From assembly GCA_029785375.1 (NCBI GenBank), contig JAFLZV010000001.1, positions 124,954 through 179,235 of the forward strand: 54,282 bases of DNA, read 5' to 3'. The notes beneath the pieces were generated by a model. The model was not told the origin of the DNA. It was given only the letters and a program-made list of their open reading frames with translations, and did no database searches. The translations under genes were made by a program, and so were the position numbers. Below are positions 1 to 54,282 of this stretch, piece after piece (position 1 is the stretch's first letter; each line of letters begins with the position of its first letter). This stretch comes from Nitrososphaerota archaeon (GTDB taxonomy: Archaea; Thermoproteota; Nitrososphaeria; Nitrososphaerales; Gagatemarchaeaceae).

Positions 1-350
1 GTGACCCTGGCCCGGCCGCTGACGGGGGAGCCTTCGAAGGAGTAGTCGTTGACGAACATCCCGCCATAGGTCAGATAAAAGGTGGCGACCGCCGCGTCCC
101 CGAACAGGTCGATTCTCAAGTCGTCTATGGAGTACCTGTAATCAGATATGTTGGCGAAGGCGGCCTGCTCGTAAACGAAGGCCTCGTCAGAGTTCTGCCG
201 GGCATAAGGCGGGTTTTCGTCGAATTTCGAGAACGCCTCTCTCGACGAGTGGAAGTCAGCCAGGGAGGTCAGGTCCTTGTTCTTGCCTGCCTCGAAGAAA
301 GCCCGGATGACTGACTCGACGTCCTTTCTGTCCTTTTCAGAGGCGGACAT
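1..350 (-). CDS. NTF2-like (SnoaL/DUF4440-type) protein, 3' end cut by window edge
   Basis: Reading the minus strand from an ATG at 348-350 gives an open frame of about 116 codons that runs off the left edge without a stop. It begins MSASEKDRKDVESVIRAFFE and continues with alternating helical and beta-rich segments such as AAVATFYLTYGGM. That layout (an N-terminal helix, then a curved sheet ending in a short beta hairpin) is typical of the NTF2/SnoaL superfamily, small cone-shaped proteins that include ketosteroid-isomerase-like enzymes and ligand-binding domains. No catalytic residues can be assigned, so substrate and role are unknown. A TATA-like TTTATA on the minus strand at 381-386 lies about 31-36 nt upstream of the ATG, which fits a near-leaderless transcript. 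Family assignment is by pattern only. Confidence 0.6.
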   Translation of the reverse strand, partial: MSASEKDRKDVESVIRAFFEAGKNKDLTSLADFHSSREAFSKFDENPPYARQNSDEAFVYEQAAFANISDYRYSIDDLRIDLFGDAAVATFYLTYGGMFVNDYSFEGSPVSGRARV

Positions 351-478
351 CTGCACAAGCTTCGGCCAATCAATCTAGGGTATAAACAACATTCCTGAGA
401 TTACTTTCGGAAACGAGTCAGGCATAGGCGGCAGTCATAGGTTTCAGGTTATCTAGCCGGCTTCCGCTGCATTATATT

Positions 479-832
479 GTGAGACATCAGTTCACTGCAG
501 AGGAAAGAAGCAGAGGAGGGCGTAATGCTCCGATCCTTCACCCGGAACTGAGGTCGATTCGGGCAAAGGAACTCAAGGGCCTTCCTCATGACTCGGAAAC
601 TCAGAGGAGGAGAAGACTCCAGCAGATTGCCAATGAAGAGAATGTTGCCAATGAGCTAAGGAGGATGGGTTGGACGGTATTCTCGCCGTTGGTTGTATGT
701 GACAGAATAGGCGTGAAAGACAATACAGTATACTTTCTTGAATTCAAGAAACCGGGTCAGAAATTGAGACCTCGGCAAGCACTGATTCATGACCTTGTCC
801 CTGAGAGGTATCGCGTAATATTCCACGAATGA
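479..832 (+). CDS. Small protein with a restriction-endonuclease-like (VRR-NUC/resolvase-type) core
   Basis: A 117-residue ORF with a GTG start. The first 60 residues are basic and charged. The second half reads RRMGWTVFSPLVVCDRIGV and then YFLEFKKPGQKLRPRQ. A D residue followed after a beta strand by E-x-K, then a helix with an RxRQ motif, is the pattern of PD-(D/E)XK nucleases such as VRR-NUC or Holliday-junction-resolvase-like proteins. A function in cutting or repairing DNA is an inference. It sits just upstream of tRNA-Asn and the recombinase gene, where phage- or plasmid-derived nucleases are common. A TATA-like TTATCTA at 449-455 is 24-30 nt before the GTG. It could also be a non-catalytic relative. 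Confidence 0.55.
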   Translation: MRHQFTAEERSRGGRNAPILHPELRSIRAKELKGLPHDSETQRRRRLQQIANEENVANELRRMGWTVFSPLVVCDRIGVKDNTVYFLEFKKPGQKLRPRQALIHDLVPERYRVIFHE

Positions 833-964
833 CCGAAAAGTTCCTCAGAATACTCATTTCTATTCTCAGGAGCCGTGGACCTTGGTCTCGTCAAACACCG
901 CCTTCACACTAAGAATGTTTTTGAGCGCATCTCGGAACGGACCGGGTGCGGCGACGTAGCTCAG

Positions 965-983
965 AAGTCCAGAGACTGGGCAG
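965..983 (+). other. tRNA-Asn intron 1, in the D loop
   Basis: Removing these 19 nt restores a D arm of GCTC-AGCGTGGTA-GAGC. The insert folds into a six-pair hairpin with a 3-nt loop. Because AG flanks both sides, the splice position may be shifted by up to 2 nt without changing the mature RNA. D-loop introns are a non-canonical position, spliced by the archaeal tRNA endonuclease at relaxed bulge-helix-bulge structures. Confidence 0.75.
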
Positions 984-1006
984 CGTGGTAGAGCAATTGG
1001 CTGTTA

Positions 1007-1021
1007 GCTCGCCAGGCAGAG
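1007..1021 (+). other. tRNA-Asn intron 2, canonical position 37/38
   Basis: These 15 nt lie directly after the nucleotide 3' of the GTT anticodon. Their removal yields a 7-nt anticodon loop closed by the ATTGG/CCAAT stem. This is the standard archaeal tRNA intron position. Confidence 0.8.
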
Positions 1022-1081
1022 ACCAATTGGCCGTCGGTTCGAGTCCGACCGTCGCCGCTCGCTTTACCGTGTTAAACCAGT

Positions 1082-1098
1082 ACCCGAATTATTCGGGT
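1082..1098 (+). promoter_or_regulatory. Perfect inverted repeat just before the recombinase start
   Basis: ACCCGAA (1082-1088), a TTA spacer, then TTCGGGT (1092-1098). It ends 7 nt before the preferred GTG start of the recombinase and overlaps the alternative GTG at 1097. It may be an operator for the recombinase, a small RNA hairpin in its leader, or part of the attachment region next to the tRNA 3' end. Confidence 0.5.
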
Positions 1099-1105
1099 GA
1101 GAACC

Positions 1106-2422
1106 GTGCCTGACCCCAAAGAGGATGAAGTAATCCTTCCCTGGGAGGCTGTGAAGTCCCCCCACACCAAGGAGGACTACAAGCGGGACGCCAGGTGGTT
1201 CCTGGAGTTCGCCGGGTTCGCGGACCCGAAGAAGATACACCACAAACCCGGGCCCGACTTCGCCGTCAAGATCACCTCGAAGGAGGTGGAGGAGGGGATG
1301 GTTAGGTTGGTGGAGGCATTCAGGAAGGACCCGGCCCAGGCGAAGAGGCTGGTGATACGCTTCATCCGGGAGTACAACCCCCTCATCCTGGCGAAGAAGA
1401 TTGGGACCACGGAGACGAGGCACAGGCTGAGGCCCATAATACTCGCCTGCGAGATGAACGAGATTCTCCTCCCGTGGAAGAAGCTCATGAGGCTTATCGA
1501 GAGCGGGAGAACCACCAAGGACGACAGGGAGTACCGCCTGGAGGAGATACGGCTGATGCTCCCGAGGGCGTGGATACAGCTGCAGGTGGCCATCCTCTTC
1601 ATGTGTTCCGCAGGGGTACGGGTGGGGGCCTTCGCCTTCCTGGACGTGGAGGACGTGCGGCCGGTGTACAGGAAGGCGGGGGAGGTAGTGGTCCCGGAGC
1701 CCGGAGAGCTGAAGCTGGGGGTGAACGGGTTGCATGTTCTCCCGGCGGGGGCGGAGCTCCTGTGCGGAGCGATGACGGTCTACTCTGAGGAGGGAGGGGA
1801 CGAATACGACACCTTGATCATGAAGGAGGCGTACCAAAAGCGGGCCGAATACCTCGAGGTCAGGGCCAGGGAGGGGCAGAAGATCACGGCGGACTCTCCC
1901 GCGGTGGTCACTAGGAGGGCTTGGGAAGATGAGTGGCTGAGGTGGAAGACCAGGGGGATAGCGAATGCCATCAGTGACCTCCTGTGGAGTAGCGGACTGA
2001 GAACTGAGAAGAAGAGACGACATGAGGTGCATATGGCTCACGGGTTCAGGAAGTTTTACGACAACGTCGCCAAGGACTACATCGCCGAGGAGTATGTCGA
2101 GAAGCTGATAGGCCACTACACGGGGACCAAGGAGCACTACGACAGGCACCTCCCGAAGCCGGCGGTGGAGCAGTACCTGAGGGCGATGCCCTTCCTCTCA
2201 ATAGGGGAGGCGTACAGGAACGAAGCGGCCCTCACCCAGAGACTAGAAGAGGTGGAAGCAGCAAATGAAGGGGACCTCAAGGACATGAAGCTGGAGCTCC
2301 TCACCCTCAAAGACGAGAAAAAGGGGCTCGAGGAGAGGCTTGAGAAGCACGACAGGCTGCTGGAGGTGCTCCTGAAGCACCCTGGGGTTGCTGAGCTGCT
2401 GAAGGAGCACTCAGCGCCTTAA
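1106..2422 (+). CDS. Tyrosine recombinase/integrase, archaeal type, intact
   Basis: This 438-residue site-specific recombinase would integrate or excise a mobile element by strand exchange through a 3'-phosphotyrosine. An N-terminal core-binding region (about 1-150) carries RDARWFLEFAGF. The catalytic domain (about 150-370) shows Arg in SAGVRVGAF, the HxxR pair in AHGFRKFYD, and the nucleophile Tyr in GTKEHYDRHLP, so the R...HxxR...Y set is present. The last 70 residues form a heptad-rich coiled coil. The start at GTG 1106 is preferred because the decayed copy at 5605 begins with the same GTG-CC and aligned residues; GTG 1097 is the alternative and lies inside an inverted repeat. The gene directly follows tRNA-Asn on the same strand, a usual place for archaeal integrative elements. 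Confidence 0.88.
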   Translation: MPDPKEDEVILPWEAVKSPHTKEDYKRDARWFLEFAGFADPKKIHHKPGPDFAVKITSKEVEEGMVRLVEAFRKDPAQAKRLVIRFIREYNPLILAKKIGTTETRHRLRPIILACEMNEILLPWKKLMRLIESGRTTKDDREYRLEEIRLMLPRAWIQLQVAILFMCSAGVRVGAFAFLDVEDVRPVYRKAGEVVVPEPGELKLGVNGLHVLPAGAELLCGAMTVYSEEGGDEYDTLIMKEAYQKRAEYLEVRAREGQKITADSPAVVTRRAWEDEWLRWKTRGIANAISDLLWSSGLRTEKKRRHEVHMAHGFRKFYDNVAKDYIAEEYVEKLIGHYTGTKEHYDRHLPKPAVEQYLRAMPFLSIGEAYRNEAALTQRLEEVEAANEGDLKDMKLELLTLKDEKKGLEERLEKHDRLLEVLLKHPGVAELLKEHSAP

Positions 2423-2445
2423 ATCCGGACGCCGTCCGTGACAGC

Positions 2446-2601
2446 ATGTATGCCGGGCTCAGATGCAGGGTGACCCTGAGGGAGTTCTACCCCGTAGAAG
2501 AGGGGACAACAATCAGGTGTTCGGAGTGTAGTGAAGTCATCTGCGAAGTGATGGAAAAGGCGGCCTGGGTCCGGAGCGGAAAGAGCCTGGTCGCGCGCTA
2601 G
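2446..2601 (+). CDS. Small zinc-ribbon-like ORF (51 aa), hypothetical
   Basis: An ATG-started frame of 51 codons follows the recombinase by 23 nt. It contains CSECSEVIC, a CxxC pair with another Cys three residues on, plus an upstream Cys, so it could bind zinc. Its stop codon lies at the base of a strong hairpin (2600-2630). There is no recognisable family; it could be a small element-encoded protein or a chance ORF. Confidence 0.35.
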   Translation: MYAGLRCRVTLREFYPVEEGTTIRCSECSEVICEVMEKAAWVRSGKSLVAR

Positions 2602-2630
2602 GGGCAGGCTGGTGGTTGGTTCCTGCCCCT
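2600..2630 (+). terminator. Hairpin with 9-bp stem at the end of the recombinase region
   Basis: AGGGGCAGG (2600-2608) pairs with CCTGCCCCT (2622-2630) around a 13-nt loop. It begins within the TAG stop of the 51-codon ORF. There is no T-run after it, so a transcription terminator is only one reading; a recombination-related structure is another. Confidence 0.45.
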
Positions 2631-2709
2631 TGGTGGGAGTGTTCGGCAGCCATACTCGCGGACAGTTTTGGCACAGATTCGATTCGATACCAAGCTGTGG
2701 AATGCTGGC

Positions 2710-2754
2710 ACAGGATATTACCCGACAGGATATTACCCGACAGTTTATTACCAG
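2710..2754 (+). repeat. Three tandem copies of a 15-nt repeat
   Basis: Units at 2710-2724 and 2725-2739 are identical (ACAGGATATTACCCG); the third at 2740-2754 is a variant (ACAGTTTATTACCAG). The array ends 25 nt before the TTG start of the truncated transporter gene. It contains AT-rich steps every 15 nt. It is too short to be CRISPR; a protein-binding iteron or an element end is possible. Confidence 0.7.
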
Positions 2755-2779
2755 CCTCATCCTCTAATCGGGGAAGGAT

Positions 2780-3910
2780 TTGACCCAAAACGAGCCGTCA
2801 AAGTTCGAAATGGCCGTGAAGACTCGGGATAGGGGCTATTTCGTCTATGGGAGCCCTAGAGGGCTCGTCCTTGGGCCCAAGAATTCGAGCAAAGATGACC
2901 ACATCACAATAGGCGTGATGGGAAGCGTGCTGTTGGTGGTCTTCAGGTTCTTTCACGGCTTCGGGTTCGGCGGAGAGTGGGGAGGCGCATCCACGTGGAT
3001 CACGGAGCAGGCGAGCAGGTCCAAGTGGAGGGCGTTCTGGGGGAACTGGGTCGGCCAGGGGACGATAATCGGAGCCGTCTTCGCCGCCGGGGTCTTTGTC
3101 TCGTTCCTCGGGCTGATGGGCAAGGCTCGGTTCCTGGCAGAAGGCTGGCGCACCGCCTTCCTGCTCGGCGCGGTCGCGCTTGCGGGAGCGGCCGTGATGA
3201 GATACCGCTTCTCCGAGACCGAGATATTCGAGAGCCTGGTACAGCGGAAGGAGACCCTCAGGATGCCCGCGGTCATGGTCATGAGAGACCAGTGGAGGCT
3301 GGTGCTGCTGCTCTCGGTCGCCACCATGTCCACCCCGGCCGCGTTCTTCGTTCTGACCACGTTCGCGACCGGCTACCTCGCGCTCCTCAGGGTGAGCTCC
3401 GCGCCGCTGATCATGGGGCTGATAGTGGCGGGCGTGGTCTCCATATTCGAGGTGGTGGGGTTCATGGTGGTGGCGGACAGGAAGGGCAGGAAGATGGTGA
3501 TGGCCGCCGGCTCCCTGGCCCCGGGCGTCCTGGCCTTTCCTTTCTTCATGCTGCTCAACACGAGCGTCCCTTCTCTCATCGCCACGGCGGTGATACTCAT
3601 GCTCCTCTCCACCACTGTCAACACCGCTCTGGCCACGACGTGGTTCGCCGAGCAGTTCCCTCCGATCTACAGGTTCTCAGGCGTCGGGCTGAGCCACACC
3701 ATCGGCATATTCCTCGGGGGCGGGCTGGCTCCTCTCTTCGCGGCTTCCCTGGTGGCCGCGGCAGGAGGCGCCCTGCAGGGGTGGCCCTACGTCTCCCTGA
3801 TGATCGTCGTGTACTGCGCGCTGTCCTTCGTTGCGGTGCTCTTCTGCAGAGAGACCAAGGGCGTCAGCATGGAGCACCCCTGGACGAGGAGGAGCGGAGC
3901 CGATGGCTGA
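2780..3910 (+). CDS. MFS transporter, metabolite:H+ symporter (MHS) type, 5'-truncated
   Basis: Membrane transporter of the major facilitator superfamily. From residue about 47 it matches the sugar/metabolite:proton symporter branch, including FRFFHGFGFGGEWGGAS at the TM4 signature, the central loop, and ADRKGRKMVM between TM8 and TM9 (the second copy of the DRxGRR motif). The family normally has about 430-450 residues and 12 helices; this one has 376, and TM1-TM3 with the first DRxGRR loop are missing. Residues 1-46 are hydrophilic and do not look like a transporter, so they seem to come from non-homologous DNA at a junction. It overlaps the UbiA gene by 8 nt (ATGGCTGA), so the two were probably co-transcribed. 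Transport activity is doubtful. Confidence 0.75.
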   Translation: MTQNEPSKFEMAVKTRDRGYFVYGSPRGLVLGPKNSSKDDHITIGVMGSVLLVVFRFFHGFGFGGEWGGASTWITEQASRSKWRAFWGNWVGQGTIIGAVFAAGVFVSFLGLMGKARFLAEGWRTAFLLGAVALAGAAVMRYRFSETEIFESLVQRKETLRMPAVMVMRDQWRLVLLLSVATMSTPAAFFVLTTFATGYLALLRVSSAPLIMGLIVAGVVSIFEVVGFMVVADRKGRKMVMAAGSLAPGVLAFPFFMLLNTSVPSLIATAVILMLLSTTVNTALATTWFAEQFPPIYRFSGVGLSHTIGIFLGGGLAPLFAASLVAAAGGALQGWPYVSLMIVVYCALSFVAVLFCRETKGVSMEHPWTRRSGADG

Positions 3911-4829
3911 CCGCGCCGAGAGGAAGTCTGCGGAGCTGGAGGCCGGCTCCCGCTTCGAAAACGCGTCCACGACCAGGAAGATGTTCCTGGTCACCGGCCC
4001 CTGGAGCTTCCTGATGAGCGCCGTGGCCATCACGGCGGGCACGTTCATCTCGGACTGGCACCAGGTCTCTCCGCTGCTCTACGTCCTCGCCCTGTTGATG
4101 GTGGTCCCCATACACGCCAGCGCAAACCTGTTGAACGACTGCTACGACGTGATGACGGGCGCCGACCGCCCGGGGACACAAGCCCTGAAGCCCCACCCGG
4201 TCCTGAGCGGATTCCTCTCGCTGAGGGCGACCGTGGTCTACGCGGCTGCCATGATGGCGGTTGGGCTGGGCTCCGGAGTGGCCCTCACAGCCATGGAAAG
4301 GCCGTTTTCCCTGGTGATAGTCGCCGCGGCTGTAGTCCTGATGCTCTCATACAACGCGCCGCCCCTGAGGCTGAAGGACAAGGGGATGGGCGAGCTCCTG
4401 GTCTTCGTCGTGTGGGGCCCGCTCATGTTCCTGGGAGCCCACTACCTGCAGACGGGTTCTCTGGCGCTCGAAGCGGTCGTCTATTCCGTGCCGCTGGGCA
4501 TGCTGGTGGCGTCGGTGCTGCTGGTAGACGACGCGCGTGACGTGGACGAGGACAGGTCCATAGGGAGGACGACGGTGGCGACGCTCCTCGGACAGAGGCG
4601 CGCCCTAGAGGCCTACGACTGGGTGGTCGCCCTCTCATACGTGCTGACGGTCGCCCTGAGCGTCCTGCTGGACCGCCCGTGGCTGCTCATCGTGCTCCTG
4701 AGCGCGCCCCTGGCGCTCCGCCTGACGAAGGCCTTCGCGGCAAGGCTCCCCCTGGTGGCCCCCGACAGGAAGGCGGCTCAGCTGATGGCAGCCTTCGGCC
4801 TGCTCTACGCGGTGGCGCTGGCGGCATGA
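3903..4829 (+). CDS. UbiA-family prenyltransferase (MenA-like)
   Basis: Integral membrane enzyme that transfers a polyprenyl chain from its diphosphate to an aromatic or other acceptor. The 308-residue product has about eight to nine hydrophobic helices. The first Asp-rich motif is NLLNDCYDVMTGAD (about residues 79-92); the second is DDARDVDEDRSIGRTT (about 211-226). These bind Mg2+ and the prenyl diphosphate. The motif spacing and GRTT ending resemble 1,4-dihydroxy-2-naphthoate prenyltransferase (menaquinone synthesis), but other UbiA members make tocopherol- or lipid-type products, so the acceptor is open. The ATG at 3903 overlaps the transporter stop; longer upstream starts would run inside that gene. 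Confidence 0.85.
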   Translation: MADRAERKSAELEAGSRFENASTTRKMFLVTGPWSFLMSAVAITAGTFISDWHQVSPLLYVLALLMVVPIHASANLLNDCYDVMTGADRPGTQALKPHPVLSGFLSLRATVVYAAAMMAVGLGSGVALTAMERPFSLVIVAAAVVLMLSYNAPPLRLKDKGMGELLVFVVWGPLMFLGAHYLQTGSLALEAVVYSVPLGMLVASVLLVDDARDVDEDRSIGRTTVATLLGQRRALEAYDWVVALSYVLTVALSVLLDRPWLLIVLLSAPLALRLTKAFAARLPLVAPDRKAAQLMAAFGLLYAVALAA

Positions 4830-4953
4830 GCCCCAGTCGCGCCCGGACCGCCCAGACCTAACCCCTAAGGGGCGACGGGATTTCGGGGGGCGGGTCCGCG
4901 GCGCCGGCGCAGGCTTAAGAGGACGAGCCGGAATAGCGAGAACCCGAAGGCGC

Positions 4954-5565
4954 TTGCTGGTCGAGTCAAAGGAAGAAAACGGGGCCTACTGGATCATACT
5001 GAACAGAGAAGAGAAGGCGAACGCGATAAACATCGGGATGTGGCGGGACATCCTGAAGAAGCTGAACGAGGGCATCGCGTCAGGGAGCAGCCTTATCGCG
5101 ATTACAGGGACGGGGAAGTACTTCTCCGCGGGCGAGGACCTCGGCGACCTCAGCAAGGCGGCGACCTTCACCGACGCGCTGAACCTCTTCCTTGACACCA
5201 TGAGGCCGGTCTTCGACAGGATATTCAGGTCGCCCAAACCCGTGGTGGCGGCCATCAACGGGATTGCGGTGGGGGCCGGGGCCGAGCTGATATTCGCCTG
5301 CGACATGGCGTTCGCGATTCCCGAGGCGACGTTCGCGCTCGCTCAGGGAAGGCAGGGGATAGGCTCGGCGCTCGCCCTGACCATAGGGATGCTGAGGATC
5401 GGGAGGAAGCAGCTCGCGCACCTGGCCATGACGGGGAAGAGGTTCGGAGCAAAGGAGGCCCAGGAGATGGGACTGATCAACGGGATAGCCGCGAGCGACC
5501 TGAAGGTGGAGATAGAGAGACTCGCCCAGGAAGTGGGCCGGACGCCGCTTCCTATACCGAGCTGA
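4954..5565 (+). CDS. Enoyl-CoA hydratase/isomerase (crotonase) family, 3'-truncated
   Basis: Crotonase-fold protein of 203 residues; the family is usually 250-265. It shows the first oxyanion-hole segment SAGEDLGDLSKA, then NGIAVGAGAELIFACDMAFA with the Glu equivalent to rat hydratase E144. The second catalytic Glu (E164, normally in a GQPE segment) is not seen; the aligned stretch is ALAQGRQGIG. It could therefore be an isomerase or another crotonase reaction rather than a hydratase. The C-terminal helices that form the trimer contact are missing: the frame ends in TPLPIPS about 40 nt before the decayed recombinase. The TTG start is the first that gives the full beta-alpha core. Activity is uncertain. 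Confidence 0.75.
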   Translation: MLVESKEENGAYWIILNREEKANAINIGMWRDILKKLNEGIASGSSLIAITGTGKYFSAGEDLGDLSKAATFTDALNLFLDTMRPVFDRIFRSPKPVVAAINGIAVGAGAELIFACDMAFAIPEATFALAQGRQGIGSALALTIGMLRIGRKQLAHLAMTGKRFGAKEAQEMGLINGIAASDLKVEIERLAQEVGRTPLPIPS

Positions 5566-5604
5566 ATAACACCCCAGACCTACCCTGCGTTGAGCGTCTT
5601 CTAC

Positions 5605-5868
5605 GTGCCGGAAAAGGAACAGATCATAATCCCCTGAGACATTCGCCTAGCGGAAGCCACGAAGACTGACCATGAGCGCGACGCCCGCTGGTTCCTTGAG
5701 TTTGGCCACTTTAAGCCCCGAGAGGATCCACCATCGCCCGGGTCCTGACTTCGCTGCGAAGTAGACCAAAGACGAGGGCAGGCCGGGAATGACCAAGTTG
5801 ATTCTGGCGTTCAAGAAGGACCAGCACCTCGCAAGGAACATGGTCCAGTCCTTCATCCTTCGCAAAGT
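5605..5868 (+). pseudogene. Decayed N-terminal fragment of a second tyrosine recombinase
   Basis: The DNA reads VPEKEQIIIP, then a TGA at 5635-5637 where the intact copy has Trp, then RDARWFLEF. A frame change near 5720 leads to RIHHRPGPDFAAK, then a TAG at 5762-5764, then GMTKLILAF and further similar residues. Each piece aligns in order with residues about 1-80 of the intact recombinase at 1106 (VPDPKEDEVILP, RDARWFLEF, KIHHKPGPDFAVK, GMVRLVEAF). Two stops and a frameshift make it non-functional. The catalytic domain is absent. It lies in the same orientation as the intact copy and immediately follows the truncated crotonase gene. Confidence 0.8.
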
Positions 5869-6123
5869 CTCAGGCTACTGTCCATACATCATAGTCACTA
5901 ATTACATCGGGAAGAACCCGCAGAGTCGTCGCTCGCTGTATGACCCTCACTCTATCGGAGTCTTCGAAGGTGGCGTTCCGAGGCTGTATGATTCCACCCC
6001 ATTTGAGCGGGAGATAGTCGAGAAGGTTCTGTGGGCAGACAGCCATCCCGAACAGTGCGGTCGCGCACGTGCCACAAGGGGGACCAATGGCGCAGAGCTG
6101 CGGCAGAAAGGGCGGCCCGCAAG

Positions 6124-6510
6124 GTGATGAAGCCCAAGAGCCGCAGAGCGGAGGCCTCGTTCCAGTTCAGGTACCGGGATGATCCCATCGACATTCGGGC
6201 CCTTGCTGAGCAGCTCGGGGTCGAGAACGGGCTCCTAGCAGAAGCGGCTTCGAGAAAGGGCTATGTCGTGGCAGGGCTGCATGCCGCGCCGTTCAGGACG
6301 AAACGGCGGATTGGACTGAAGAGTGACATTCGGAGCGCGGTCAGGAGTGCAGAGGGGAGGGTCTTACCGGTCGCCGAACTCTCTGGCCGCATGGCGTATT
6401 TCGGCCGGCTATGGGAACAGTATCCGATCGACTTGGCTACGCACATCATTGTCAAGTTAGGGTTCGACGTCACGACGACTGAATCTGGTTCATTCGTGAG
6501 CCTGAGCTAA
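6124..6510 (+). CDS. Hypothetical protein (about 128 aa)
   Basis: I do not recognise this protein. A GTG-ATG pair (6124-6129) is the most sensible start; the same frame extends upstream, but that part overlaps an unrelated, unsupported frame. The product begins MKPKSRRAEASFQFRYRDDP and is basic at the N-terminus. It then has a helical stretch (IRALAEQLGVENGLLAEAA) and a C-terminal alpha/beta-looking part ending LATHIIVKLGF and a short tail. There is no transmembrane segment and no metal motif. It lies among decayed mobile-element genes and may itself be a remnant. Confidence 0.45.
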   Translation: MMKPKSRRAEASFQFRYRDDPIDIRALAEQLGVENGLLAEAASRKGYVVAGLHAAPFRTKRRIGLKSDIRSAVRSAEGRVLPVAELSGRMAYFGRLWEQYPIDLATHIIVKLGFDVTTTESGSFVSLS

Positions 6511-6539
6511 GCTCACATCGACAGTGTCGCCTTACAGGC

Positions 6540-7220
6540 ACTATTTGTTGTTCTGTGAACAGCCTCGACATGTTGGATGACGACACCGCCGTCGAGTTCC
6601 TCAACATCTCCAGGGACTACATGCTGAGCTTGGCAAGGATGGGTGTATGGTGGGTCTTGATAGCGAAGGAGCAGTTCATGAGCATTCTGGAGTCAAGGGC
6701 GCACAGGGTGGGCGAGGTAGTTGCAGGCCCCGTCGATCCGAGTGAGGCCATTGACTCTTGGAGAGGTGGAACGAGCAATTGAGGTTCGCCAGAAGAGGTA
6801 TGCGATCGGGAGCGGGGATGAGCCTGTGGCGCACGAGGTAATCTCGTGGCTTCACGAACAGTCGGGGGGTGAGGCGAGAGCGATGTTCAACAAGCTTACC
6901 GAGCGGGTCTACAGTTACCATGCCACCGTCCCCAGGCCAAAGACATCCCAGTTAAGTTGGCGAGGAACATCTTGATCGACGAAGCAAGGAGGAAGGCCGA
7001 GGATCTGGACATACGGACCAACCATCTGAACGTACTCAGGAAGGCAGTCACGAATGGGAGTTTGAGGCTGAGCAAGTTCCGTGCCTATGGCTTCAAGAGC
7101 GAACCAGCGCTCAGTTATGCCGCCCAGAAACTGTGCAATCTGAACTTACTGCGACTGACAGAGGAGGACAAGGTTGTCACGTACATACCCGCTGTCGACG
7201 CCAATCTCGCTTCCTCCTAG
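6540..7220 (+). pseudogene. Broken AAA+ ATPase with C-terminal winged helix
   Basis: Three overlapping short frames, read in order, give the second half of an AAA+ ATPase. Near 6540-6560 a hydrophobic run followed by SLDMLDDDT looks like Walker B. Then YMLSLARMGVWWVLIA and the SILESRAHRVGE region precede IRVRPLTLGEVERAIEVR and EQSGGEARAMFNKL, the usual sensor-2 lid pattern. After a further shift near 6940, LARNILIDEARRKAEDL leads into a winged-helix-like segment with AQKLCNLNLLRLTEED. At least two frame changes (near 6720 and 6940), and perhaps a third before Walker B, separate the pieces. The Walker A part is not found. The family looks like Cdc6/Orc-like or element-borne ATPases, but which one cannot be decided. 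Confidence 0.5.
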
Positions 7221-7534
7221 GACTGAATAGTGAACTGGGCGCCTGCGCAGAGTTTGTGCCGCTGCCTCCAACTTAACCAACAACGTGGCCGAAGCCCTAC
7301 AGATCATGGATTACTGCTGTAACTTGGCAGTCTCCCCATATCTTCACTTTCCAGAACAGCTCTCTATCTACAATCAAGCCTCGAGCAGAACGGAACTCGT
7401 GCCCGCGATTCTCCAAGCCTCGAATCGAACAGAGAGGTGCGAATCGCTTTGGGACCCAGATATCGTAGTCCCACCAGTGGCGCTGGGGGGCGGTCAGGGC
7501 CTTTCCCTTTGAATCCGCACTCCTCGCAGCCAGC
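7221..7534. other. Gene-free stretch between the decayed region and the threonine operon
   Basis: About 310 nt with no supportable gene. One short plus-strand frame covers most of it but has no recognisable content. No clear hairpin-plus-T-run terminator for thrC was found. Confidence 0.5.
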
Positions 7535-8753
7535 CTAGCCGGGGGTGCTGTCCCGAAGAGCTTTCAGGAGGTCTGGACCACCTGACAGTTCCGGAGTCCT
7601 TTCCAGGTCCACCTTCACGGACTCCTGGTCTTTCAGCCCGTTTCCGGTCGCGACGCAGACGATCGTTGCGCGTGGGCCCAACGTCCTTCGCAGATGCTTG
7701 AGCGCCGCTACCGGCGTCGCGCTCGCGGCCTCGACGAACAGGCCCTCCTTCGAGGCGAGCTCGTCGACGGCTTGGAGGATCTCCCTGTCCGTAACCGTCA
7801 TCGACAGGCCTCCCGAATCCCTGATCGCGCGAAGCGCCTTCTTCCACGATGCTGGTTTCCCTATCCGTATGGCTGAGGCGACCGTCCTGGCATCCCCCCA
7901 CGGCTTCACGTGGTCCCTTTTCTTCTCGTAGGCTTCCGCTATCGGCGCCGCTTCGGCCGCTTGGACGCCAACCATCCTGGGGAGCCTGTCCGAGATCCGC
8001 CAGGACTTCAGCTCCAGGAACCCCTTCCAGATTGCGCTGATGTTCCCAGCATTCCCGACGGGCAGCACCACGTAGTCCGGCACGCGGCCTCCTAGCTGCT
8101 CGAAGACTTCGTAGGCCAGGGTCTTCTGCCCTTCGATTCTGTAGGGGTTGATCGAGTTCATCAGGTACAGCGCGGGGTTCTCTCGGACTACCTCGAGGAC
8201 TAACCCCAGGGCTTCGTCGAAGTTCCCCTTCACCCTCAGGATCCTCGCCCCGTGGACGGTGGCCTGGACGAGCTTCCCCGCGGCCACCTTCCCCGAAGGA
8301 ACAATGACCACAGCTTCCAGGCCCCCTCTTGCCGCGTATGCCGCAAGGGAAGCGGAGGTGTTCCCCGTCGACGCACAGACGAGCGTCCTTGCGCCCCTCT
8401 GGCTCGCCTTCGTAACCGCGACCGTCATCCCCCTGTCCTTGAAAGACCCCGTTGGGTTCTGCCCCTCGTTCTTGATGTAGAGTTCCTGCAACCCCAGTCC
8501 CTTCCCGATGCCGGACGACGGGACCAGCGGAGTTCCCCCTTCCTGGAGCGAGATGGGCTTGACGTCCCTCGCGAATGGCAAGCCCCTGGCATATCTCCAG
8601 ACACCGAGCGCTACCTGCCCGCGAAGCAGCGACCTCCTGGCGGGTTTTCTGCCGACCGGGACCAGCTCGAGCAGGTCCCCGCAGGAGGGGCATCGAAAGT
8701 CCGGCGGCTCGGTCGCGGTGTACTTGCCGCACTGAATGCATCGAATCGCCCAT
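7535..8753 (-). CDS. thrC: Threonine synthase, N-terminal frame disturbed
   Basis: PLP enzyme converting O-phospho-L-homoserine to threonine, the last step of the pathway. The PLP lysine lies in NPTGSFKDRG, the phosphate-binding loop is ASTGNTSAS, and the C-terminal VATGNGLK is typical. An N-terminal zinc ribbon (CIQCGKYTA ... RCPSCGD) is encoded upstream in the same frame, but that frame has no ATG, GTG or TTG before it; TTG at 8581 is the first and would delete the ribbon. An ATG at 8751-8753 would give MAIRCIQCG if one G of the GGG run at 8749-8751 were absent, so a 1-nt insertion or a sequence error is likely; ATT at 8744-8746 is another candidate. With that repair the protein is about 405 residues. 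It overlaps the end of thrB, so it is translated in one operon. Confidence 0.88.
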
Positions 8754-8759
8754 CCGTTG

Positions 8760-9716
8760 TTATCCGTCGACGCGGCGAGCCCCCCCTCCGACAGATGTCC
8801 AGTATCCTTCCGCTTCCACCCCCTCCATTCCGAAAGCCCTCCTCATTTCCTTCAGCACCTCCGCGGGCCTCACGCTGGAGCCGTCAACCAGAGCCAGCAC
8901 GGTCGGCCCGGCCCCACTTATGCATACCCCCACGGCCCCCGCCTGGAGGGCCATCTTCCTCACTCTGCCGTAACCGGGAATCATCGCCGCCCTGGTTGGC
9001 TCCACCACTCCGTCCTCCATCCCTCGACCTATCATGCGGATGTCCTTCCTGGCGAAGCCTGCGACCACCATGGAAGCTGAGGCCGTATTTTGGACGAGTT
9101 TTTCCAGCTCAACCCGCTCAGGGAGGATGGACCTGGCGTATTCCGTCTTCCTTCTCGGCAGCGTGACGGTCGGCGTGGCGAGACAGATTCTGAGCGACTC
9201 CGGCGGGTCGAACTTGGTGACCTCAAGGGCTGGGCTCGGCCTGGCGACGGTGAACCCGCCTAGGAGGGCGGCTGCCACGTTGTCGCAGTGCTCCGACCCG
9301 GATGAGACGAACTCGCCATGAGTTGCGTAATTGACGAGCTCTGGAAGCTTCAGCCCCAGCCCGAAACATTCGTTCATAGCGAAGGCGCCTGCTGCTGACG
9401 AGGCTCCGCTGCTTCCCAGGCCTACTCCGATGGGCACACGCTTCTCGAGCGCCATCGATATGTGAGAGCGGATCCCGAAGTCCTTCGCAATCTTCAGAGC
9501 GACGGCGCTGGATGCGTTCTTTCTAGCATCTAGGGGGACCGTTCTTGCCCCCCTGACCCTGATGTCCACCTTCAGGCGAGAGGAATCCTCTGCCAGAAGC
9601 TTCAGCCCATCCGTTGGTCTCTCCAACGCGATTGCGAAGACGTCGTACCCTGGGCCCAGGTTCGCTGACGATGCTGGCGTCCGGACCTCCACCGAGAGCG
9701 GTCTCGATTTGGCCAC
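8760..9716 (-). CDS. thrB: Homoserine kinase
   Basis: GHMP-family kinase that phosphorylates L-homoserine with ATP to O-phosphohomoserine, the substrate of the adjacent threonine synthase. The 318-residue length is normal. The N-terminal ASSANLGPGYDVFAIAL and the GHMP phosphate loop PIGVGLGSSGASSAA (about 95-109) are intact, and the C-terminal GAVGVCISGAGPTVLA is the third GHMP motif. It starts 10 nt after lysC and its end overlaps the zinc-ribbon coding region of thrC, so the three are surely co-transcribed. Confidence 0.95.
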   Translation of the reverse strand: MAKSRPLSVEVRTPASSANLGPGYDVFAIALERPTDGLKLLAEDSSRLKVDIRVRGARTVPLDARKNASSAVALKIAKDFGIRSHISMALEKRVPIGVGLGSSGASSAAGAFAMNECFGLGLKLPELVNYATHGEFVSSGSEHCDNVAAALLGGFTVARPSPALEVTKFDPPESLRICLATPTVTLPRRKTEYARSILPERVELEKLVQNTASASMVVAGFARKDIRMIGRGMEDGVVEPTRAAMIPGYGRVRKMALQAGAVGVCISGAGPTVLALVDGSSVRPAEVLKEMRRAFGMEGVEAEGYWTSVGGGARRVDG

Positions 9717-9726
9717 AGGACTCGAC

Positions 9727-11112
9727 CTATCTCGGATTGGCGATTAGGGCGGTGTGCAGAGCCCTGACCGCTTTGACTGCGTCTTCCGAACCGACAACGA
9801 ACGAGACGTTGAGCTCCGACGAGCCTTGCGCGATCATCCGCACGTTGACGCCCGCTCGGCTCACGGCGGAGAAGACCCTCGCGGCCACCCCGGGGGTCCC
9901 CTTCATCCCGGCGCCAACGGCCGCGACGACCGCGACGTCCGGCTCCAGGTCGACCCGCGCGCTCCCCGCCAGCCCTGACAGGCCCCTCTGCAGGGCCTTC
10001 CCCGCCCTATCGAGCGTCCCTCTCCGCAGCACGACGCTGATGTTCGACTCGGAGACGCTCTGAGAGATCATTAGGATATTCACACCAGAATCGGCCAGGC
10101 TGCGGAAGATGTTTGCGGCCGTCCCGGGCCGGCCTGCGAGAGTCTCGCCGGAGACCGTCAGCATACCCACATCTCTTACGAGCGCTATCGACTTTACGAC
10201 CTCGGCGCTCTTCTTCTGGCTAGACCAGATCAAAGTTCCGGGAGAGTCGGGGCTGAAACCGTTCTTGATGCGGACGGGGATCTTCGAGAGTCTGACCGGC
10301 CCCAGGGCGAGAGGATGCATGTTCTTAGCGCCGAAGACGGCCATCTCTTCTGCCTCGACGTAACTCAGTTCGCGGACGACCCTTGCCCCCGGGACTAGCC
10401 GTGGGTCCGCAGTCATGATACCGTCCACGTCGGTCCAGATCCAGATTTCGTCCGCTTCCCAGTAGGTCCCCAGCAGTGTAGCCGTGAAGTCGGAGCCCCC
10501 TCTTCCGAGGGTGACAAGGTCGCCATTCTCGGTCGCGGCAACGAAGCCTGTCACGACGGGGACGACGCCTCTCGAGACCAGCTGGTTCAGGCGCCTCTTC
10601 ACCGCGCGCCTCGCCACCTTCTCGATCGGCAGCGCCTCGCCGTGGGAGCCGTCTGTGATTATCCCCGCCTCTCCGCCGGTGAGCGCCTTGGTTTCCAGGC
10701 CCTCCGCTTTCAGGGCATCGGCTACGATGGGGGCCGACAGTCGTTCCCCGAATGAAAGTATGAGGTCCATAGAACGTGGGGTAAGTTCTCCGAGGATCGA
10801 GACACCCAGAAGGGTGACTCTCAGTCCCTCAAGGAGGGCCTCGGCCCTTGCCGAACCCTCAACTGCACGACGTATGCCCGCATCCCGAAGCACCCTGGAA
10901 TGGTAATCCCGAAGCCCATCGACGAAGAGGTTGATTTGACTCTCCTTCCAATGTTTGGAGTCCCGCGCTGCCCTGAGCAGAAGGTCGGTCACATCTCCCA
11001 GAGCAGAGACCACGGCGACCACTTGGTCCTCCTTCGCTCGTGTAGCGATGACCCTTGCCGCCCTCCTGACGCCTCCCTTGCTCGCAAGCAGGCTCCCCCC
11101 GAACTTCATCAC
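9727..11112 (-). CDS. lysC: Aspartate kinase
   Basis: Catalyses the first step of the aspartate family, ATP + L-aspartate to 4-phosphoaspartate. The 461-residue protein has the amino-acid-kinase fold (KFGGSLLAS at the N-terminus, the GRGGSDFTATLL substrate loop around 204-215). It ends in two ACT domains (GMLTVSGETLAGRPGTAA and VAAVGAGMKGTPGVAA), the usual site of feedback inhibition by lysine or threonine. Being in an operon with thr genes suggests threonine control, but the ligand cannot be read from sequence. GTG 11110-11112 is followed directly by an ATG, so the true start may be one codon later. It lies 15 nt after hom. Confidence 0.95.
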   Translation of the reverse strand: MMKFGGSLLASKGGVRRAARVIATRAKEDQVVAVVSALGDVTDLLLRAARDSKHWKESQINLFVDGLRDYHSRVLRDAGIRRAVEGSARAEALLEGLRVTLLGVSILGELTPRSMDLILSFGERLSAPIVADALKAEGLETKALTGGEAGIITDGSHGEALPIEKVARRAVKRRLNQLVSRGVVPVVTGFVAATENGDLVTLGRGGSDFTATLLGTYWEADEIWIWTDVDGIMTADPRLVPGARVVRELSYVEAEEMAVFGAKNMHPLALGPVRLSKIPVRIKNGFSPDSPGTLIWSSQKKSAEVVKSIALVRDVGMLTVSGETLAGRPGTAANIFRSLADSGVNILMISQSVSESNISVVLRRGTLDRAGKALQRGLSGLAGSARVDLEPDVAVVAAVGAGMKGTPGVAARVFSAVSRAGVNVRMIAQGSSELNVSFVVGSEDAVKAVRALHTALIANPR

Positions 11113-11127
11113 GATTCGCGCGTCGAG

Positions 11128-12129
11128 TCACCCACCGAACCTCAGCTTCCGTATGGCCAGGAGGTCCCTGAGGACCGCCGTGCTCGTGGCAGCCCCGCCC
11201 CCCGCAGGACCTTCGATGACTCTCGGACCAGAGAGCCTGCAGTCGAACCGGACCGCGTTGTCGGTGCCTCGGACGCAGAGAGAGTCGGCTTCGGGCAACT
11301 CTTCGACTCTGACGCTCACGCCGTCGGCGGCGGAGGCGACCATCCTGAGCCTCCTCCCTTTCCTTCGGGCCTTCTCCATCCGGGCCTGAGCTATTCCCCT
11401 TATCCCTTCGAGAGGGCGGACACTCTCGAGGGTGAAGCTCTTGCCCAGGACGTGGTTCGCCAGGATTACTATCTTGCACGCTGAGTCCACCCCGTCTATG
11501 TCCAGCCCCGGGTCGGCCTCGGCGTACCCCAGCCTCTTCGCCTCGCTGAGCGTCGATTCGAACTCAACCCTACGCTCTTCCATCTCAGACAGGATGAAGT
11601 TGGAAGTGGTGTTGAGAACCCCGTCAATGGCCGTCACTTCGTCCGCCAGTGCAATCAGTTCGCCTAGATCAGTCACCGGAAGACCTCCGCCGACGCAAGC
11701 ACCGTACCTGAGCGCCCGGCCTCGGCGTTTCGCGTCGGCCAGCAGTTGCCTGTAACAAAGGGCCAGGGACATCTTGTTGGCTGTCACGACGTCTTTCCCG
11801 CTAGCAAGGGCCGCACTGATGTGCGAAAGAGCGGGTTCCGCGTTGACGGGGTTGCTGGGGGTCAGCTCGACGAGGACGTGCGCGTCGGTCTCTCTGATTA
11901 CAGCCAGGGGCTCTGGATGCTCCGTGTCGTCCCCGACCATCCCCGTCCTTCTCTTCCTCAGTAGGACCTTGCGCAGATCCAGACCCCCGTCATCCACTGC
12001 GGCACTCTTGGAATCTACCGCCGCAACGACTCTGATGTCGTCGCCGTACCGCTCCGAGCGGATTCTTCGGGCAAGAGCCGTTCCGACCGTGCCCAGGCCG
12101 ACGATGATGACTCTGATCTCTCTACTCAA
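11128..12129 (-). CDS. hom: Homoserine dehydrogenase
   Basis: Reduces aspartate-4-semialdehyde to homoserine with NAD(P)H. The TTG at 12127-12129 is chosen because it gives MSREIRVIIVGLGTVGTALA, placing the nucleotide-binding GLGTVG at the N-terminus; a longer frame upstream has no such support and runs through the asd remnant. The dimerisation/catalytic half contains YGACVGGGLPV, NTTSNFIL and AEADPGLDIDG with the conserved Asp residues, and AGGGAATSTAVL near the C-terminus. There is no ACT domain. The start overlaps the stop of the collapsed asd reading frame (TTGAGTAG), so hom was once translationally coupled to asd. Confidence 0.95.
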   Translation of the reverse strand: MSREIRVIIVGLGTVGTALARRIRSERYGDDIRVVAAVDSKSAAVDDGGLDLRKVLLRKRRTGMVGDDTEHPEPLAVIRETDAHVLVELTPSNPVNAEPALSHISAALASGKDVVTANKMSLALCYRQLLADAKRRGRALRYGACVGGGLPVTDLGELIALADEVTAIDGVLNTTSNFILSEMEERRVEFESTLSEAKRLGYAEADPGLDIDGVDSACKIVILANHVLGKSFTLESVRPLEGIRGIAQARMEKARRKGRRLRMVASAADGVSVRVEELPEADSLCVRGTDNAVRFDCRLSGPRVIEGPAGGGAATSTAVLRDLLAIRKLRFGG

Positions 12130-12342
12130 GAAAGCCCCTATCGTGCAGCAATTCGGCGGCCCGGGTGGACAGAGGGGAGAAGACAAGGTCGGCATCTATG
12201 GACTTCGGCTTCGTCGGCTTCACCACATCTCCGCAACCTCGGGGGAGATCTGAAGACCGGTTCGCGAGCGTATCGCCTTTCCGTATTTCCTTCCGACACC
12301 CATCCCTGTCGCTCCCAGTATTGCCACTCTCTTCCTCTTCAA
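12122..12342 (-). pseudogene. asd: Collapsed aspartate-semialdehyde dehydrogenase (asd) remnant
   Basis: Minus-strand reading from TTG 12342 gives KRKRVAILGATGMG, the nucleotide-binding start of Asd. GRKYGKAI and, after a 1-nt frame change near 12225, VVKPTKPKSIDADLVFSPL follow; both resemble segments from the first third of archaeal Asd. It then jumps to RAAELLHDRGFLE and a TAG at 12122-12124, which looks like the C-terminus of Asd (normally ...AELLxxKGY). Only about 70 of the usual 340-350 codons remain, so most of the gene, including the catalytic Cys region, has been deleted. The remnant keeps its operon position directly before hom, with its stop overlapping the hom start. A working asd must be elsewhere if threonine is made. 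Confidence 0.7.
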
Positions 12343-12370
12343 GCCACTATCCCGCTAAGACTCCCTGGGG

Positions 12371-12379
12371 TCATAACCC
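12371..12379 (-). promoter_or_regulatory. TATA-like element for the hom-lysC-thrBC operon
   Basis: GGTTATGA on the minus strand is centred about 33 nt before the TTG that opens the asd remnant. No better element lies nearer hom, so the operon is probably transcribed from here through the remnant. Confidence 0.4.
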
Positions 12380-12459
12380 TTTAGTTCTCGTTTATCCCAG
12401 CATTACTCAACTTCAGTGTGCCCCACCAGTGATTTCGGCGGCAGCAGCAGGATAGACCA

Positions 12460-13098
12460 GTGATCATAATCTTCGATGTTGAGGGAGTCCTAGTGGACGG
12501 TGAGTTTCTCCCAGAGTTGGCAAGGCTCGTAGGGAAGGAGAAGGAGGTCCATGAGATTACTCGGAAAGGAATCAGTGGAGAGATGAACTGGGAGCAGAGC
12601 CTCCAGAAGAGGATCGAACTGCTCAGAGGCTTGCCGCTGCAGGTCTGCGTCTCCATCTCCGAGAGACTTCCCTCGATGAAAGGCGCGCAGGAGATGGTCA
12701 GGAAGCTCAAGGAAATGAGTGCACTTCGGGTTGGCGTATCTGGTGGCTTCTCTTTGCTGGCCAATAGAGTGAAGGCCGAGCTGGACCTAGACCACGTCTT
12801 CTCCAACGAGCTCATCTTCCACGAGGGGCGCTTGATTGGCTACGGGCTTCTAGTGAGCTCAAACAAAGCTCAAATCCTGAACACGGCCTTTGGTGACATG
12901 CTGAAAGATGACAAGAAGGTGGCCGTCGTGGACGGGGCCAACGACCTCGACCTCTTCAACCTGGTGGACCTCAAGATCGCGTTTAACGTCCAGGAGATTG
13001 TAAGACAGCGGGCCGACGTAGTCGTCGACGGGAAGGACCTGAGCGAGATACTCAAAATCGTAGCCGAGAACTTCAGAGAAGAAGCGCCTGACCACTGA
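12460..13098 (+). CDS. serB: Phosphoserine phosphatase-like HAD hydrolase
   Basis: HAD-superfamily phosphatase of 212 residues. Motif I is IIFDVEGVLVDGE (first Asp the nucleophile; the second acidic position is Glu instead of the usual Asp). Motif II is GVSGGFSLL, the lysine of motif III is in SSNKAQIL, and motif IV is VAVVDGANDLDLF. The cap region with GEMNWEQSL is like that of SerB, which hydrolyses phosphoserine to serine. The D-to-E change in the DxDGT motif could alter substrate, so phosphoserine is likely but not certain. The GTG start lies directly before the first beta strand. It is transcribed away from the threonine operon. Confidence 0.8.
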   Translation: MIIIFDVEGVLVDGEFLPELARLVGKEKEVHEITRKGISGEMNWEQSLQKRIELLRGLPLQVCVSISERLPSMKGAQEMVRKLKEMSALRVGVSGGFSLLANRVKAELDLDHVFSNELIFHEGRLIGYGLLVSSNKAQILNTAFGDMLKDDKKVAVVDGANDLDLFNLVDLKIAFNVQEIVRQRADVVVDGKDLSEILKIVAENFREEAPDH

Positions 13099-13206
13099 GT
13101 CGTCGTCCCGAAGCCCCTTTCCGCTGCAGTGGGAAACGGGCGATTTTGCGATGGAAACACAGGCAATGGCGTCGATAACCTTCGGATTGCCTTTCACAGA
13201 ACTTCC

Positions 13207-14184
13207 TTAGAGGTCGTAAACTACTCCCGGAACCTTCGGAAAGGCCTGAACTTCTCCTATATGCTTGGCTCCAGCAAGCCAGGCCGTGAGTCTTTCGACG
13301 CCAATTCCAGCGCCCGCCGATGGCTTGAGTTTGCCTTCTTTAGCCATCCTGAGAAGCAGAGTGTAGCTCTCCTTCTTCACGCCATCGCGCTCCATCTTTG
13401 CCGTAATCCTGCCGTACTCCCATTCGCGTCTGGCCCCCGAGAGCACTTCGCCGTATTTCGGTACGAAGAGGTCATAGTTGTCCCACCTGCCCGTCGCTGG
13501 GTCTTCAAAATCGTAGAACTCCCTTGGGATGTTTGTCACCCAGACCGGCTCACGAATCTCTTGAGGCAATCTCGTCTCCCACTCGGCTCCGTACTTCGCC
13601 ATGAGGTCTTCCCTGTCGTGGGCCTTGAACGGTGTCACTGGCGCCTTGAGGCTGCCGTATCTGCCAAGGTATGTCAGATCCCGTCTAGCCTGCTTCTTGG
13701 CGTGCCGTATCAGTCCTGCTATGACGGCTTCGAATAGGCGTTTGACGTCTTTGGAACCAGCACCCCTTATCTCGAAATCGAGCTGGGTGAATTCGTACGT
13801 ATGCCATCCCGTCGCCTTTCTCTCCCTCTTCTCAATCCTCACGTTTGGAGAGAGAACAAAGAACCTTGGATAAGCAGTCGAACTCGCGACAAGCTTGTGG
13901 ATTATCATGCTCAGAGTTGTCCTTACGGTCTCGCCATAAATCTCTGTCTCGACCCTCTTCTCAATCGACGCCCCGGGGTCCGGCCACAAGGGATCTGTCG
14001 ACTTAGAGAAGATCACGGGAAGCAGCCAGGTGAATCCTCTGCCCGTGAGGGCGTCGGTTAGGTACCTGAGCACCTCGGTGCTCACCCTGCCGATGTGCGC
14101 CTTCCTTACGATTTCGCTCTCGGACAATTCGTTCAGAGGTTTCGGAATCTCGAAGGCCCCTGTCGTCTCGACCGTCACAGTCAT
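13207..14184 (-). CDS. Archaeal asparagine synthetase A (AspRS/AsnRS paralogue)
   Basis: A 325-residue class II aminoacyl-tRNA-synthetase-like catalytic domain without an anticodon-binding domain. Motif 2 surroundings are SPNVRIEKRERKATGWHTYEFTQ-like, and motif 3 is GAGIGVERLTAWL. In archaea such stand-alone paralogues of AspRS/AsnRS make asparagine from aspartate, ammonia and ATP. The ATG at 14182-14184 (MTVTVETTGAF) is chosen; a minus-strand TATA (TTTATAG) 24-30 nt upstream makes the transcript leaderless at this codon. It is divergent from an Lrp-family regulator that probably controls it. An unusual truncated AsnRS is the alternative. Confidence 0.8.
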   Translation of the reverse strand: MTVTVETTGAFEIPKPLNELSESEIVRKAHIGRVSTEVLRYLTDALTGRGFTWLLPVIFSKSTDPLWPDPGASIEKRVETEIYGETVRTTLSMIIHKLVASSTAYPRFFVLSPNVRIEKRERKATGWHTYEFTQLDFEIRGAGSKDVKRLFEAVIAGLIRHAKKQARRDLTYLGRYGSLKAPVTPFKAHDREDLMAKYGAEWETRLPQEIREPVWVTNIPREFYDFEDPATGRWDNYDLFVPKYGEVLSGARREWEYGRITAKMERDGVKKESYTLLLRMAKEGKLKPSAGAGIGVERLTAWLAGAKHIGEVQAFPKVPGVVYDL

Positions 14185-14207
14185 GTAGAGACGAATTCTA
14201 CCGATAT

Positions 14208-14214
14208 CTATAAA
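14208..14214 (-). promoter_or_regulatory. TATA box of the asparagine synthetase gene
   Basis: TTTATAG on the minus strand, 24-30 nt before the ATG at 14184, which predicts transcription starting at or next to the start codon. Confidence 0.65.
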
Positions 14215-14241
14215 CACTTTGACATAATCCGTGGCACTTTG
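14215..14241. promoter_or_regulatory. Direct repeats between the divergent asn and lrp promoters
   Basis: CACTTTG occurs at 14215-14221 and 14235-14241, exactly 20 nt apart (about two helical turns), between the two TATA boxes. Such phased half-sites suit a dimer or octamer regulator binding one DNA face; the adjacent Lrp protein is the obvious candidate. Confidence 0.4.
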
Positions 14242-14254
14242 TCGGAATGTAAAT

Positions 14255-14262
14255 CATATAAG
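14255..14262 (+). promoter_or_regulatory. TATA box of the Lrp-family gene
   Basis: CATATAAG lies 27-34 nt before the ATG at 14289, again predicting a leaderless mRNA. Confidence 0.65.
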
Positions 14263-14288
14263 GGCCTTTTTCCCAGCGTTTTGCTGGT

Positions 14289-14732
14289 ATGCTAGACACC
14301 AAAGACCAGAAGATACTGGCAGAGCTGCTCGAAGACGGCAGGAAGTCGGTGGTTGAAATCTCAAGCGAACTCCGGATTCCCAGAGCGACGGTCCAAGAGA
14401 GACTGAAGAGACTCGTTGACTCCGGTGTCATAAGAAAATTCGTTGCGATTCCTGACTATTCGAAGATAGGAAAGCAGGTTACCGCTCTCGTCCTTGTCTC
14501 TTTCAGGAATGCTGAGAACGTCTCCCAGCGCAGCCTTGCGGAGCAGATGTCCAAGATTCCGGGGGTCCACGAGGTAATTGTGATTTCGGGCGAATGGGAC
14601 ATAGTGCTCAAGGTGAGGGCAGGCTCGGTAGAGGAGGTTGGCACCCTAGTCGTCGATAAGCTGAGAATGATGAAGGGGATCGAGAAGACACAGACCTGCG
14701 TTGCATTCCAGACAATAAAGGAGAGCGTCTAA
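14289..14732 (+). CDS. Lrp/AsnC-family transcriptional regulator
   Basis: A 147-residue DNA-binding regulator. Residues about 1-60 are the AsnC-type winged helix-turn-helix (DTKDQKILAELLEDGRKSVV, RIPRATVQERLKRLVDSGVI). Residues about 65-147 form the RAM ligand-binding domain (VTALVLVSFRN, IPGVHEVIVISGEWDIVLKV) with the Gly-rich turn typical for amino-acid effectors. Divergent placement against an asparagine synthetase suggests it controls that gene and itself; asparagine, aspartate or another amino acid could be the effector. It is about the usual length, and the ATG is fixed by the TATA spacing. Confidence 0.92.
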   Translation: MLDTKDQKILAELLEDGRKSVVEISSELRIPRATVQERLKRLVDSGVIRKFVAIPDYSKIGKQVTALVLVSFRNAENVSQRSLAEQMSKIPGVHEVIVISGEWDIVLKVRAGSVEEVGTLVVDKLRMMKGIEKTQTCVAFQTIKESV

Positions 14733-14849
14733 ACACGATCAGGATATCCAGGTCTTGAGCGTGGCCAAGTGCGCTGGGTTCAGATCACAGAGGATTAGAA
14801 CCCACTAACATTCCTTGGTTTACTGGTAAACTGGTGCGCAGATCCGACC

Positions 14850-14915
14850 CGCGGCAAACGAATGAAGCTGAGTGAGGGGAAGTGAACCCGTAGGCATATT
14901 GCCCCGGCCGGCCTC
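14850..14915 (-). pseudogene. Short remnant resembling the 3' end of the inositol phosphate synthase gene
   Basis: On the minus strand this DNA can be read YAYGFTSPHS and shares a 13-nt identical block (GCCTACGGGTTCA) with the CAYGFKSPPR region of ino1 just upstream on that strand. The following GCCGCG stretch also matches the ino1 end. It looks like a partial tandem duplication of the ino1 terminus that has since decayed. The match is short and could be chance. Confidence 0.3.
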
Positions 14916-14968
14916 CATGAGTTGGAAGCGGAAGCTGAAGCCCTGTAAAAGCCACTGTGGAAAGCGCT

Positions 14969-16009
14969 TCAGCGGACGTAGAGCGCGGCGAACTTCGTGA
15001 AAGCTTCCTCGTGACGCATCGGCCGCGGAGGTGACTTGAACCCGTAGGCGCAGATTTCCCCGACCGTCCCCAGCTTCCCGACCTTCATGCATCTGTATGT
15101 CGCCCTTATGACGTCGAAGAGCACGTTCCCGGCGTTCGCCCCGTCGGAAGAACGGAGATACACGTCGACGGTCACCCCGCTCTCCATGAAGGTGCTCCCT
15201 GTGAACCAGAAGTAGCTGGTCCTGTCGTTGCCCATGTAGTCGACGTAGTCGGTGGTCCCTGCGATGGTCTCGAACTTGTACGGGACCTCCTCGGCAACGG
15301 AAGAGGTCTTCACCCCTCTCTTGGCCATCTTGATCCCCTCGTCTATGGTGTTCATCGTCTCTGAACCGCCGCCCACGTCAAGCTGGTAGCTCTTCGAGAC
15401 CTTGATGCCTCGCTTTACCATGAGGCCCAGCAGGCCCTTGTGGAATATGGTGCCGCCGAACTGGCTCATGAGGTCATCCCCCACGAGCGGGAGCTTGGCC
15501 TTCTGGAAGTCAGCGACCAGCTTGTTGTTCTTCAGGGCCAGGGCCGGGGTGCAGTTGATGAAGCCGCAACCGGCTCGCAGGGCTGCCCTCGCGTAGTCCT
15601 CGGTCGAGGAGGTGCACCCTGAAGAGATCATGTTGACAAGGATATCCGCCCCAGAGTCTTCGAGCCCCTCGGACACGTCGTCTGAGCTCATCCGCTCGAG
15701 CCTTACACCGCTGAGGTGAGGTGCGACGTCCCCCCTCGAGATGCCGCCCCTGACCGTGACCTTGCTCCGAGGGATGGAGACGTACTTCTTGGCCACGTTG
15801 GGGGGCGCGAACACGGCCTTTGAGAGCTCCAGCCCCACCTTCCTGGAGTCAATGTCGAAGGCGGCGACTATCTGTATGTCTCTGGGTTTGAACCCGGCCA
15901 CGTTCGGGTGCCAGAGTCCCTTCTTTTCGTCTCCTGAATAGAACCTCAGGCCCTGGACCAGCACAGAGGCGGAATTTCCTACCCCCGCCAGCGCCACCTT
16001 GATTGGCAA
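14969..16009 (-). CDS. ino1: Myo-inositol-1-phosphate synthase
   Basis: NAD-dependent enzyme that converts glucose 6-phosphate to inositol 1-phosphate, the head-group precursor of archaetidylinositol lipids in archaea. The 346-residue protein starts with a Rossmann motif (KVALAGVGNSASVLVQGLRF). It carries GDDLMSQFGGTIFHK and LDVGGGSETMN, characteristic of the prokaryotic short form, followed by the C-terminal substrate region (SDGANAGNVLFDVIRATY). The TTG start lies 6 nt after the stop of a small two-helix membrane protein, so both are in one transcript. Confidence 0.93.
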   Translation of the reverse strand: MPIKVALAGVGNSASVLVQGLRFYSGDEKKGLWHPNVAGFKPRDIQIVAAFDIDSRKVGLELSKAVFAPPNVAKKYVSIPRSKVTVRGGISRGDVAPHLSGVRLERMSSDDVSEGLEDSGADILVNMISSGCTSSTEDYARAALRAGCGFINCTPALALKNNKLVADFQKAKLPLVGDDLMSQFGGTIFHKGLLGLMVKRGIKVSKSYQLDVGGGSETMNTIDEGIKMAKRGVKTSSVAEEVPYKFETIAGTTDYVDYMGNDRTSYFWFTGSTFMESGVTVDVYLRSSDGANAGNVLFDVIRATYRCMKVGKLGTVGEICAYGFKSPPRPMRHEEAFTKFAALYVR

Positions 16010-16015
16010 GCTATC

Positions 16016-16225
16016 TCACTTGAACTTCGCGAACGCCGCGAAGACGCCCACCACCGAAAGGACAAGGCCAAGAGAGTAGTTGATGGCGACTATCTCGGCG
16101 GCCTGACCGGGGACCCCTGCGTTGGCGTATGTGTAGTATAGCAGGAGGATGCCGAACGCTAGCACTATGATGCCCATGAGCCTGACCAGGGCATCCACCC
16201 TGGACTGCTCTGCTTCAAACGTCAT
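16016..16225 (-). CDS. Small two-helix membrane protein cotranscribed with ino1
   Basis: A 69-residue protein with two strong hydrophobic segments (LMGIIVLAFGILLLYYTYA and INYSLGLVLSVVGVFAAFA) separated by a short polar loop. The N-terminus is acidic and there is a Lys-Phe-Lys end. No family is recognised. Because it precedes ino1 by 6 nt and has its own TATA, it leads the operon; a link with inositol lipid synthesis at the membrane is conjecture. Confidence 0.7.
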   Translation of the reverse strand: MTFEAEQSRVDALVRLMGIIVLAFGILLLYYTYANAGVPGQAAEIVAINYSLGLVLSVVGVFAAFAKFK

Positions 16226-16251
16226 TGGCCTTTTCAGGCAGCGGGGAAGGG

Positions 16252-16259
16252 TATTTTAG
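16252..16259 (-). promoter_or_regulatory. TATA box of the small membrane protein-ino1 operon
   Basis: CTAAAATA on the minus strand lies 27-34 nt before the ATG at 16225. Confidence 0.55.
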
Positions 16260-16282
16260 CGATTCTTCGCTCTTGAAGCAGG

Positions 16283-18979
16283 TCAGGAGCTCTTCATCAT
16301 CTCCAGCTTCTCAGGGAGGTAGGTGTCCACGATGTAGCTAAGGCCGTACCTGGCGAAGGCCTCCTGCTCGCTCTTCCGCTTGTACTTCAGGAATGTCTCG
16401 AGCTCGTCGTGCCACATCTTCTCGGTGTACCTTGGATCGGACTTCAACTCGTAGAGCCGCTTGATGTCGACCTCGGTCAGCTTGTCCGAAGGGAGCTTGT
16501 ACTTCTGGATGTCGCTCGCGTACACCCCGAGCCACTTGGAGTTGGGGGTGGTCAGTTCCCTCAGGTGGGCCGCGTTGGCCGAGTTGTGAAGCAGTATTCC
16601 AGAGCTGCCTCCAATGAACCTCTCGACGCCAGGGACTGAGACGTCGTATACGTATTCGTCTTTCTTGGATGTCTGCTCGATGGCGACCAGGGGGTCAAAC
16701 GCGACGTCGCTCTCGGCAAGGTTCAACAACGATGTAGCCAGATCTCTCGAACCCCGCTCAATGGGAGCTTGGTCGCATTCCAGCATGTGGGCAAGCACCC
16801 CAATGACGTGCTCGCGGTTCGTCCCACCCTCGCGGTCATGCTGAATCACCTCGCAAATCCGTCGGTACAGTATCTGTGATTGGGAATGGTGGTTAGCATG
16901 GCGGTATATCTCCTTCTTCATATGAACTAAACCGGTGTTTACGACTGGAAACGCCTTGGGCATTAGGTAAGAGCTCCTCTCCGTCGACTGGACGTGTGCT
17001 AGGATCAGAGCCCTGTCTTTGTCATGCAACACTGTAGACGCCACCTTCTCAACTTCCGAGGCACCTGAGACAACCAGGGAGACCCCCCCTTTCCCAGTCG
17101 ATGGGAATATCCCGTTCATCGTCATGAGATACGCGAGCTCAGACATCATAGATGGATTCTTCATTTTCCACACTACCCCCCCGGAGTTTGTTATGTAGCC
17201 GTCCCCGAAGCAGCCCTTGAGGAACTCTAGGACCTGAGACTTCTTTGCGGAGAAGATGACCGAAGGCAGGTGCTTGTGCGCGAACCCGGTGCCGCAGAGC
17301 CGCAGGAAGAGGAGGGCCGTCGGTGTTCCGCCGAAACGCAGGCTTAACCCGTTCCCTTCTACGTCGACCACCCTTCTGATTGTGGATTCGGGGAAGGCTT
17401 CTCTGATGCAGAGTTCGGCGTCTTCTACGACCTCAGGCTCGTGCAGACCGAAGGAGAGCTCCACGGCGCGGGGGATTCCTTTTGATTTCACGACCCTCCC
17501 CTCAGAGATGTAGTACCCCAAGAGTCTCGAGAACCCCTTAGTTAGCCAGATGAGTGCAGGGAGTCGGTCAGGATTCCTGCTTTCGCGGCAACTGATGTGA
17601 GCAGAACGCAGCCTAGAGAGATTGGGCCTCTTCAGGCCAGATCGGAAGGACGTCAGCTTCCGCCTGGAGTGATGTCTCGAGCCTTGGCCGGGAAGATGCA
17701 CATACAGCCTTGGTACTTTCGCCTCCTGGGATAATCCCAAGAGTTCGGAAACCGCGTTCACCATGGCGGGCGGGCAGTTCTTCCGCGAAGCGCTTCTGCC
17801 AATCACCAGCAGTTCGCCAGCCTTCAGGTCCGTGGTCGGAACTGGTTGTATCTGTCCGTCCCTTAGCACAAAGACGCTATGGTTCGGGGTGACTTCGACC
17901 GTTCTCCCGCTGGATGAAACGAGACGGTAGAGCGGTCCGGTGTTTCTGTGGCGAATCGCAGCTGAAAGAGGCTTGAATCTGACTTTGGTATCGGCATCAA
18001 CGGTGAGGGTTTCATAAGGTATGGCACCGCAAATCTCGTTCCCTGATGAGTCGTAGTAGTAGCCGTACTTCTCTATGCAATCGTCCACGAACTGCCCGAT
18101 AGGGACGGGCTGTATCCTCCCGGTCGAATCACGGACAATGATTGGTTCGTCCCTCTGAACAGAGCCGCTCTTGATGACCATGGCTATGTGGGCCCCCCAG
18201 GGGTCAGCGTCGCAGAGGATCCCCACGGGGAGGCCGAGCTCCTGGTTCAGCCGTCTGATGAGGAACCGCGTCGACCTCGGGGGCTGCCCTGCGGTGTTGA
18301 TCAGTATCGCCTTGTACTTTTGGTGCACCCTCTCCTCGATGAACCTGGTGAAAAGGCCGCCCTTCTCTATCGCAAGGACGATCTCCGCGTCAGTGTCTCT
18401 GAACTCTGCTGTGGTGAGCGCCGGCCCGATCATCACCCCGTCGGGGTTAGCCGAGAGGTCAGCGGTCTTCCCTTCGTAGCCTGGGACGGTATATTCTATG
18501 GTCATGTTCCCGAAGATGGCGCTCCTTTCCTCCGGGTAGATGTTCATCCCCTCCCTGGCCATCTGCATCAGGACCTCCAGGTCCGTGATCAGCTCGTCCG
18601 ACTCTGCCTGGTCCTGGAACTCGACGTTGAACGCCTGGGCCGAATAGAACACGTCTCTGAGGGTGGACGTGCGCTTCTCGTCCACCAGCTTCTTTGCGAA
18701 GGAGGCGAGCCAGACCAGCTGGGTGAACGGGCGGATGTGCTTGATGTTCCCCGACGACTTCTTCACCGTGGTCGCGCCAAGCACGAACTGCTGCAGCTTC
18801 TTGTCGTAGACTATGTTCCGGACCGAGCGGCTGGCCAGGGTCAGGCTGGGGAAGCGCCCCTCGTCCAGGTCGGTGTAGACGCTCCCTCCCAGCTCGTGGA
18901 GGAGGCCCTGGACCGTGTTCTGCCTCGTCTCAGCTGAACCTGTCGATTGCTTCTTGGTCGCTTTTTTCTTGGTTGACAT
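16283..18979 (-). CDS. top6A: Topoisomerase VI subunit A precursor with an in-frame intein
   Basis: Cutting subunit of type IIB DNA topoisomerase VI. The catalytic Tyr is in LRDVFYSAQAFN (Tyr about 112), and the Toprim Mg2+ site is CDADPWG (Asp about 257 and 259). The precursor is 898 residues; removal of a 527-residue intein (residues 273-799) leaves 371, the normal size. The splice junction falls in the conserved HIAMVIKSG/SANAAHLREL segment, 13 residues beyond DADPWG. The ATG at 18977-18979 is favoured because GGAGGG lies 5 nt upstream; a GTG or ATG up to 19039 would overlap top6B more. It overlaps the top6B end by about 50 nt, so the two subunits are coupled. Subunit A is inactive until splicing occurs. 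Confidence 0.93.
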   Translation of the reverse strand: MSTKKKATKKQSTGSAETRQNTVQGLLHELGGSVYTDLDEGRFPSLTLASRSVRNIVYDKKLQQFVLGATTVKKSSGNIKHIRPFTQLVWLASFAKKLVDEKRTSTLRDVFYSAQAFNVEFQDQAESDELITDLEVLMQMAREGMNIYPEERSAIFGNMTIEYTVPGYEGKTADLSANPDGVMIGPALTTAEFRDTDAEIVLAIEKGGLFTRFIEERVHQKYKAILINTAGQPPRSTRFLIRRLNQELGLPVGILCDADPWGAHIAMVIKSGSVQRDEPIIVRDSTGRIQPVPIGQFVDDCIEKYGYYYDSSGNEICGAIPYETLTVDADTKVRFKPLSAAIRHRNTGPLYRLVSSSGRTVEVTPNHSVFVLRDGQIQPVPTTDLKAGELLVIGRSASRKNCPPAMVNAVSELLGLSQEAKVPRLYVHLPGQGSRHHSRRKLTSFRSGLKRPNLSRLRSAHISCRESRNPDRLPALIWLTKGFSRLLGYYISEGRVVKSKGIPRAVELSFGLHEPEVVEDAELCIREAFPESTIRRVVDVEGNGLSLRFGGTPTALLFLRLCGTGFAHKHLPSVIFSAKKSQVLEFLKGCFGDGYITNSGGVVWKMKNPSMMSELAYLMTMNGIFPSTGKGGVSLVVSGASEVEKVASTVLHDKDRALILAHVQSTERSSYLMPKAFPVVNTGLVHMKKEIYRHANHHSQSQILYRRICEVIQHDREGGTNREHVIGVLAHMLECDQAPIERGSRDLATSLLNLAESDVAFDPLVAIEQTSKKDEYVYDVSVPGVERFIGGSSGILLHNSANAAHLRELTTPNSKWLGVYASDIQKYKLPSDKLTEVDIKRLYELKSDPRYTEKMWHDELETFLKYKRKSEQEAFARYGLSYIVDTYLPEKLEMMKSS
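16583..18163 (-). mobile_element. Top6A intein with LAGLIDADG homing endonuclease
   Basis: A 527-codon protein intron. It begins with Ser (SVQRDEPIIV), not Cys. Block B is VEVTPNHSVFVL (TxxH), block F is YVYDVSVPG, and it ends ILLHN followed by Ser+1, so the splicing residues Ser1, His95, His526, Asn527 and Ser+1 are all present. Between them are two dodecapeptide motifs, LLGYYISEG (about 214-222) and FLKGCFGDGY (about 314-323), each with an acidic residue. Thus a LAGLIDADG endonuclease that could spread the element into intein-free alleles is probably active. The coding DNA appears more AT-rich than the flanking extein DNA, in keeping with horizontal arrival. It sits in the catalytic Toprim domain, a place where loss by imprecise deletion would be lethal. 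Confidence 0.93.
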
Positions 18980-20556
18980 TTTCTCCCTCCGCTTCATCTG
19001 CCGGTCCCCCCTCGGGCTGACCGGCTTCATTAGTCTCATCCCCGTCAGACTCGCTGCCTATGAGCTGCCTGTACTTCGGGAGCGATTTCTTCCCTGCCAG
19101 TTCGGTGGAGAACTGGGCGATCAGAGGTAGGTACTTCCCGTAGATGTTCATCTTCTTCTGGACCGCTTCCATGCTCCCCTTGTGGGATAGGAAGATCCCG
19201 AGCCTACGCAGCGCCTCCCGCACTGCGTTCCTGATCTCCCTCTGGATCTCCGGCCTGTCCGCGATGTATTCCTTGCCGACCGTCTTGTACGGAATCCTAG
19301 TGCTCGCGATGTGTGTTATCACGCCGACCGGGGCGTCGGACGGGACGTGGTACCTTCGCCAGTCCACTTCCTCGTTGAGGACCTCGAAGCTGACGTCGGA
19401 GCTCTCGTCGTAAAGGAGCGGGATCCGGTTCGCGAACCTGAAGAGCTTGACCCCGGGTTGCAGCACCTTCCCTCCGTAGGCCACCCCGACCTCGACCAAG
19501 AACGGGAAGCCCGAATATGACGAGGGAGGCCGCATGACCACGGTGGAGAACTCGGGCTGGAGCTCCTTGGCGATGCCCGCCATGAGGATCTCCTCGCCGA
19601 TGGGCGAGAGCACGGCAGCATCGGGCTGGAGGAAGTCGGGGAAACGTTGGAGTGCATCCACCACGGCTACTATCTGGTTGGTGCTGAGCCTCTTCGGAGG
19701 GAGCTTCGAGTTCACCCCTGCGAACTCCAGGAACTTGGTCGCTATCCTGTCCCCCACTCTGTGGAAGTGCGTGACCATGAACGTCTTCATGTCGTGCTCC
19801 TCCGACACCTTCACTATTCGCTTGAACGCCTCGACGTCCACGCCGTAGGGGTGTGGCAGAGTCTCCTTGGGAGGGGAAGGCATCGTGGTGGTTGCCCTTT
19901 CGTAGTAGGTTATCTGGCCGGTGGGGTCGACGAATGTCAGGTTGGCATAGCTGGCCACCAGGGCGGTCTGCTTGAAGTAGTCGCCTATCTTCTGGGACGC
20001 GCGGAGGTAGTCGCCCTCTAGGACTATGTCCACCCGGGTCCCCGTTGAGCCGTCGGCGTCGCTGTTGAATCGCTTGAGGACGGTGGGCCTGTTCTCCCCT
20101 ATGTCTATCATCATCTGGAAGCCGTACTTGCGCTTCCCGTCGGGGGAGGTGGTCACCGTCACAGGCTTGTTGGTGGTGATCTGGCCATATAGGATGGCCA
20201 TGGTCCCTCCCAGGCCGAACATCCCCCGGGACTGTCTCAATACGTACTTCGACCCGTAGAAGACCTTCCCGAAGGCGCTTGGTACGTGCTGCGGCGCCAC
20301 CCCCGTGCCGTTGTCGATGACGGTGAGCCCGTAGGGCTTCGGGTCCGGGAGCGACAGGTTGGGGTCCATGGGCGTTATCCTGACATAGACGTCCGGCGGC
20401 GTCCCTATCATCTCAGCAGAATCCAGGGAGTTCTCGACTAGCTCTCTGATGGCCATGTAAAGGGCGCGCGCGGGGTTGGTGAATCCGGCCAGGTCACGGT
20501 TACGGTAGAAAGAACTCTGAGGGCGAAATCTCCGCGAATGTGGCCTTGCTACTCAG
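18930..20556 (-). CDS. top6B: Topoisomerase VI subunit B, frameshifted near the N-terminus
   Basis: ATP-binding GHKL subunit of topoisomerase VI. The open frame from ATG 20456 begins inside the Bergerat fold (MAIRELVENSLDSAE, N box), followed by VIDNGTGV, FGLGGTM and GTRVDIVLEG. The normal N-terminus is visible upstream but in another frame: FAEISPSEFF, then with one nucleotide removed from the AAA run at 20509-20511 (TTT on the minus strand), YRNRDLAGFTNPARALY joins MAIREL exactly. So the gene should run to about 20556 with a +1 frameshift. A Shine-Dalgarno GGAGGTG (20564-20570) is 7 nt before a CTG codon (20554-20556) and abuts an out-of-frame ATG. Repaired length is about 541 residues, normal for the family. 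The C-terminal tail is acidic and overlaps top6A. Confidence 0.9.
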
Positions 20557-20563
20557 TAGTCAT

Positions 20564-20570
20564 CACCTCC
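20564..20570 (-). promoter_or_regulatory. Strong ribosome-binding site of top6B
   Basis: GGAGGTG on the minus strand, rare here because most genes look leaderless. It marks translation start near 20563-20554, well upstream of the first in-frame ATG (20456), and supports the frameshift interpretation. Confidence 0.6.
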
Positions 20571-20578
20571 AGATCTCC

Positions 20579-20667
20579 GATACCTGCCGTCCCAGTCGCC
20601 GACTCAAGTGTGAAGATTTCAATCTAACTGTTCCTGCTCTCTTCCTGAGAGCCCGCCCGCAGGTATC
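20579..20667 (-). promoter_or_regulatory. Putative structured 5' leader of top6B
   Basis: GATACCTGC (20579-20587) and GCAGGTATC (20659-20667) are perfect 9-nt inverted repeats that would close a long stem in the top6B transcript. A smaller hairpin (CTCTC/GAGAG, 20637-20651) lies inside, and the 3' arm ends 9 nt before the ribosome-binding site. A minus-strand TATA (GCATATATCC around 20677-20686) would place transcription initiation just before the 5' arm. Regulation of translation is plausible but unproven. Confidence 0.35.
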
Positions 20668-20686
20668 AACCTGAACCGGATATATG

Positions 20687-21286
20687 CTAGTGCTCAAGCT
20701 TCCGGAGTTTTTCTTCAAGGGTCTCCGGCGAAGTACCCTCCCAGAGGAACATCCTCTCCATCTTCTTCCTGGTTCTGGCCTTCTGGAGCGTGTTGTAGAC
20801 AGTCTTGTGCTGGCTCCCCGACGCCAGGGACCTCACAGCGTCCGACGCCAGCTGGACCTCGCCGGCCTCTCCGATTATGGCCACGGTCCTGCCGTACACA
20901 GACAGGTTGCAGGAGGTCAACTCTTCGATTACGCGGCGAGACTTTCCCTTCAGACCTATCACCCTGCCCCTTATCCTCTCGAGGGATTTCGCGCTCCGTC
21001 CCGCGTAGCCGCGGAGGTCTATCACCTCCAGGGCAATCCCCTCGTCCAGCAGCCTGCGAGCCTTCTGGGGGGAGAATCCGCGTCCTATCGCTTCGATGAC
21101 CCTGGTCGCCGAGAAGGGGTCGGTCCCCAGGGCCGACCCTGATTTCATGAACACCAGCCCCTCCTTGCTGTCCACCTGGAGGCTGACGTTCATTTCGCTC
21201 TCGAGGTATCTCTTGGTCGCCCCTTCCTTGCCTATGACAGCGCCCACCCTGTCGACCGGTATCCGCACCACCTGCTCGAAGCTCAT
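20687..21286 (-). CDS. KH-domain protein, archaeal Dim2/Pno1 type
   Basis: A 199-residue RNA-binding protein with two KH domains. The first has VDRVGAVIGKEGATKRYLE (GxxG loop GKEG) and the second GRVIGLKGKSRRVIEELT (GxxG loop LKGK region). This two-KH layout is that of archaeal Dim2 (Pno1), which binds near the 3' end of 16S rRNA during small-subunit maturation and works with RIO1. Its ATG overlaps the RIO1 stop codon (ATGA), and the start MSFEQVVRIPVDRVG is chosen over a longer frame for that reason. The neighbourhood rio1-KH-top6B-top6A is a conserved archaeal cluster. Confidence 0.88.
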   Translation of the reverse strand: MSFEQVVRIPVDRVGAVIGKEGATKRYLESEMNVSLQVDSKEGLVFMKSGSALGTDPFSATRVIEAIGRGFSPQKARRLLDEGIALEVIDLRGYAGRSAKSLERIRGRVIGLKGKSRRVIEELTSCNLSVYGRTVAIIGEAGEVQLASDAVRSLASGSQHKTVYNTLQKARTRKKMERMFLWEGTSPETLEEKLRKLEH

Positions 21287-22062
21287 CTTGAGATCTCCTT
21301 CATCCACTCATCTGCTTCCGTCTCTCCTATCCCTCTCTTCCTAAAGAACCTGACCATGTTGGAGACGTCCCTTTTCAGGAACCCCTGTGCCTGGGGGTGC
21401 GAAGAGAGGACCGCGGACCCCATGTCGAACAGGACTGGCCCCCCGCCTGTCTTGAACACGTTAAATTCCGAGAGGTCGGCATGGACGAGCCCAGCGCCCT
21501 TCCAAAGGGCACCGATGGTCTTGAACGTCCACCTGTACTCCTCTTCGCCGACCTCCGCCTCTGAGAAGGTGGGGGCAGGGTCAGGAGGCGTCCCGATGTA
21601 CTCCATTATGAGTATGTTCTTCAAGAAGGAGACAGGGGTGGGGACGCGGACACCTGCTCCCTGGGCGAGCTGGAGGTTCTTGAACTCCTTCCTGGTCCAG
21701 AGGTAGATGGTCTCCCTTGACCCGGCGGGCAGTTTGCCGAAGCGCCTGTCCCCGGCTATGTAGCCCATGCGCTTCCTGAAGTCGGAAGCAGACATGAGGT
21801 AGATCTTGACAGCGACCGCTCCGCCCGCCCTGTCCTCCCCCAGGTACACCCTGGCCTCCTTGCCTGCCCGCACCACGCCGTGGAGCTCGCCGAGGTCCTT
21901 CCTGGCTATCAGCTCCTCGACGGCCAGCATCGTAGACCGGTCGAATACCTCCTCCAGCACCTTCCTCTCGTCCGAGTCCCTCCTGAGGTATCTGCTCTCT
22001 CGTTCGAACCGCAGGAGCCTCTCTCTTATCTTGCCACTTTCGTCTGCGTCGACCACGCGCAT
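21283..22062 (-). CDS. rio1: RIO1-type serine kinase/ATPase
   Basis: Atypical kinase required for late 30S/40S maturation. The 259-residue product has the ATP loop HGVVRAGKEARVYLGE, the Lys in VAVKIYLMS, the catalytic segment LVHADLSEFNVF (Asp and Asn) and the metal-binding LFDMGSAVL. The central DFRKRMGYIAGDRRF insertion is the RIO1 flexible loop. The ATG at 22060-22062 is preferred because the TATA (CGTATAAATTTT, about 22077-22088) lies too close to a TTG at 22077 for that to be inside the transcript. Its end overlaps the KH gene, forming an operon for ribosome assembly. Confidence 0.93.
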   Translation of the reverse strand: MRVVDADESGKIRERLLRFERESRYLRRDSDERKVLEEVFDRSTMLAVEELIARKDLGELHGVVRAGKEARVYLGEDRAGGAVAVKIYLMSASDFRKRMGYIAGDRRFGKLPAGSRETIYLWTRKEFKNLQLAQGAGVRVPTPVSFLKNILIMEYIGTPPDPAPTFSEAEVGEEEYRWTFKTIGALWKGAGLVHADLSEFNVFKTGGGPVLFDMGSAVLSSHPQAQGFLKRDVSNMVRFFRKRGIGETEADEWMKEISR

Positions 22063-22076
22063 CCTTGAATCGTTCA

Positions 22077-22088
22077 AAATTTATACGT
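22077..22088. promoter_or_regulatory. TATA element between divergent rio1 and grpE
   Basis: AAAATTTATACG reads as a TATA box on both strands. On the minus strand it is about 20 nt before the rio1 ATG; on the plus strand about 45-50 nt before grpE, which would leave a short leader. No heat-shock operator was recognised. Confidence 0.45.
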
Positions 22089-22131
22089 ATGAAGCGAAAC
22101 GCGGTGTCCTCACAGGGGTACAGAGCCGGGA

Positions 22132-22671
22132 TTGTTGGAGTTTGAAGAAGCCGGGAAGGGCGACGAGGACGCCTTGGAGGTGCTGAAGGAGCGCCTCTCA
22201 GAGGAGAAGAAGCGGAGCGATGAGCTCATGACGCGCCTGAGGTACTCTCAGGCAGACCTCGAGAACTACAGGAAGAGGGCAGAGAAGGAGCTGAAGGAGG
22301 CAGGAGAGGCAATGGCGAAGGGGCTGGTCTCCAAGCTCCTCGTGGTGTCGGACGAGCTGGAACTGGCCCTGAAGCACGCTGAAGGACCGGCAAACGCTGA
22401 GCTGCTGGAAGGAATCAAGATGGTCAAGGGGAACCTCCGTGCCGCGCTCCAGTCGGTGGGGGTCGAGGCCATCGACGCCCTGGGGAAGCCCTTCGACCCA
22501 GCCATCCACGAAGCTGTTGGGAAGGCCCAGGGCGAGGGAGAAGGGCCGGACCGGGTGGTCGAAGAGCTGAGGACGGGATACACGTTCCGAGGTCAGCTCC
22601 TGAGACCGAGCATGGTAAAAGTTGAATTGGCGCGTAAAACGGCCCGGGTGGAGGCTAGAACCGATGAGTAG
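22132..22671 (+). CDS. grpE: GrpE nucleotide exchange factor
   Basis: Exchange factor that releases ADP from DnaK. The 179-residue protein has an N-terminal long coiled coil (about 10-65, with [20 protein letters not shown]), then a four-helix dimer region ([16 protein letters not shown]). The C-terminal beta wing includes FDPAIHEAV and the signature [19 protein letters not shown] at 22132 or the next TTG one codon later could be the start. It overlaps dnaK by 8 nt (ATGAGTAG), so the two are coupled in the grpE-dnaK-dnaJ operon. Confidence 0.93.
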
Positions 22672-24517
22672 CACTAGGGAGAAGGTCATAGGGATAGACC
22701 TGGGGACAACCAACTCCGCGGCAGCGGTGGTGGAAGCAGGGAGGCCGGTGGTGATCCCGAGCGCCGAGGGGGCGACCCCGGCGGGCAAGATGTTCCCCTC
22801 GGTGGTAGCCTACACAAAGGACGGACAACTCCTGGTAGGAGAGCCCGCGAGGCGCCAGGTGGTGACCAACCCGGACGGGACCGTCTTCGAGATCAAGAGG
22901 AAGATGGGGACAGACTACCGGGTCAGCCTCTCAGGAAAGGACTACTCCCCCGAGCAGCTCAGCTCCTACATACTCCAGAAGATCAAACATGACGCCGACG
23001 CGTTCCTGGGCTATCCTGTGAAGAAGGCGGTGATCACCGTACCAGCCCACTTCAACGACAACCAGCGTCAGGCGACCAAGGATGCGGGCGAGATAGCAGG
23101 CCTCGAGGTCGTTAGGATAATCAACGAGCCCACCGCTGCGTCGCTCGCCTACGGGCTCGACAAGTCCGAGAAGGAGATGAAAATCCTGGTGTTCAGCTTC
23201 GGTGGAGGGACCCACGACGCGACCATCATGGAGTTCGGAAAGGGGGTGTTCCAAGTCCTCGCCACCTCGGGGGACACACAGACAGGGGGGACAGACGTGG
23301 ACAAGGCCATCATCCAGGTCCTCCTCGACGACTTCCGTTCGAAGACCGGGATAGACCTGACCGCCGACAAGACGGCCATGGCCAGACTGAAGGAGGGGGC
23401 AGAGCAGGCGAAGATCCAGCTCTCGAACCTGATGTCCACCGACGTGGACCTTCCATTCATAGCAAGCGATGCCTCCGGTCCGAAGAACCTTCACTACACG
23501 CTGACCAGGACCAAGCTAGAAGAGGTCGCCAGGCCGGTGGTCTCAAAGACGGAGCAGACCATACGTAGGGTGATCAACGACGCGAAGCTCACCCCCGAGC
23601 AGGTTGACAAGGTGATACTGATAGGCGGAATGACAAGGATGCCGCTGGTCCGGAAGTTCGTCGAGGACGTGGCCAGGAAGCAGGCCGAGAGAGGCGTCGA
23701 CCCCATGGAAGCCGTCGCCATAGGCGCGGCGATACAGGGAGCCGTCCTGGCGGGGGAGATCAAGGACATACTTCTGTTGGACGTGACGCCGCTTTCCCTG
23801 GGCGTCGAGACCCTCGGCGGGATCACCGAGCACCTGATAGAGAAGAACGCTACGATACCGACCAAGAGGAGCAAGACGTTCACCACGGCTGCTGACTTCC
23901 AGACCGCCGTGACCATCCACGTGGTCCAGGGCGAGAGGAGCATGGCCGCTGACAACGTCTCTCTCGGGATGTTCAACCTGGCCGGGCTACCGCCGGCGCC
24001 CAGGGGCGTCCCGCAGATCGAGGTGACCTTCGACATTGACGCCAACGGCATCCTCACCGTAGGGGCGAAGGATCTCGGGACGGGGAAGGAGAGCAAGATA
24101 ACGATAACCGCGTCGACCAAGCTGTCGAAGGAAGAGAAGGAGAGGCTCGTCAAGGAGGCGGAGTCGTTCGCCGACCAGGACAGGAAGAAGAGGGACGATG
24201 CGGAGGTCAGGAACGAGGCGGACTCTGTGCTCTACACGGCAGAGAGGACGAAGAGAGACCTGGAAGGCAAGGTCGACAAGGCGAGCACAGACAAGATAGA
24301 CACGGCCGCTCAGGAGCTCAGGAAGGAGGTCGAGGGACAGGACACAGCGGCGATCAGGGATAAGAGCGAGGCGCTGAAGAAGGTCCTTCAGGAGGTAGGC
24401 GCGTCAGTCTATCAGCAACAGGCGCAGAGGCAGCAGCAGGGACAGCCCTCCGAGAGCGAGGGCGGCGGCCAGAAGGTCGGCGACGCCGACTACAAGGTTG
24501 TGGACGAAGGAAAGTAG
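22664..24517 (+). CDS. dnaK: Hsp70 chaperone DnaK
   Basis: ATP-dependent chaperone of 617 residues, normal length. The phosphate-1 motif [15 protein letters not shown] starts at residue about 7, [15 protein letters not shown] is in place, [12 protein letters not shown] gives the adenosine motif, and a beta-sandwich substrate domain plus a helical lid ending in a Gln-rich tail follow. The phosphate-2 motif reads [16 protein letters not shown]; bacterial and eukaryotic Hsp70 have Asp where the Ser is (DLGGGTFD), an Asp that helps coordinate the Mg-ATP site. Archaea usually acquired this system from bacteria. The ATG overlapping the grpE stop is chosen over a longer frame inside grpE. Confidence 0.96.
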
Positions 24518-24529
24518 GAGATAGCCTCC

Positions 24530-25618
24530 GTGGCCACGAAGGACTACTACGAGGTGCTCGGCGTCCAGAGAGGCGCGACCAAGGATCAGATCAAGGACGC
24601 ATACAGGAAGCTCGCCCTCAAGTTCCACCCTGACCGGAACAAAGCCCCCGACGCTGAGGCGCGCTTCAAGGAGATATCCGAGGCGTACGCCGTGCTCTCA
24701 GACGACGAGAAGCGCAGGCAGTACGACTCGTTCGGGCGGGAGGGGGTGTACCAGAAGTACAGCCAGGAGGACATATTCAGGGGGGCCGACTTCGGCGAGT
24801 TCTTCAGAGGGGGAGGGTTCGGGGGCTTCGACGACATCTTCGCGCAGTTCTTCGGCGGAGGGGGGACGCGGCAGCCCAGCCGCGGCGAGGACCTGACCTA
24901 TCACCTGGAGCTCAATCTGGAAGACATAGTCAGCGACACCGAGAGGGAGATCGAGGTCCCTAGAAGCGAAGTGTGCGCCACCTGCCACGGGAGCGGCGCC
25001 AAGCCAGGGACATCGCCTCGTCAGTGCACCACCTGCGGCGGGACGGGCCAGGTCCAGAAGGTGCAGTCAGCAGGCTTCGCACGCTTAGTCAGGATCACCG
25101 CCTGCGGCAGGTGCGGAGGGAGAGGATACACCGTGGATAGCCCTTGCAAAGACTGCAGAGGGCGCGGGACAGCGGCGAAGACCAGGAAGATCCGCGTCAG
25201 GGTTCCCGGCGGGATCGAAGACGGGTACACCCTCCGCCTCAGGGGCGAAGGGAACGCCGGGGAGAGAGGCATCCCGCCCGGCGACCTCTACGTCGTGGTG
25301 AACATCGGACCGCACCGGGTCTTCAGGAGGGGAGAGGAAGACCCCAGCAACGTGTTCCTGGAAGCCAAGATAGGGGTCGTGGAGGCCATGCTCGGCACGG
25401 AACTCACTGTCCCGACGCTGCACGGCGACGTCAAACTGACGATCCCTCACGGTACCCAGCCCGGAGAGAGGTTCATTGTCAAGGAGAAGGGTCTCCCGAA
25501 GTTCGGCGGATGGAGGGGCGGCCATGGAAACCAGTACGTGGTCGTCCGGGTCGAAGTCCCGAGGAAGCTGACTGACCAGCAGAGGGAGCAGGTGAAGAAG
25601 CTCGGAAGCCTCAGCTAG
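24530..25618 (+). CDS. dnaJ: DnaJ (type I Hsp40) co-chaperone
   Basis: Stimulates DnaK ATP hydrolysis and delivers substrates. Domains in order: a J domain (1-70) with the essential HPD in LKFHPDRNK, a Gly/Phe-rich linker (about 83-120, [10 protein letters not shown]), and a zinc domain with all four CxxCxGxG repeats ([32 protein letters not shown]; about 144-215). Two beta-sandwich client-binding domains follow to residue 362. The GTG start lies 12 nt after dnaK, completing the operon. It ends overlapping by 4 nt the convergent DUF424 gene. Confidence 0.96.
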
Positions 25619-25926
25619 CCCGAGAACTTGTAAATCATCAGGAAGGGGATCTCCTGGATTTCACGTATGGCCTCCGGCGCCCCGACCTTGTTGCTGACGG
25701 CCAATGAGACAGACCTGGACCCGGCGAGATTTACTATCGAGCACGTCCGGATCAGCCTGAGGGCCTCGCCGCTGCTGACCACCTCGCCCGAGTAGAAGTC
25801 CTTGGAGAGGTGCACCTCCAGGTTCCCTTCGGCGACCGTGCGCCCCACCAGCTCTTCGTCGCATATGTTGACCAGTATAGACCCTCTGTACTCCGCGGTC
25901 CTGACGGAGAACCCCTTCTCGGCCAA
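25615..25926 (-). CDS. DUF424 family protein
   Basis: A 103-residue protein with the archaeal DUF424 pattern: an N-terminal strand, [33 protein letters not shown], then a helix and [14 protein letters not shown]. The function of this family is not established, but it is widely next to aIF2-beta, as here (the upstream gene ends 3 nt before). That suggests a translation- or tRNA-related role. The TTG start follows directly on aIF2-beta. Confidence 0.85.
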
Positions 25927-25929
25927 GCT

Positions 25930-26346
25930 CTACGCAACCTTGGCGACCGACCTGGCCCCGCAAGCCTCGCAGACCATGAACCACATGCGCTTCTCCTTGT
26001 CCAGGTGGGTGTCTGGGCTCCCGCAGACTGGGCATATCACACCGTCCTTGAGATAGCGCTGTAAGAGCTGAGAGAACGAATCGCGGTCCTTCCGCCCTAT
26101 GAAGATGGCTCGTTCCCCGTCAAGGGAGGCCGCCGTTGCGAGTTCTTTGGCGAGGTACATCAGGACGCGGCTTGATTCTCTTCTCAGGAGCTTGGGGAAC
26201 TCGGCATAGTTTCGGAAGATCGTCTTGTTGCCCACCCAGATGACGTCCGGCTCTGGGAGCTCGAGCCGTAGGGCGCCGGACTGCTTCGCATCCTTGTCCA
26301 GGCCAGATCTGGCCCTGGAGAGGAGATCTTCGTACGACCGAGGCAT
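25930..26346 (-). CDS. Translation initiation factor aIF2 subunit beta
   Basis: Subunit of the heterotrimer that brings initiator Met-tRNA to the small ribosomal subunit. The 138-residue protein has the N-terminal helix (MPRSYEDLLSRA), the central alpha/beta domain (GNKTIFRNYAEFPKLL, RVLMYLAKEL), the linker RYLKDGVICPVC and a C-terminal C4 zinc ribbon (CPVCGSP ... CEACGA). The ATG at 26344-26346 matches the family N-terminus; an earlier in-frame start adds ten residues without support. It is cotranscribed with the DUF424 gene and divergent from MTA phosphorylase. Confidence 0.93.
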   Translation of the reverse strand: MPRSYEDLLSRARSGLDKDAKQSGALRLELPEPDVIWVGNKTIFRNYAEFPKLLRRESSRVLMYLAKELATAASLDGERAIFIGRKDRDSFSQLLQRYLKDGVICPVCGSPDTHLDKEKRMWFMVCEACGARSVAKVA

Positions 26347-26412
26347 TCGCAGAATCGTCAGACCAAGGTATTTCAAGTCTTCTGGCCTGCGCAGCTCTTC
26401 TCAAGCCAAAGA

Positions 26413-26418
26413 TTAAAT
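26413..26418 (+). promoter_or_regulatory. TATA box of the MTA/SAH recycling operon
   Basis: TTAAAT is 23-28 nt before the GTG at 26441. A GGAGG sequence between them (about 26430-26434) may also serve as ribosome-binding site. Confidence 0.45.
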
Positions 26419-26440
26419 CGGAAACCTGAGGAGGCGGACT

Positions 26441-27247
26441 GTGAAGCCGGCGGCAGAGTTCGGCGTCTTTGGCGGCTCCGGGTTCTACAAGCTTGCAAAA
26501 GGGACAGGCAGCGCCACCGTGACCACCCGCTACGGGAAGCCAAGCGGCAAAGTGACGCTGGCGGATATCGAGGGGCGGAAGGTGGCGTTCATACCCAGGC
26601 ACGGAGTCCACCACGAATATCCCCCTCACGCAGTCCCATACAGGGCAAACGTCATGGCCTTCAAGAAGCTCGGGGTGAAAAGGGTGATCGGCCCCAACGC
26701 CGTTGGAAGCCTGAAGGGTGAAGTTGCCCCAGGGGAGCTAGTCTTCTGCGACCAGTTCGTCAACTTCACGTCAGGGAGGAAGGACACGTTCTACGACGGG
26801 CCCGAGACGACGCATGTCAGCTCCGCGTCACCCTACTGCCCCCAGATGAGGAAGGCGGCGGTCGAGGCCGCTGATGCCCTGGGGCTCGAGTACCATCCCT
26901 CAGGGACCGTGGTCGTAATCCAGGGACCCCGGTTCTCTACCAAGGCGGAGAGCAGGTTCTTCTCGCGGCAGGGGTGGGATGTGATCAACATGACCCAGTA
27001 TCCCGAGGCCGTGCTCGCGCGGGAACAGGAGATGTGCTACCTCAACATATCTCTGGTGACCGACTACGACGCGGGCCTGGAGGGCGATCCGAGCATGAAG
27101 CCGGTGTCCCACGAAGAAGTGGTCAGGGTATTCAACAGGAACCTTGAGAACCTGACGCGACTTATCGGAGAGATCGTGAAGCGGGTGCCTGGGGAGCGAA
27201 CCTGCGATTGCGGCTCGGCGCTCGAACATGCGAGACTGAGCGCCTGA
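26441..27247 (+). CDS. mtnP: 5'-Methylthioadenosine phosphorylase
   Basis: Cleaves methylthioadenosine with phosphate to adenine and methylthioribose 1-phosphate. The 268-residue trimeric phosphorylase family II protein has GVFGGSGFYKL (phosphate loop), FIPRHGVHHEYPPHAVPYRAN, NAVGSLKGEVAPGE, and VVIQGPRFSTKAESRFF with INMTQYPEAVLARE (base and sugar pocket). The Cys pair near the end (RTCDCGSA) is seen in thermostable archaeal members. GTG start after a TATA. It overlaps apt by 3 nt, so the adenine released can be turned directly into AMP by the next enzyme. Confidence 0.92.
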   Translation: MKPAAEFGVFGGSGFYKLAKGTGSATVTTRYGKPSGKVTLADIEGRKVAFIPRHGVHHEYPPHAVPYRANVMAFKKLGVKRVIGPNAVGSLKGEVAPGELVFCDQFVNFTSGRKDTFYDGPETTHVSSASPYCPQMRKAAVEAADALGLEYHPSGTVVVIQGPRFSTKAESRFFSRQGWDVINMTQYPEAVLAREQEMCYLNISLVTDYDAGLEGDPSMKPVSHEEVVRVFNRNLENLTRLIGEIVKRVPGERTCDCGSALEHARLSA

Positions 27248-27777
27248 TGGAGAAGCTCGAGACTGACATCAAGAAGGCAATCCGGAACATCCCGGACTAC
27301 CCGAAGAAGGGGGTAGCGTTCAAGGACCTCACCACGCTCTGGGAGGACGGCAGACTGACCAGGCGGGTCACAGACGCCTTGGAAAGGAGGTGGAAGAAGG
27401 CGAAGCTCGACAAGGTAGTCGGCGTCGAGGCCAGGGGGTTCATAGTCGGCGCCCCCCTTGCCGACCGCCTCGGGATAGGGTTCGTCCCCGCGAGGAAGGT
27501 GGGGAAGCTGCCTGCGAAGAAGGTGAGTGTGAACTATGAGCTCGAATACGGCCGCCAGGGGCTCGAGATGCATGCCAACTCCGTCTCCAAGGGAGAGAGG
27601 GTGCTCATCGTGGACGACCTTCTGGCGACCGGAGGGACGTCAAAGGCTGCTGCTGCCCTGGTCGAAAAGCTTGGAGGCAAGGTAGTCGGGCTCGCCTTTG
27701 TGACAGAGCTCAGCTTTCTGAAGGGGAGGGAGAAGCTGACGGGATACGAGGTCTACACGCTCTCCAGGTATGACTAG
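27247..27777 (+). CDS. apt: Adenine phosphoribosyltransferase
   Basis: Converts adenine and PRPP to AMP. The 176-residue protein has the N-terminal IRNIPDYPKKGVAFKDLTTL typical of APRT, VVGVEARGFIVGAPLA, the flexible-loop region, and the PRPP motif VLIVDDLLATGGTSKAA. The ATG overlaps the MTA phosphorylase stop (TGATG), and its own stop overlaps the next gene by 8 nt, indicating tight translational coupling in a purine and methionine salvage operon. Confidence 0.94.
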   Translation: MEKLETDIKKAIRNIPDYPKKGVAFKDLTTLWEDGRLTRRVTDALERRWKKAKLDKVVGVEARGFIVGAPLADRLGIGFVPARKVGKLPAKKVSVNYELEYGRQGLEMHANSVSKGERVLIVDDLLATGGTSKAAAALVEKLGGKVVGLAFVTELSFLKGREKLTGYEVYTLSRYD

Positions 27778-28507
27778 GGACAGGTCCCCGGTGGGGGTCA
27801 TAGTGGGGACCGGGGTGACGCAGCACTTCGATCTGGGTCGTCCCAGGGGCGTGAAGACCAGCTACGGCCGCACGACGGTGTACGAGGACCCTTCAGGAGA
27901 GTTCGTGGTCATCCCGAGGCACGGGCCTGGCCACAGGACCCCGCCCCACGCCATCAACTACAGGGCGAACATAGCGGCCCTGGAGAGCCTGGGCGTGAGG
28001 GAGGTGATCGCGACCAGCGCCGTGGGCTCTATGAACGATGGGTTCAAGGTAGGTGACCTGGGCCTGGCGGCGCAGTTCCTGGATTTCACGAAGCATAGAG
28101 AGGGAACCTTCTTCGAAGACGAGGTGGTTCACACTGACATGACCAACCCCTACAGTCGCCGGGTGAACGAAGCGCTGGCCGCCGCCGCGAAGAAGCTAAA
28201 ACTGGAGGTGCGCCCGGGCCTCGTGTACGTCTGCGTAGAGGGCCCGAGGTTCGAGACAGCTGCCGAGATCAGGATGTACAGGACGCTCGGCGGCGACGTG
28301 GTGGGGATGACCGGCGTACCAGAGGTAGTGCTTGCGAAGGAGAAGCATATGGAGTACTCGTCGGTGCTGGTGGCCACCAATTGGGCGGCCGGGCTGCAGC
28401 CCGCGGTGAGCCACGAAGAGGTCTCAAAGGTGATGGAAGGAGCCGGGAGTCTGGTGAAACAGTTGATAGAGGGGGCCCTCGGGGCCCTAGGGGGTATACG
28501 AACATGA
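27770..28507 (+). CDS. Second purine nucleoside phosphorylase, MTA/MTI-type
   Basis: A 245-residue paralogue of the upstream MTA phosphorylase with VGVIVGTGVTQHF, VIPRHGPGHRTPPHAINYRAN, TSAVGSMNDGFKVGD and VCVEGPRFETAAEIRMY followed by VGMTGVPEVVLAKE. The change from NMTQ to GMTG in the base-sugar pocket is the sort of difference that separates MTA-specific enzymes from 6-oxopurine or methylthioinosine phosphorylases. Hence methylthioinosine, inosine or guanosine may be the substrate. An MTA-deaminase-like amidohydrolase at 52130 could supply methylthioinosine. Substrate is inferred, not shown. Confidence 0.8.
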   Translation: MTRDRSPVGVIVGTGVTQHFDLGRPRGVKTSYGRTTVYEDPSGEFVVIPRHGPGHRTPPHAINYRANIAALESLGVREVIATSAVGSMNDGFKVGDLGLAAQFLDFTKHREGTFFEDEVVHTDMTNPYSRRVNEALAAAAKKLKLEVRPGLVYVCVEGPRFETAAEIRMYRTLGGDVVGMTGVPEVVLAKEKHMEYSSVLVATNWAAGLQPAVSHEEVSKVMEGAGSLVKQLIEGALGALGGIRT

Positions 28508-29733
28508 AAGTCACAGACCAAAAGCTGAGCAGTGAAGGAGAGAGGAACTTCCTCTGGGCCAAGGCCCACATGGGGGCTCTCACCAGTCTAGAGGAGAAGT
28601 ATGCGAAGTCGAAGCCCCTGGAAGGGGTGAGGATAGGGGTCTGCCTGCACATAACCAAGGAGACGTCTGTGCTCATAGACGCCCTGCTCTCCGCCGGAGC
28701 GGAGGTGAAGCTGGCGGCGGCCAACCCGCTCTCGACCCAGGACGACATAGCGGCGTACCTGTCCACCAGGACTGAGGTGTGGGCCTGGAGGGGAGAGTCT
28801 GCGCAGGAGTACTCGTGGTGCATCGACCAGGTGCTCCGGAGCCGGCCGCAGCAGATCATAGACGACGGCTCGGACCTGCACATCGCGGCCCACCGCTCGA
28901 AGGCGAGGGGCATTGTCGGCGGGTCAGAGGAGACCACGACCGGGGTGGTCAGGTTGAAGGCGCTGGAGGCCGAAGGGGGACTGGCCTATCCGGTCATCGC
29001 CGTCAACGACGCCAAGACCAAGTTCATGTTCGACAACAGATATGGGACCGGGCAGTCGACACTGGACGGCATCATGAGGGCCACGGCCCTCCTACTTGCC
29101 GGAATCAGGACGGTCGTGGTGGGCTACGGCTGGGTCGGCAAGGGGGTCGCCATGAGAGCCCGCGGGATGGGCGCGAGGGTGACGGTCGTGGAAGTTGACC
29201 CGGTCAGGGCGCTGGAGGCGCACCTGGACGGCTTCGACGTTTCGAGCATCGAGGACGCTGCGGCAGGGGGCGACCTGTTCGTCACCGCCACCGGGATGAA
29301 AGGGGTGATACCCTACACGGCCATAGAGAAGATGAAGGAGGGGGCTATGCTGTCCAACGCGGGGCACTTCGACGTCGAGATCGACGTGAAGACTCTGCTG
29401 GCCAAGGCGAAGAAGATGAAGGAGGTCAGGACGAACGTGGACGAGGTGACCCTCCCGTCAGGCAAGAGGGTGTACCTGATTGCGAAGGGGAGGATAGCGA
29501 ACCTGGTCGCCGCGGAGGGGCACCCGCCCGAGGTGATGCAGATGTCCTTTGCGAACCAGATGATGGCGGCTATCCGAATCCACGCCGACCACGCGAAGAT
29601 GGAGAAGCGGGTCTACGGAGTCCCAGCTGAGCTCGAAGACGAGGTGGCGAGGGCGGCGCTGAAGTCGATGGGCATCTCGATAGGCGCCATGACGAAGGAA
29701 CAGAAGGCGTACGCCCAGAGCTGGGAGATCTGA
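28504..29733 (+). CDS. ahcY: Adenosylhomocysteinase
   Basis: NAD-dependent enzyme that splits S-adenosylhomocysteine to adenosine and homocysteine. The 409-residue protein is the shorter archaeal/thermophilic type. It shows CLHITKETSVLIDALLSAGA, EEYTWC-like QEYSWCIDQV, GGSEETTTGV, and VNDAKTKFMFDNRYGTGQS with the substrate Lys and Asp. The Rossmann motif VVVGYGWVGKGVA follows, then LSNAGHFDVEID. The ATG overlaps the previous stop (ATGA). It completes the recycling operon, since adenosine and MTA are the two adenine-containing by-products of SAM use. Confidence 0.95.
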   Translation: MKVTDQKLSSEGERNFLWAKAHMGALTSLEEKYAKSKPLEGVRIGVCLHITKETSVLIDALLSAGAEVKLAAANPLSTQDDIAAYLSTRTEVWAWRGESAQEYSWCIDQVLRSRPQQIIDDGSDLHIAAHRSKARGIVGGSEETTTGVVRLKALEAEGGLAYPVIAVNDAKTKFMFDNRYGTGQSTLDGIMRATALLLAGIRTVVVGYGWVGKGVAMRARGMGARVTVVEVDPVRALEAHLDGFDVSSIEDAAAGGDLFVTATGMKGVIPYTAIEKMKEGAMLSNAGHFDVEIDVKTLLAKAKKMKEVRTNVDEVTLPSGKRVYLIAKGRIANLVAAEGHPPEVMQMSFANQMMAAIRIHADHAKMEKRVYGVPAELEDEVARAALKSMGISIGAMTKEQKAYAQSWEI

Positions 29734-29740
29734 GCTAAGG

Positions 29741-29746
29741 TTTAAA
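29741..29746 (+). promoter_or_regulatory. TATA box of metG
   Basis: TTTAAA is 28-33 nt upstream of the GTG at 29774, consistent with a leaderless transcript. Confidence 0.5.
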
Positions 29747-29773
29747 CCGAAAGCGGAGGCGCGCCTCCGAGCC

Positions 29774-31477
<1,704 letters not shown>

Positions 31478-31481
31478 CTGG

Positions 31482-32513
31482 TCAACCGCAGGATGGGAGC
31501 GCCTCGAGGCCCTCGAGGAGAGAGGTGTCCATGTCGTCGTCGAGGACCCGGTCACCGAGTATCTTTGCCAGAGGGTCGTAGCCGTCGTACTTCGTGGTGC
31601 CGAAACCAGAGGCCAAGACGCTGACCTGGAGCTGAGACGAACCTGAGTAGTCGACGCCGTACTCCACGTCGACCGACTGGTTGTCAATCAGAGACCCGAA
31701 CCGGCTCACCGCCAGGCCCACTTCCTGGGCTGAGAGGCTGGAGTCTGCGTTCAGGCTCACGACGGCTCTGCTCGCCTCCTTGGCGTCAGCAATCCTCCCC
31801 AGAGAGACCACGGCTCCCGCCAGGGCATCCTCGGCCTTCTCTACACCCCCGTTGCTCGACACGCCCAGCAGGGAATACCCATCCCTGAGGACGGCGCCCA
31901 GGAGCTTGTTGAGACCCACCGACTTCGAGCCCAGGGTCGACTTCGCCAGCAGCGAGCCGAGCGCCTTGACGGCGGCCTTGTTGGCCGAGTCGTAGAGGTT
32001 AGCCAGGGTAGACTCATCCGGGGACGAGTGCATCAGCGTCTCGTTGTCCACGACCACCACCCCTCTCGAGGCGGCGCGGAGACGCCGCAACGAGACGCCG
32101 GCGTAGAACTTCATCTTCTTCTCGAACTCGAACGGCATGACTGCCACCCCTACGGTCGTTGCGCCACACTCCTGGGCTATGGAGGCGACGACCGGCGCCA
32201 GCCCGCTCCCCGTCGCGCCGCCAAGGCCCGTGACAACGAAGACAACATTGGAGCTGCCGACCGCGTCTCTGATCCTCTCGTGACAGGACAACGCGAGCCC
32301 GCGGACAAGGGAGGGAGTGAGCTTCTGATCTATGGGGGACTGGATGTGAATGGCGTCTTCGGTATCAACGGTCGAAAAGTCTTCCTCGTCACAGGAGACA
32401 TAAGCGTACCTGTCGACTAACAGGGGTTTCCGGCTGAGCAGGGAGACAATCCTTGTCCCTGCGCTACCTATTCCGATTACGGCTACTTCGTCTGTGGTTT
32501 TTCGGTCGAGCAT
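31482..32513 (-). CDS. Divergent FtsZ/tubulin-superfamily GTPase
   Basis: A 343-residue protein starting VAVIGIGSAGTRIVSLL. The tubulin signature appears as TGLGGATGSGLAPVVA rather than the FtsZ GGGTGTG, and an FEFEKKMKFYAGVSLRRLR helix and VVVDNETLM follow as in FtsZ/CetZ. The T7-loop catalytic region (normally NxDxxD) reads NADSSLSAQEVG, with one Asp in doubt. Such non-canonical FtsZ homologues occur in Nitrososphaeria, which divide with Cdv/ESCRT-like proteins, so a structural or shape role is as likely as division. Minus-strand TATA TGTTTATT (32544-32551) is about 31-38 nt upstream. Confidence 0.85.
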   Translation of the reverse strand: MLDRKTTDEVAVIGIGSAGTRIVSLLSRKPLLVDRYAYVSCDEEDFSTVDTEDAIHIQSPIDQKLTPSLVRGLALSCHERIRDAVGSSNVVFVVTGLGGATGSGLAPVVASIAQECGATTVGVAVMPFEFEKKMKFYAGVSLRRLRAASRGVVVVDNETLMHSSPDESTLANLYDSANKAAVKALGSLLAKSTLGSKSVGLNKLLGAVLRDGYSLLGVSSNGGVEKAEDALAGAVVSLGRIADAKEASRAVVSLNADSSLSAQEVGLAVSRFGSLIDNQSVDVEYGVDYSGSSQLQVSVLASGFGTTKYDGYDPLAKILGDRVLDDDMDTSLLEGLEALPSCG

Positions 32514-32632
32514 CCTTGAAGCGCAGACCTACACCGCACTTCGAATAAACAAACCAATCACTGAATTTAGTTGACGACAATGTAGTTTTTATTTACCCCC
32601 AGCCCGTCGAAGCCCTGACGGCCTGATGGCGG

Positions 32633-32935
32633 TCAGTCTTGGTTGACGAGCTTGTTGACCAACTCGTCCATCATGTGCCCCGAGCACTCGACGGTCACCG
32701 TCAGGACGCCGTCCACAGAGAGGGCAGCTGTCCTGATGCCCCGGCCGATGTCCACGGCGATGGGACTGTAGGCGGACAGCGGCTGGAACCTTATCCTTAT
32801 TGCGCCGGTGGCCATCTCAGAAACGTCGGTCACGATGTTGAGCTCTCCGAACTTCCGTTTCGTCTCTTCGTCAACCAGTTCGCCGAGTCTGGCCTCGACC
32901 CGCCTGGAAAGTTCGCTGGGCACGGTGAAATACAT
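32633..32935 (-). CDS. Small protein with an FSCA/MIP18-like fold, lacking cysteine ligand at the usual place
   Basis: A 100-residue protein. The second half, VTDVSEMATGAIRIRFQPL, then IGRGIRTAALSVDGVLTVTVE and a short tail, follows the strand-helix-strand rhythm of the DUF59/MIP18 family involved in Fe-S assembly, but the Cys found there is replaced. One Cys (ECSGHMM) remains later. It lies 29 nt after gcvPB in the same direction and also has a possible own TATA at 32951-32957. The function is unknown; the family suggestion is weak. Confidence 0.55.
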   Translation of the reverse strand: MYFTVPSELSRRVEARLGELVDEETKRKFGELNIVTDVSEMATGAIRIRFQPLSAYSPIAVDIGRGIRTAALSVDGVLTVTVECSGHMMDELVNKLVNQD

Positions 32936-32964
32936 GGGTTTCTAGAGACTATAAGGCCTTTGGC

Positions 32965-34440
32965 TCACCAGTGGATGCGCAGGGTCAGCGGATGCGACGC
33001 CTTGACTTCGTCTACCTTGCCTACGCTGGTGTTTTTGGGCACCTGGCCTAGCGCGCCGCCCTTCAGCTTCGCATAGATGTCGTTCAAGGCCGCCGCGTAC
33101 TCGTCCAACATCTCTTCGGGCTCGGACTCGGTAGGCTCTATCATCAGCGCCTCATGGACTATGAGCGGGAAATAGACCGTCGGCGCGTGCATCCCGAGGT
33201 CGAGGATGGCCTTGGCCACGGTCATGGCAGAGCCTGGGAGCTCGCCTTTTACCGAGACCACAGCCTCGTGCTTTCTGAGGAGCTTCGCGTCGTGGGACGC
33301 CGGGAATGATTCAGGGTCCAGGCTCTTCCACAGGTAGTTCGCCGCGAGCACGGCCATGGAAGACACGTCCCTCAGACCCGACGCTCCGAGAAGACGGATG
33401 TAGATGTAGGCGCGGAGCAGGACCGCGGAGTTTCCGACGAAGCCCTTGAGCGGGCCTATCGTGCGCTTTAGCCCGTAGTCCAATGAGTAACCGGCCTTCC
33501 TCTTCGCGACGACCGGGACCGGGAGATAGTCCGCCAGCTTCCTTGTCGCCCCCACCGGCCCTGCGCCGGGGCCTCCGCCGCCGTGGGGTGTCGCGAATGT
33601 CTTGTGGAGGTTCAGGTGCATGACGTCGAACCCCATGTCGCCGGGCCGGGCCCTCCCCAGCAGGGCGTTCATGTTGGCGCCGTCATAGTACATCAGACCC
33701 CCAGCCTCGTGGACCGCGTCACACACCTCCTTCACCTCTCCTTCGAAGAGCCCGAGCGTGTTGGGGACGGTGAACATCATCCCTGCCGTCTTCTCCGACG
33801 AGAGCTCCTTCACCCTGCTCGCCCGGACCTGCCCATCGGCCTCCGATGGGACCTTCACCACCTTGAACCCAGCCATGGCCGCGCTGGCCGGGTTCGTCCC
33901 GTGGGCCGAGTCAGGCACCAGTATCTCGTCCCTGGCGCTCCCCCCGTGCTCCGCCAGATACTTGCGCATCATCAGGACGCCTGCCAGCTCACCCTGGGCA
34001 CCAGCCGCGGTCGAGAGAGAGAAACGGTGCATCCCGGTGATTTCACTGAGCGCCCGTTCGAGGTCATAGAAAATCGACAGTATCCCCTGGACGGTCTCGG
34101 GGGGCTGAAGCGGGTGAGCGCCCTTCATCGCGTCTGATGACGCGATCATCTCAGAGACCTTTGGATTGTACTTCATGGTGCAGCTCCCAAGCGGATACAT
34201 GCCGAGCTCCACTGAGAAGTTCATCTGTGAAAGGCGATTGAAGTGCCTCAGAACCTGGAGCTCCGAGAGCTCCGGGAGATTGAGCGAGGCCCTCCTCATC
34301 GACTGCGGGACGAGGCTCAGCGGGTCCTTGAATCTCGAGCTGATTACGGGGTCTGAGGGGACGCTGTTTCCCACCCTCCCGGGCCTGCTCAGCTCTTTGA
34401 GCAGCGGCTCGTCCCAGGAGGCCTGGGTGTACTTCCTCAA
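32965..34440 (-). CDS. gcvPB: Glycine dehydrogenase (decarboxylating) subunit 2
   Basis: C-terminal half of the two-subunit P-protein of the glycine cleavage system; binds PLP and decarboxylates glycine onto lipoyl-GcvH. PLP lysine is in LNLHKTFATPHGGGGPGAGP; YPLGSCTMKYNPK and DSAHGTNPASAAMAGF are family motifs. TTG 34438-34440, right after the gcvPA stop, gives a 491-residue product starting RKYTQASWDEPLL; a longer frame into gcvPA has a non-homologous Arg-rich start. gcvT and gcvH are not in the window. Confidence 0.93.
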   Translation of the reverse strand: MRKYTQASWDEPLLKELSRPGRVGNSVPSDPVISSRFKDPLSLVPQSMRRASLNLPELSELQVLRHFNRLSQMNFSVELGMYPLGSCTMKYNPKVSEMIASSDAMKGAHPLQPPETVQGILSIFYDLERALSEITGMHRFSLSTAAGAQGELAGVLMMRKYLAEHGGSARDEILVPDSAHGTNPASAAMAGFKVVKVPSEADGQVRASRVKELSSEKTAGMMFTVPNTLGLFEGEVKEVCDAVHEAGGLMYYDGANMNALLGRARPGDMGFDVMHLNLHKTFATPHGGGGPGAGPVGATRKLADYLPVPVVAKRKAGYSLDYGLKRTIGPLKGFVGNSAVLLRAYIYIRLLGASGLRDVSSMAVLAANYLWKSLDPESFPASHDAKLLRKHEAVVSVKGELPGSAMTVAKAILDLGMHAPTVYFPLIVHEALMIEPTESEPEEMLDEYAAALNDIYAKLKGGALGQVPKNTSVGKVDEVKASHPLTLRIHW

Positions 34441-34441
34441 C

Positions 34442-35824
34442 CTAGACTGCCTCCGCCAGCGCCGCCGCGAGCTTCTCGACGTCATCCCTGGTGTGGACCT
34501 CAGTCACACAGTAGAGCCCGGACTGTGAGCCCACCTCCCTGTGCGTCGGCGATCCGGCCAGGACCCCTCGCTTCGCTAGCTTCCCGAAGACCGACTCAGC
34601 CTTCGCCTCCTTGTAGGAGACTACGAACTCCTTGAAGAAGGACCCCTTGAAGTGGGGTGAGACGACCCCATCGATGCGCGACAGCCTCTTCGCCGCGAAA
34701 TGAGAGTTGGCTATGACGGTCTCTCCGAGTCTCCGGAACCCCTCCTTGCCCAGGAGAGACAGGTAGCTGGCTGCTGCGACGGCCATCAGCGACTGGTTGG
34801 TGCAGACGTTCGACATAGCGCCTTCCCTCCGTATGTGCTGCTCGCGAGCCTGTAGGACCATGGCGAACGCCTTCCTCTGCTGGTCCGCCACCGGGGTCGT
34901 GAGCCCTATGAGCCTCCCTGGCATGCTCCTGGCCAGTTTGATGTCCTTCGCCGCGAAGATCCCCAAGTGGGGCCCGCCGTAGTTCATAGGTATGCCCAGC
35001 GGCTGGCCTTCTCCCACAGCTATGTCAGCCCCGTAAGCACCGGGCTCCCTGATCAGGGACAGCGAGATGGGGTCGACCCCTGCCACGGCGAGGGCCCCTG
35101 ACCCATGGACCAGGGAGACCAGTTCGGCAGCGTCGTCCTCGATGACCCCGAAGTAGTTGGGGTTCTCAAAGTAGAGGCAGGCGACGTCTTCGGATAGCTT
35201 CCTCCTCAGGTCCTCGCGGTCAGTCCTCCCTGTGGCGCGATCGAAGTCGACCGTCTCCAGCGTCATCCCCATCGGCTCGGTGTATGTCTTGATCACCCCC
35301 CTCCTCTGCGGGCCGGTGTTGCCCCCCAACAAGGCCTTGCTGCGCCCGGTCACCCTCCCAGCCATCCTGACAGCCTCTCCGGCGGCGGAGGCCCAGTCGT
35401 AGAGCGAGCTGTTGCACGCCTCCATCCCAAGGAGGTCGCACATCAGGCTCTGGTACTCGAATAGGGCCTGCAGGACGCCCTGGCTCACCTCAGCCTGGTA
35501 TGGGGTGTAGCTGGTGTAGAACTCCTGCCTTGATGTTATGGACTCGACGGCTGCGGGGACATAGTGAGGCCAGACCCCGCCGCCCAGGAAGCAGAGCGTC
35601 TCCGGAGGGGTCTTGTTCTGGCGGAGTCTGGCTTGGATTTCCCGCCTGACACTGTATTCCGAGCCTCCCTCGGGGAGCCTGAGCGCACGGCCCAGCTTCA
35701 TGTCTCTAGGTATGTCGGAGAAGAGGTCGTCAAGGGTAGCCGCGCCCACCCTCCGGAGCATCCTGCCCACGAAGTCATCGTCGAGGTTTGGCAGGAAGGG
35801 ATGCCGCCGGCTGGCGCCGCTCAT
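34442..35824 (-). CDS. gcvPA: Glycine dehydrogenase (decarboxylating) subunit 1
   Basis: N-terminal half of the glycine cleavage P-protein, 460 residues. It has HPFLPNLDDDFVGRMLRRVG at the start, FLGGGVWPHYVPAAVES, YTPYQAEVSQGVLQALFEYQ, and GEGQPLGIPMNYGGPHLGIF, all standard for GcvPA. It forms an alpha2-beta2 complex with the PLP subunit encoded 1 nt downstream. It shares a nearly symmetric TATA with the divergent membrane-protein gene. Confidence 0.94.
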   Translation of the reverse strand: MSGASRRHPFLPNLDDDFVGRMLRRVGAATLDDLFSDIPRDMKLGRALRLPEGGSEYSVRREIQARLRQNKTPPETLCFLGGGVWPHYVPAAVESITSRQEFYTSYTPYQAEVSQGVLQALFEYQSLMCDLLGMEACNSSLYDWASAAGEAVRMAGRVTGRSKALLGGNTGPQRRGVIKTYTEPMGMTLETVDFDRATGRTDREDLRRKLSEDVACLYFENPNYFGVIEDDAAELVSLVHGSGALAVAGVDPISLSLIREPGAYGADIAVGEGQPLGIPMNYGGPHLGIFAAKDIKLARSMPGRLIGLTTPVADQQRKAFAMVLQAREQHIRREGAMSNVCTNQSLMAVAAASYLSLLGKEGFRRLGETVIANSHFAAKRLSRIDGVVSPHFKGSFFKEFVVSYKEAKAESVFGKLAKRGVLAGSPTHREVGSQSGLYCVTEVHTRDDVEKLAAALAEAV

Positions 35825-35844
35825 TCCTCGAAGGGCAAAAAACG

Positions 35845-35855
35845 CTTAAAATAAG
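35845..35855. promoter_or_regulatory. Symmetric TATA element serving divergent genes
   Basis: CTTAAAATAAG, with CTTA/TAAG arms, lies about 26 nt before the gcvPA ATG on the minus strand and about 32 nt before the TTG of the membrane protein on the plus strand. One element may direct transcription both ways. Confidence 0.5.
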
Positions 35856-35881
35856 AACGTAGCGCCGCTTGCAAAGGACTC

Positions 35882-37564
35882 TTGAGGAACTCCGCATCGT
35901 TGGTGCTTCTGCTGTTGCTCGTCGCCGCGCTCGTCCCGCTGCAGGGAGCCGTCCACGCACAAGGTGCTCCGCGGGTCGACGTGAGGAGCGTATACTCGCT
36001 GAACAGGTACGGATTCGCAACCATAAGCGAGACGGTGACGTTCACGAACAACGGAACGTCAGCCATGCAGACGCCTACAGTCACGATAGGCTTTGGGGCT
36101 CTGTCCACGAACATCGTGGATGCGAACCTTACTGCCGGATTCTCCATGAGCACGCCCCCATCGACCGGAGGCCCGTTCACGGTCAGCGGCGGCACGTCTG
36201 TCCCTGCCGGAGGGAACTCCAGTTTCGTACTTGAAGCGCTGCTGAACAACGTGGTCTCGACAGCGAGGAACGACAGCCTTTCCGTGGATGTCCTGTCTTC
36301 GCCTTCGATCAGCACAAGGGTGGCGTCCCTCGTGAACGTGGTTCAGATGCCTGCTGATGCTTCGTTCACGTCGGCGCCGTCGGGGTTGAAGGCCAGCATA
36401 CTTGGGGCCAACAACACCTACTATTCCGAACTCACCAACGTCCTCCCCAGCACTGCGAACACCTCGGTTCGGACCATGTCGTCCAACTCGGCCCAGGACT
36501 TCAACCCCCTCAAGGTCATTGACGCCCAGCGGACGATATCCATCGCGCCAGATGGGACCCCTGAAGTCACTGACAAGATCGAGTTCGAGAACCTAGGGAC
36601 CGTGGCCCTCGCCAGGCTCTACGTCTCGCTCCTCGCACCCAGCTCGACCCAGGTGACCATACTGACGGTGACGGGCAACGAGCCTGTCCTGCAGAACCCC
36701 TTCAAGATGTCGCTCACAAGCGGAGCCATCGACCTCAGGTCGTTCGTGGTAGGCTATCCGAGCGACGGTGTCCAGACCGGGACCGAATTCACCCTCACGT
36801 ACAGGTACCCGCTAGGGACGAACTACTACTCCGCCTCGGGCGGGAAGGTGACAATCAACATCCCGGAGACGCCGCCGGTACAGGCGTTCATCGACTCATA
36901 CTCAATCAACTTCTCGCTGAAGCAGGGTGCCTATGGCATCGCTGTGTCACCTGTGAGCCTCGGCGCCGTCAACCCCTGGCATACCGGTAAGGCGTCCTTC
37001 TCCTACGTCGTCTCCCTCGGTTTGTTCCTGGACGGGGGGCTCCCATTCGCTTCGGTCGCTTTCATACTGCTCCTGATGGGGCTGTTCGTCGTCAGGTCGT
37101 CAGCGCTCCCAGGAAAGGAGGCCGAAGAGGAAGAAGAGGAGACCTCAACCGAACTCGCCTCGGCCATGATAGCCGCCTTCGACGAGAAGACCAACGTGAT
37201 CAACCGGCTCTGGCCAGAGATTGCAGCCAGAGATGCGAACGAGCTGGACAAGGCCTACTTCGACGAGGTCCGGGGCCGCCTGGACTCGTTCCGGAACAAG
37301 GCGCTCCAGAGGCTCAACGAGGTCAAACAGAAGTCCACCAGCCAAAGGTTCTCCGACGTGGTGGGCCAGATACAGGCCACGGAGCGCGAGGTGGACAGGG
37401 CGGCGAAGGACAAGCTGAACCTCTATCAGCAGTACTATCTCCGCCAGATGAGGAAGGAAGTGTATGACAGGCTGCTCCCACAGTACACCAAGAGGCTCGA
37501 GAGGGCGCTCAACCAGCTCTCCGACGAGCTCCACACGGTCCAGAGGGAAGCGAAGCTCATCTAG
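35882..37564 (+). CDS. Large secreted/membrane-anchored protein with cytoplasmic coiled coil (ribophorin I-like?)
   Basis: A 560-residue protein. It has an N-terminal signal peptide (SLVLLLLLVAALVPLQGAVHA), about 360 extracellular residues rich in Ser/Thr/Asn with several NxS/T sequons and two beta-rich repeats (YGFATISETVTFTNNG and APDGTPEVTDKIEFENLG), one transmembrane helix near 388-406, an acidic stretch, and a C-terminal coiled coil of about 140 residues in the cytoplasm. The paired beta domains with short EV/ITV strands recall the lumenal part of ribophorin I of the oligosaccharyltransferase, but this is a weak resemblance. No archaeal AglB is nearby. TTG start with TATA 32 nt upstream. 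Confidence 0.7.
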   Translation: MRNSASLVLLLLLVAALVPLQGAVHAQGAPRVDVRSVYSLNRYGFATISETVTFTNNGTSAMQTPTVTIGFGALSTNIVDANLTAGFSMSTPPSTGGPFTVSGGTSVPAGGNSSFVLEALLNNVVSTARNDSLSVDVLSSPSISTRVASLVNVVQMPADASFTSAPSGLKASILGANNTYYSELTNVLPSTANTSVRTMSSNSAQDFNPLKVIDAQRTISIAPDGTPEVTDKIEFENLGTVALARLYVSLLAPSSTQVTILTVTGNEPVLQNPFKMSLTSGAIDLRSFVVGYPSDGVQTGTEFTLTYRYPLGTNYYSASGGKVTINIPETPPVQAFIDSYSINFSLKQGAYGIAVSPVSLGAVNPWHTGKASFSYVVSLGLFLDGGLPFASVAFILLLMGLFVVRSSALPGKEAEEEEEETSTELASAMIAAFDEKTNVINRLWPEIAARDANELDKAYFDEVRGRLDSFRNKALQRLNEVKQKSTSQRFSDVVGQIQATEREVDRAAKDKLNLYQQYYLRQMRKEVYDRLLPQYTKRLERALNQLSDELHTVQREAKLI

Positions 37565-37585
37565 CGCCGGCGCCCGCCGGGGGCA

Positions 37586-37593
37586 GATTTATG
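37586..37593 (+). promoter_or_regulatory. TATA box of trxB
   Basis: GATTTATG lies 29-36 nt before the ATG at 37622. Confidence 0.45.
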
Positions 37594-37621
37594 AAGCGGA
37601 AGCGTCTCGGACGCCTGGGAC

Positions 37622-38563
37622 ATGGAGAAGACCGAGAAGCTAGTAATCATAGGGTCAGGGCCAGCAGGCCTGACCGCGGCGATCTACGGGTGCAGAGCGG
37701 ACCTCGAGCCCCTGGTATTCACTGGGACCAAGTACGGCGGCCAGTTGATGCTGACGAGCGAAGTGGAGAACTTCCCCGGGTTCCCGGACCCGGTCCTCGG
37801 GCCTGACCTGATCTCGAAGATGAGGTCCCAGGCTGAGAGGCTGGGCGCGAGGCTTGTCCAGGACGACGTCGTGAAGGTCAACTTCAGGACATATCCGTTT
37901 GAAGTCTACACCGCGGCCGGTGTGACGAAGGCCCTGACGGTCATCGTAGCCACTGGCGCCAACCCCAGGAGGCTGGACCTACAGTCCGAGATGAAGCTGA
38001 TGGGCAGGGGCGTATCGAACTGCGCCGTGTGCGACGGGTTCTTCTTCAGGGGGAAGAAGGTGGCGGTGGTCGGGGGCGGAGACACCGCGATGGAGGAGGC
38101 GACGTTCCTGACCAAGTTCGCCTCGTCAGTACAAGTGATTCACAGGAGGGACGAGCTCAGGGCGAGCGCAGCCCTGAAGAAGGAGGCGCTGGAGAACTCG
38201 AAGATCAGCTTCGTCTGGGACTCGGCCGTCACCGAGGTGGTCGGAGAGAAGAAGGTCGAAGGAGTGAGGGTCAAGAACCTGAAGACCGGGAGCGAGGGGG
38301 AGATACCCGTGGACGGCCTCTTCGTCGCCATCGGCTACGAGCCGAACACGGAGATATTCAGGGGGCAGTTGGACCTGGACTCTAAGGGATATCTGACGGT
38401 CCGCAACGGGACAGAGAGCAGCGTCCCCGGCGTCTTCGTCGCGGGTGATGTCCACGACTTCCGGTACAGGCAGGCGATAACCGCGGCTGCTGACGGATGC
38501 AAGGCGCTCTTGGACGCCGAGAAGTTCGTGAAGAACAAGCTGGAAGTCAAAGCCGTTAGCTGA
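37622..38563 (+). CDS. trxB: Thioredoxin reductase
   Basis: FAD/NADPH enzyme of 313 residues that reduces thioredoxin. FAD motif IIGSGPAGLTAAIYG at the N-terminus, the redox pair in SNCAVCDGFFF (about 136-139), the NADPH motif VVGGGDTAMEEATFL, and GVFVAGDVHDFRYRQAITAA at the C-terminus. All functional residues are present. Stop overlaps the convergent radical SAM gene by 8 nt. Confidence 0.94.
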   Translation: MEKTEKLVIIGSGPAGLTAAIYGCRADLEPLVFTGTKYGGQLMLTSEVENFPGFPDPVLGPDLISKMRSQAERLGARLVQDDVVKVNFRTYPFEVYTAAGVTKALTVIVATGANPRRLDLQSEMKLMGRGVSNCAVCDGFFFRGKKVAVVGGGDTAMEEATFLTKFASSVQVIHRRDELRASAALKKEALENSKISFVWDSAVTEVVGEKKVEGVRVKNLKTGSEGEIPVDGLFVAIGYEPNTEIFRGQLDLDSKGYLTVRNGTESSVPGVFVAGDVHDFRYRQAITAAADGCKALLDAEKFVKNKLEVKAVS

Positions 38564-39647
38564 GCGCAGGAAAGAACCTGCCCTCGGAGGCAGACTTGCT
38601 GAGCGGCCCGACTATGGGCGTCTTGTAGCCGCAGGCCCGGCACCTGCTCCGGCCGTCCAGGTTGTACTCCAGTATCTCGTAGCCGTAGCGCTTGACCAGG
38701 GTGGCGCCGCACCCGGGACAGTAGGTGCTCTCGTCCCTGTGGCCTGGGACGTTGCCCAGGTAGACGTAGTTCAGGCCCGCCTTCCTGCCGACCGCCACGT
38801 GCCTCTCGAGGGTCTCCACCGGGGTCGGAGGGAGATTCATCATCTTGTAGTCAGGGTGGAAGCGCAGGAAGTGGATGGGTACGTCAGGGCCGAGGTTGTC
38901 ATAGACCCAGCTGCAGAGCTTCTCTGCGGCACCGAGGGAGTCTCCGACCTGTGGGACGACCAGGTCAGTGATCTCCATGTGCACCTGCCCGCGCCGTTTG
39001 AACTCGAGGAGGGACTGGAAGATGGGCCCGGCGTCCGGCACGCCGATGTAGCTGCGGACGAACTTCGTCTCGCCGCTCCCCTTGAAGTCGACCGTGATGC
39101 AGTCAAGGAAGTCGTCGGTCATGGCCACCGATTCGAGGGTGCCGTAGCCGTTGGAGACGAATATGTTGAACAGCCCCGCAGAGCGCGCCGCCTTTCCTAT
39201 GTCCCGGGCGTACTCCATGAAGATCCCCGGCTCGTTGTACGTGTAGGCCATGCCTTCGCAGCCGTAGGCCAGCGCCTGGGAGACGAGGCTCTCTGGGCTG
39301 GCGGCCGCCCCCTCGATCTTCCTTCTCTGGCTGATGTCATAGTTCTGGCAGTAGCGGCAGAGCCAGTTGCAGCCCGAGGTAGCCATGGAGAGTATCTTTG
39401 AGCCAGGCTTGAAGTGGACGACCGGTTTCTTCTCGATGGGGTCGACGTGGCCGGCCATGACACTGCCGTAGACCAGGAGGTAGAGCTTGCCGCCCACGAC
39501 CCCCCTGACCCCGCAGAGCCCCACCTGGCCATCCCCCATCTGGCAAAACCTCGCGCAGGCAGTGCACTGGATCTTCCCGCCAGGCAGGTCACGAAACAGC
39601 TCGGCTGCCTTGCCTGAGGGCTCGTGGAGGCGAGGCTGCAAGGACAC
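38556..39647 (-). CDS. amrS: Radical SAM protein of the AmmeMemoRadiSam system
   Basis: PflA-like radical SAM enzyme of 363 residues. The SAM [4Fe-4S] motif is CNWLCRYC (CxxxCxxC). There is also an N-terminal cysteine cluster (CTACARFCQMGDGQVGLCGV) and a C-terminal four-Cys ribbon (CPGCG ... CRACG), both features of AmrS. It is named from frequent association with AMMECR1 and Memo proteins, neither of which lies in this window. The biochemical reaction of the system is not settled. A minus-strand CTTAATGG about 27 nt upstream is the probable TATA. Confidence 0.88.
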   Translation of the reverse strand: MSLQPRLHEPSGKAAELFRDLPGGKIQCTACARFCQMGDGQVGLCGVRGVVGGKLYLLVYGSVMAGHVDPIEKKPVVHFKPGSKILSMATSGCNWLCRYCQNYDISQRRKIEGAAASPESLVSQALAYGCEGMAYTYNEPGIFMEYARDIGKAARSAGLFNIFVSNGYGTLESVAMTDDFLDCITVDFKGSGETKFVRSYIGVPDAGPIFQSLLEFKRRGQVHMEITDLVVPQVGDSLGAAEKLCSWVYDNLGPDVPIHFLRFHPDYKMMNLPPTPVETLERHVAVGRKAGLNYVYLGNVPGHRDESTYCPGCGATLVKRYGYEILEYNLDGRSRCRACGYKTPIVGPLSKSASEGRFFPALS

Positions 39648-39724
39648 GTCGGTCTGCGGACCGCTTTCTTGCCATTAAGGTTTGCACGGGCTGGTCTCGG
39701 ATACTAGAGTTAGGGCAAACTGTT

Positions 39725-39738
39725 ATAACATATGTTAT
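39725..39738. promoter_or_regulatory. 14-nt perfect palindrome before the ZIP-like gene
   Basis: ATAACATATGTTAT is fully palindromic and is centred about 24 nt before the ATG at 39755, where the TATA box should be. A repressor bound there would block TBP. Metal-responsive regulation is a reasonable guess given the downstream transporter. Confidence 0.55.
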
Positions 39739-39754
39739 TTTTTCGACCCTGCCG

Positions 39755-40504
39755 ATGGTAGGGTTCATGGACGCGGTGGCGCTCTCCGCGGTCATCGGGT
39801 TCTCAATCTTCATCTCCCTCCCGCTTGTCATGCGGGGGAATCAGGACAGGAGGAGGATGAGCTTCCTCAACGCGGTGGCCATAGGCATCCTCATCTTCCT
39901 GATAGGCGACGTCTTCCTTGACGCAGCTGGCTCCCTCTACGAAGGCTCCCTCTATGGATATGGCTCTTCGCCAGTGAACGATTTCGTGTTTGCCGCGTCC
40001 ATGGCGGCTGGGTTCGCGGCCCTCTTTGTGATGGGGAGCAGGAGGAAGGGCGGGCTGGCGCCGTCCCAGCTGGCCATGGTCATAGCAATCGGAATCGCGT
40101 TTCAAAACCTGACCGAGGGGATGCTCTTCGGGGCCCTGAGTGTGGGCATAGGGTTCACCGGCGCGGCCCTGGTCGTACTGGTCGGGTTCGTCTTTCAGAA
40201 CTCGATGGAAGGGCTCCCCATCGCTTCCCCCTTCTTGGGCGCCATGGATGGGAATGGAAGGGTGCTCGCCGGGGCGCTTTTCGTCGGAGGGGCGCCGACG
40301 GTTCTCGGAGGGGCACTGGGTTACATATACAACGCCACCATATTCGACTTGGTCCTCTACGGCCTCGCGGTCGGGACCATGCTCTACGTGATACTCCCTA
40401 TGCTCAGGAACCTCCTTTCGGAGCCCGACTCTGGCAGGCTGGGGCTAGCCTACGCGGGTGTCTTCGTCGGGTTCGTCCTAGGATTCGCAGCCAACCTGCT
40501 GTGA
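39755..40504 (+). CDS. ZIP-family-like metal transporter with altered metal-site residues
   Basis: A 249-residue membrane protein with seven to eight hydrophobic helices. The ZIP TM4 and TM5 signatures can be seen as AIGIAFQNLTEGMLFGAL and FVFQNSMEGLPIASPF. In ZIP transporters these read HNxxEG and H(E)xxEG and bind Zn2+ or Fe2+; here the His is Gln in both, with Asn and Glu kept. The pore may select another ion or have a different role. A variable loop contains SRRKGGLAP between TM3 and TM4. It has its own promoter with a palindromic operator-like site. Confidence 0.78.
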   Translation: MVGFMDAVALSAVIGFSIFISLPLVMRGNQDRRRMSFLNAVAIGILIFLIGDVFLDAAGSLYEGSLYGYGSSPVNDFVFAASMAAGFAALFVMGSRRKGGLAPSQLAMVIAIGIAFQNLTEGMLFGALSVGIGFTGAALVVLVGFVFQNSMEGLPIASPFLGAMDGNGRVLAGALFVGGAPTVLGGALGYIYNATIFDLVLYGLAVGTMLYVILPMLRNLLSEPDSGRLGLAYAGVFVGFVLGFAANLL

Positions 40505-40557
40505 CTGTGCAATCCACCTGGTCTCGGGCTGCGAGAAAAAGATAGGGCGGAAGCCCC

Positions 40558-40986
40558 CTAGGACGGCGGCTCGACGGCCGAATATGCCCAGTTGACGGAG
40601 ATGCTCCCCGTCGCAGAGCCGAACGATGCTACTATCACGACCTTCCACGCCGCGACGCTGGTTGTGAACAATGGGACGTCTCCCTTGGAGGCGATGGTTT
40701 GCTGGAGATAGAAGCCTGAGTCGCCTGGGTCAGTGTAGTATCTGACCGTGACCGAGTCCTGATGACCGACACCCGTCGCGTTCAGGGTGAGGGTCACGGT
40801 GCCTAGCTGGTTGGACGAGCCCGTGAAGACTGTTGAGGTGTCTGAAGTGGGGGTCAGGGTGCTCTCGCCGCTGCCCGTGACCACCTGCGGGGGCTTTCCC
40901 AGGCTCGAGACTGCTGACTGCAGGGAAGTGAGCTGGTTCGATATCCCGCCCAAGTCTGACTCAACTGTCGAGAAGCCGTTGGTCAC
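40558..40986 (-). CDS. Secreted surface protein, C-terminal part after an in-frame stop
   Basis: A 142-residue frame opened by GTG 40986. It begins TNGFSTVESDLGG, an exact continuation of the helical repeat that ends the upstream ORF, and is in the same reading frame, nine codons after its TAG. The rest is a Thr/Ser-rich linker and a beta-sandwich (VRYYTDPGDSGFYLQQTI, VSVNWAYS-type ending). It has no signal peptide of its own. Most likely it is the C-terminal domain of one protein interrupted by a nonsense codon. Confidence 0.7.
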   Translation of the reverse strand: MTNGFSTVESDLGGISNQLTSLQSAVSSLGKPPQVVTGSGESTLTPTSDTSTVFTGSSNQLGTVTLTLNATGVGHQDSVTVRYYTDPGDSGFYLQQTIASKGDVPLFTTSVAAWKVVIVASFGSATGSISVNWAYSAVEPPS

Positions 40987-41013
40987 CGTCGTGGAAAGGG
41001 AAGCGATGTCGCC

Positions 41014-41667
41014 CTAGACGGTGGAGAAGCCGGAGGAAAGGTCTGACTCGATTGCAGAGAGCCCCGAGGATAGCGACGAGGAGAGGCTCGAGATGGCGGA
41101 TGTGACGGTGTCAAAGCAGGAATGGGCTACCGGGTTGTACTGGATGGTCCCCCCGAGCACCGAACCGCTGCAGTAGTCGGTGAAGGTCCCGAGATTGTAC
41201 ACGGTCGCCGAGCCGGAACTGAAGACCAGTCCGTAGTTGTCGAAGGTTCCTCGATAGTTCGACAACGCGTACAGGTTGAGGATCGTCCCGGTATTGTCGA
41301 AGGACCCATAGTAGCTCTGAAGGTCCCCTCCGACGCCAAAAGATGAGGGAGTGGGAGCAGTGATGACTATGGTGCCCACGTTTTCAACCGAACCGCTGGA
41401 GTCCAGCCCCCATCCGGGAGCTATTGTGACGGTGACGTTCGCGGGGATGACCAGAGGAGCAGAGATGTCACAGATGAACGAATTCCCCGAGAATATCGTT
41501 CCGCCGAGAGCAGTACAAGAGGACGTGCTGTCGAGGGTACCGTTCGAAGTTAGAAAAGTCTGTGCGGCTGCTGCCGGGACTGCGAGCGCTAGCACGGCGA
41601 ATGATGACGTGACGAGGAGGGAAAGAGCAAGTATCGCGGATGTCCTCTTACTTTGGAACTTTTTCAT
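41014..41667 (-). CDS. Secreted surface protein, N-terminal part ending at TAG
   Basis: A 217-residue product with a clear signal peptide (SAILALSLLVTSSFAVLALA, cleavage after AAA). There are two possible Cys pairs, a beta-rich region with repeated short motifs (YYGSFDNTGTILNLYALS, then RGTFDNYGLVFSSG, like a right-handed beta-helix), and a Ser-rich helical stalk (SSLSSGLSAIESDLSSGFS). The frame is closed by TAG at 41014-41016 after FSTV. Downstream, in frame, GDIASLSTTVTNGFSTVE repeats the stalk, where Glu would be expected at the stop (GAG to TAG). It is possibly a cell-surface or adhesion-like protein. Confidence 0.75.
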   Translation of the reverse strand: MKKFQSKRTSAILALSLLVTSSFAVLALAVPAAAAQTFLTSNGTLDSTSSCTALGGTIFSGNSFICDISAPLVIPANVTVTIAPGWGLDSSGSVENVGTIVITAPTPSSFGVGGDLQSYYGSFDNTGTILNLYALSNYRGTFDNYGLVFSSGSATVYNLGTFTDYCSGSVLGGTIQYNPVAHSCFDTVTSAISSLSSSLSSGLSAIESDLSSGFSTV

Positions 41668-41866
41668 TGTTCCGCCCGCTCCCTAACAGGTTAGGCTATT
41701 TAGGGAACGATTGACCTAGGCTTTCGGACGTGCCCTGCTTGAGGCGAGCCTGCCACGCTGAGACTACGACCACAGTGGCCCGACCCGAAGGTCCCGTCGC
41801 CGATGGGTTCAATTCGTCGGAATTGTGTCGTGTTTACCAATGAGTCTATTCTGAGCGATCGAAGAC

Positions 41867-41940
41867 TAGCCCGGCCTGGATTCGAACCAGGGTCGAAGGC
41901 TCCAAAGGCCTCCATCCTTGACCAACTAGACGACCGGGCT
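41867..41940 (-). tRNA. tRNA-Gln(TTG)
   Basis: Acceptor AGCCCGG/CCGGGCT, discriminator A (41867), anticodon stem GAGGC/GCCTT with loop CTTTGGA, so the anticodon is TTG (Gln). T arm CCTGG-TTCGAAT-CCAGG. No intron and no encoded CCA. A minus-strand CCTAAAAC about 25 nt upstream (41962-41969) is the likely TATA. Confidence 0.92.
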
Positions 41941-41968
41941 GCGGACGGACGCACCCTAGCGCGGTGTT

Positions 41969-43021
41969 TTAGGCTTGCTTGGCTGTCTTCTCTATCTGTG
42001 TCGCTACCCGGAGGACAGGGTCTTCCATCGAGTCCAGGACGCTCCGTGCCCTGCGGGCTATCTTGGCCTTGGTCGAGCCCTCGAGGAGGCGCCTGGCCTT
42101 GGAGACTATCGAAGAGGGCGTCGCAGCCTTCTCAAGCAGGCCGACCTTCATCAGGTACCTGTCGGTGTAGAGTGAGCCCTGGAAAGCCGAGATAGTCGGC
42201 ACCCCCATCAGGGCGGCCTCAGCGCTCATGGTCCCACCCATGCCGACAAAGAGGTCAGTGACCGCCAACAGGTCGTGCCCCCCGACCACTTCCTCCGGTA
42301 CGATGACCCTCGACCCGAACCTGCCTTTCACCTCCTCGACCTGATAGTCATATCTGCACAGCGCCACTATGTTGGCGTCAGAGAATTCCTCGGCCAGGGA
42401 GGCGAGCACCCTGTCAGACCAGTTCATGTCAGCCCGGGCCAGGTAGGGGGCGTCGCTCTCCTGGAACCTGACCGTGATGGTGTCCCTGGAACGGTCCAGC
42501 CCCGGGACCGGCCCCGAGATAGGCGGCCTCTTCAGCCATGCTGCAGGATCCAGGGCCCGGTAGGTGGTCACCTGGTCCCTCCGCAGGCCGTAAGGCGCCC
42601 AGGCCCCGTACGGTATGACCCAGGGGCAGAGGAGGCGATGGCTCAAGGGCAGGGAGAGCCGCCCGGCGACTTCTGAGTGTGGAGAGTCGTTCACAGCAAC
42701 ATGCTTGATCCCAAGGCCGAAGGCCACCCTGGCGCACACCGCCGACGCTGTGGAGACCGCCACGTTCGGCCCGAACCGCTTCACCAGCGGTATCATCTCC
42801 TCCTGTCTCCTGGTCGCCGCCAGGAGCTGTTCCTCCTTCCCTTTGCGTCCCCTTTCACCTACGAAAGTCATATTCAAGCCAGCCCGGGCGGCGAGGGGGC
42901 CGACCTCCCTGTACCTGCGTGAAGTAACCAGGACCTCCGCCCCCAGAGACGTGAGTTCTGCGACCATGGGGCCGAAGAAAAGCACCTGTTTCGGGGTCAG
43001 AACGTCAAACCAGACTCTCAT
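41969..43021 (-). CDS. DUF354 glycosyltransferase-like protein (GT-B fold)
   Basis: A 350-residue protein of the archaeal DUF354 family, related to UDP-GlcNAc 2-epimerase/GT-B enzymes. It starts MRVWFDVLTPKQVLFFGPMV, has SRRYREVGPLAARAGL, AVNDSPHSEVAGRL and the C-terminal nucleotide-sugar site VGMGGTMSAEAALMGVPTIS. It probably transfers or modifies a sugar nucleotide in envelope-glycan synthesis. Divergent from the sugar-dehydrogenase-like gene and close to other glycan genes. Confidence 0.85.
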   Translation of the reverse strand: MRVWFDVLTPKQVLFFGPMVAELTSLGAEVLVTSRRYREVGPLAARAGLNMTFVGERGRKGKEEQLLAATRRQEEMIPLVKRFGPNVAVSTASAVCARVAFGLGIKHVAVNDSPHSEVAGRLSLPLSHRLLCPWVIPYGAWAPYGLRRDQVTTYRALDPAAWLKRPPISGPVPGLDRSRDTITVRFQESDAPYLARADMNWSDRVLASLAEEFSDANIVALCRYDYQVEEVKGRFGSRVIVPEEVVGGHDLLAVTDLFVGMGGTMSAEAALMGVPTISAFQGSLYTDRYLMKVGLLEKAATPSSIVSKARRLLEGSTKAKIARRARSVLDSMEDPVLRVATQIEKTAKQA

Positions 43022-43100
43022 GGAGACACTCGCGTTTCTCGATTCCAGGGGTGCATACTAATCCGTTTGCCCGCGTTTCATGCAAAGGTGGACTTCAAAG

Positions 43101-43107
43101 TATAATA
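43101..43107 (+). promoter_or_regulatory. TATA box of the sugar-dehydrogenase-like gene
   Basis: TATAATA is 29-35 nt before the TTG at 43136. Confidence 0.5.
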
Positions 43108-43135
43108 CCGAACCGTTGCTTGCCGATAGGAGCCT

Positions 43136-44263
43136 TTGCCAAAGATCAAGGTTGCCATGTACGGACTCACCAGCGAAGCATATAGGCTGGCGGCTGACCT
43201 TGTCGACACCGCCCAGGTCACCATTGTAGACGAGACGCTTCAGATGGCCATGGAGCTGGACCCGAGCCTCCTGAAGAGGAACCTGGACCTGCAGGCTGTG
43301 ATGGCAGAGGAGCCTCTGCTCAGCTTCAAGCCACTTGAGCAGGTCCTTGGGGAGGCGCAGGTCGTCTTTTTCACCCCAAAGTTGAGGCGCCCGTCAGAGG
43401 AGACGCTCATCGAAGCGGGCTCCAAGCTGCGGGACCTTGCGAAATATCTGTCCAAGGGGGTGTGTCTGGTCAACGCAATCCCTTCAGGCCCCGGGGGAAA
43501 TTCGGACAACATTATGCTGGTTGAAAAGCAGACCGGGCTGCAGGTCGGCGCCACCCTCACGTATGCCTACATGCCCCTCAGGCCGAGGGAACAGAAGCCA
43601 GCGGTCGTGGCCTTCGCCGGGATTCGGGAGAAGGGGCCGCTGCAGGCCCTGGGCTACTCCCCGAGCTCGCAGAACGTGTTCTCAGCCGAACTCGAGTATG
43701 CCGCGTCTGTGATGAAGACAGCGGTGGCCTCGGTGACGGAGATTGAGATTGCGCGGAAAGCCAGGGAGGCGAAGGTCTCACTTCAGAGGCCTTCGGAGGC
43801 CTACCTGGATGAGTTCACAAGATACCTCTATGAGTTGAAGGCCATCCAAGCCAGCGAAGAGGCGGGCGAAGCCGTGGCATATCTGGCCGGGGCGGCCCTG
43901 AAGAGCTTCGACAACTACGTCAGGTACGTCGTGGACGAGACCAGGGAAGCACTCAAAGAGAAGCAGTTGAAAGCCAGCAGGACTAAGATCTCCCTGCTCT
44001 GGTCGCTGGACAGATATGAGATGCGCGGGGAGCGGCTGCAGGTGGCCGAGAGCATACAGCAGAGGCTCAGGGACTACGTGACAGACGTCGAGCTTCTCGC
44101 AGGGAGGGCCAGAGGTGGGCCTGAGCCCTTCGACCCGCTCAAGCACAACGTGGTGATAGCATGCTCCAAGGACGACCTGGAGTCGCTGAAGTCATCCAGG
44201 AAGAGCCTGAGGGGAGAAGAGACCACCATAATCTCGGCGACCCCTGACCTGAGGAGAGAGTGA
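43136..44263 (+). CDS. Divergent nucleotide-sugar-dehydrogenase-like protein
   Basis: A 375-residue protein. It starts with a beta-alpha-beta unit (KIKVAMYGLTSEAYRLAADL) but lacks the GxGxxG glycines. It continues with VVFFTPKLRRPSEETLIEA and VNAIPSGPGGNS (where UDP-sugar dehydrogenases have a PGT), and with SAELEYAASVMKTAVASVTE, like their central helix with conserved Lys. The catalytic Cys was not identified. It may be an inactive or re-purposed relative of UDP-glucose/GlcNAc 6-dehydrogenase; the C-terminal third has long charged helices. TTG start supported by TATA. Family assignment is moderate. Confidence 0.5.
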   Translation: MPKIKVAMYGLTSEAYRLAADLVDTAQVTIVDETLQMAMELDPSLLKRNLDLQAVMAEEPLLSFKPLEQVLGEAQVVFFTPKLRRPSEETLIEAGSKLRDLAKYLSKGVCLVNAIPSGPGGNSDNIMLVEKQTGLQVGATLTYAYMPLRPREQKPAVVAFAGIREKGPLQALGYSPSSQNVFSAELEYAASVMKTAVASVTEIEIARKAREAKVSLQRPSEAYLDEFTRYLYELKAIQASEEAGEAVAYLAGAALKSFDNYVRYVVDETREALKEKQLKASRTKISLLWSLDRYEMRGERLQVAESIQQRLRDYVTDVELLAGRARGGPEPFDPLKHNVVIACSKDDLESLKSSRKSLRGEETTIISATPDLRRE

Positions 44264-44306
44264 GCGGCATAACCCTAAATCCTGTTTTCTGGCGGCGGCA
44301 AAACAG

Positions 44307-45245
44307 TTGACGCGCATAGCCGTCATAGGGACCGGCGGGTGGGGAAAGAACCACGTCCGGGTGTTGAACGAGCTCCAGTGTCTGGCCGCGGTCTGCGACA
44401 TGAATGTGGAGAGGGCCGAGGCCCTTTCCAAGAAGTATCGCGTCCCCGCCTACCTCTCGCTGGAGGCGATGCTCGAGAAGGAGCAGTTGGACGGCGTCAC
44501 GATCTGCACGCCAGCCACGACCCACTTCCAGGTCGCCACCAAGGCGCTTGCGGCGGGGCTCCACGCCTTCGTCGAGAAGCCCCTGTCGACTACGGTGAAG
44601 GACGGGGAAGCCCTGATCGAAGCGGCCAGGAAGGCAGAAAGGGCGCTGACTGTTGGGTTCATCGAGCGCTTCAACCCACCCATCACTGCCCTGAGGCGGA
44701 TGATATCCGAGAAAAGGCTAGGGGAGCCCATCCTCCTGGAGTTCCACCGGGAGAACAGGATGGGGGCGGGCATCAGCGACGTTGGCATCGTGCAGGACGC
44801 GTCTGTCCACGACATCGACACAGCCTGCTGGCTTTTCGGGGAGGTGCCGAAGGTGGTCTACGCCAGGGTCGGGTCCATGCGCGACCCGCCGGAGCACGAA
44901 GACTTCGCGACCATCCTGCTGGGCTTCTCCGGCCAGAGGACCGCCTTCCTCGTCACCAATTGGATCACCCCCCACCGCGTGCGGACCATGAGCGCGGTCT
45001 TCTCTGGAGGGGTGGTGGACGTCGACTTCGTGACTCAGCAGACCAGCATACACGAGGGCGAGGTCACCACGGTCCCAACGAGACCGGTACAGGAACCGCT
45101 GACCCTCGAACTGAAAGAGTTCGTCTCCGCGATCGAAGAAAAGAGACACCCTCTGGTCACGGGGAGGGACGGGCTCAACGTCCTCAGGGTGGCGGAGGCG
45201 GTGCTGGCGTCAAGCGCGTCGGGGACGCCCATCTATCTCAGGTGA
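44307..45245 (+). CDS. Gfo/Idh/MocA oxidoreductase (WbpB-like)
   Basis: NAD(P)-dependent sugar oxidoreductase of 312 residues. The Rossmann motif is IAVIGTGGWGKNHVRVL, the catalytic Lys lies in AFVEKPLST (EKP motif), and the second domain carries VHDIDTACWLFGEVP with the usual Asp/His. Together with the neighbouring N-acetyltransferase it resembles the WbpB-WbpD pair that builds 2,3-diacetamido-sugar nucleotides from UDP-GlcNAcA, though the aminotransferase of that route is not in the window. TTG start. Confidence 0.88.
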   Translation: MTRIAVIGTGGWGKNHVRVLNELQCLAAVCDMNVERAEALSKKYRVPAYLSLEAMLEKEQLDGVTICTPATTHFQVATKALAAGLHAFVEKPLSTTVKDGEALIEAARKAERALTVGFIERFNPPITALRRMISEKRLGEPILLEFHRENRMGAGISDVGIVQDASVHDIDTACWLFGEVPKVVYARVGSMRDPPEHEDFATILLGFSGQRTAFLVTNWITPHRVRTMSAVFSGGVVDVDFVTQQTSIHEGEVTTVPTRPVQEPLTLELKEFVSAIEEKRHPLVTGRDGLNVLRVAEAVLASSASGTPIYLR

Positions 45246-45297
45246 GAGGACGAAGGTAATCAACTTCATCGCGCCGGATGCGAAGCTCGGGAAGAAC

Positions 45298-45729
45298 GTG
45301 CGCGTGTGGCACTTCGCCTACGTGGGGTCCGGGACAGAGATAGGGGACGACGTGAAGATCGGCTCGCTGGCCCACGTCGACTACGACGTGAAGGTGGGGA
45401 GCGGGACCATGATCGAAGGGAGCGCGTACATCCCCCCCAAGTCCAGGATAGGGAAGGGGGTATTCATAGGCCCTGCTGCGGTGCTGACCAACGACCCGTA
45501 TCCGCCCAGCAAGAAGATGATCGGGGTCACGATAGAGGACGGAGCGGTCGTCGGCGCGAGAGCGGTCATCAAGGCCGGCGTCACGGTCGGGCGACGCGCG
45601 GTCGTCGCCATGGGGGCCGTGGTGACGAGAGACGTGCCCCCGGGGAAGGTGGTCATGGGGGTCCCGGCCAGGGTCGCGTACAGCAGGAAGGAGTTCGACG
45701 CTAGGATGAAGGCCTGGGAGCGTTCCTGA
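45298..45729 (+). CDS. Left-handed beta-helix N-acetyltransferase (WbpD-like), start uncertain
   Basis: A hexapeptide-repeat acyltransferase: GTEIGDDVKIGSLAHVDYDV, KVGSGTMIEGSAYI, RIGKGVFIGPAAVLTND, then AVVGARAVIKAGVTVGRRAVVAMGAVVTRDVPPG. Trimers of such proteins transfer acetyl from acetyl-CoA to an amino-sugar nucleotide. Homologous residues (INFIAPDAKLGKN) are encoded in frame upstream to about 45250, yet that part has no ATG, GTG or TTG. A GTG at 45242, overlapping the previous stop, would fit if one base were missing. The 3' end overlaps a convergent small membrane gene by 29 nt. Confidence 0.85.
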   Translation: MRVWHFAYVGSGTEIGDDVKIGSLAHVDYDVKVGSGTMIEGSAYIPPKSRIGKGVFIGPAAVLTNDPYPPSKKMIGVTIEDGAVVGARAVIKAGVTVGRRAVVAMGAVVTRDVPPGKVVMGVPARVAYSRKEFDARMKAWERS

Positions 45730-45931
45730 CCCTGGTCCGCACATAGAGTTTGGTCAGGCCGTCTAGGACAACGAACCAAAGGGCGCCCAATACGAGGATG
45801 AGGAACATCTTGAGGAGCGCGAGGGTAGTGTAGTCCGTGAGGGTGTGCGGGATGGGCCCCAGAGGGACGACGAACGTGAAGAAGACATAGGTCTCCAGGA
45901 TGATGAGCAGAAAGGCAGCTAGCTCTATCAT
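45701..45931 (-). CDS. Small two-helix membrane protein
   Basis: A 76-residue protein with two hydrophobic segments (MIELAAFLLIILETYVFF and LLKMFLILVLGALWFVVLDG) and a basic C-terminus (KLYVRTRVRN). It lies 22 nt after the GT4-type glycosyltransferase in the same direction, so it could be an accessory subunit. No family is recognised. Confidence 0.65.
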   Translation of the reverse strand: MIELAAFLLIILETYVFFTFVVPLGPIPHTLTDYTTLALLKMFLILVLGALWFVVLDGLTKLYVRTRVRNAPRPSS

Positions 45932-45953
45932 GAAGAGAGGCAGGAGCCTCAGC

Positions 45954-46988
45954 TTAGATCACCCAGGTCATGAGAGAGATGATGACCGAGAACACGCAGG
46001 CAACTGCGGTCAGCGACACGATGTTAGCTACCAGCTCGCGCTCAGACATCGACGAGGTCAGGAGGACGAGTCTGACCAGGGTGTTTGGCGCGTCCTTCTC
46101 CATCGACGCGTGAAGCAGACCGTCTTCGCCGATGTAAGTGGGCCTGGAGGCCATCTTCCTCCTTTCGACGAAGCCTCTGACGCTGGAGAGTGTGTAGAAG
46201 GAGTTCAGGATGGCAGGGACGATGGCTATGATGGCGGCTATCTCCACCCCTCCGGTGACGGCGAGCCCTGCGAACGCGGCCCCGAACATGAGGCTGCCGC
46301 TGTCGCCATCGAAAGCCCTCGAGGGGTAGCGGTTGTAGATCAGGAAGGCTGCTGCGACCGCCACCAGAGGGAGCGAAGAAGCCACCCTAGAGGGCGAGAA
46401 ACTGCTCTGGAACAGAGCGCGCGAAGTGACCCCGACCAGCAGCGCCAGCGAGGTGAGCAGGGTGAACCATGAAATCTCGCCGTTGAACGCGTCCATCATG
46501 TTGAACGCGTTGGCGACCACCGGGAAGGCGGCCACCGCCAGGACGGTGTAGATGATGAAGTGAGGGGCCGTGTCCCCGAGGATGGGGAAGAAGATGTCTG
46601 CCCGGTAGAGCGTGGGCTGCAGTACGCTCAGAGAGACGAATGCGATGCCGGCGAGGAGGAGCAGAATAGGCTTTGTCTTCCCCCCCAAGACGTATAGGTC
46701 GTCGACAAGCCCGATGGCAAAGGCCACGCCGGCGCCGGCCGCCACCGCCACCGGGACGTAGGTCCGGAACCCGACGGCCACAGCCAGTTCGCCGACAGCC
46801 AAGCCAGCGAAGAGCAGAGGCCCAGCTGGCATTGGAACCTTGGTCGGAGGGCTCTTGTGGGCGTCATCAGCCACGCGTCCCAGCCTTGTGAGGGCTCTGA
46901 GATAGGACGGAAAGAGAGCAAGGAGCAGGACGAAAGGTGCGGCGAACGCCAGGATGAGGAGACCGGCTTCTGTTAGTCCTGCTGTCAA
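45954..46988 (-). CDS. GT4-family polyprenyl-phosphate sugar-phosphate transferase (WecA/Alg7/MraY-like)
   Basis: Integral membrane enzyme that moves a sugar-1-phosphate from a nucleotide sugar to a polyprenyl (dolichyl) phosphate, the first lipid-linked step in glycan assembly. The 344-residue product has about ten helices. The conserved cytoplasmic motifs are AIGLVDDLYVLGGKTKP (DD catalytic), VVANAFNMMDAFNGEI and RAFDGDSGSLMFGAAFA. The ERRKMASRPTYI loop near the C-terminus corresponds to the last substrate loop. TTG start, TATA TTTAAT about 30 nt upstream (47015-47022). Confidence 0.9.
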   Translation of the reverse strand: MTAGLTEAGLLILAFAAPFVLLLALFPSYLRALTRLGRVADDAHKSPPTKVPMPAGPLLFAGLAVGELAVAVGFRTYVPVAVAAGAGVAFAIGLVDDLYVLGGKTKPILLLLAGIAFVSLSVLQPTLYRADIFFPILGDTAPHFIIYTVLAVAAFPVVANAFNMMDAFNGEISWFTLLTSLALLVGVTSRALFQSSFSPSRVASSLPLVAVAAAFLIYNRYPSRAFDGDSGSLMFGAAFAGLAVTGGVEIAAIIAIVPAILNSFYTLSSVRGFVERRKMASRPTYIGEDGLLHASMEKDAPNTLVRLVLLTSSMSERELVANIVSLTAVACVFSVIISLMTWVI

Positions 46989-47051
46989 CTGGTGTGGCAG
47001 CCAAACCCTTTCTCATTAAACGGTTTCCGAAGGCTCTACAGGCGCTTCAAT

Positions 47052-47059
47052 GTTAAATA
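47052..47059 (+). promoter_or_regulatory. TATA box of the OB-fold gene
   Basis: TTAAATAA is 27-34 nt before the ATG at 47086. Confidence 0.5.
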
Positions 47060-47085
47060 ATGCTGTCCGGTGACCAGCGACTCAT

Positions 47086-47379
47086 ATGAACATACACGAT
47101 CTGCGCGACGGCATGAGGAGGGTCGACGCAGAAGGCGAGATCGTCGAGATGGCAGAGCCCCGGAACGTCAACCTGAGGACCGGGGGTGAGGCGAGGGTGG
47201 CCGACTGCATGTTGAAGGACGAAACGGGCCAGATCAAGCTCTCACTCTGGGACGATCAGATTGACATGGTGAAGCAGGGCTCCAAGGTGAGGATAACCAA
47301 CGGCTACACGAACAGCTTCCGCGGGGAGCTGCGGCTGAACGTCGGCCGCTACGGGCGCCTCGAAGTAGTCCAAGCCTAA
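47086..47379 (+). CDS. Single OB-fold nucleic-acid-binding protein (RPA/SSB-like)
   Basis: A 97-residue protein consisting of one OB fold: MNIHDLRDGMRRVDAEGEIV, VADCMLKDETGQIKLSLWDD, VRITNGYTNSFRGELRLNVG. This sequence rhythm is typical of the single-domain RPA/SSB-like proteins of Thaumarchaeota and Crenarchaeota (SOSS-B/SsbB type), which bind single-stranded DNA or RNA. There is no acidic tail. It stands alone with its own promoter. Confidence 0.85.
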   Translation: MNIHDLRDGMRRVDAEGEIVEMAEPRNVNLRTGGEARVADCMLKDETGQIKLSLWDDQIDMVKQGSKVRITNGYTNSFRGELRLNVGRYGRLEVVQA

Positions 47380-47454
47380 AGGTTCTAAAACAGCAGGGAC
47401 CAGAAAGTCCCGATTTTGGGCACCGGCGGGGTCTTCCTAAGGAGGGTCAGAGCG

Positions 47455-47946
47455 TTGGCGGCTGACGAGCCCACTGGGTTCGTCTGGATTGAAGGCACCT
47501 CCCTTGCTGGGTCCGGGTACCCTGCTTCCAGGGAGCAGGTGGGATGGCTGGTGAAAAACGGCATACGCAGTGTCCTCACGCTCACGGAGCGGCCGCTGCC
47601 GGCGGCGTGGACAGCCGGGTACCCCTTGGACGTTGGGCATGTATCGATGCACGACCACCTCCCCCCCAGCGTCGAGTCCATGGAAAGGGCGGTAGGGTAC
47701 ATCCTAGACCGCAGGAAGGAGGGGAAGGCGGTCATGGTGCACTGCCTCGCAGGAGAAGGGAGGACCGGGTGCGTGCTGGCGGCCTATCTCATCCGGACGC
47801 GACGCCTGAGGGCCGACGAGGCGATAGCTGTGCTGCGGTCGCTGAAGCCTGAGTTCGTAGAGCAGGGACAGGAGGGGTCGGTGCGAGAGTTCGAGGCGGC
47901 AGAAGGATCTGTGGCTGGAACGACGGCAGAGCGGCCCAGGTCCTGA
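47455..47946 (+). CDS. Dual-specificity protein phosphatase-like
   Basis: Protein phosphatase of about 163 residues. The CX5R active site is MVHCLAGEGRTGCVLAAYL (Cys nucleophile and Arg), an Asp in the general-acid position is in SMHDHLPP, and an N-terminal strand FVWIEGTSLAGSGYP is as in atypical DUSPs. TTG at 47455 is preferred because GGAGG lies 9 nt upstream; a TTG at 47416 would add 13 residues. The targets are unknown; archaeal members dephosphorylate Tyr/Ser/Thr proteins or RNA 5' ends. Confidence 0.88.
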   Translation: MAADEPTGFVWIEGTSLAGSGYPASREQVGWLVKNGIRSVLTLTERPLPAAWTAGYPLDVGHVSMHDHLPPSVESMERAVGYILDRRKEGKAVMVHCLAGEGRTGCVLAAYLIRTRRLRADEAIAVLRSLKPEFVEQGQEGSVREFEAAEGSVAGTTAERPRS

Positions 47947-48026
47947 TACCCCCACCCTCGGTGCCTCACAGCGATGGCTGCCTGGGTGGGCCCATTGAGT
48001 CGATTCTCGGCCAAGACCGCGGGCCG

Positions 48027-48917
48027 TCAGCTGTAGTGCGAGCCTAGAAAGCGGAGGACTCTTTTCATGAAGGCACCCCGCTCTTCCCAGAAGGGGAGAT
48101 GGGAGCTCTTCGGGAAGACGGTCAACTCTGACCCCTTGACGTGCTTGTGGATCTCCCTGGCGACCACTGGCGAGACCTCGTCGTACCTCCCTCCGAGGAC
48201 GAGGGTCGGGACCCTTATGGTGCGCAGCTGGCTGGTCACGTCCCAATAGCGGATGTTGCCGGTTATAGTGAACTCGTTCGGGCCGTTCATCGTCCCATAC
48301 ACCGGTTTGCTGACGTGTTTCAGAGAGTAGCTCACTTCGTCTGGCCATGGATCGAGCCTGCACAGGTGCTTCTTGTAGTAGACCATGACCGCGTCTGCGT
48401 ACTCCGGGTTCGCGTACTCTCCCAGAGACTCGTACTTCGCCATGGTGGCCTGGACGCCGGCGGGGAGCCTCTTTTTCATCCGCTGCATCTCTCTTACGGT
48501 GAGGGGGACGCTGTGAAGGCCCCCCACAGTGGTCAGCGTCGACATGTTCCCCTGGTACTTCAGGGCATATGCGATCGCGAGCATCCCGCCCCAGCTGGAG
48601 CCTATGAGATGCGGCCGGCCCAGCTTCATCTCCTTCCTGAACGCGTCCACCTCCTCTACGTAGTGCTCCGGCACGAAGAGGGCAGGGTCCTTCGGTACCT
48701 GCGACTTGCCGCAGCCTAACTGGTCGTAGAGGGTCACCCGGTAGCCGTGCTCCGCCAGGTCAGCCAAGGAGAGCAGGTAGTCGTGTGTCATCCCAGGGCC
48801 CCCGTGGAGGCCGAGGACGTCCCCCCTCACGGGCTCGCCGAACTGCCTGTAGAAGAGGTCGAACCCGAGCACGGACGCGTATCCTTCCCTGTGCTCCACC
48901 CTGTTGTAGCAGGGCAT
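48027..48917 (-). CDS. Proline iminopeptidase-like alpha/beta hydrolase
   Basis: A 296-residue alpha/beta hydrolase of the S33 family: LHGGPGMTHDYL (oxyanion), nucleophile Ser in LIGSSWGGMLAI, Asp in GGRYDEVSP, His in KSSHLPFWEE. The cap domain lies between. S33 enzymes remove N-terminal proline or other residues from short peptides, as the tricorn-interacting factor F1 does in archaea; other S33 members hydrolyse non-peptide bonds. It is flanked by tRNA-Leu. A minus-strand TTTAAG (48934-48940) is the probable TATA. Confidence 0.85.
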   Translation of the reverse strand: MPCYNRVEHREGYASVLGFDLFYRQFGEPVRGDVLGLHGGPGMTHDYLLSLADLAEHGYRVTLYDQLGCGKSQVPKDPALFVPEHYVEEVDAFRKEMKLGRPHLIGSSWGGMLAIAYALKYQGNMSTLTTVGGLHSVPLTVREMQRMKKRLPAGVQATMAKYESLGEYANPEYADAVMVYYKKHLCRLDPWPDEVSYSLKHVSKPVYGTMNGPNEFTITGNIRYWDVTSQLRTIRVPTLVLGGRYDEVSPVVAREIHKHVKGSELTVFPKSSHLPFWEERGAFMKRVLRFLGSHYS

Positions 48918-48985
48918 CGTGGGCTTAAACCTTGGCTGCGGCGGCGAAGGCTCTGTCCCGTCTCCTTGGCGGCGGGGGGTTGTGG

Positions 48986-49070
48986 TGCGGGGGGAGGGAT
49001 TCGAACCCTCGAACCCCTAAGGGATGGGAGCCTCAGTCCCACGCCGTTGACCATGCTGGGCGACCCCCGC
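48986..49070 (-). tRNA. tRNA-Leu(GAG)
   Basis: Class II tRNA with acceptor GCGGGGG/CCCCCGC and discriminator A (48986). Anticodon stem TGGGA/TCCCA with loop CTGAGGC, anticodon GAG (Leu). Extended variable arm (about 14 nt) with CCCTTAGGGG. T arm GAGGG-TTCGAAT-CCCTC. No intron, no CCA. TATA-like TTTTTAGA about 25-30 nt upstream. Confidence 0.92.
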
Positions 49071-49136
49071 GCAAGCCTCGCCCCCGGCCGACGTTCTAAA
49101 AAGCCTGCGAAGGGTTAATGGCCGGAACGGACGCGC

Positions 49137-50309
49137 GTGAGAATGATGAACAGCCGGGGACGAGCCACTGAAGCGTCCACCATCCTGGAGGTCAGGTGTA
49201 CCTCCTGTATGAGGGGATTCGCCCAGGATAGGCCGCTCGGCACGTGCCCCGATTGCGGGTCAATCCTGAGCTGCCTGTATGACTATGAGAAGGCCAAGGA
49301 GACGCTCACCCAGGAGAGCCTCCGGCGGAGACAGAAGACCCTCTGGAGATATTCAGAGGTCCTCCCCGGCATCGCGCCCCAGAACGTGGTGACGCTGGGG
49401 GAGGGGATGACCCCGGTGGTGAGGCTGAAGTCTGGGCTGCTTCTCAAGGACGACGGGCTCATCCCTACGGGGACCTTCAAGGCCAGGGGGATGGCGGTGG
49501 CCGTGTCAAAGGCTAAGGACCTCGGCTTGAAGAAGCTCGTCGTGCCGTCAGCTGGGAACGCCGGCTCGGCCCTGGCGTGCTATGCCGCCCGGGGAGGGCT
49601 GGCCGCCCGGGTCTTCATGCCCACGGAGACTCCACAATCGATAGTGAAGGAGTGCGTCCAATACGGCGCGGAGGTGGTGCAGGTGGAGGGGAACATAGGC
49701 GACGCGGGGGCGAGGATGAGGACGCAGATGGACGGCTACTTCGACATGTCCACCCTCAAGGAGCCCTACCGGCTGGAGGGGAAGAAGACGATGGGCTACG
49801 AGGTCGCCGAGCAGACAGACTTCGAGCTCCCAGGGGCGATAATCTACCCCACGGGAGGCGGGACGGGCCTCCTGGGCATGTGGAAAGCGTTGGACGAGAT
49901 GGAGAAACTGGGCCTCCTCGGGAGCGACAGGCCCAAGATGTTCTCCGTTCAGTCGGAAGCGTGCGCGCCGATAGTTGATGCTTTGGACACTGGGAAGGAT
50001 GCCCCCGACCCAGGCTTCCCTGACGGCACTACGATAGCGGTTGGGCTCCGGGTGCCGAGGCCGTTCGCGGGCAAGCAGATTGTGGCGGTACTGCGCGAGA
50101 GCGGGGGAGGGGCCGTGGCCGTCCCCGACCCTGAGATACTCGAAGCGATGAAGTCGCTCGCCAAGGAAGGGGTGTTCGCGAGCCCGGAGGGCGCGGCCAC
50201 GCTCGCGGGGCATCGCAGGCTCCTCGAAGCGGGGGCGGTCGCGAGGGACGAGGAGGTGCTGCTCTACAACACAGGCACGGGCCTCAAGTATCTCGACCTG
50301 GTCCGATGA
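49137..50309 (+). CDS. Threonine-synthase-type PLP enzyme, second copy
   Basis: A 390-residue fold-type II PLP enzyme. N-terminal zinc ribbon VRCTSCMRGF ... GTCPDCGS; PLP Lys in IPTGTFKARGMAV; phosphate loop VPSAGNAGSAL; Gly-rich YPTGGGTGLLGMWKAL. This last motif and the PLP loop differ from the operon thrC, and it resembles the second threonine-synthase-like group of archaea, whose substrate may be phosphohomoserine, cysteate or another phospho-amino acid. It stands alone, outside the aspartate operon. GTG at 49137 or the ATG codons a few residues later could be the start. Confidence 0.85.
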   Translation: MRMMNSRGRATEASTILEVRCTSCMRGFAQDRPLGTCPDCGSILSCLYDYEKAKETLTQESLRRRQKTLWRYSEVLPGIAPQNVVTLGEGMTPVVRLKSGLLLKDDGLIPTGTFKARGMAVAVSKAKDLGLKKLVVPSAGNAGSALACYAARGGLAARVFMPTETPQSIVKECVQYGAEVVQVEGNIGDAGARMRTQMDGYFDMSTLKEPYRLEGKKTMGYEVAEQTDFELPGAIIYPTGGGTGLLGMWKALDEMEKLGLLGSDRPKMFSVQSEACAPIVDALDTGKDAPDPGFPDGTTIAVGLRVPRPFAGKQIVAVLRESGGGAVAVPDPEILEAMKSLAKEGVFASPEGAATLAGHRRLLEAGAVARDEEVLLYNTGTGLKYLDLVR

Positions 50310-50330
50310 GCCCTGTATCCGGGTCAAGGC

Positions 50331-50336
50331 TTTATT
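50331..50336 (+). promoter_or_regulatory. TATA box of tRNA-Thr
   Basis: TTTATT is 26-31 nt before the first nucleotide of tRNA-Thr. Confidence 0.55.
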
Positions 50337-50361
50337 GCATGACGAGAGGGGCCGAACCCGA

Positions 50362-50435
50362 GCCAGCGTAGCTCAGCCTGGTAGAGCGTTCGCCTCGTAA
50401 GCGAAAGGTCGCGAGATCGATGCTCGCCGCTGGCT
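50362..50435 (+). tRNA. tRNA-Thr(CGT)
   Basis: Acceptor GCCAGCG/CGCTGGC with discriminator T (50435), D arm GCTC-AGCCTGGTA-GAGC, anticodon stem TTCGC/GCGAA with loop CTCGTAA, anticodon CGT (Thr). T stem GCGAG/CTCGC encloses ATCGATG; the usual first T of the TTCGANN loop is A. No intron and no CCA. Remnants of mobile DNA lie just downstream. Confidence 0.92.
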
Positions 50436-50466
50436 CTCTCCTGCCACGGTAGGGTTTGGAGTCTTT

Positions 50467-50640
50467 CTATGCGGTCCCGAATGACAGGCCCAGTCCCCCG
50501 AGCCACTTCCTGTAGGCCACGGCTATCCTGTCAGAGCGGAGATGGAGTTCGGCCTGAAGGTCGAGCGGGAGCCGCTCAGGCCTCTGAGACTCCACGACAG
50601 GTATGTCCTGGCCGACTATCTTCTCCTGTACAAGGTTGCC
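50467..50640 (-). pseudogene. C-terminal fragment of a Rieske non-heme iron oxygenase
   Basis: On the minus strand, residues VQEKIVGQDIPVVESQRPER, then LPLDLQAELHLRSDRIAVAY and RKWLGGLG match the C-terminal end of Rieske-type oxygenase alpha subunits (the VxESQRP...LP...E.H...D...YR.WL pattern of aryl- or vanillate-demethylase-like enzymes). Only about 58 codons remain. Upstream (towards 50640) the frame loses similarity where the transposase fragment of the opposite strand begins. The 2Fe-2S and iron-binding parts are absent. Confidence 0.7.
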
Positions 50641-50925
50641 GGAGTTGGTCGCGCGGAGGGGGTCGGGAAGCCCCACGCCCACAACAGCCGGATTGAGAGG
50701 CTGAACGGGACGCTACATGAGAGGGTGAAGGTTCAGAGGGGTTGGAAGAGCATGAAGGCCCCTCTCGCGGAAGGGGCGAGGATTCACTATAACTTCGTCA
50801 AGCCCCACCAAGCCTTAGAGGGGCAGACTCCCGCGCAGAGGGCGGGCTTGGTGGTGGAAGGAGAAAACAAATGGCTCTCGCTGATGAGAGGCGCACTCAC
50901 CACCAAAGGCGGGACAGCCTCATGA
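50641..50925 (+). pseudogene. C-terminal fragment of a DDE integrase-core transposase
   Basis: The plus-strand frame contains HNSRIERLNGTLHERVKVQR, then WKSMKAPLAEGARIHYNFVK and PHQALEGQTPAQRAGL. This is the last third of an rve-type transposase (IS481/IS3-like; the Glu in SRIERLNGT is the E of DDE; PHxALxGxTPAExA is the end motif). The two Asp-containing parts are missing, so it is inactive. The longer open frame upstream (from 50542) is antisense to the oxygenase fragment and not part of the transposase. Confidence 0.75.
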
Positions 50926-51026
50926 ACCACCAAGAATACGGGACAGAGCCAACGCAGCCGCGACAAGGGCTTAACTATCAAAGAAGACGCACCGTCAGCA
51001 ATGACAGGCCCCTGGAGCTCCACCGC

Positions 51027-52010
51027 TTGAGGGTCGTCGTCGCCCTGGGGGGGAACGCGCTCGACGGCAAAACGCGGCAGGGGGTGTACGCGGCCCAGGT
51101 CCGGAACGCGCTCGCGGCATCGCGGCAGATCCTCGAGATTGTCAAGGCGGGCCACCAGGTCGTCCTCACCCATGGGAACGGCCCGCAGGTCGGAAACCTG
51201 GCGCTGCAGCAGGAGCTGTCGGCAGCTGACGTCCCCCCTCAGCCTCTGCACGTCCTGGACTCTATGACCCAGGGTCAGATCGGCTATCTCCTGCAGAGGG
51301 AGATCGGGAACGCCCTGAAGGAGTGCTCGATCGCCCGCCCGGTGGTCTCCGTCGTGACTCAGGTGCTGGTCGATGCCAAAGACGGGGCGTTCGGGGACCC
51401 GACCAAGCCGATAGGCCCGTTCTACGACCAGGGGACCGCGAAGAGGCTCGCCAAGGAGAGGGGGTATGTCATCAGGCGCGTGAAGCCCCGCGGCGCGAGA
51501 GCCTTCCGGAGGGTCGTCCCCTCCCCCGAGCCCATAGGGATTGTCGAGGCGGGGGCGATTTCGACCCTGGTCAGGTCGGGGGCCATAGTCGTCGCCTCCG
51601 GGGGAGGTGGGGTACCCGTAGTCCCCGACCGCCGGGGGAGGCTGCGGGGGGTCGACGCGGTCGTGGACAAGGACCTGGCGGCCGAGAAGCTCGCCGAGGC
51701 GGTGGACGCCGATGCCCTCCTCATCCTCACGGACGTGGAGAAGGTCAAGCTCAGCTACGGAAAGCCAGGCGAGAGGGGGATCGACAGGATGACGGCGACT
51801 GAAGCCCGGCGGCACGCCGGCGAAGGACACTTCCCGGCCGGCAGCATGGGCCCCAAGGTGCTCGCCTGCGTCCGGTTCGTCGAGCGGGGAGGCGCTCTCG
51901 GGGTCATAGCCTCGTTCAGGAAGGGAGCCGAGGCGCTTGAAGGGGGTTCGGGGACCCGGATCACCGCGGACCCGACCCCGAGGGAGAAGGGTCGGAAGGA
52001 GCCCGGATAG
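51027..52010 (+). CDS. arcC: Carbamate kinase
   Basis: Amino-acid-kinase-fold enzyme transferring phosphate between carbamoyl phosphate and ADP (ATP-making in arginine catabolism, or carbamoyl phosphate synthesis in archaea). The 327-residue product has VVVALGGNALDGKTRQG, VVLTHGNGPQVGNLAL, VVTQVLVDAKDGAF, and GGGGVPVV and FPAGSMGPKVLACVRF at the C-terminus. The TTG at 51027 gives the family N-terminus; a longer frame starts inside the transposase fragment and is rejected. No ArcA or ArcB in the window. Confidence 0.9.
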   Translation: MRVVVALGGNALDGKTRQGVYAAQVRNALAASRQILEIVKAGHQVVLTHGNGPQVGNLALQQELSAADVPPQPLHVLDSMTQGQIGYLLQREIGNALKECSIARPVVSVVTQVLVDAKDGAFGDPTKPIGPFYDQGTAKRLAKERGYVIRRVKPRGARAFRRVVPSPEPIGIVEAGAISTLVRSGAIVVASGGGGVPVVPDRRGRLRGVDAVVDKDLAAEKLAEAVDADALLILTDVEKVKLSYGKPGERGIDRMTATEARRHAGEGHFPAGSMGPKVLACVRFVERGGALGVIASFRKGAEALEGGSGTRITADPTPREKGRKEPG

Positions 52011-52129
52011 CTGAGGCTCGGCGGCGGTTCCCTCCGATTAGGCCCCCTGTCCGTCTTGGGCGCCCCTCCGGCTCCCGAGCAGGCGCGACCCCCCTCGGCG
52101 CGCCCTCCGTCCTGCCAGGCCCGGCCTAG

Positions 52130-53518
52130 TTAGTCCCCCGCCCTTATGCCGCTCCGCTCCGCCAGCCCGGCGGCCCTCTCGCTGGCCTCGCGCACCACGG
52201 CGGCTTCGTCGAGGGTCAGGCTCGACCCCCCCTTCACTATCACCTTGCCCTCCACCATCACCGTGTCCACGTCGCTCCCCATCGCCGAATAGACGATGCT
52301 TGAGACGACATTCGGGTGGGGGGTGAGGTGGGGCTTGCGGAGGTCGACCAGCACCAGGTCCGCCCTCTTCCCTACCTCGATTGAGCCCACGTCCTTCTCC
52401 ATCCCCATGGCCCTGGCCCCGCCGATGGTGGCCATCTCGAGCACCCTCTGCGCGGGCATAGCCGTCGGGTCGAGGAGCCTCGCCTTCTGGATGACGGCCG
52501 CGAGCTTCATCTCCCTGACCATGTCGTAGCTGTTGTTGCACGGCGCCCCGTCGCACCCGAGGCCGACGTTCACCCCCGCTTCGAGCATCTCCGGGACCCG
52601 GGGGACCCCCGACGCCAGCTTGAGGTTGGACGAAGGGTTGTGCGCCACGTTCGTCTTCGTCGCGGCCAGCCGGCCGATCTCCCTGTCGTCTGCCCAGACC
52701 ATGTGCGCGAAGAGGACGTGCGGCCCCGCGAGGCCGACGGCTTCCGCGAACTCGACCGGGGTCATCCCGAACGCCTCCTTGGCGTACCTGACGTCCTCCT
52801 TGACCTCGGCCAGGTGCATGGTGACACCCGTCTTCAGGCCGACAGCTAGTTCGGCCACCTCTTCGTAGAGGCCGCGGCTACACCCTCCCAAGGAGCGGGG
52901 CGCGAGCCAGATTTTCACCCGGCCGTCCCTGACCCCGTTCCATCTCCCGGCCATGGACTTCGCTTCCGCCAGGGACTCCGCTCTTTCCTCGATCAGCCCG
53001 GGGTGCATTATGCGCCTCTCCCCGCCGTAGCTCCCGCTGTCCATTATCGATTTCGCGAGTGCCCCCCTCATCCCAGACGCGGAGACCTCCTCCGCTATCC
53101 CCTCGAACCCGTACCTGGAGACCACGTCCACCCCGACGAACGAGGTGGTGCCGCTCTTCATCATCTCGAGCAGGGAGAGCCGGGCGCTCGCCCTCCCGTC
53201 TTCCTTCGTGAAGTTCCCCTGCATCGGCCAGACCCGCTCCCTCAACCACCCGATCAGCGAGAGGTCGTCCGCGTACCCTCTAATCAGGCTCTGGGCCAGG
53301 TGCAAGTGTGTGTCCACGAGGCCCGGTATCACCGCCATCCCTCGGGCGTCTATCCTCTCCTCCGCCCGCTTCCCTCCGACCGAGTCCCGCCGTCCCACCG
53401 CCGCGACCTTTCCGTCCTCCACGAGCACGGAGGCGTCCTCCAGTGTCCTGCGGCCGCGGTCCATGGTCACCACGGTCCCCCCTTCTATCAGCACAGAACC
53501 CAAGGCGGGAGCCCCCAT
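52130..53518 (-). CDS. Amidohydrolase, MTA/SAH-deaminase-like
   Basis: Metal-dependent deaminase of the AtzA/TrzN/MtaD group, 462 residues. Metal ligands: DTHLHLAQSLIRG (HxH), MHLAEVKEDVRY (His), FAHMVWAD (His) and LGCDGAPCNNSYD (Asp). The fold is a TIM barrel with an outer beta-sandwich from both ends. Members deaminate S-adenosylhomocysteine, methylthioadenosine, or guanine/cytosine-like rings. MTA/SAH is likely here in view of the recycling genes at 26.4-29.7 kb and the second phosphorylase, but this is inference. It is upstream of, and in line with, adenine deaminase. Confidence 0.85.
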   Translation of the reverse strand: MGAPALGSVLIEGGTVVTMDRGRRTLEDASVLVEDGKVAAVGRRDSVGGKRAEERIDARGMAVIPGLVDTHLHLAQSLIRGYADDLSLIGWLRERVWPMQGNFTKEDGRASARLSLLEMMKSGTTSFVGVDVVSRYGFEGIAEEVSASGMRGALAKSIMDSGSYGGERRIMHPGLIEERAESLAEAKSMAGRWNGVRDGRVKIWLAPRSLGGCSRGLYEEVAELAVGLKTGVTMHLAEVKEDVRYAKEAFGMTPVEFAEAVGLAGPHVLFAHMVWADDREIGRLAATKTNVAHNPSSNLKLASGVPRVPEMLEAGVNVGLGCDGAPCNNSYDMVREMKLAAVIQKARLLDPTAMPAQRVLEMATIGGARAMGMEKDVGSIEVGKRADLVLVDLRKPHLTPHPNVVSSIVYSAMGSDVDTVMVEGKVIVKGGSSLTLDEAAVVREASERAAGLAERSGIRAGD

Positions 53519-53529
53519 CGCTTCACAAT

Positions 53530-54282
53530 CTAAGGGTTCTCACCGGGGATGAACGGCTCCACGAACCGCCGGCCGTCCACATCATAGACGCCTTTGTCCG
53601 TGATCCTCGCGTGAGGTATGACCGACAGCGTCAGGAGCGCCACAACCGGCATGTAGGGGTGGTCTATGACCCCCATCTTCTTGAACGCTGACCTCAGCCC
53701 CCTCATCTTCTTCGAGACCTCGCCCAGCCCCTCCTCCGACATCAGCCCGGCCACGGGGAGGTCCACGAAGGCGAGGGGCTTCGAGTCGACGGCGGCGATT
53801 CCGCCCTTCCCCCTCGTGACCATCTCCGCGGCGGCCTGCATGTCCCTCTGGTCCTTCCCCATCACGACCAGGTTGTGTCCGTCGTGGGCCACAGACGAGG
53901 CGATGGCGCCCCTCTTCATGAGGTTCCTGGCGAAGCCGAAGGAGCGCCGCTTGACGCCGCGGTGCCTGTCAAAGACAAGCACCACCGCCAGGTCGTCGAG
54001 CTTCAGGAGGCCCCCCTCCGCCCTCACCTCAGCCCTGGTCAGTGTGGTGAGCACGGACTCCATGAAAGCCTCGGCGGGGTCTTTGGGCGACCGGACAAGG
54101 CCGAAGTCTATGGCGTTGACGGTCAGCGCCCCGTCCGCCACCGGGGGCTTCACCACGAAGTCGTCGGGGCCGAGCGTCCCGGTCTTCATGGTGTCCAGGG
54201 CCCTCCTGCCAAAGGGCCTGGGGGCCCACCGCGACAGCATCTTCCCTCCCCTTGCGACCAGGACCCCGTCCGAGACCACGGC
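53530..54282 (-). CDS. ade: Adenine deaminase, N-terminal part cut by window edge
   Basis: The visible C-terminal 250 residues match adenine deaminase (adenine to hypoxanthine plus ammonia). The C-terminal Ade domain shows VVLVFDRHRGVKRRSFGFAR, VAHDGHNLVVMGKDQRDM and GGIAAVDSKPLAFVDLPVAG. The frame is open to the right edge (VSDGVLVARGGKML is the outer beta-sandwich), so the metal-binding barrel lies beyond the window. It starts before and ends just 11 nt ahead of the MTA/SAH-deaminase-like gene, with both in one transcription direction, suggesting an operon for purine ring deamination. Confidence 0.9.
   Translation of the reverse strand, partial: AVVSDGVLVARGGKMLSRWAPRPFGRRALDTMKTGTLGPDDFVVKPPVADGALTVNAIDFGLVRSPKDPAEAFMESVLTTLTRAEVRAEGGLLKLDDLAVVLVFDRHRGVKRRSFGFARNLMKRGAIASSVAHDGHNLVVMGKDQRDMQAAAEMVTRGKGGIAAVDSKPLAFVDLPVAGLMSEEGLGEVSKKMRGLRSAFKKMGVIDHPYMPVVALLTLSVIPHARITDKGVYDVDGRRFVEPFIPGENP

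Follow-up and report, generated by a model that had tools for sequence, protein, structure and literature searches.

In a 54,282-nt stretch of contig JAFLZV010000001.1 from a Nitrososphaerota archaeon (assembly GCA_029785375.1), hereafter the window, the gene for the A subunit of topoisomerase VI (Top6A) carries a long in-frame insert. What is this insert, how did it come to lie there, and does the host need it? The organism is apparently a Nitrososphaerales archaeon of the Gagatemarchaeaceae (group I.1c), where the family that we call f1 is placed likewise. Comparison of sequences makes it almost certain that the insert is a homing intein, full-length and apparently active, a selfish element that would be tolerated because it splices.

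A complete intein splits the Toprim domain of Top6A

On the minus strand, top6B (18930-20456; 508 residues from its ATG in a frame of 540) is followed by top6A (16283-18979). The top6B gene has no intein here, and relatives have two intein sites in it. The top6A open reading frame extends over 16283-19039 and gives 918 residues when counted from its first ATG, at 19039. The ATG at 18979 is the likely start and yields a precursor of 898 residues, 371 of extein and 527 of intein, in agreement with the sizes given in the original prediction. The host protein, whose family is the archaeal relative of Spo11, was identified by matches to TP6A_N, Toprim and PRK04342 and by its position next to top6B. 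The N-extein (18164-18979; 272 residues) comprises TP6A_N together with the N-terminal half of the Toprim domain, and the C-extein (16283-16582; 99 residues and the stop codon) the remainder of Top6A. The Toprim profile PF21180 aligns in two stretches, the better of which stops at residue 295 of 918, and the insert starts at residue 293.

The stretch 16583-18163 of the minus strand is confirmed as a complete intein of 527 residues, of class 1 and the Ser1 type, which includes a LAGLIDADG endonuclease and is inserted at VIKSG|SANAAHL. It begins with Ser1 (SVQRDEP..., SVQRDEPIIVRD; codon at 18161-18163) right after VIKSG. The N-terminal part of the Hint domain (17783-18163) contains block B, TPNH, at 17879-17890. 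The C-terminal part (16583-16705) contains block F, YVYDVSVPGVERF, and ends in block G, GILLHN, whose His-Asn lies at 16583-16588, directly before the Ser+1 codon TCG (16580-16582). Block F has Glu at the VERF position, where His is presumably the usual residue in many inteins, a difference that counts against an active intein. Four profiles match the insert above their curated cut-offs: Intein_splicing (PF14890, E 3.6e-18) and LAGLIDADG_3 (E 2.8e-5) of Pfam, and intein_Nterm (40.4 bits against 24.5) and intein_Cterm (21.1 bits against 15.6) of NCBIfam. An alignment of 15 of the first 18 inteins found at this site shows no variation in Ser1, in the Thr and His of block B, in the His-Asn at the end or in Ser+1.

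The endonuclease domain (16985-17554; intein residues 204-393) has the acidic residues of both its motifs intact, the Glu of LLGYYISEG (17498-17524) and the Asp of FLKGCFGDG (17198-17224). The former is kept in 12 of 13 full-length rows of the alignment, the latter in all 13. An AlphaFold2 model computed from the window intein and 13 named relatives (mean pLDDT 83.4, pTM 0.80) matches PI-PkoII (PDB 2cw7) over its whole span, 1-527 (Foldseek E 7.7e-28; VIA Z 33.1 over 450 residues, rmsd 3.6 Å), and the endonuclease part alone aligns with I-DmoI over residues 204-390 (Z 16). Behind the endonuclease, a helical segment (16712-16930; residues 412-484) is mostly retained in two mini-inteins of relatives and may therefore serve splicing or stability. 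Thus, profiles, junction residues, fold and relatives without the insert, in which Top6A is contiguous, bear out the earlier proposal that the Toprim region holds a homing intein of the Ser1 type, and two of the checks that it named, a Hint and LAGLIDADG profile search and a search for alleles without the intein, came out in its favour. Assignment to class 1 rests on the splicing profiles, the junction residues and these contiguous alleles, and that of the endonuclease on the two acidic motifs, the LAGLIDADG fold and the horizontal mobility at one site described below.

If so, the Hint domain of the translated 898-residue precursor would excise itself by class-1 splicing, in which Ser1 and Ser+1 act as nucleophiles. 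Cyclisation of Asn527 would leave a normal 371-residue Top6A, as the intact junctions suggest. The endonuclease, judging by its intact residues, would cut within the KSG|S codons of top6A alleles without the intein. The break would be repaired from an intein-bearing allele, whereby the intein and a short flank are copied into the cut allele. In some lineages, the endonuclease then decays or disappears.

Patchy presence at one site

Intein sites in Top6A were numbered by their order in the protein, and that of the window is site 3. Top6A was seen in 44 of the 46 genomes of family f1, almost all relatives being metagenome bins, and site 3 is occupied in 20 of them and empty in 24. As near-copies occur among these rows, 20 of 44 overstates the number of independent cases: G028 is 99.98% identical to the window over 9653 bp and G029 99.95% over 6684 bp, and Top6A is identical between G014 and G006. 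In the window's genus, 13 of the 29 genomes with Top6A are occupied and 16 empty. Three empty alleles (G008, G009 and G030) align with the window on both flanks at 86.6-88.2% identity and break at 18164 and 16579. One of the 24 genomes with an empty site 3, G069, bears other inteins instead.

Across the phylum, Top6A was present in all 141 genomes of a draw (at least 80% complete, the window's own aside). Among the 138 rows listed for this draw, the only intein-split frame besides that of the window is a site-4 intein in G440; the long Top6A frame of G497 (610) shows an unbroken match. A profile of the intein matched 23 of 400 genomes of the class at E 1e-20, 14 of them as site-3 alleles, all in f1: 12 full-length, one mini-intein in two pieces (G034) and one by the first 46 columns (G068). 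The other nine came without host flanks, and host genes were read for some of them. In a draw of 398 genomes of the phylum, the window gave the only full match. Two candidates, G461 and G440 (C19; E 1e-44 to 1e-45), proved to lie in HerA-like ATPases, named by eye, and were discarded. Outside f1, one locus (L053) enters a site-3 intein before its contig ends, and its Top6A groups with that of G087, a genome of family f20.

There is no sign of a virus carrying this allele. Viral contigs yielded no relative in a search whose patterns lay in the extein flanks, so that it would miss the intein wherever it sat in a different gene. Phages gave two weak partial matches and plasmids none.

The intein has moved repeatedly between related lineages

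Presence was mapped on a host tree of 34 rows, from which ten rows, near-copies and partial ones, had been dropped. It requires 11 changes, at least eight of them forced by well-supported branches. An earlier tree of 44 rows included the near-copies, partial rows and a long, partly wrong row (G035), and G087 formed a long branch. On that tree, 22 of 500 shuffles were as low as the observed clustering of presence, against 262 and 282 of 500 in the rerun; as the signal was gone, we claim no clustering. A label that is unclustered on a non-redundant tree is expected for mobility, and also for noise. Host and intein topologies of 13 rows reject each other in AU tests, with p from 7e-47 to 0.0018 (intein protein, 1e-40 and 7e-47; intein DNA, 2.7e-5 and 1.8e-3; host protein, 1.3e-4; host DNA, 1e-6 and 3e-7). 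This discordance could partly reflect recombination of host genes.

Synonymous distances were compared for eight pairs of our own choosing. Between the window and G006, dS is 0.70 [0.54-0.92] for the Top6A extein, 0.88 for Top6B and 0.95 for INO1, against 0.38 [0.32-0.48] for the intein, which was therefore shared after the hosts had parted. Between the window and G022, the host genes give 0.44, 0.44 and 0.40 and the intein is saturated (lower bound ~2.2), so that near relatives hold long-separated inteins at the same site. The intein distance also exceeds that of the host genes for the window paired with G024, G027 and G023 and for G006-G022. In all, the intein is younger than its hosts in one pair, older in five and of equal age in two. 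The latter, G022-G004 and G022-G024, indicate that these inteins came vertically and that there is no general inflation of dS in the intein, although a weaker codon bias of the intein could cause some inflation. By this comparison, patchy presence, precise empty sites and an intein younger or older than the host genes form a pattern consistent with homing, and the intein has moved repeatedly between lineages of relatives.

Could the endonuclease nevertheless be a relic that no longer cuts, in an intein that still splices and owes its distribution to vertical descent with many precise losses? Some members of the family are in keeping with this: the motif-1 Glu of G024 is replaced by Gly, its endonuclease has a dN/dS of ~0.31 against 0.17 in window-G006 and G022-G004, and inheritance appears vertical in G022, G004 and G024. 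For the window, we consider a relic very improbable. Its copy keeps both acidic residues, its intein is younger than the host genes in the comparison with G006, and a near relative, G022, has an anciently diverged intein at the same site. The whole intein has a dN/dS of 0.16 in window-G006, and its endonuclease 0.17; for several distant pairs, dN/dS gave no usable signal as dS was saturated.

With homing as the preferred reading, the alleles of the family, which range from empty and recently shared ones to those independently invaded, decaying or reduced to a mini-intein, resemble the stages of a homing cycle. Family f1 thus offers a natural example of this cycle at a single site.

Does the host depend on the intein?

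The original prediction also proposed that splicing could gate the assembly of topoisomerase VI. In such a scenario, the intein would be domesticated, its splicing controlled by acidity, redox state or DNA damage, and the host would keep it. The insert interrupts Toprim 13 residues past the DxD metal motif (CDADPWG; DAD codons at 18203-18211), which is also the entry point of the site-2 intein in relatives. Because of this position, the precursor is probably inactive and gating is possible in principle. Furthermore, two mini-inteins without endonuclease have been retained (G032, 313 residues; G034, 278 residues), and conditional splicing of other inteins has been published (PMC5790916, PMC6195587). 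However, an indispensable role should lead to fixation in the lineage, and the many empty alleles of f1 argue against one. Close relatives differ in presence, with about 11 changes on the host tree, and the history of the intein is discordant with that of the host, their ages disagreeing, as would be expected of a homing element. The gating proposal therefore found no support, and we regard a conditional intein kept by its host as highly improbable. As for a normal, lineage-specific insertion domain of Top6A, with which the frame open throughout the first 18 loci found (that of the window included) would agree, its probability is negligible in view of the matching Hint and LAGLIDADG profiles, the invariant splice residues, the fold shared with solved inteins and the contiguous Top6A of relatives without the insert.

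Other intein sites in topoisomerase VI

Among the relatives, inteins occupy no fewer than four sites of Top6A and two of Top6B. Positions given here refer to the Top6A chain of M. mazei and were counted by hand from an alignment. Site 1, PEER|S, is occupied in a Bathyarchaeota bin (L050). Site 2, TD|SDPWG, lies inside the DxD motif (254|255) and is occupied in L048, L050 and L052. Site 3, KSG|S (269|270), is that of the window. Site 4, V(W/Y)A|SDI (292|293), is occupied in L016, L017/L120, L038/L121, L048, L049 and L119. Genomes G068 and G069 are represented here by loci L052 and L048, respectively. Double occupancy was found for sites 1 and 2 (L050), 2 and 4 (L048), 3 and 4 (L016, L038 and L120; in L016 the second intein is cut by the contig end) and 2 and 3 (L052). 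In the latter, 15 host residues separate the two inteins, and the contig ends within the second. The Top6A inteins at all four sites are of the Ser1 type, and those with both ends seen precede a Ser. The intein at site 1 most resembles those at site 4 (25-29% identity, E 3e-39 to 2e-63), suggesting that an intein jumped from one site to another within a single gene.

As for Top6B, that of G033 has two inteins, at LVEN|S and at THI|C before PYKTVGKE, sites that we take to be the N-box and the switch lysine. Together with its Top6A, the topoisomerase VI of this organism should need three splicing reactions. In G031, a Top6B intein at LVEN|S, whose start is off the contig, accompanies Top6A inteins at sites 3 and 4.

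Some Nitrososphaeria are rich in inteins, and f1 is among them. Of 300 genomes drawn from the class, 100 had Intein_splicing matches, 23 of them in f1 (median of 9) and 77 outside (median of 2). The matches are pieces, at most ~12 candidates were scored per genome, and the medians were counted by hand. At least one f1 genome, G003, gave no such match.

Relation to known inteins

The sequence in the PDB nearest to the insert is PI-PkoII (2cw7; E 5.8e-24), followed by TFIIB inteins. PI-PkoII shares the Hint and LAGLIDADG fold over the full length, and both endonuclease motifs align, but identity is only 25% and both the site and the host group are different: it is, we assume, the pol-2 intein of Thermococcus, located in DNA polymerase. 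The TFIIB inteins of Methanocaldococcus (5o9i, 5o9j) have an archaeal Hint domain with 30-33% identity in the splicing domain; unlike the window intein, they are mini-inteins in a transcription factor. Among 23 inteins compared, the nearest outside Top6A are two of the HerA type (L122 and L095) from the class and phylum of the window. These are also Ser1 inteins, with 24-27% identity over ~550-575 residues (E 1e-32 to 1e-47), but they sit at the GSGK/RSGK nucleotide-binding loop of a HerA-like ATPase, named by eye, and have Thr at +1.

Catalytic sites of DNA enzymes, including topoisomerases, are described as frequent intein locations in an earlier article (PMC5874633). Another (PMC4071816) reports inteins in top6B of Halobacteria, which encodes the partner of Top6A in topoisomerase VI; subunit and lineage differ from those here. 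The closest parallel for several nearby sites in one catalytic domain, patchily occupied by mobile inteins, is that of MCM-a to MCM-d in Haloferacales, although the host protein is the replicative helicase and the lineage Euryarchaeota (PMC10643990). A survey table of the same article lists one single-intein gene and no multi-intein gene for 18 Thaumarchaeota genomes. In one study, a passage mentions that several Top6A and Top6B sequences had inteins, which were removed and are unnamed there (PMC9348778). The word intein is absent from the main text of a 2024 study on the distribution of topoisomerase VI (PMC11302465) and from an article covering group I.1c, Gagatemarchaeaceae and f_UBA183 (PMC10640624). 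A search of an open-access library brought up no published account of an intein in Top6A; Novikova et al. 2016 or InBase may list one. Thus, the kind of intein is well known, and Top6A looks unreported as a host gene.

The serine codon at the insertion site

The codon of the +1 Ser was compared in 41 of the 44 host rows, leaving out G035, G068 and G739; G035, which is occupied, reads TCA. All 18 occupied rows have TCN, and the 23 empty rows, one of them an outgroup, have TCN in 14 cases and AGC in nine. Of the 18 columns in which 30 or more rows have Ser, that of +1 has the lowest Fisher value (0.0025; next, 0.053), in a test that ignores kinship and is uncorrected for the 18 columns. In a clade of 17 rows near the window, several of them near-copies, 16 of the 18 columns show no switch between TCN and AGY, and those that do are -2 and +1. 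At +1, all eight occupied rows of this clade have TCN and all nine empty ones AGC. The codon pattern thus comes mostly from one clade with near-copies, and few independent events lie behind it. By hand parsimony on the 44-row tree, three gains of AGC in this clade are as costly as a single gain and two reversals, so that gains or losses fit equally.

The pattern may be a scar left where homing converted the flanking sequence, or it may reflect synonymous resistance of the AGC alleles. It is tempting to speculate that AGC at +1 is a synonymous immunity allele that would block cutting by the endonuclease, a selfish intein thus having shaped the codon choice of its host within an important catalytic domain, with topoisomerase VI as a long-lasting target given the four or more sites in its A subunit and the two in its B subunit; we consider this unlikely, if conceivable. 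The AGC/TCN difference at the site offers a direct and cheap test of synonymous-codon resistance to homing. A swap between AGC and TCN is a two-base, Ser-to-Ser change that leaves the Top6A protein unaltered.

The search for co-conversion tracts covered eight pairs and gave a mixed, merely supportive picture, with flank divergence raised in some pairs only. In the 30 nt downstream of the site, G006-G030 differ by 27% against 9.6% overall (0.6% of windows of that size are as high), G022-G030 by 30% (3.6% of windows), window-G030 by 20% (3.9%) and G012-G020 by 20% (18%). In the 15 nt upstream, window-G030 and G006-G030 do not differ at all (0%), and both G022-G030 and window-G022 differ by 47%, a value reached in ~1% of windows.

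Inteins in topoisomerase VI

In genome G033, a top6B gene with two inteins is directly followed by a top6A gene with one (G033:C5:143500-153500), so that three splicing reactions are predicted per topoisomerase VI. A 10.9-kb contig of genome G029 (G029:C1, with loci L001 and L031) is 99.95% identical to the window across 6684 bp. Two other intein loci of the G029 bin have scores equal to those of genome G008, and G029:C1 is possibly a misbinned contig.

As for the DxD metal motif of Top6A, the site-2 intein found there in locus L052 of genome G068 ends in Arg-Asn. Because this dipeptide replaces the terminal His-Asn, splicing at the motif may, judging from these residues, be slow or follow another route. 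A Top6A frame from elsewhere in the phylum (L118, G622:C100) runs into an intein after TDCD, at or adjoining the DxD motif, and the contig ends within the intein.

Further inteins in the window's genome

Additional inteins, of the Cys1 type, are present in the genome that holds the window, their hosts having been named by eye. One lies outside the window, about 2.7 kb before its start (G000:C3:121294-122301), in a ferredoxin-type, NuoI-like protein, where it is placed between iron-sulphur motifs (DYGR/C...VHN/CVFCGLC, slashes marking the two ends of the intein). Contig G000:C4 carries two others. The first, at about 1317-3104, interrupts an aIF2-gamma-like GTPase at its P-loop (GHVDHGK/C...HN/TTL), and the second, at 30714-32174, interrupts a GlmS-like aminotransferase (MAH/C...HN/SRWATHGG).

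Multi-intein genes in other genomes

Several long frames elsewhere appear to be interrupted repeatedly, with inteins counted and host frames named by eye: an MCM-like frame of 2282 aa apparently contains five (G093:C11:36500-44500), a PolB-like frame of 2307 aa four (G035:C70:1500-10000), and another MCM-like frame, of 1796 aa, three (L127, genome G087). A Cdc48-like AAA ATPase, also named by eye, has two inteins (G008:C30:47500-52500), one a Cys1 intein in the P-loop and the other a Ser1 intein.
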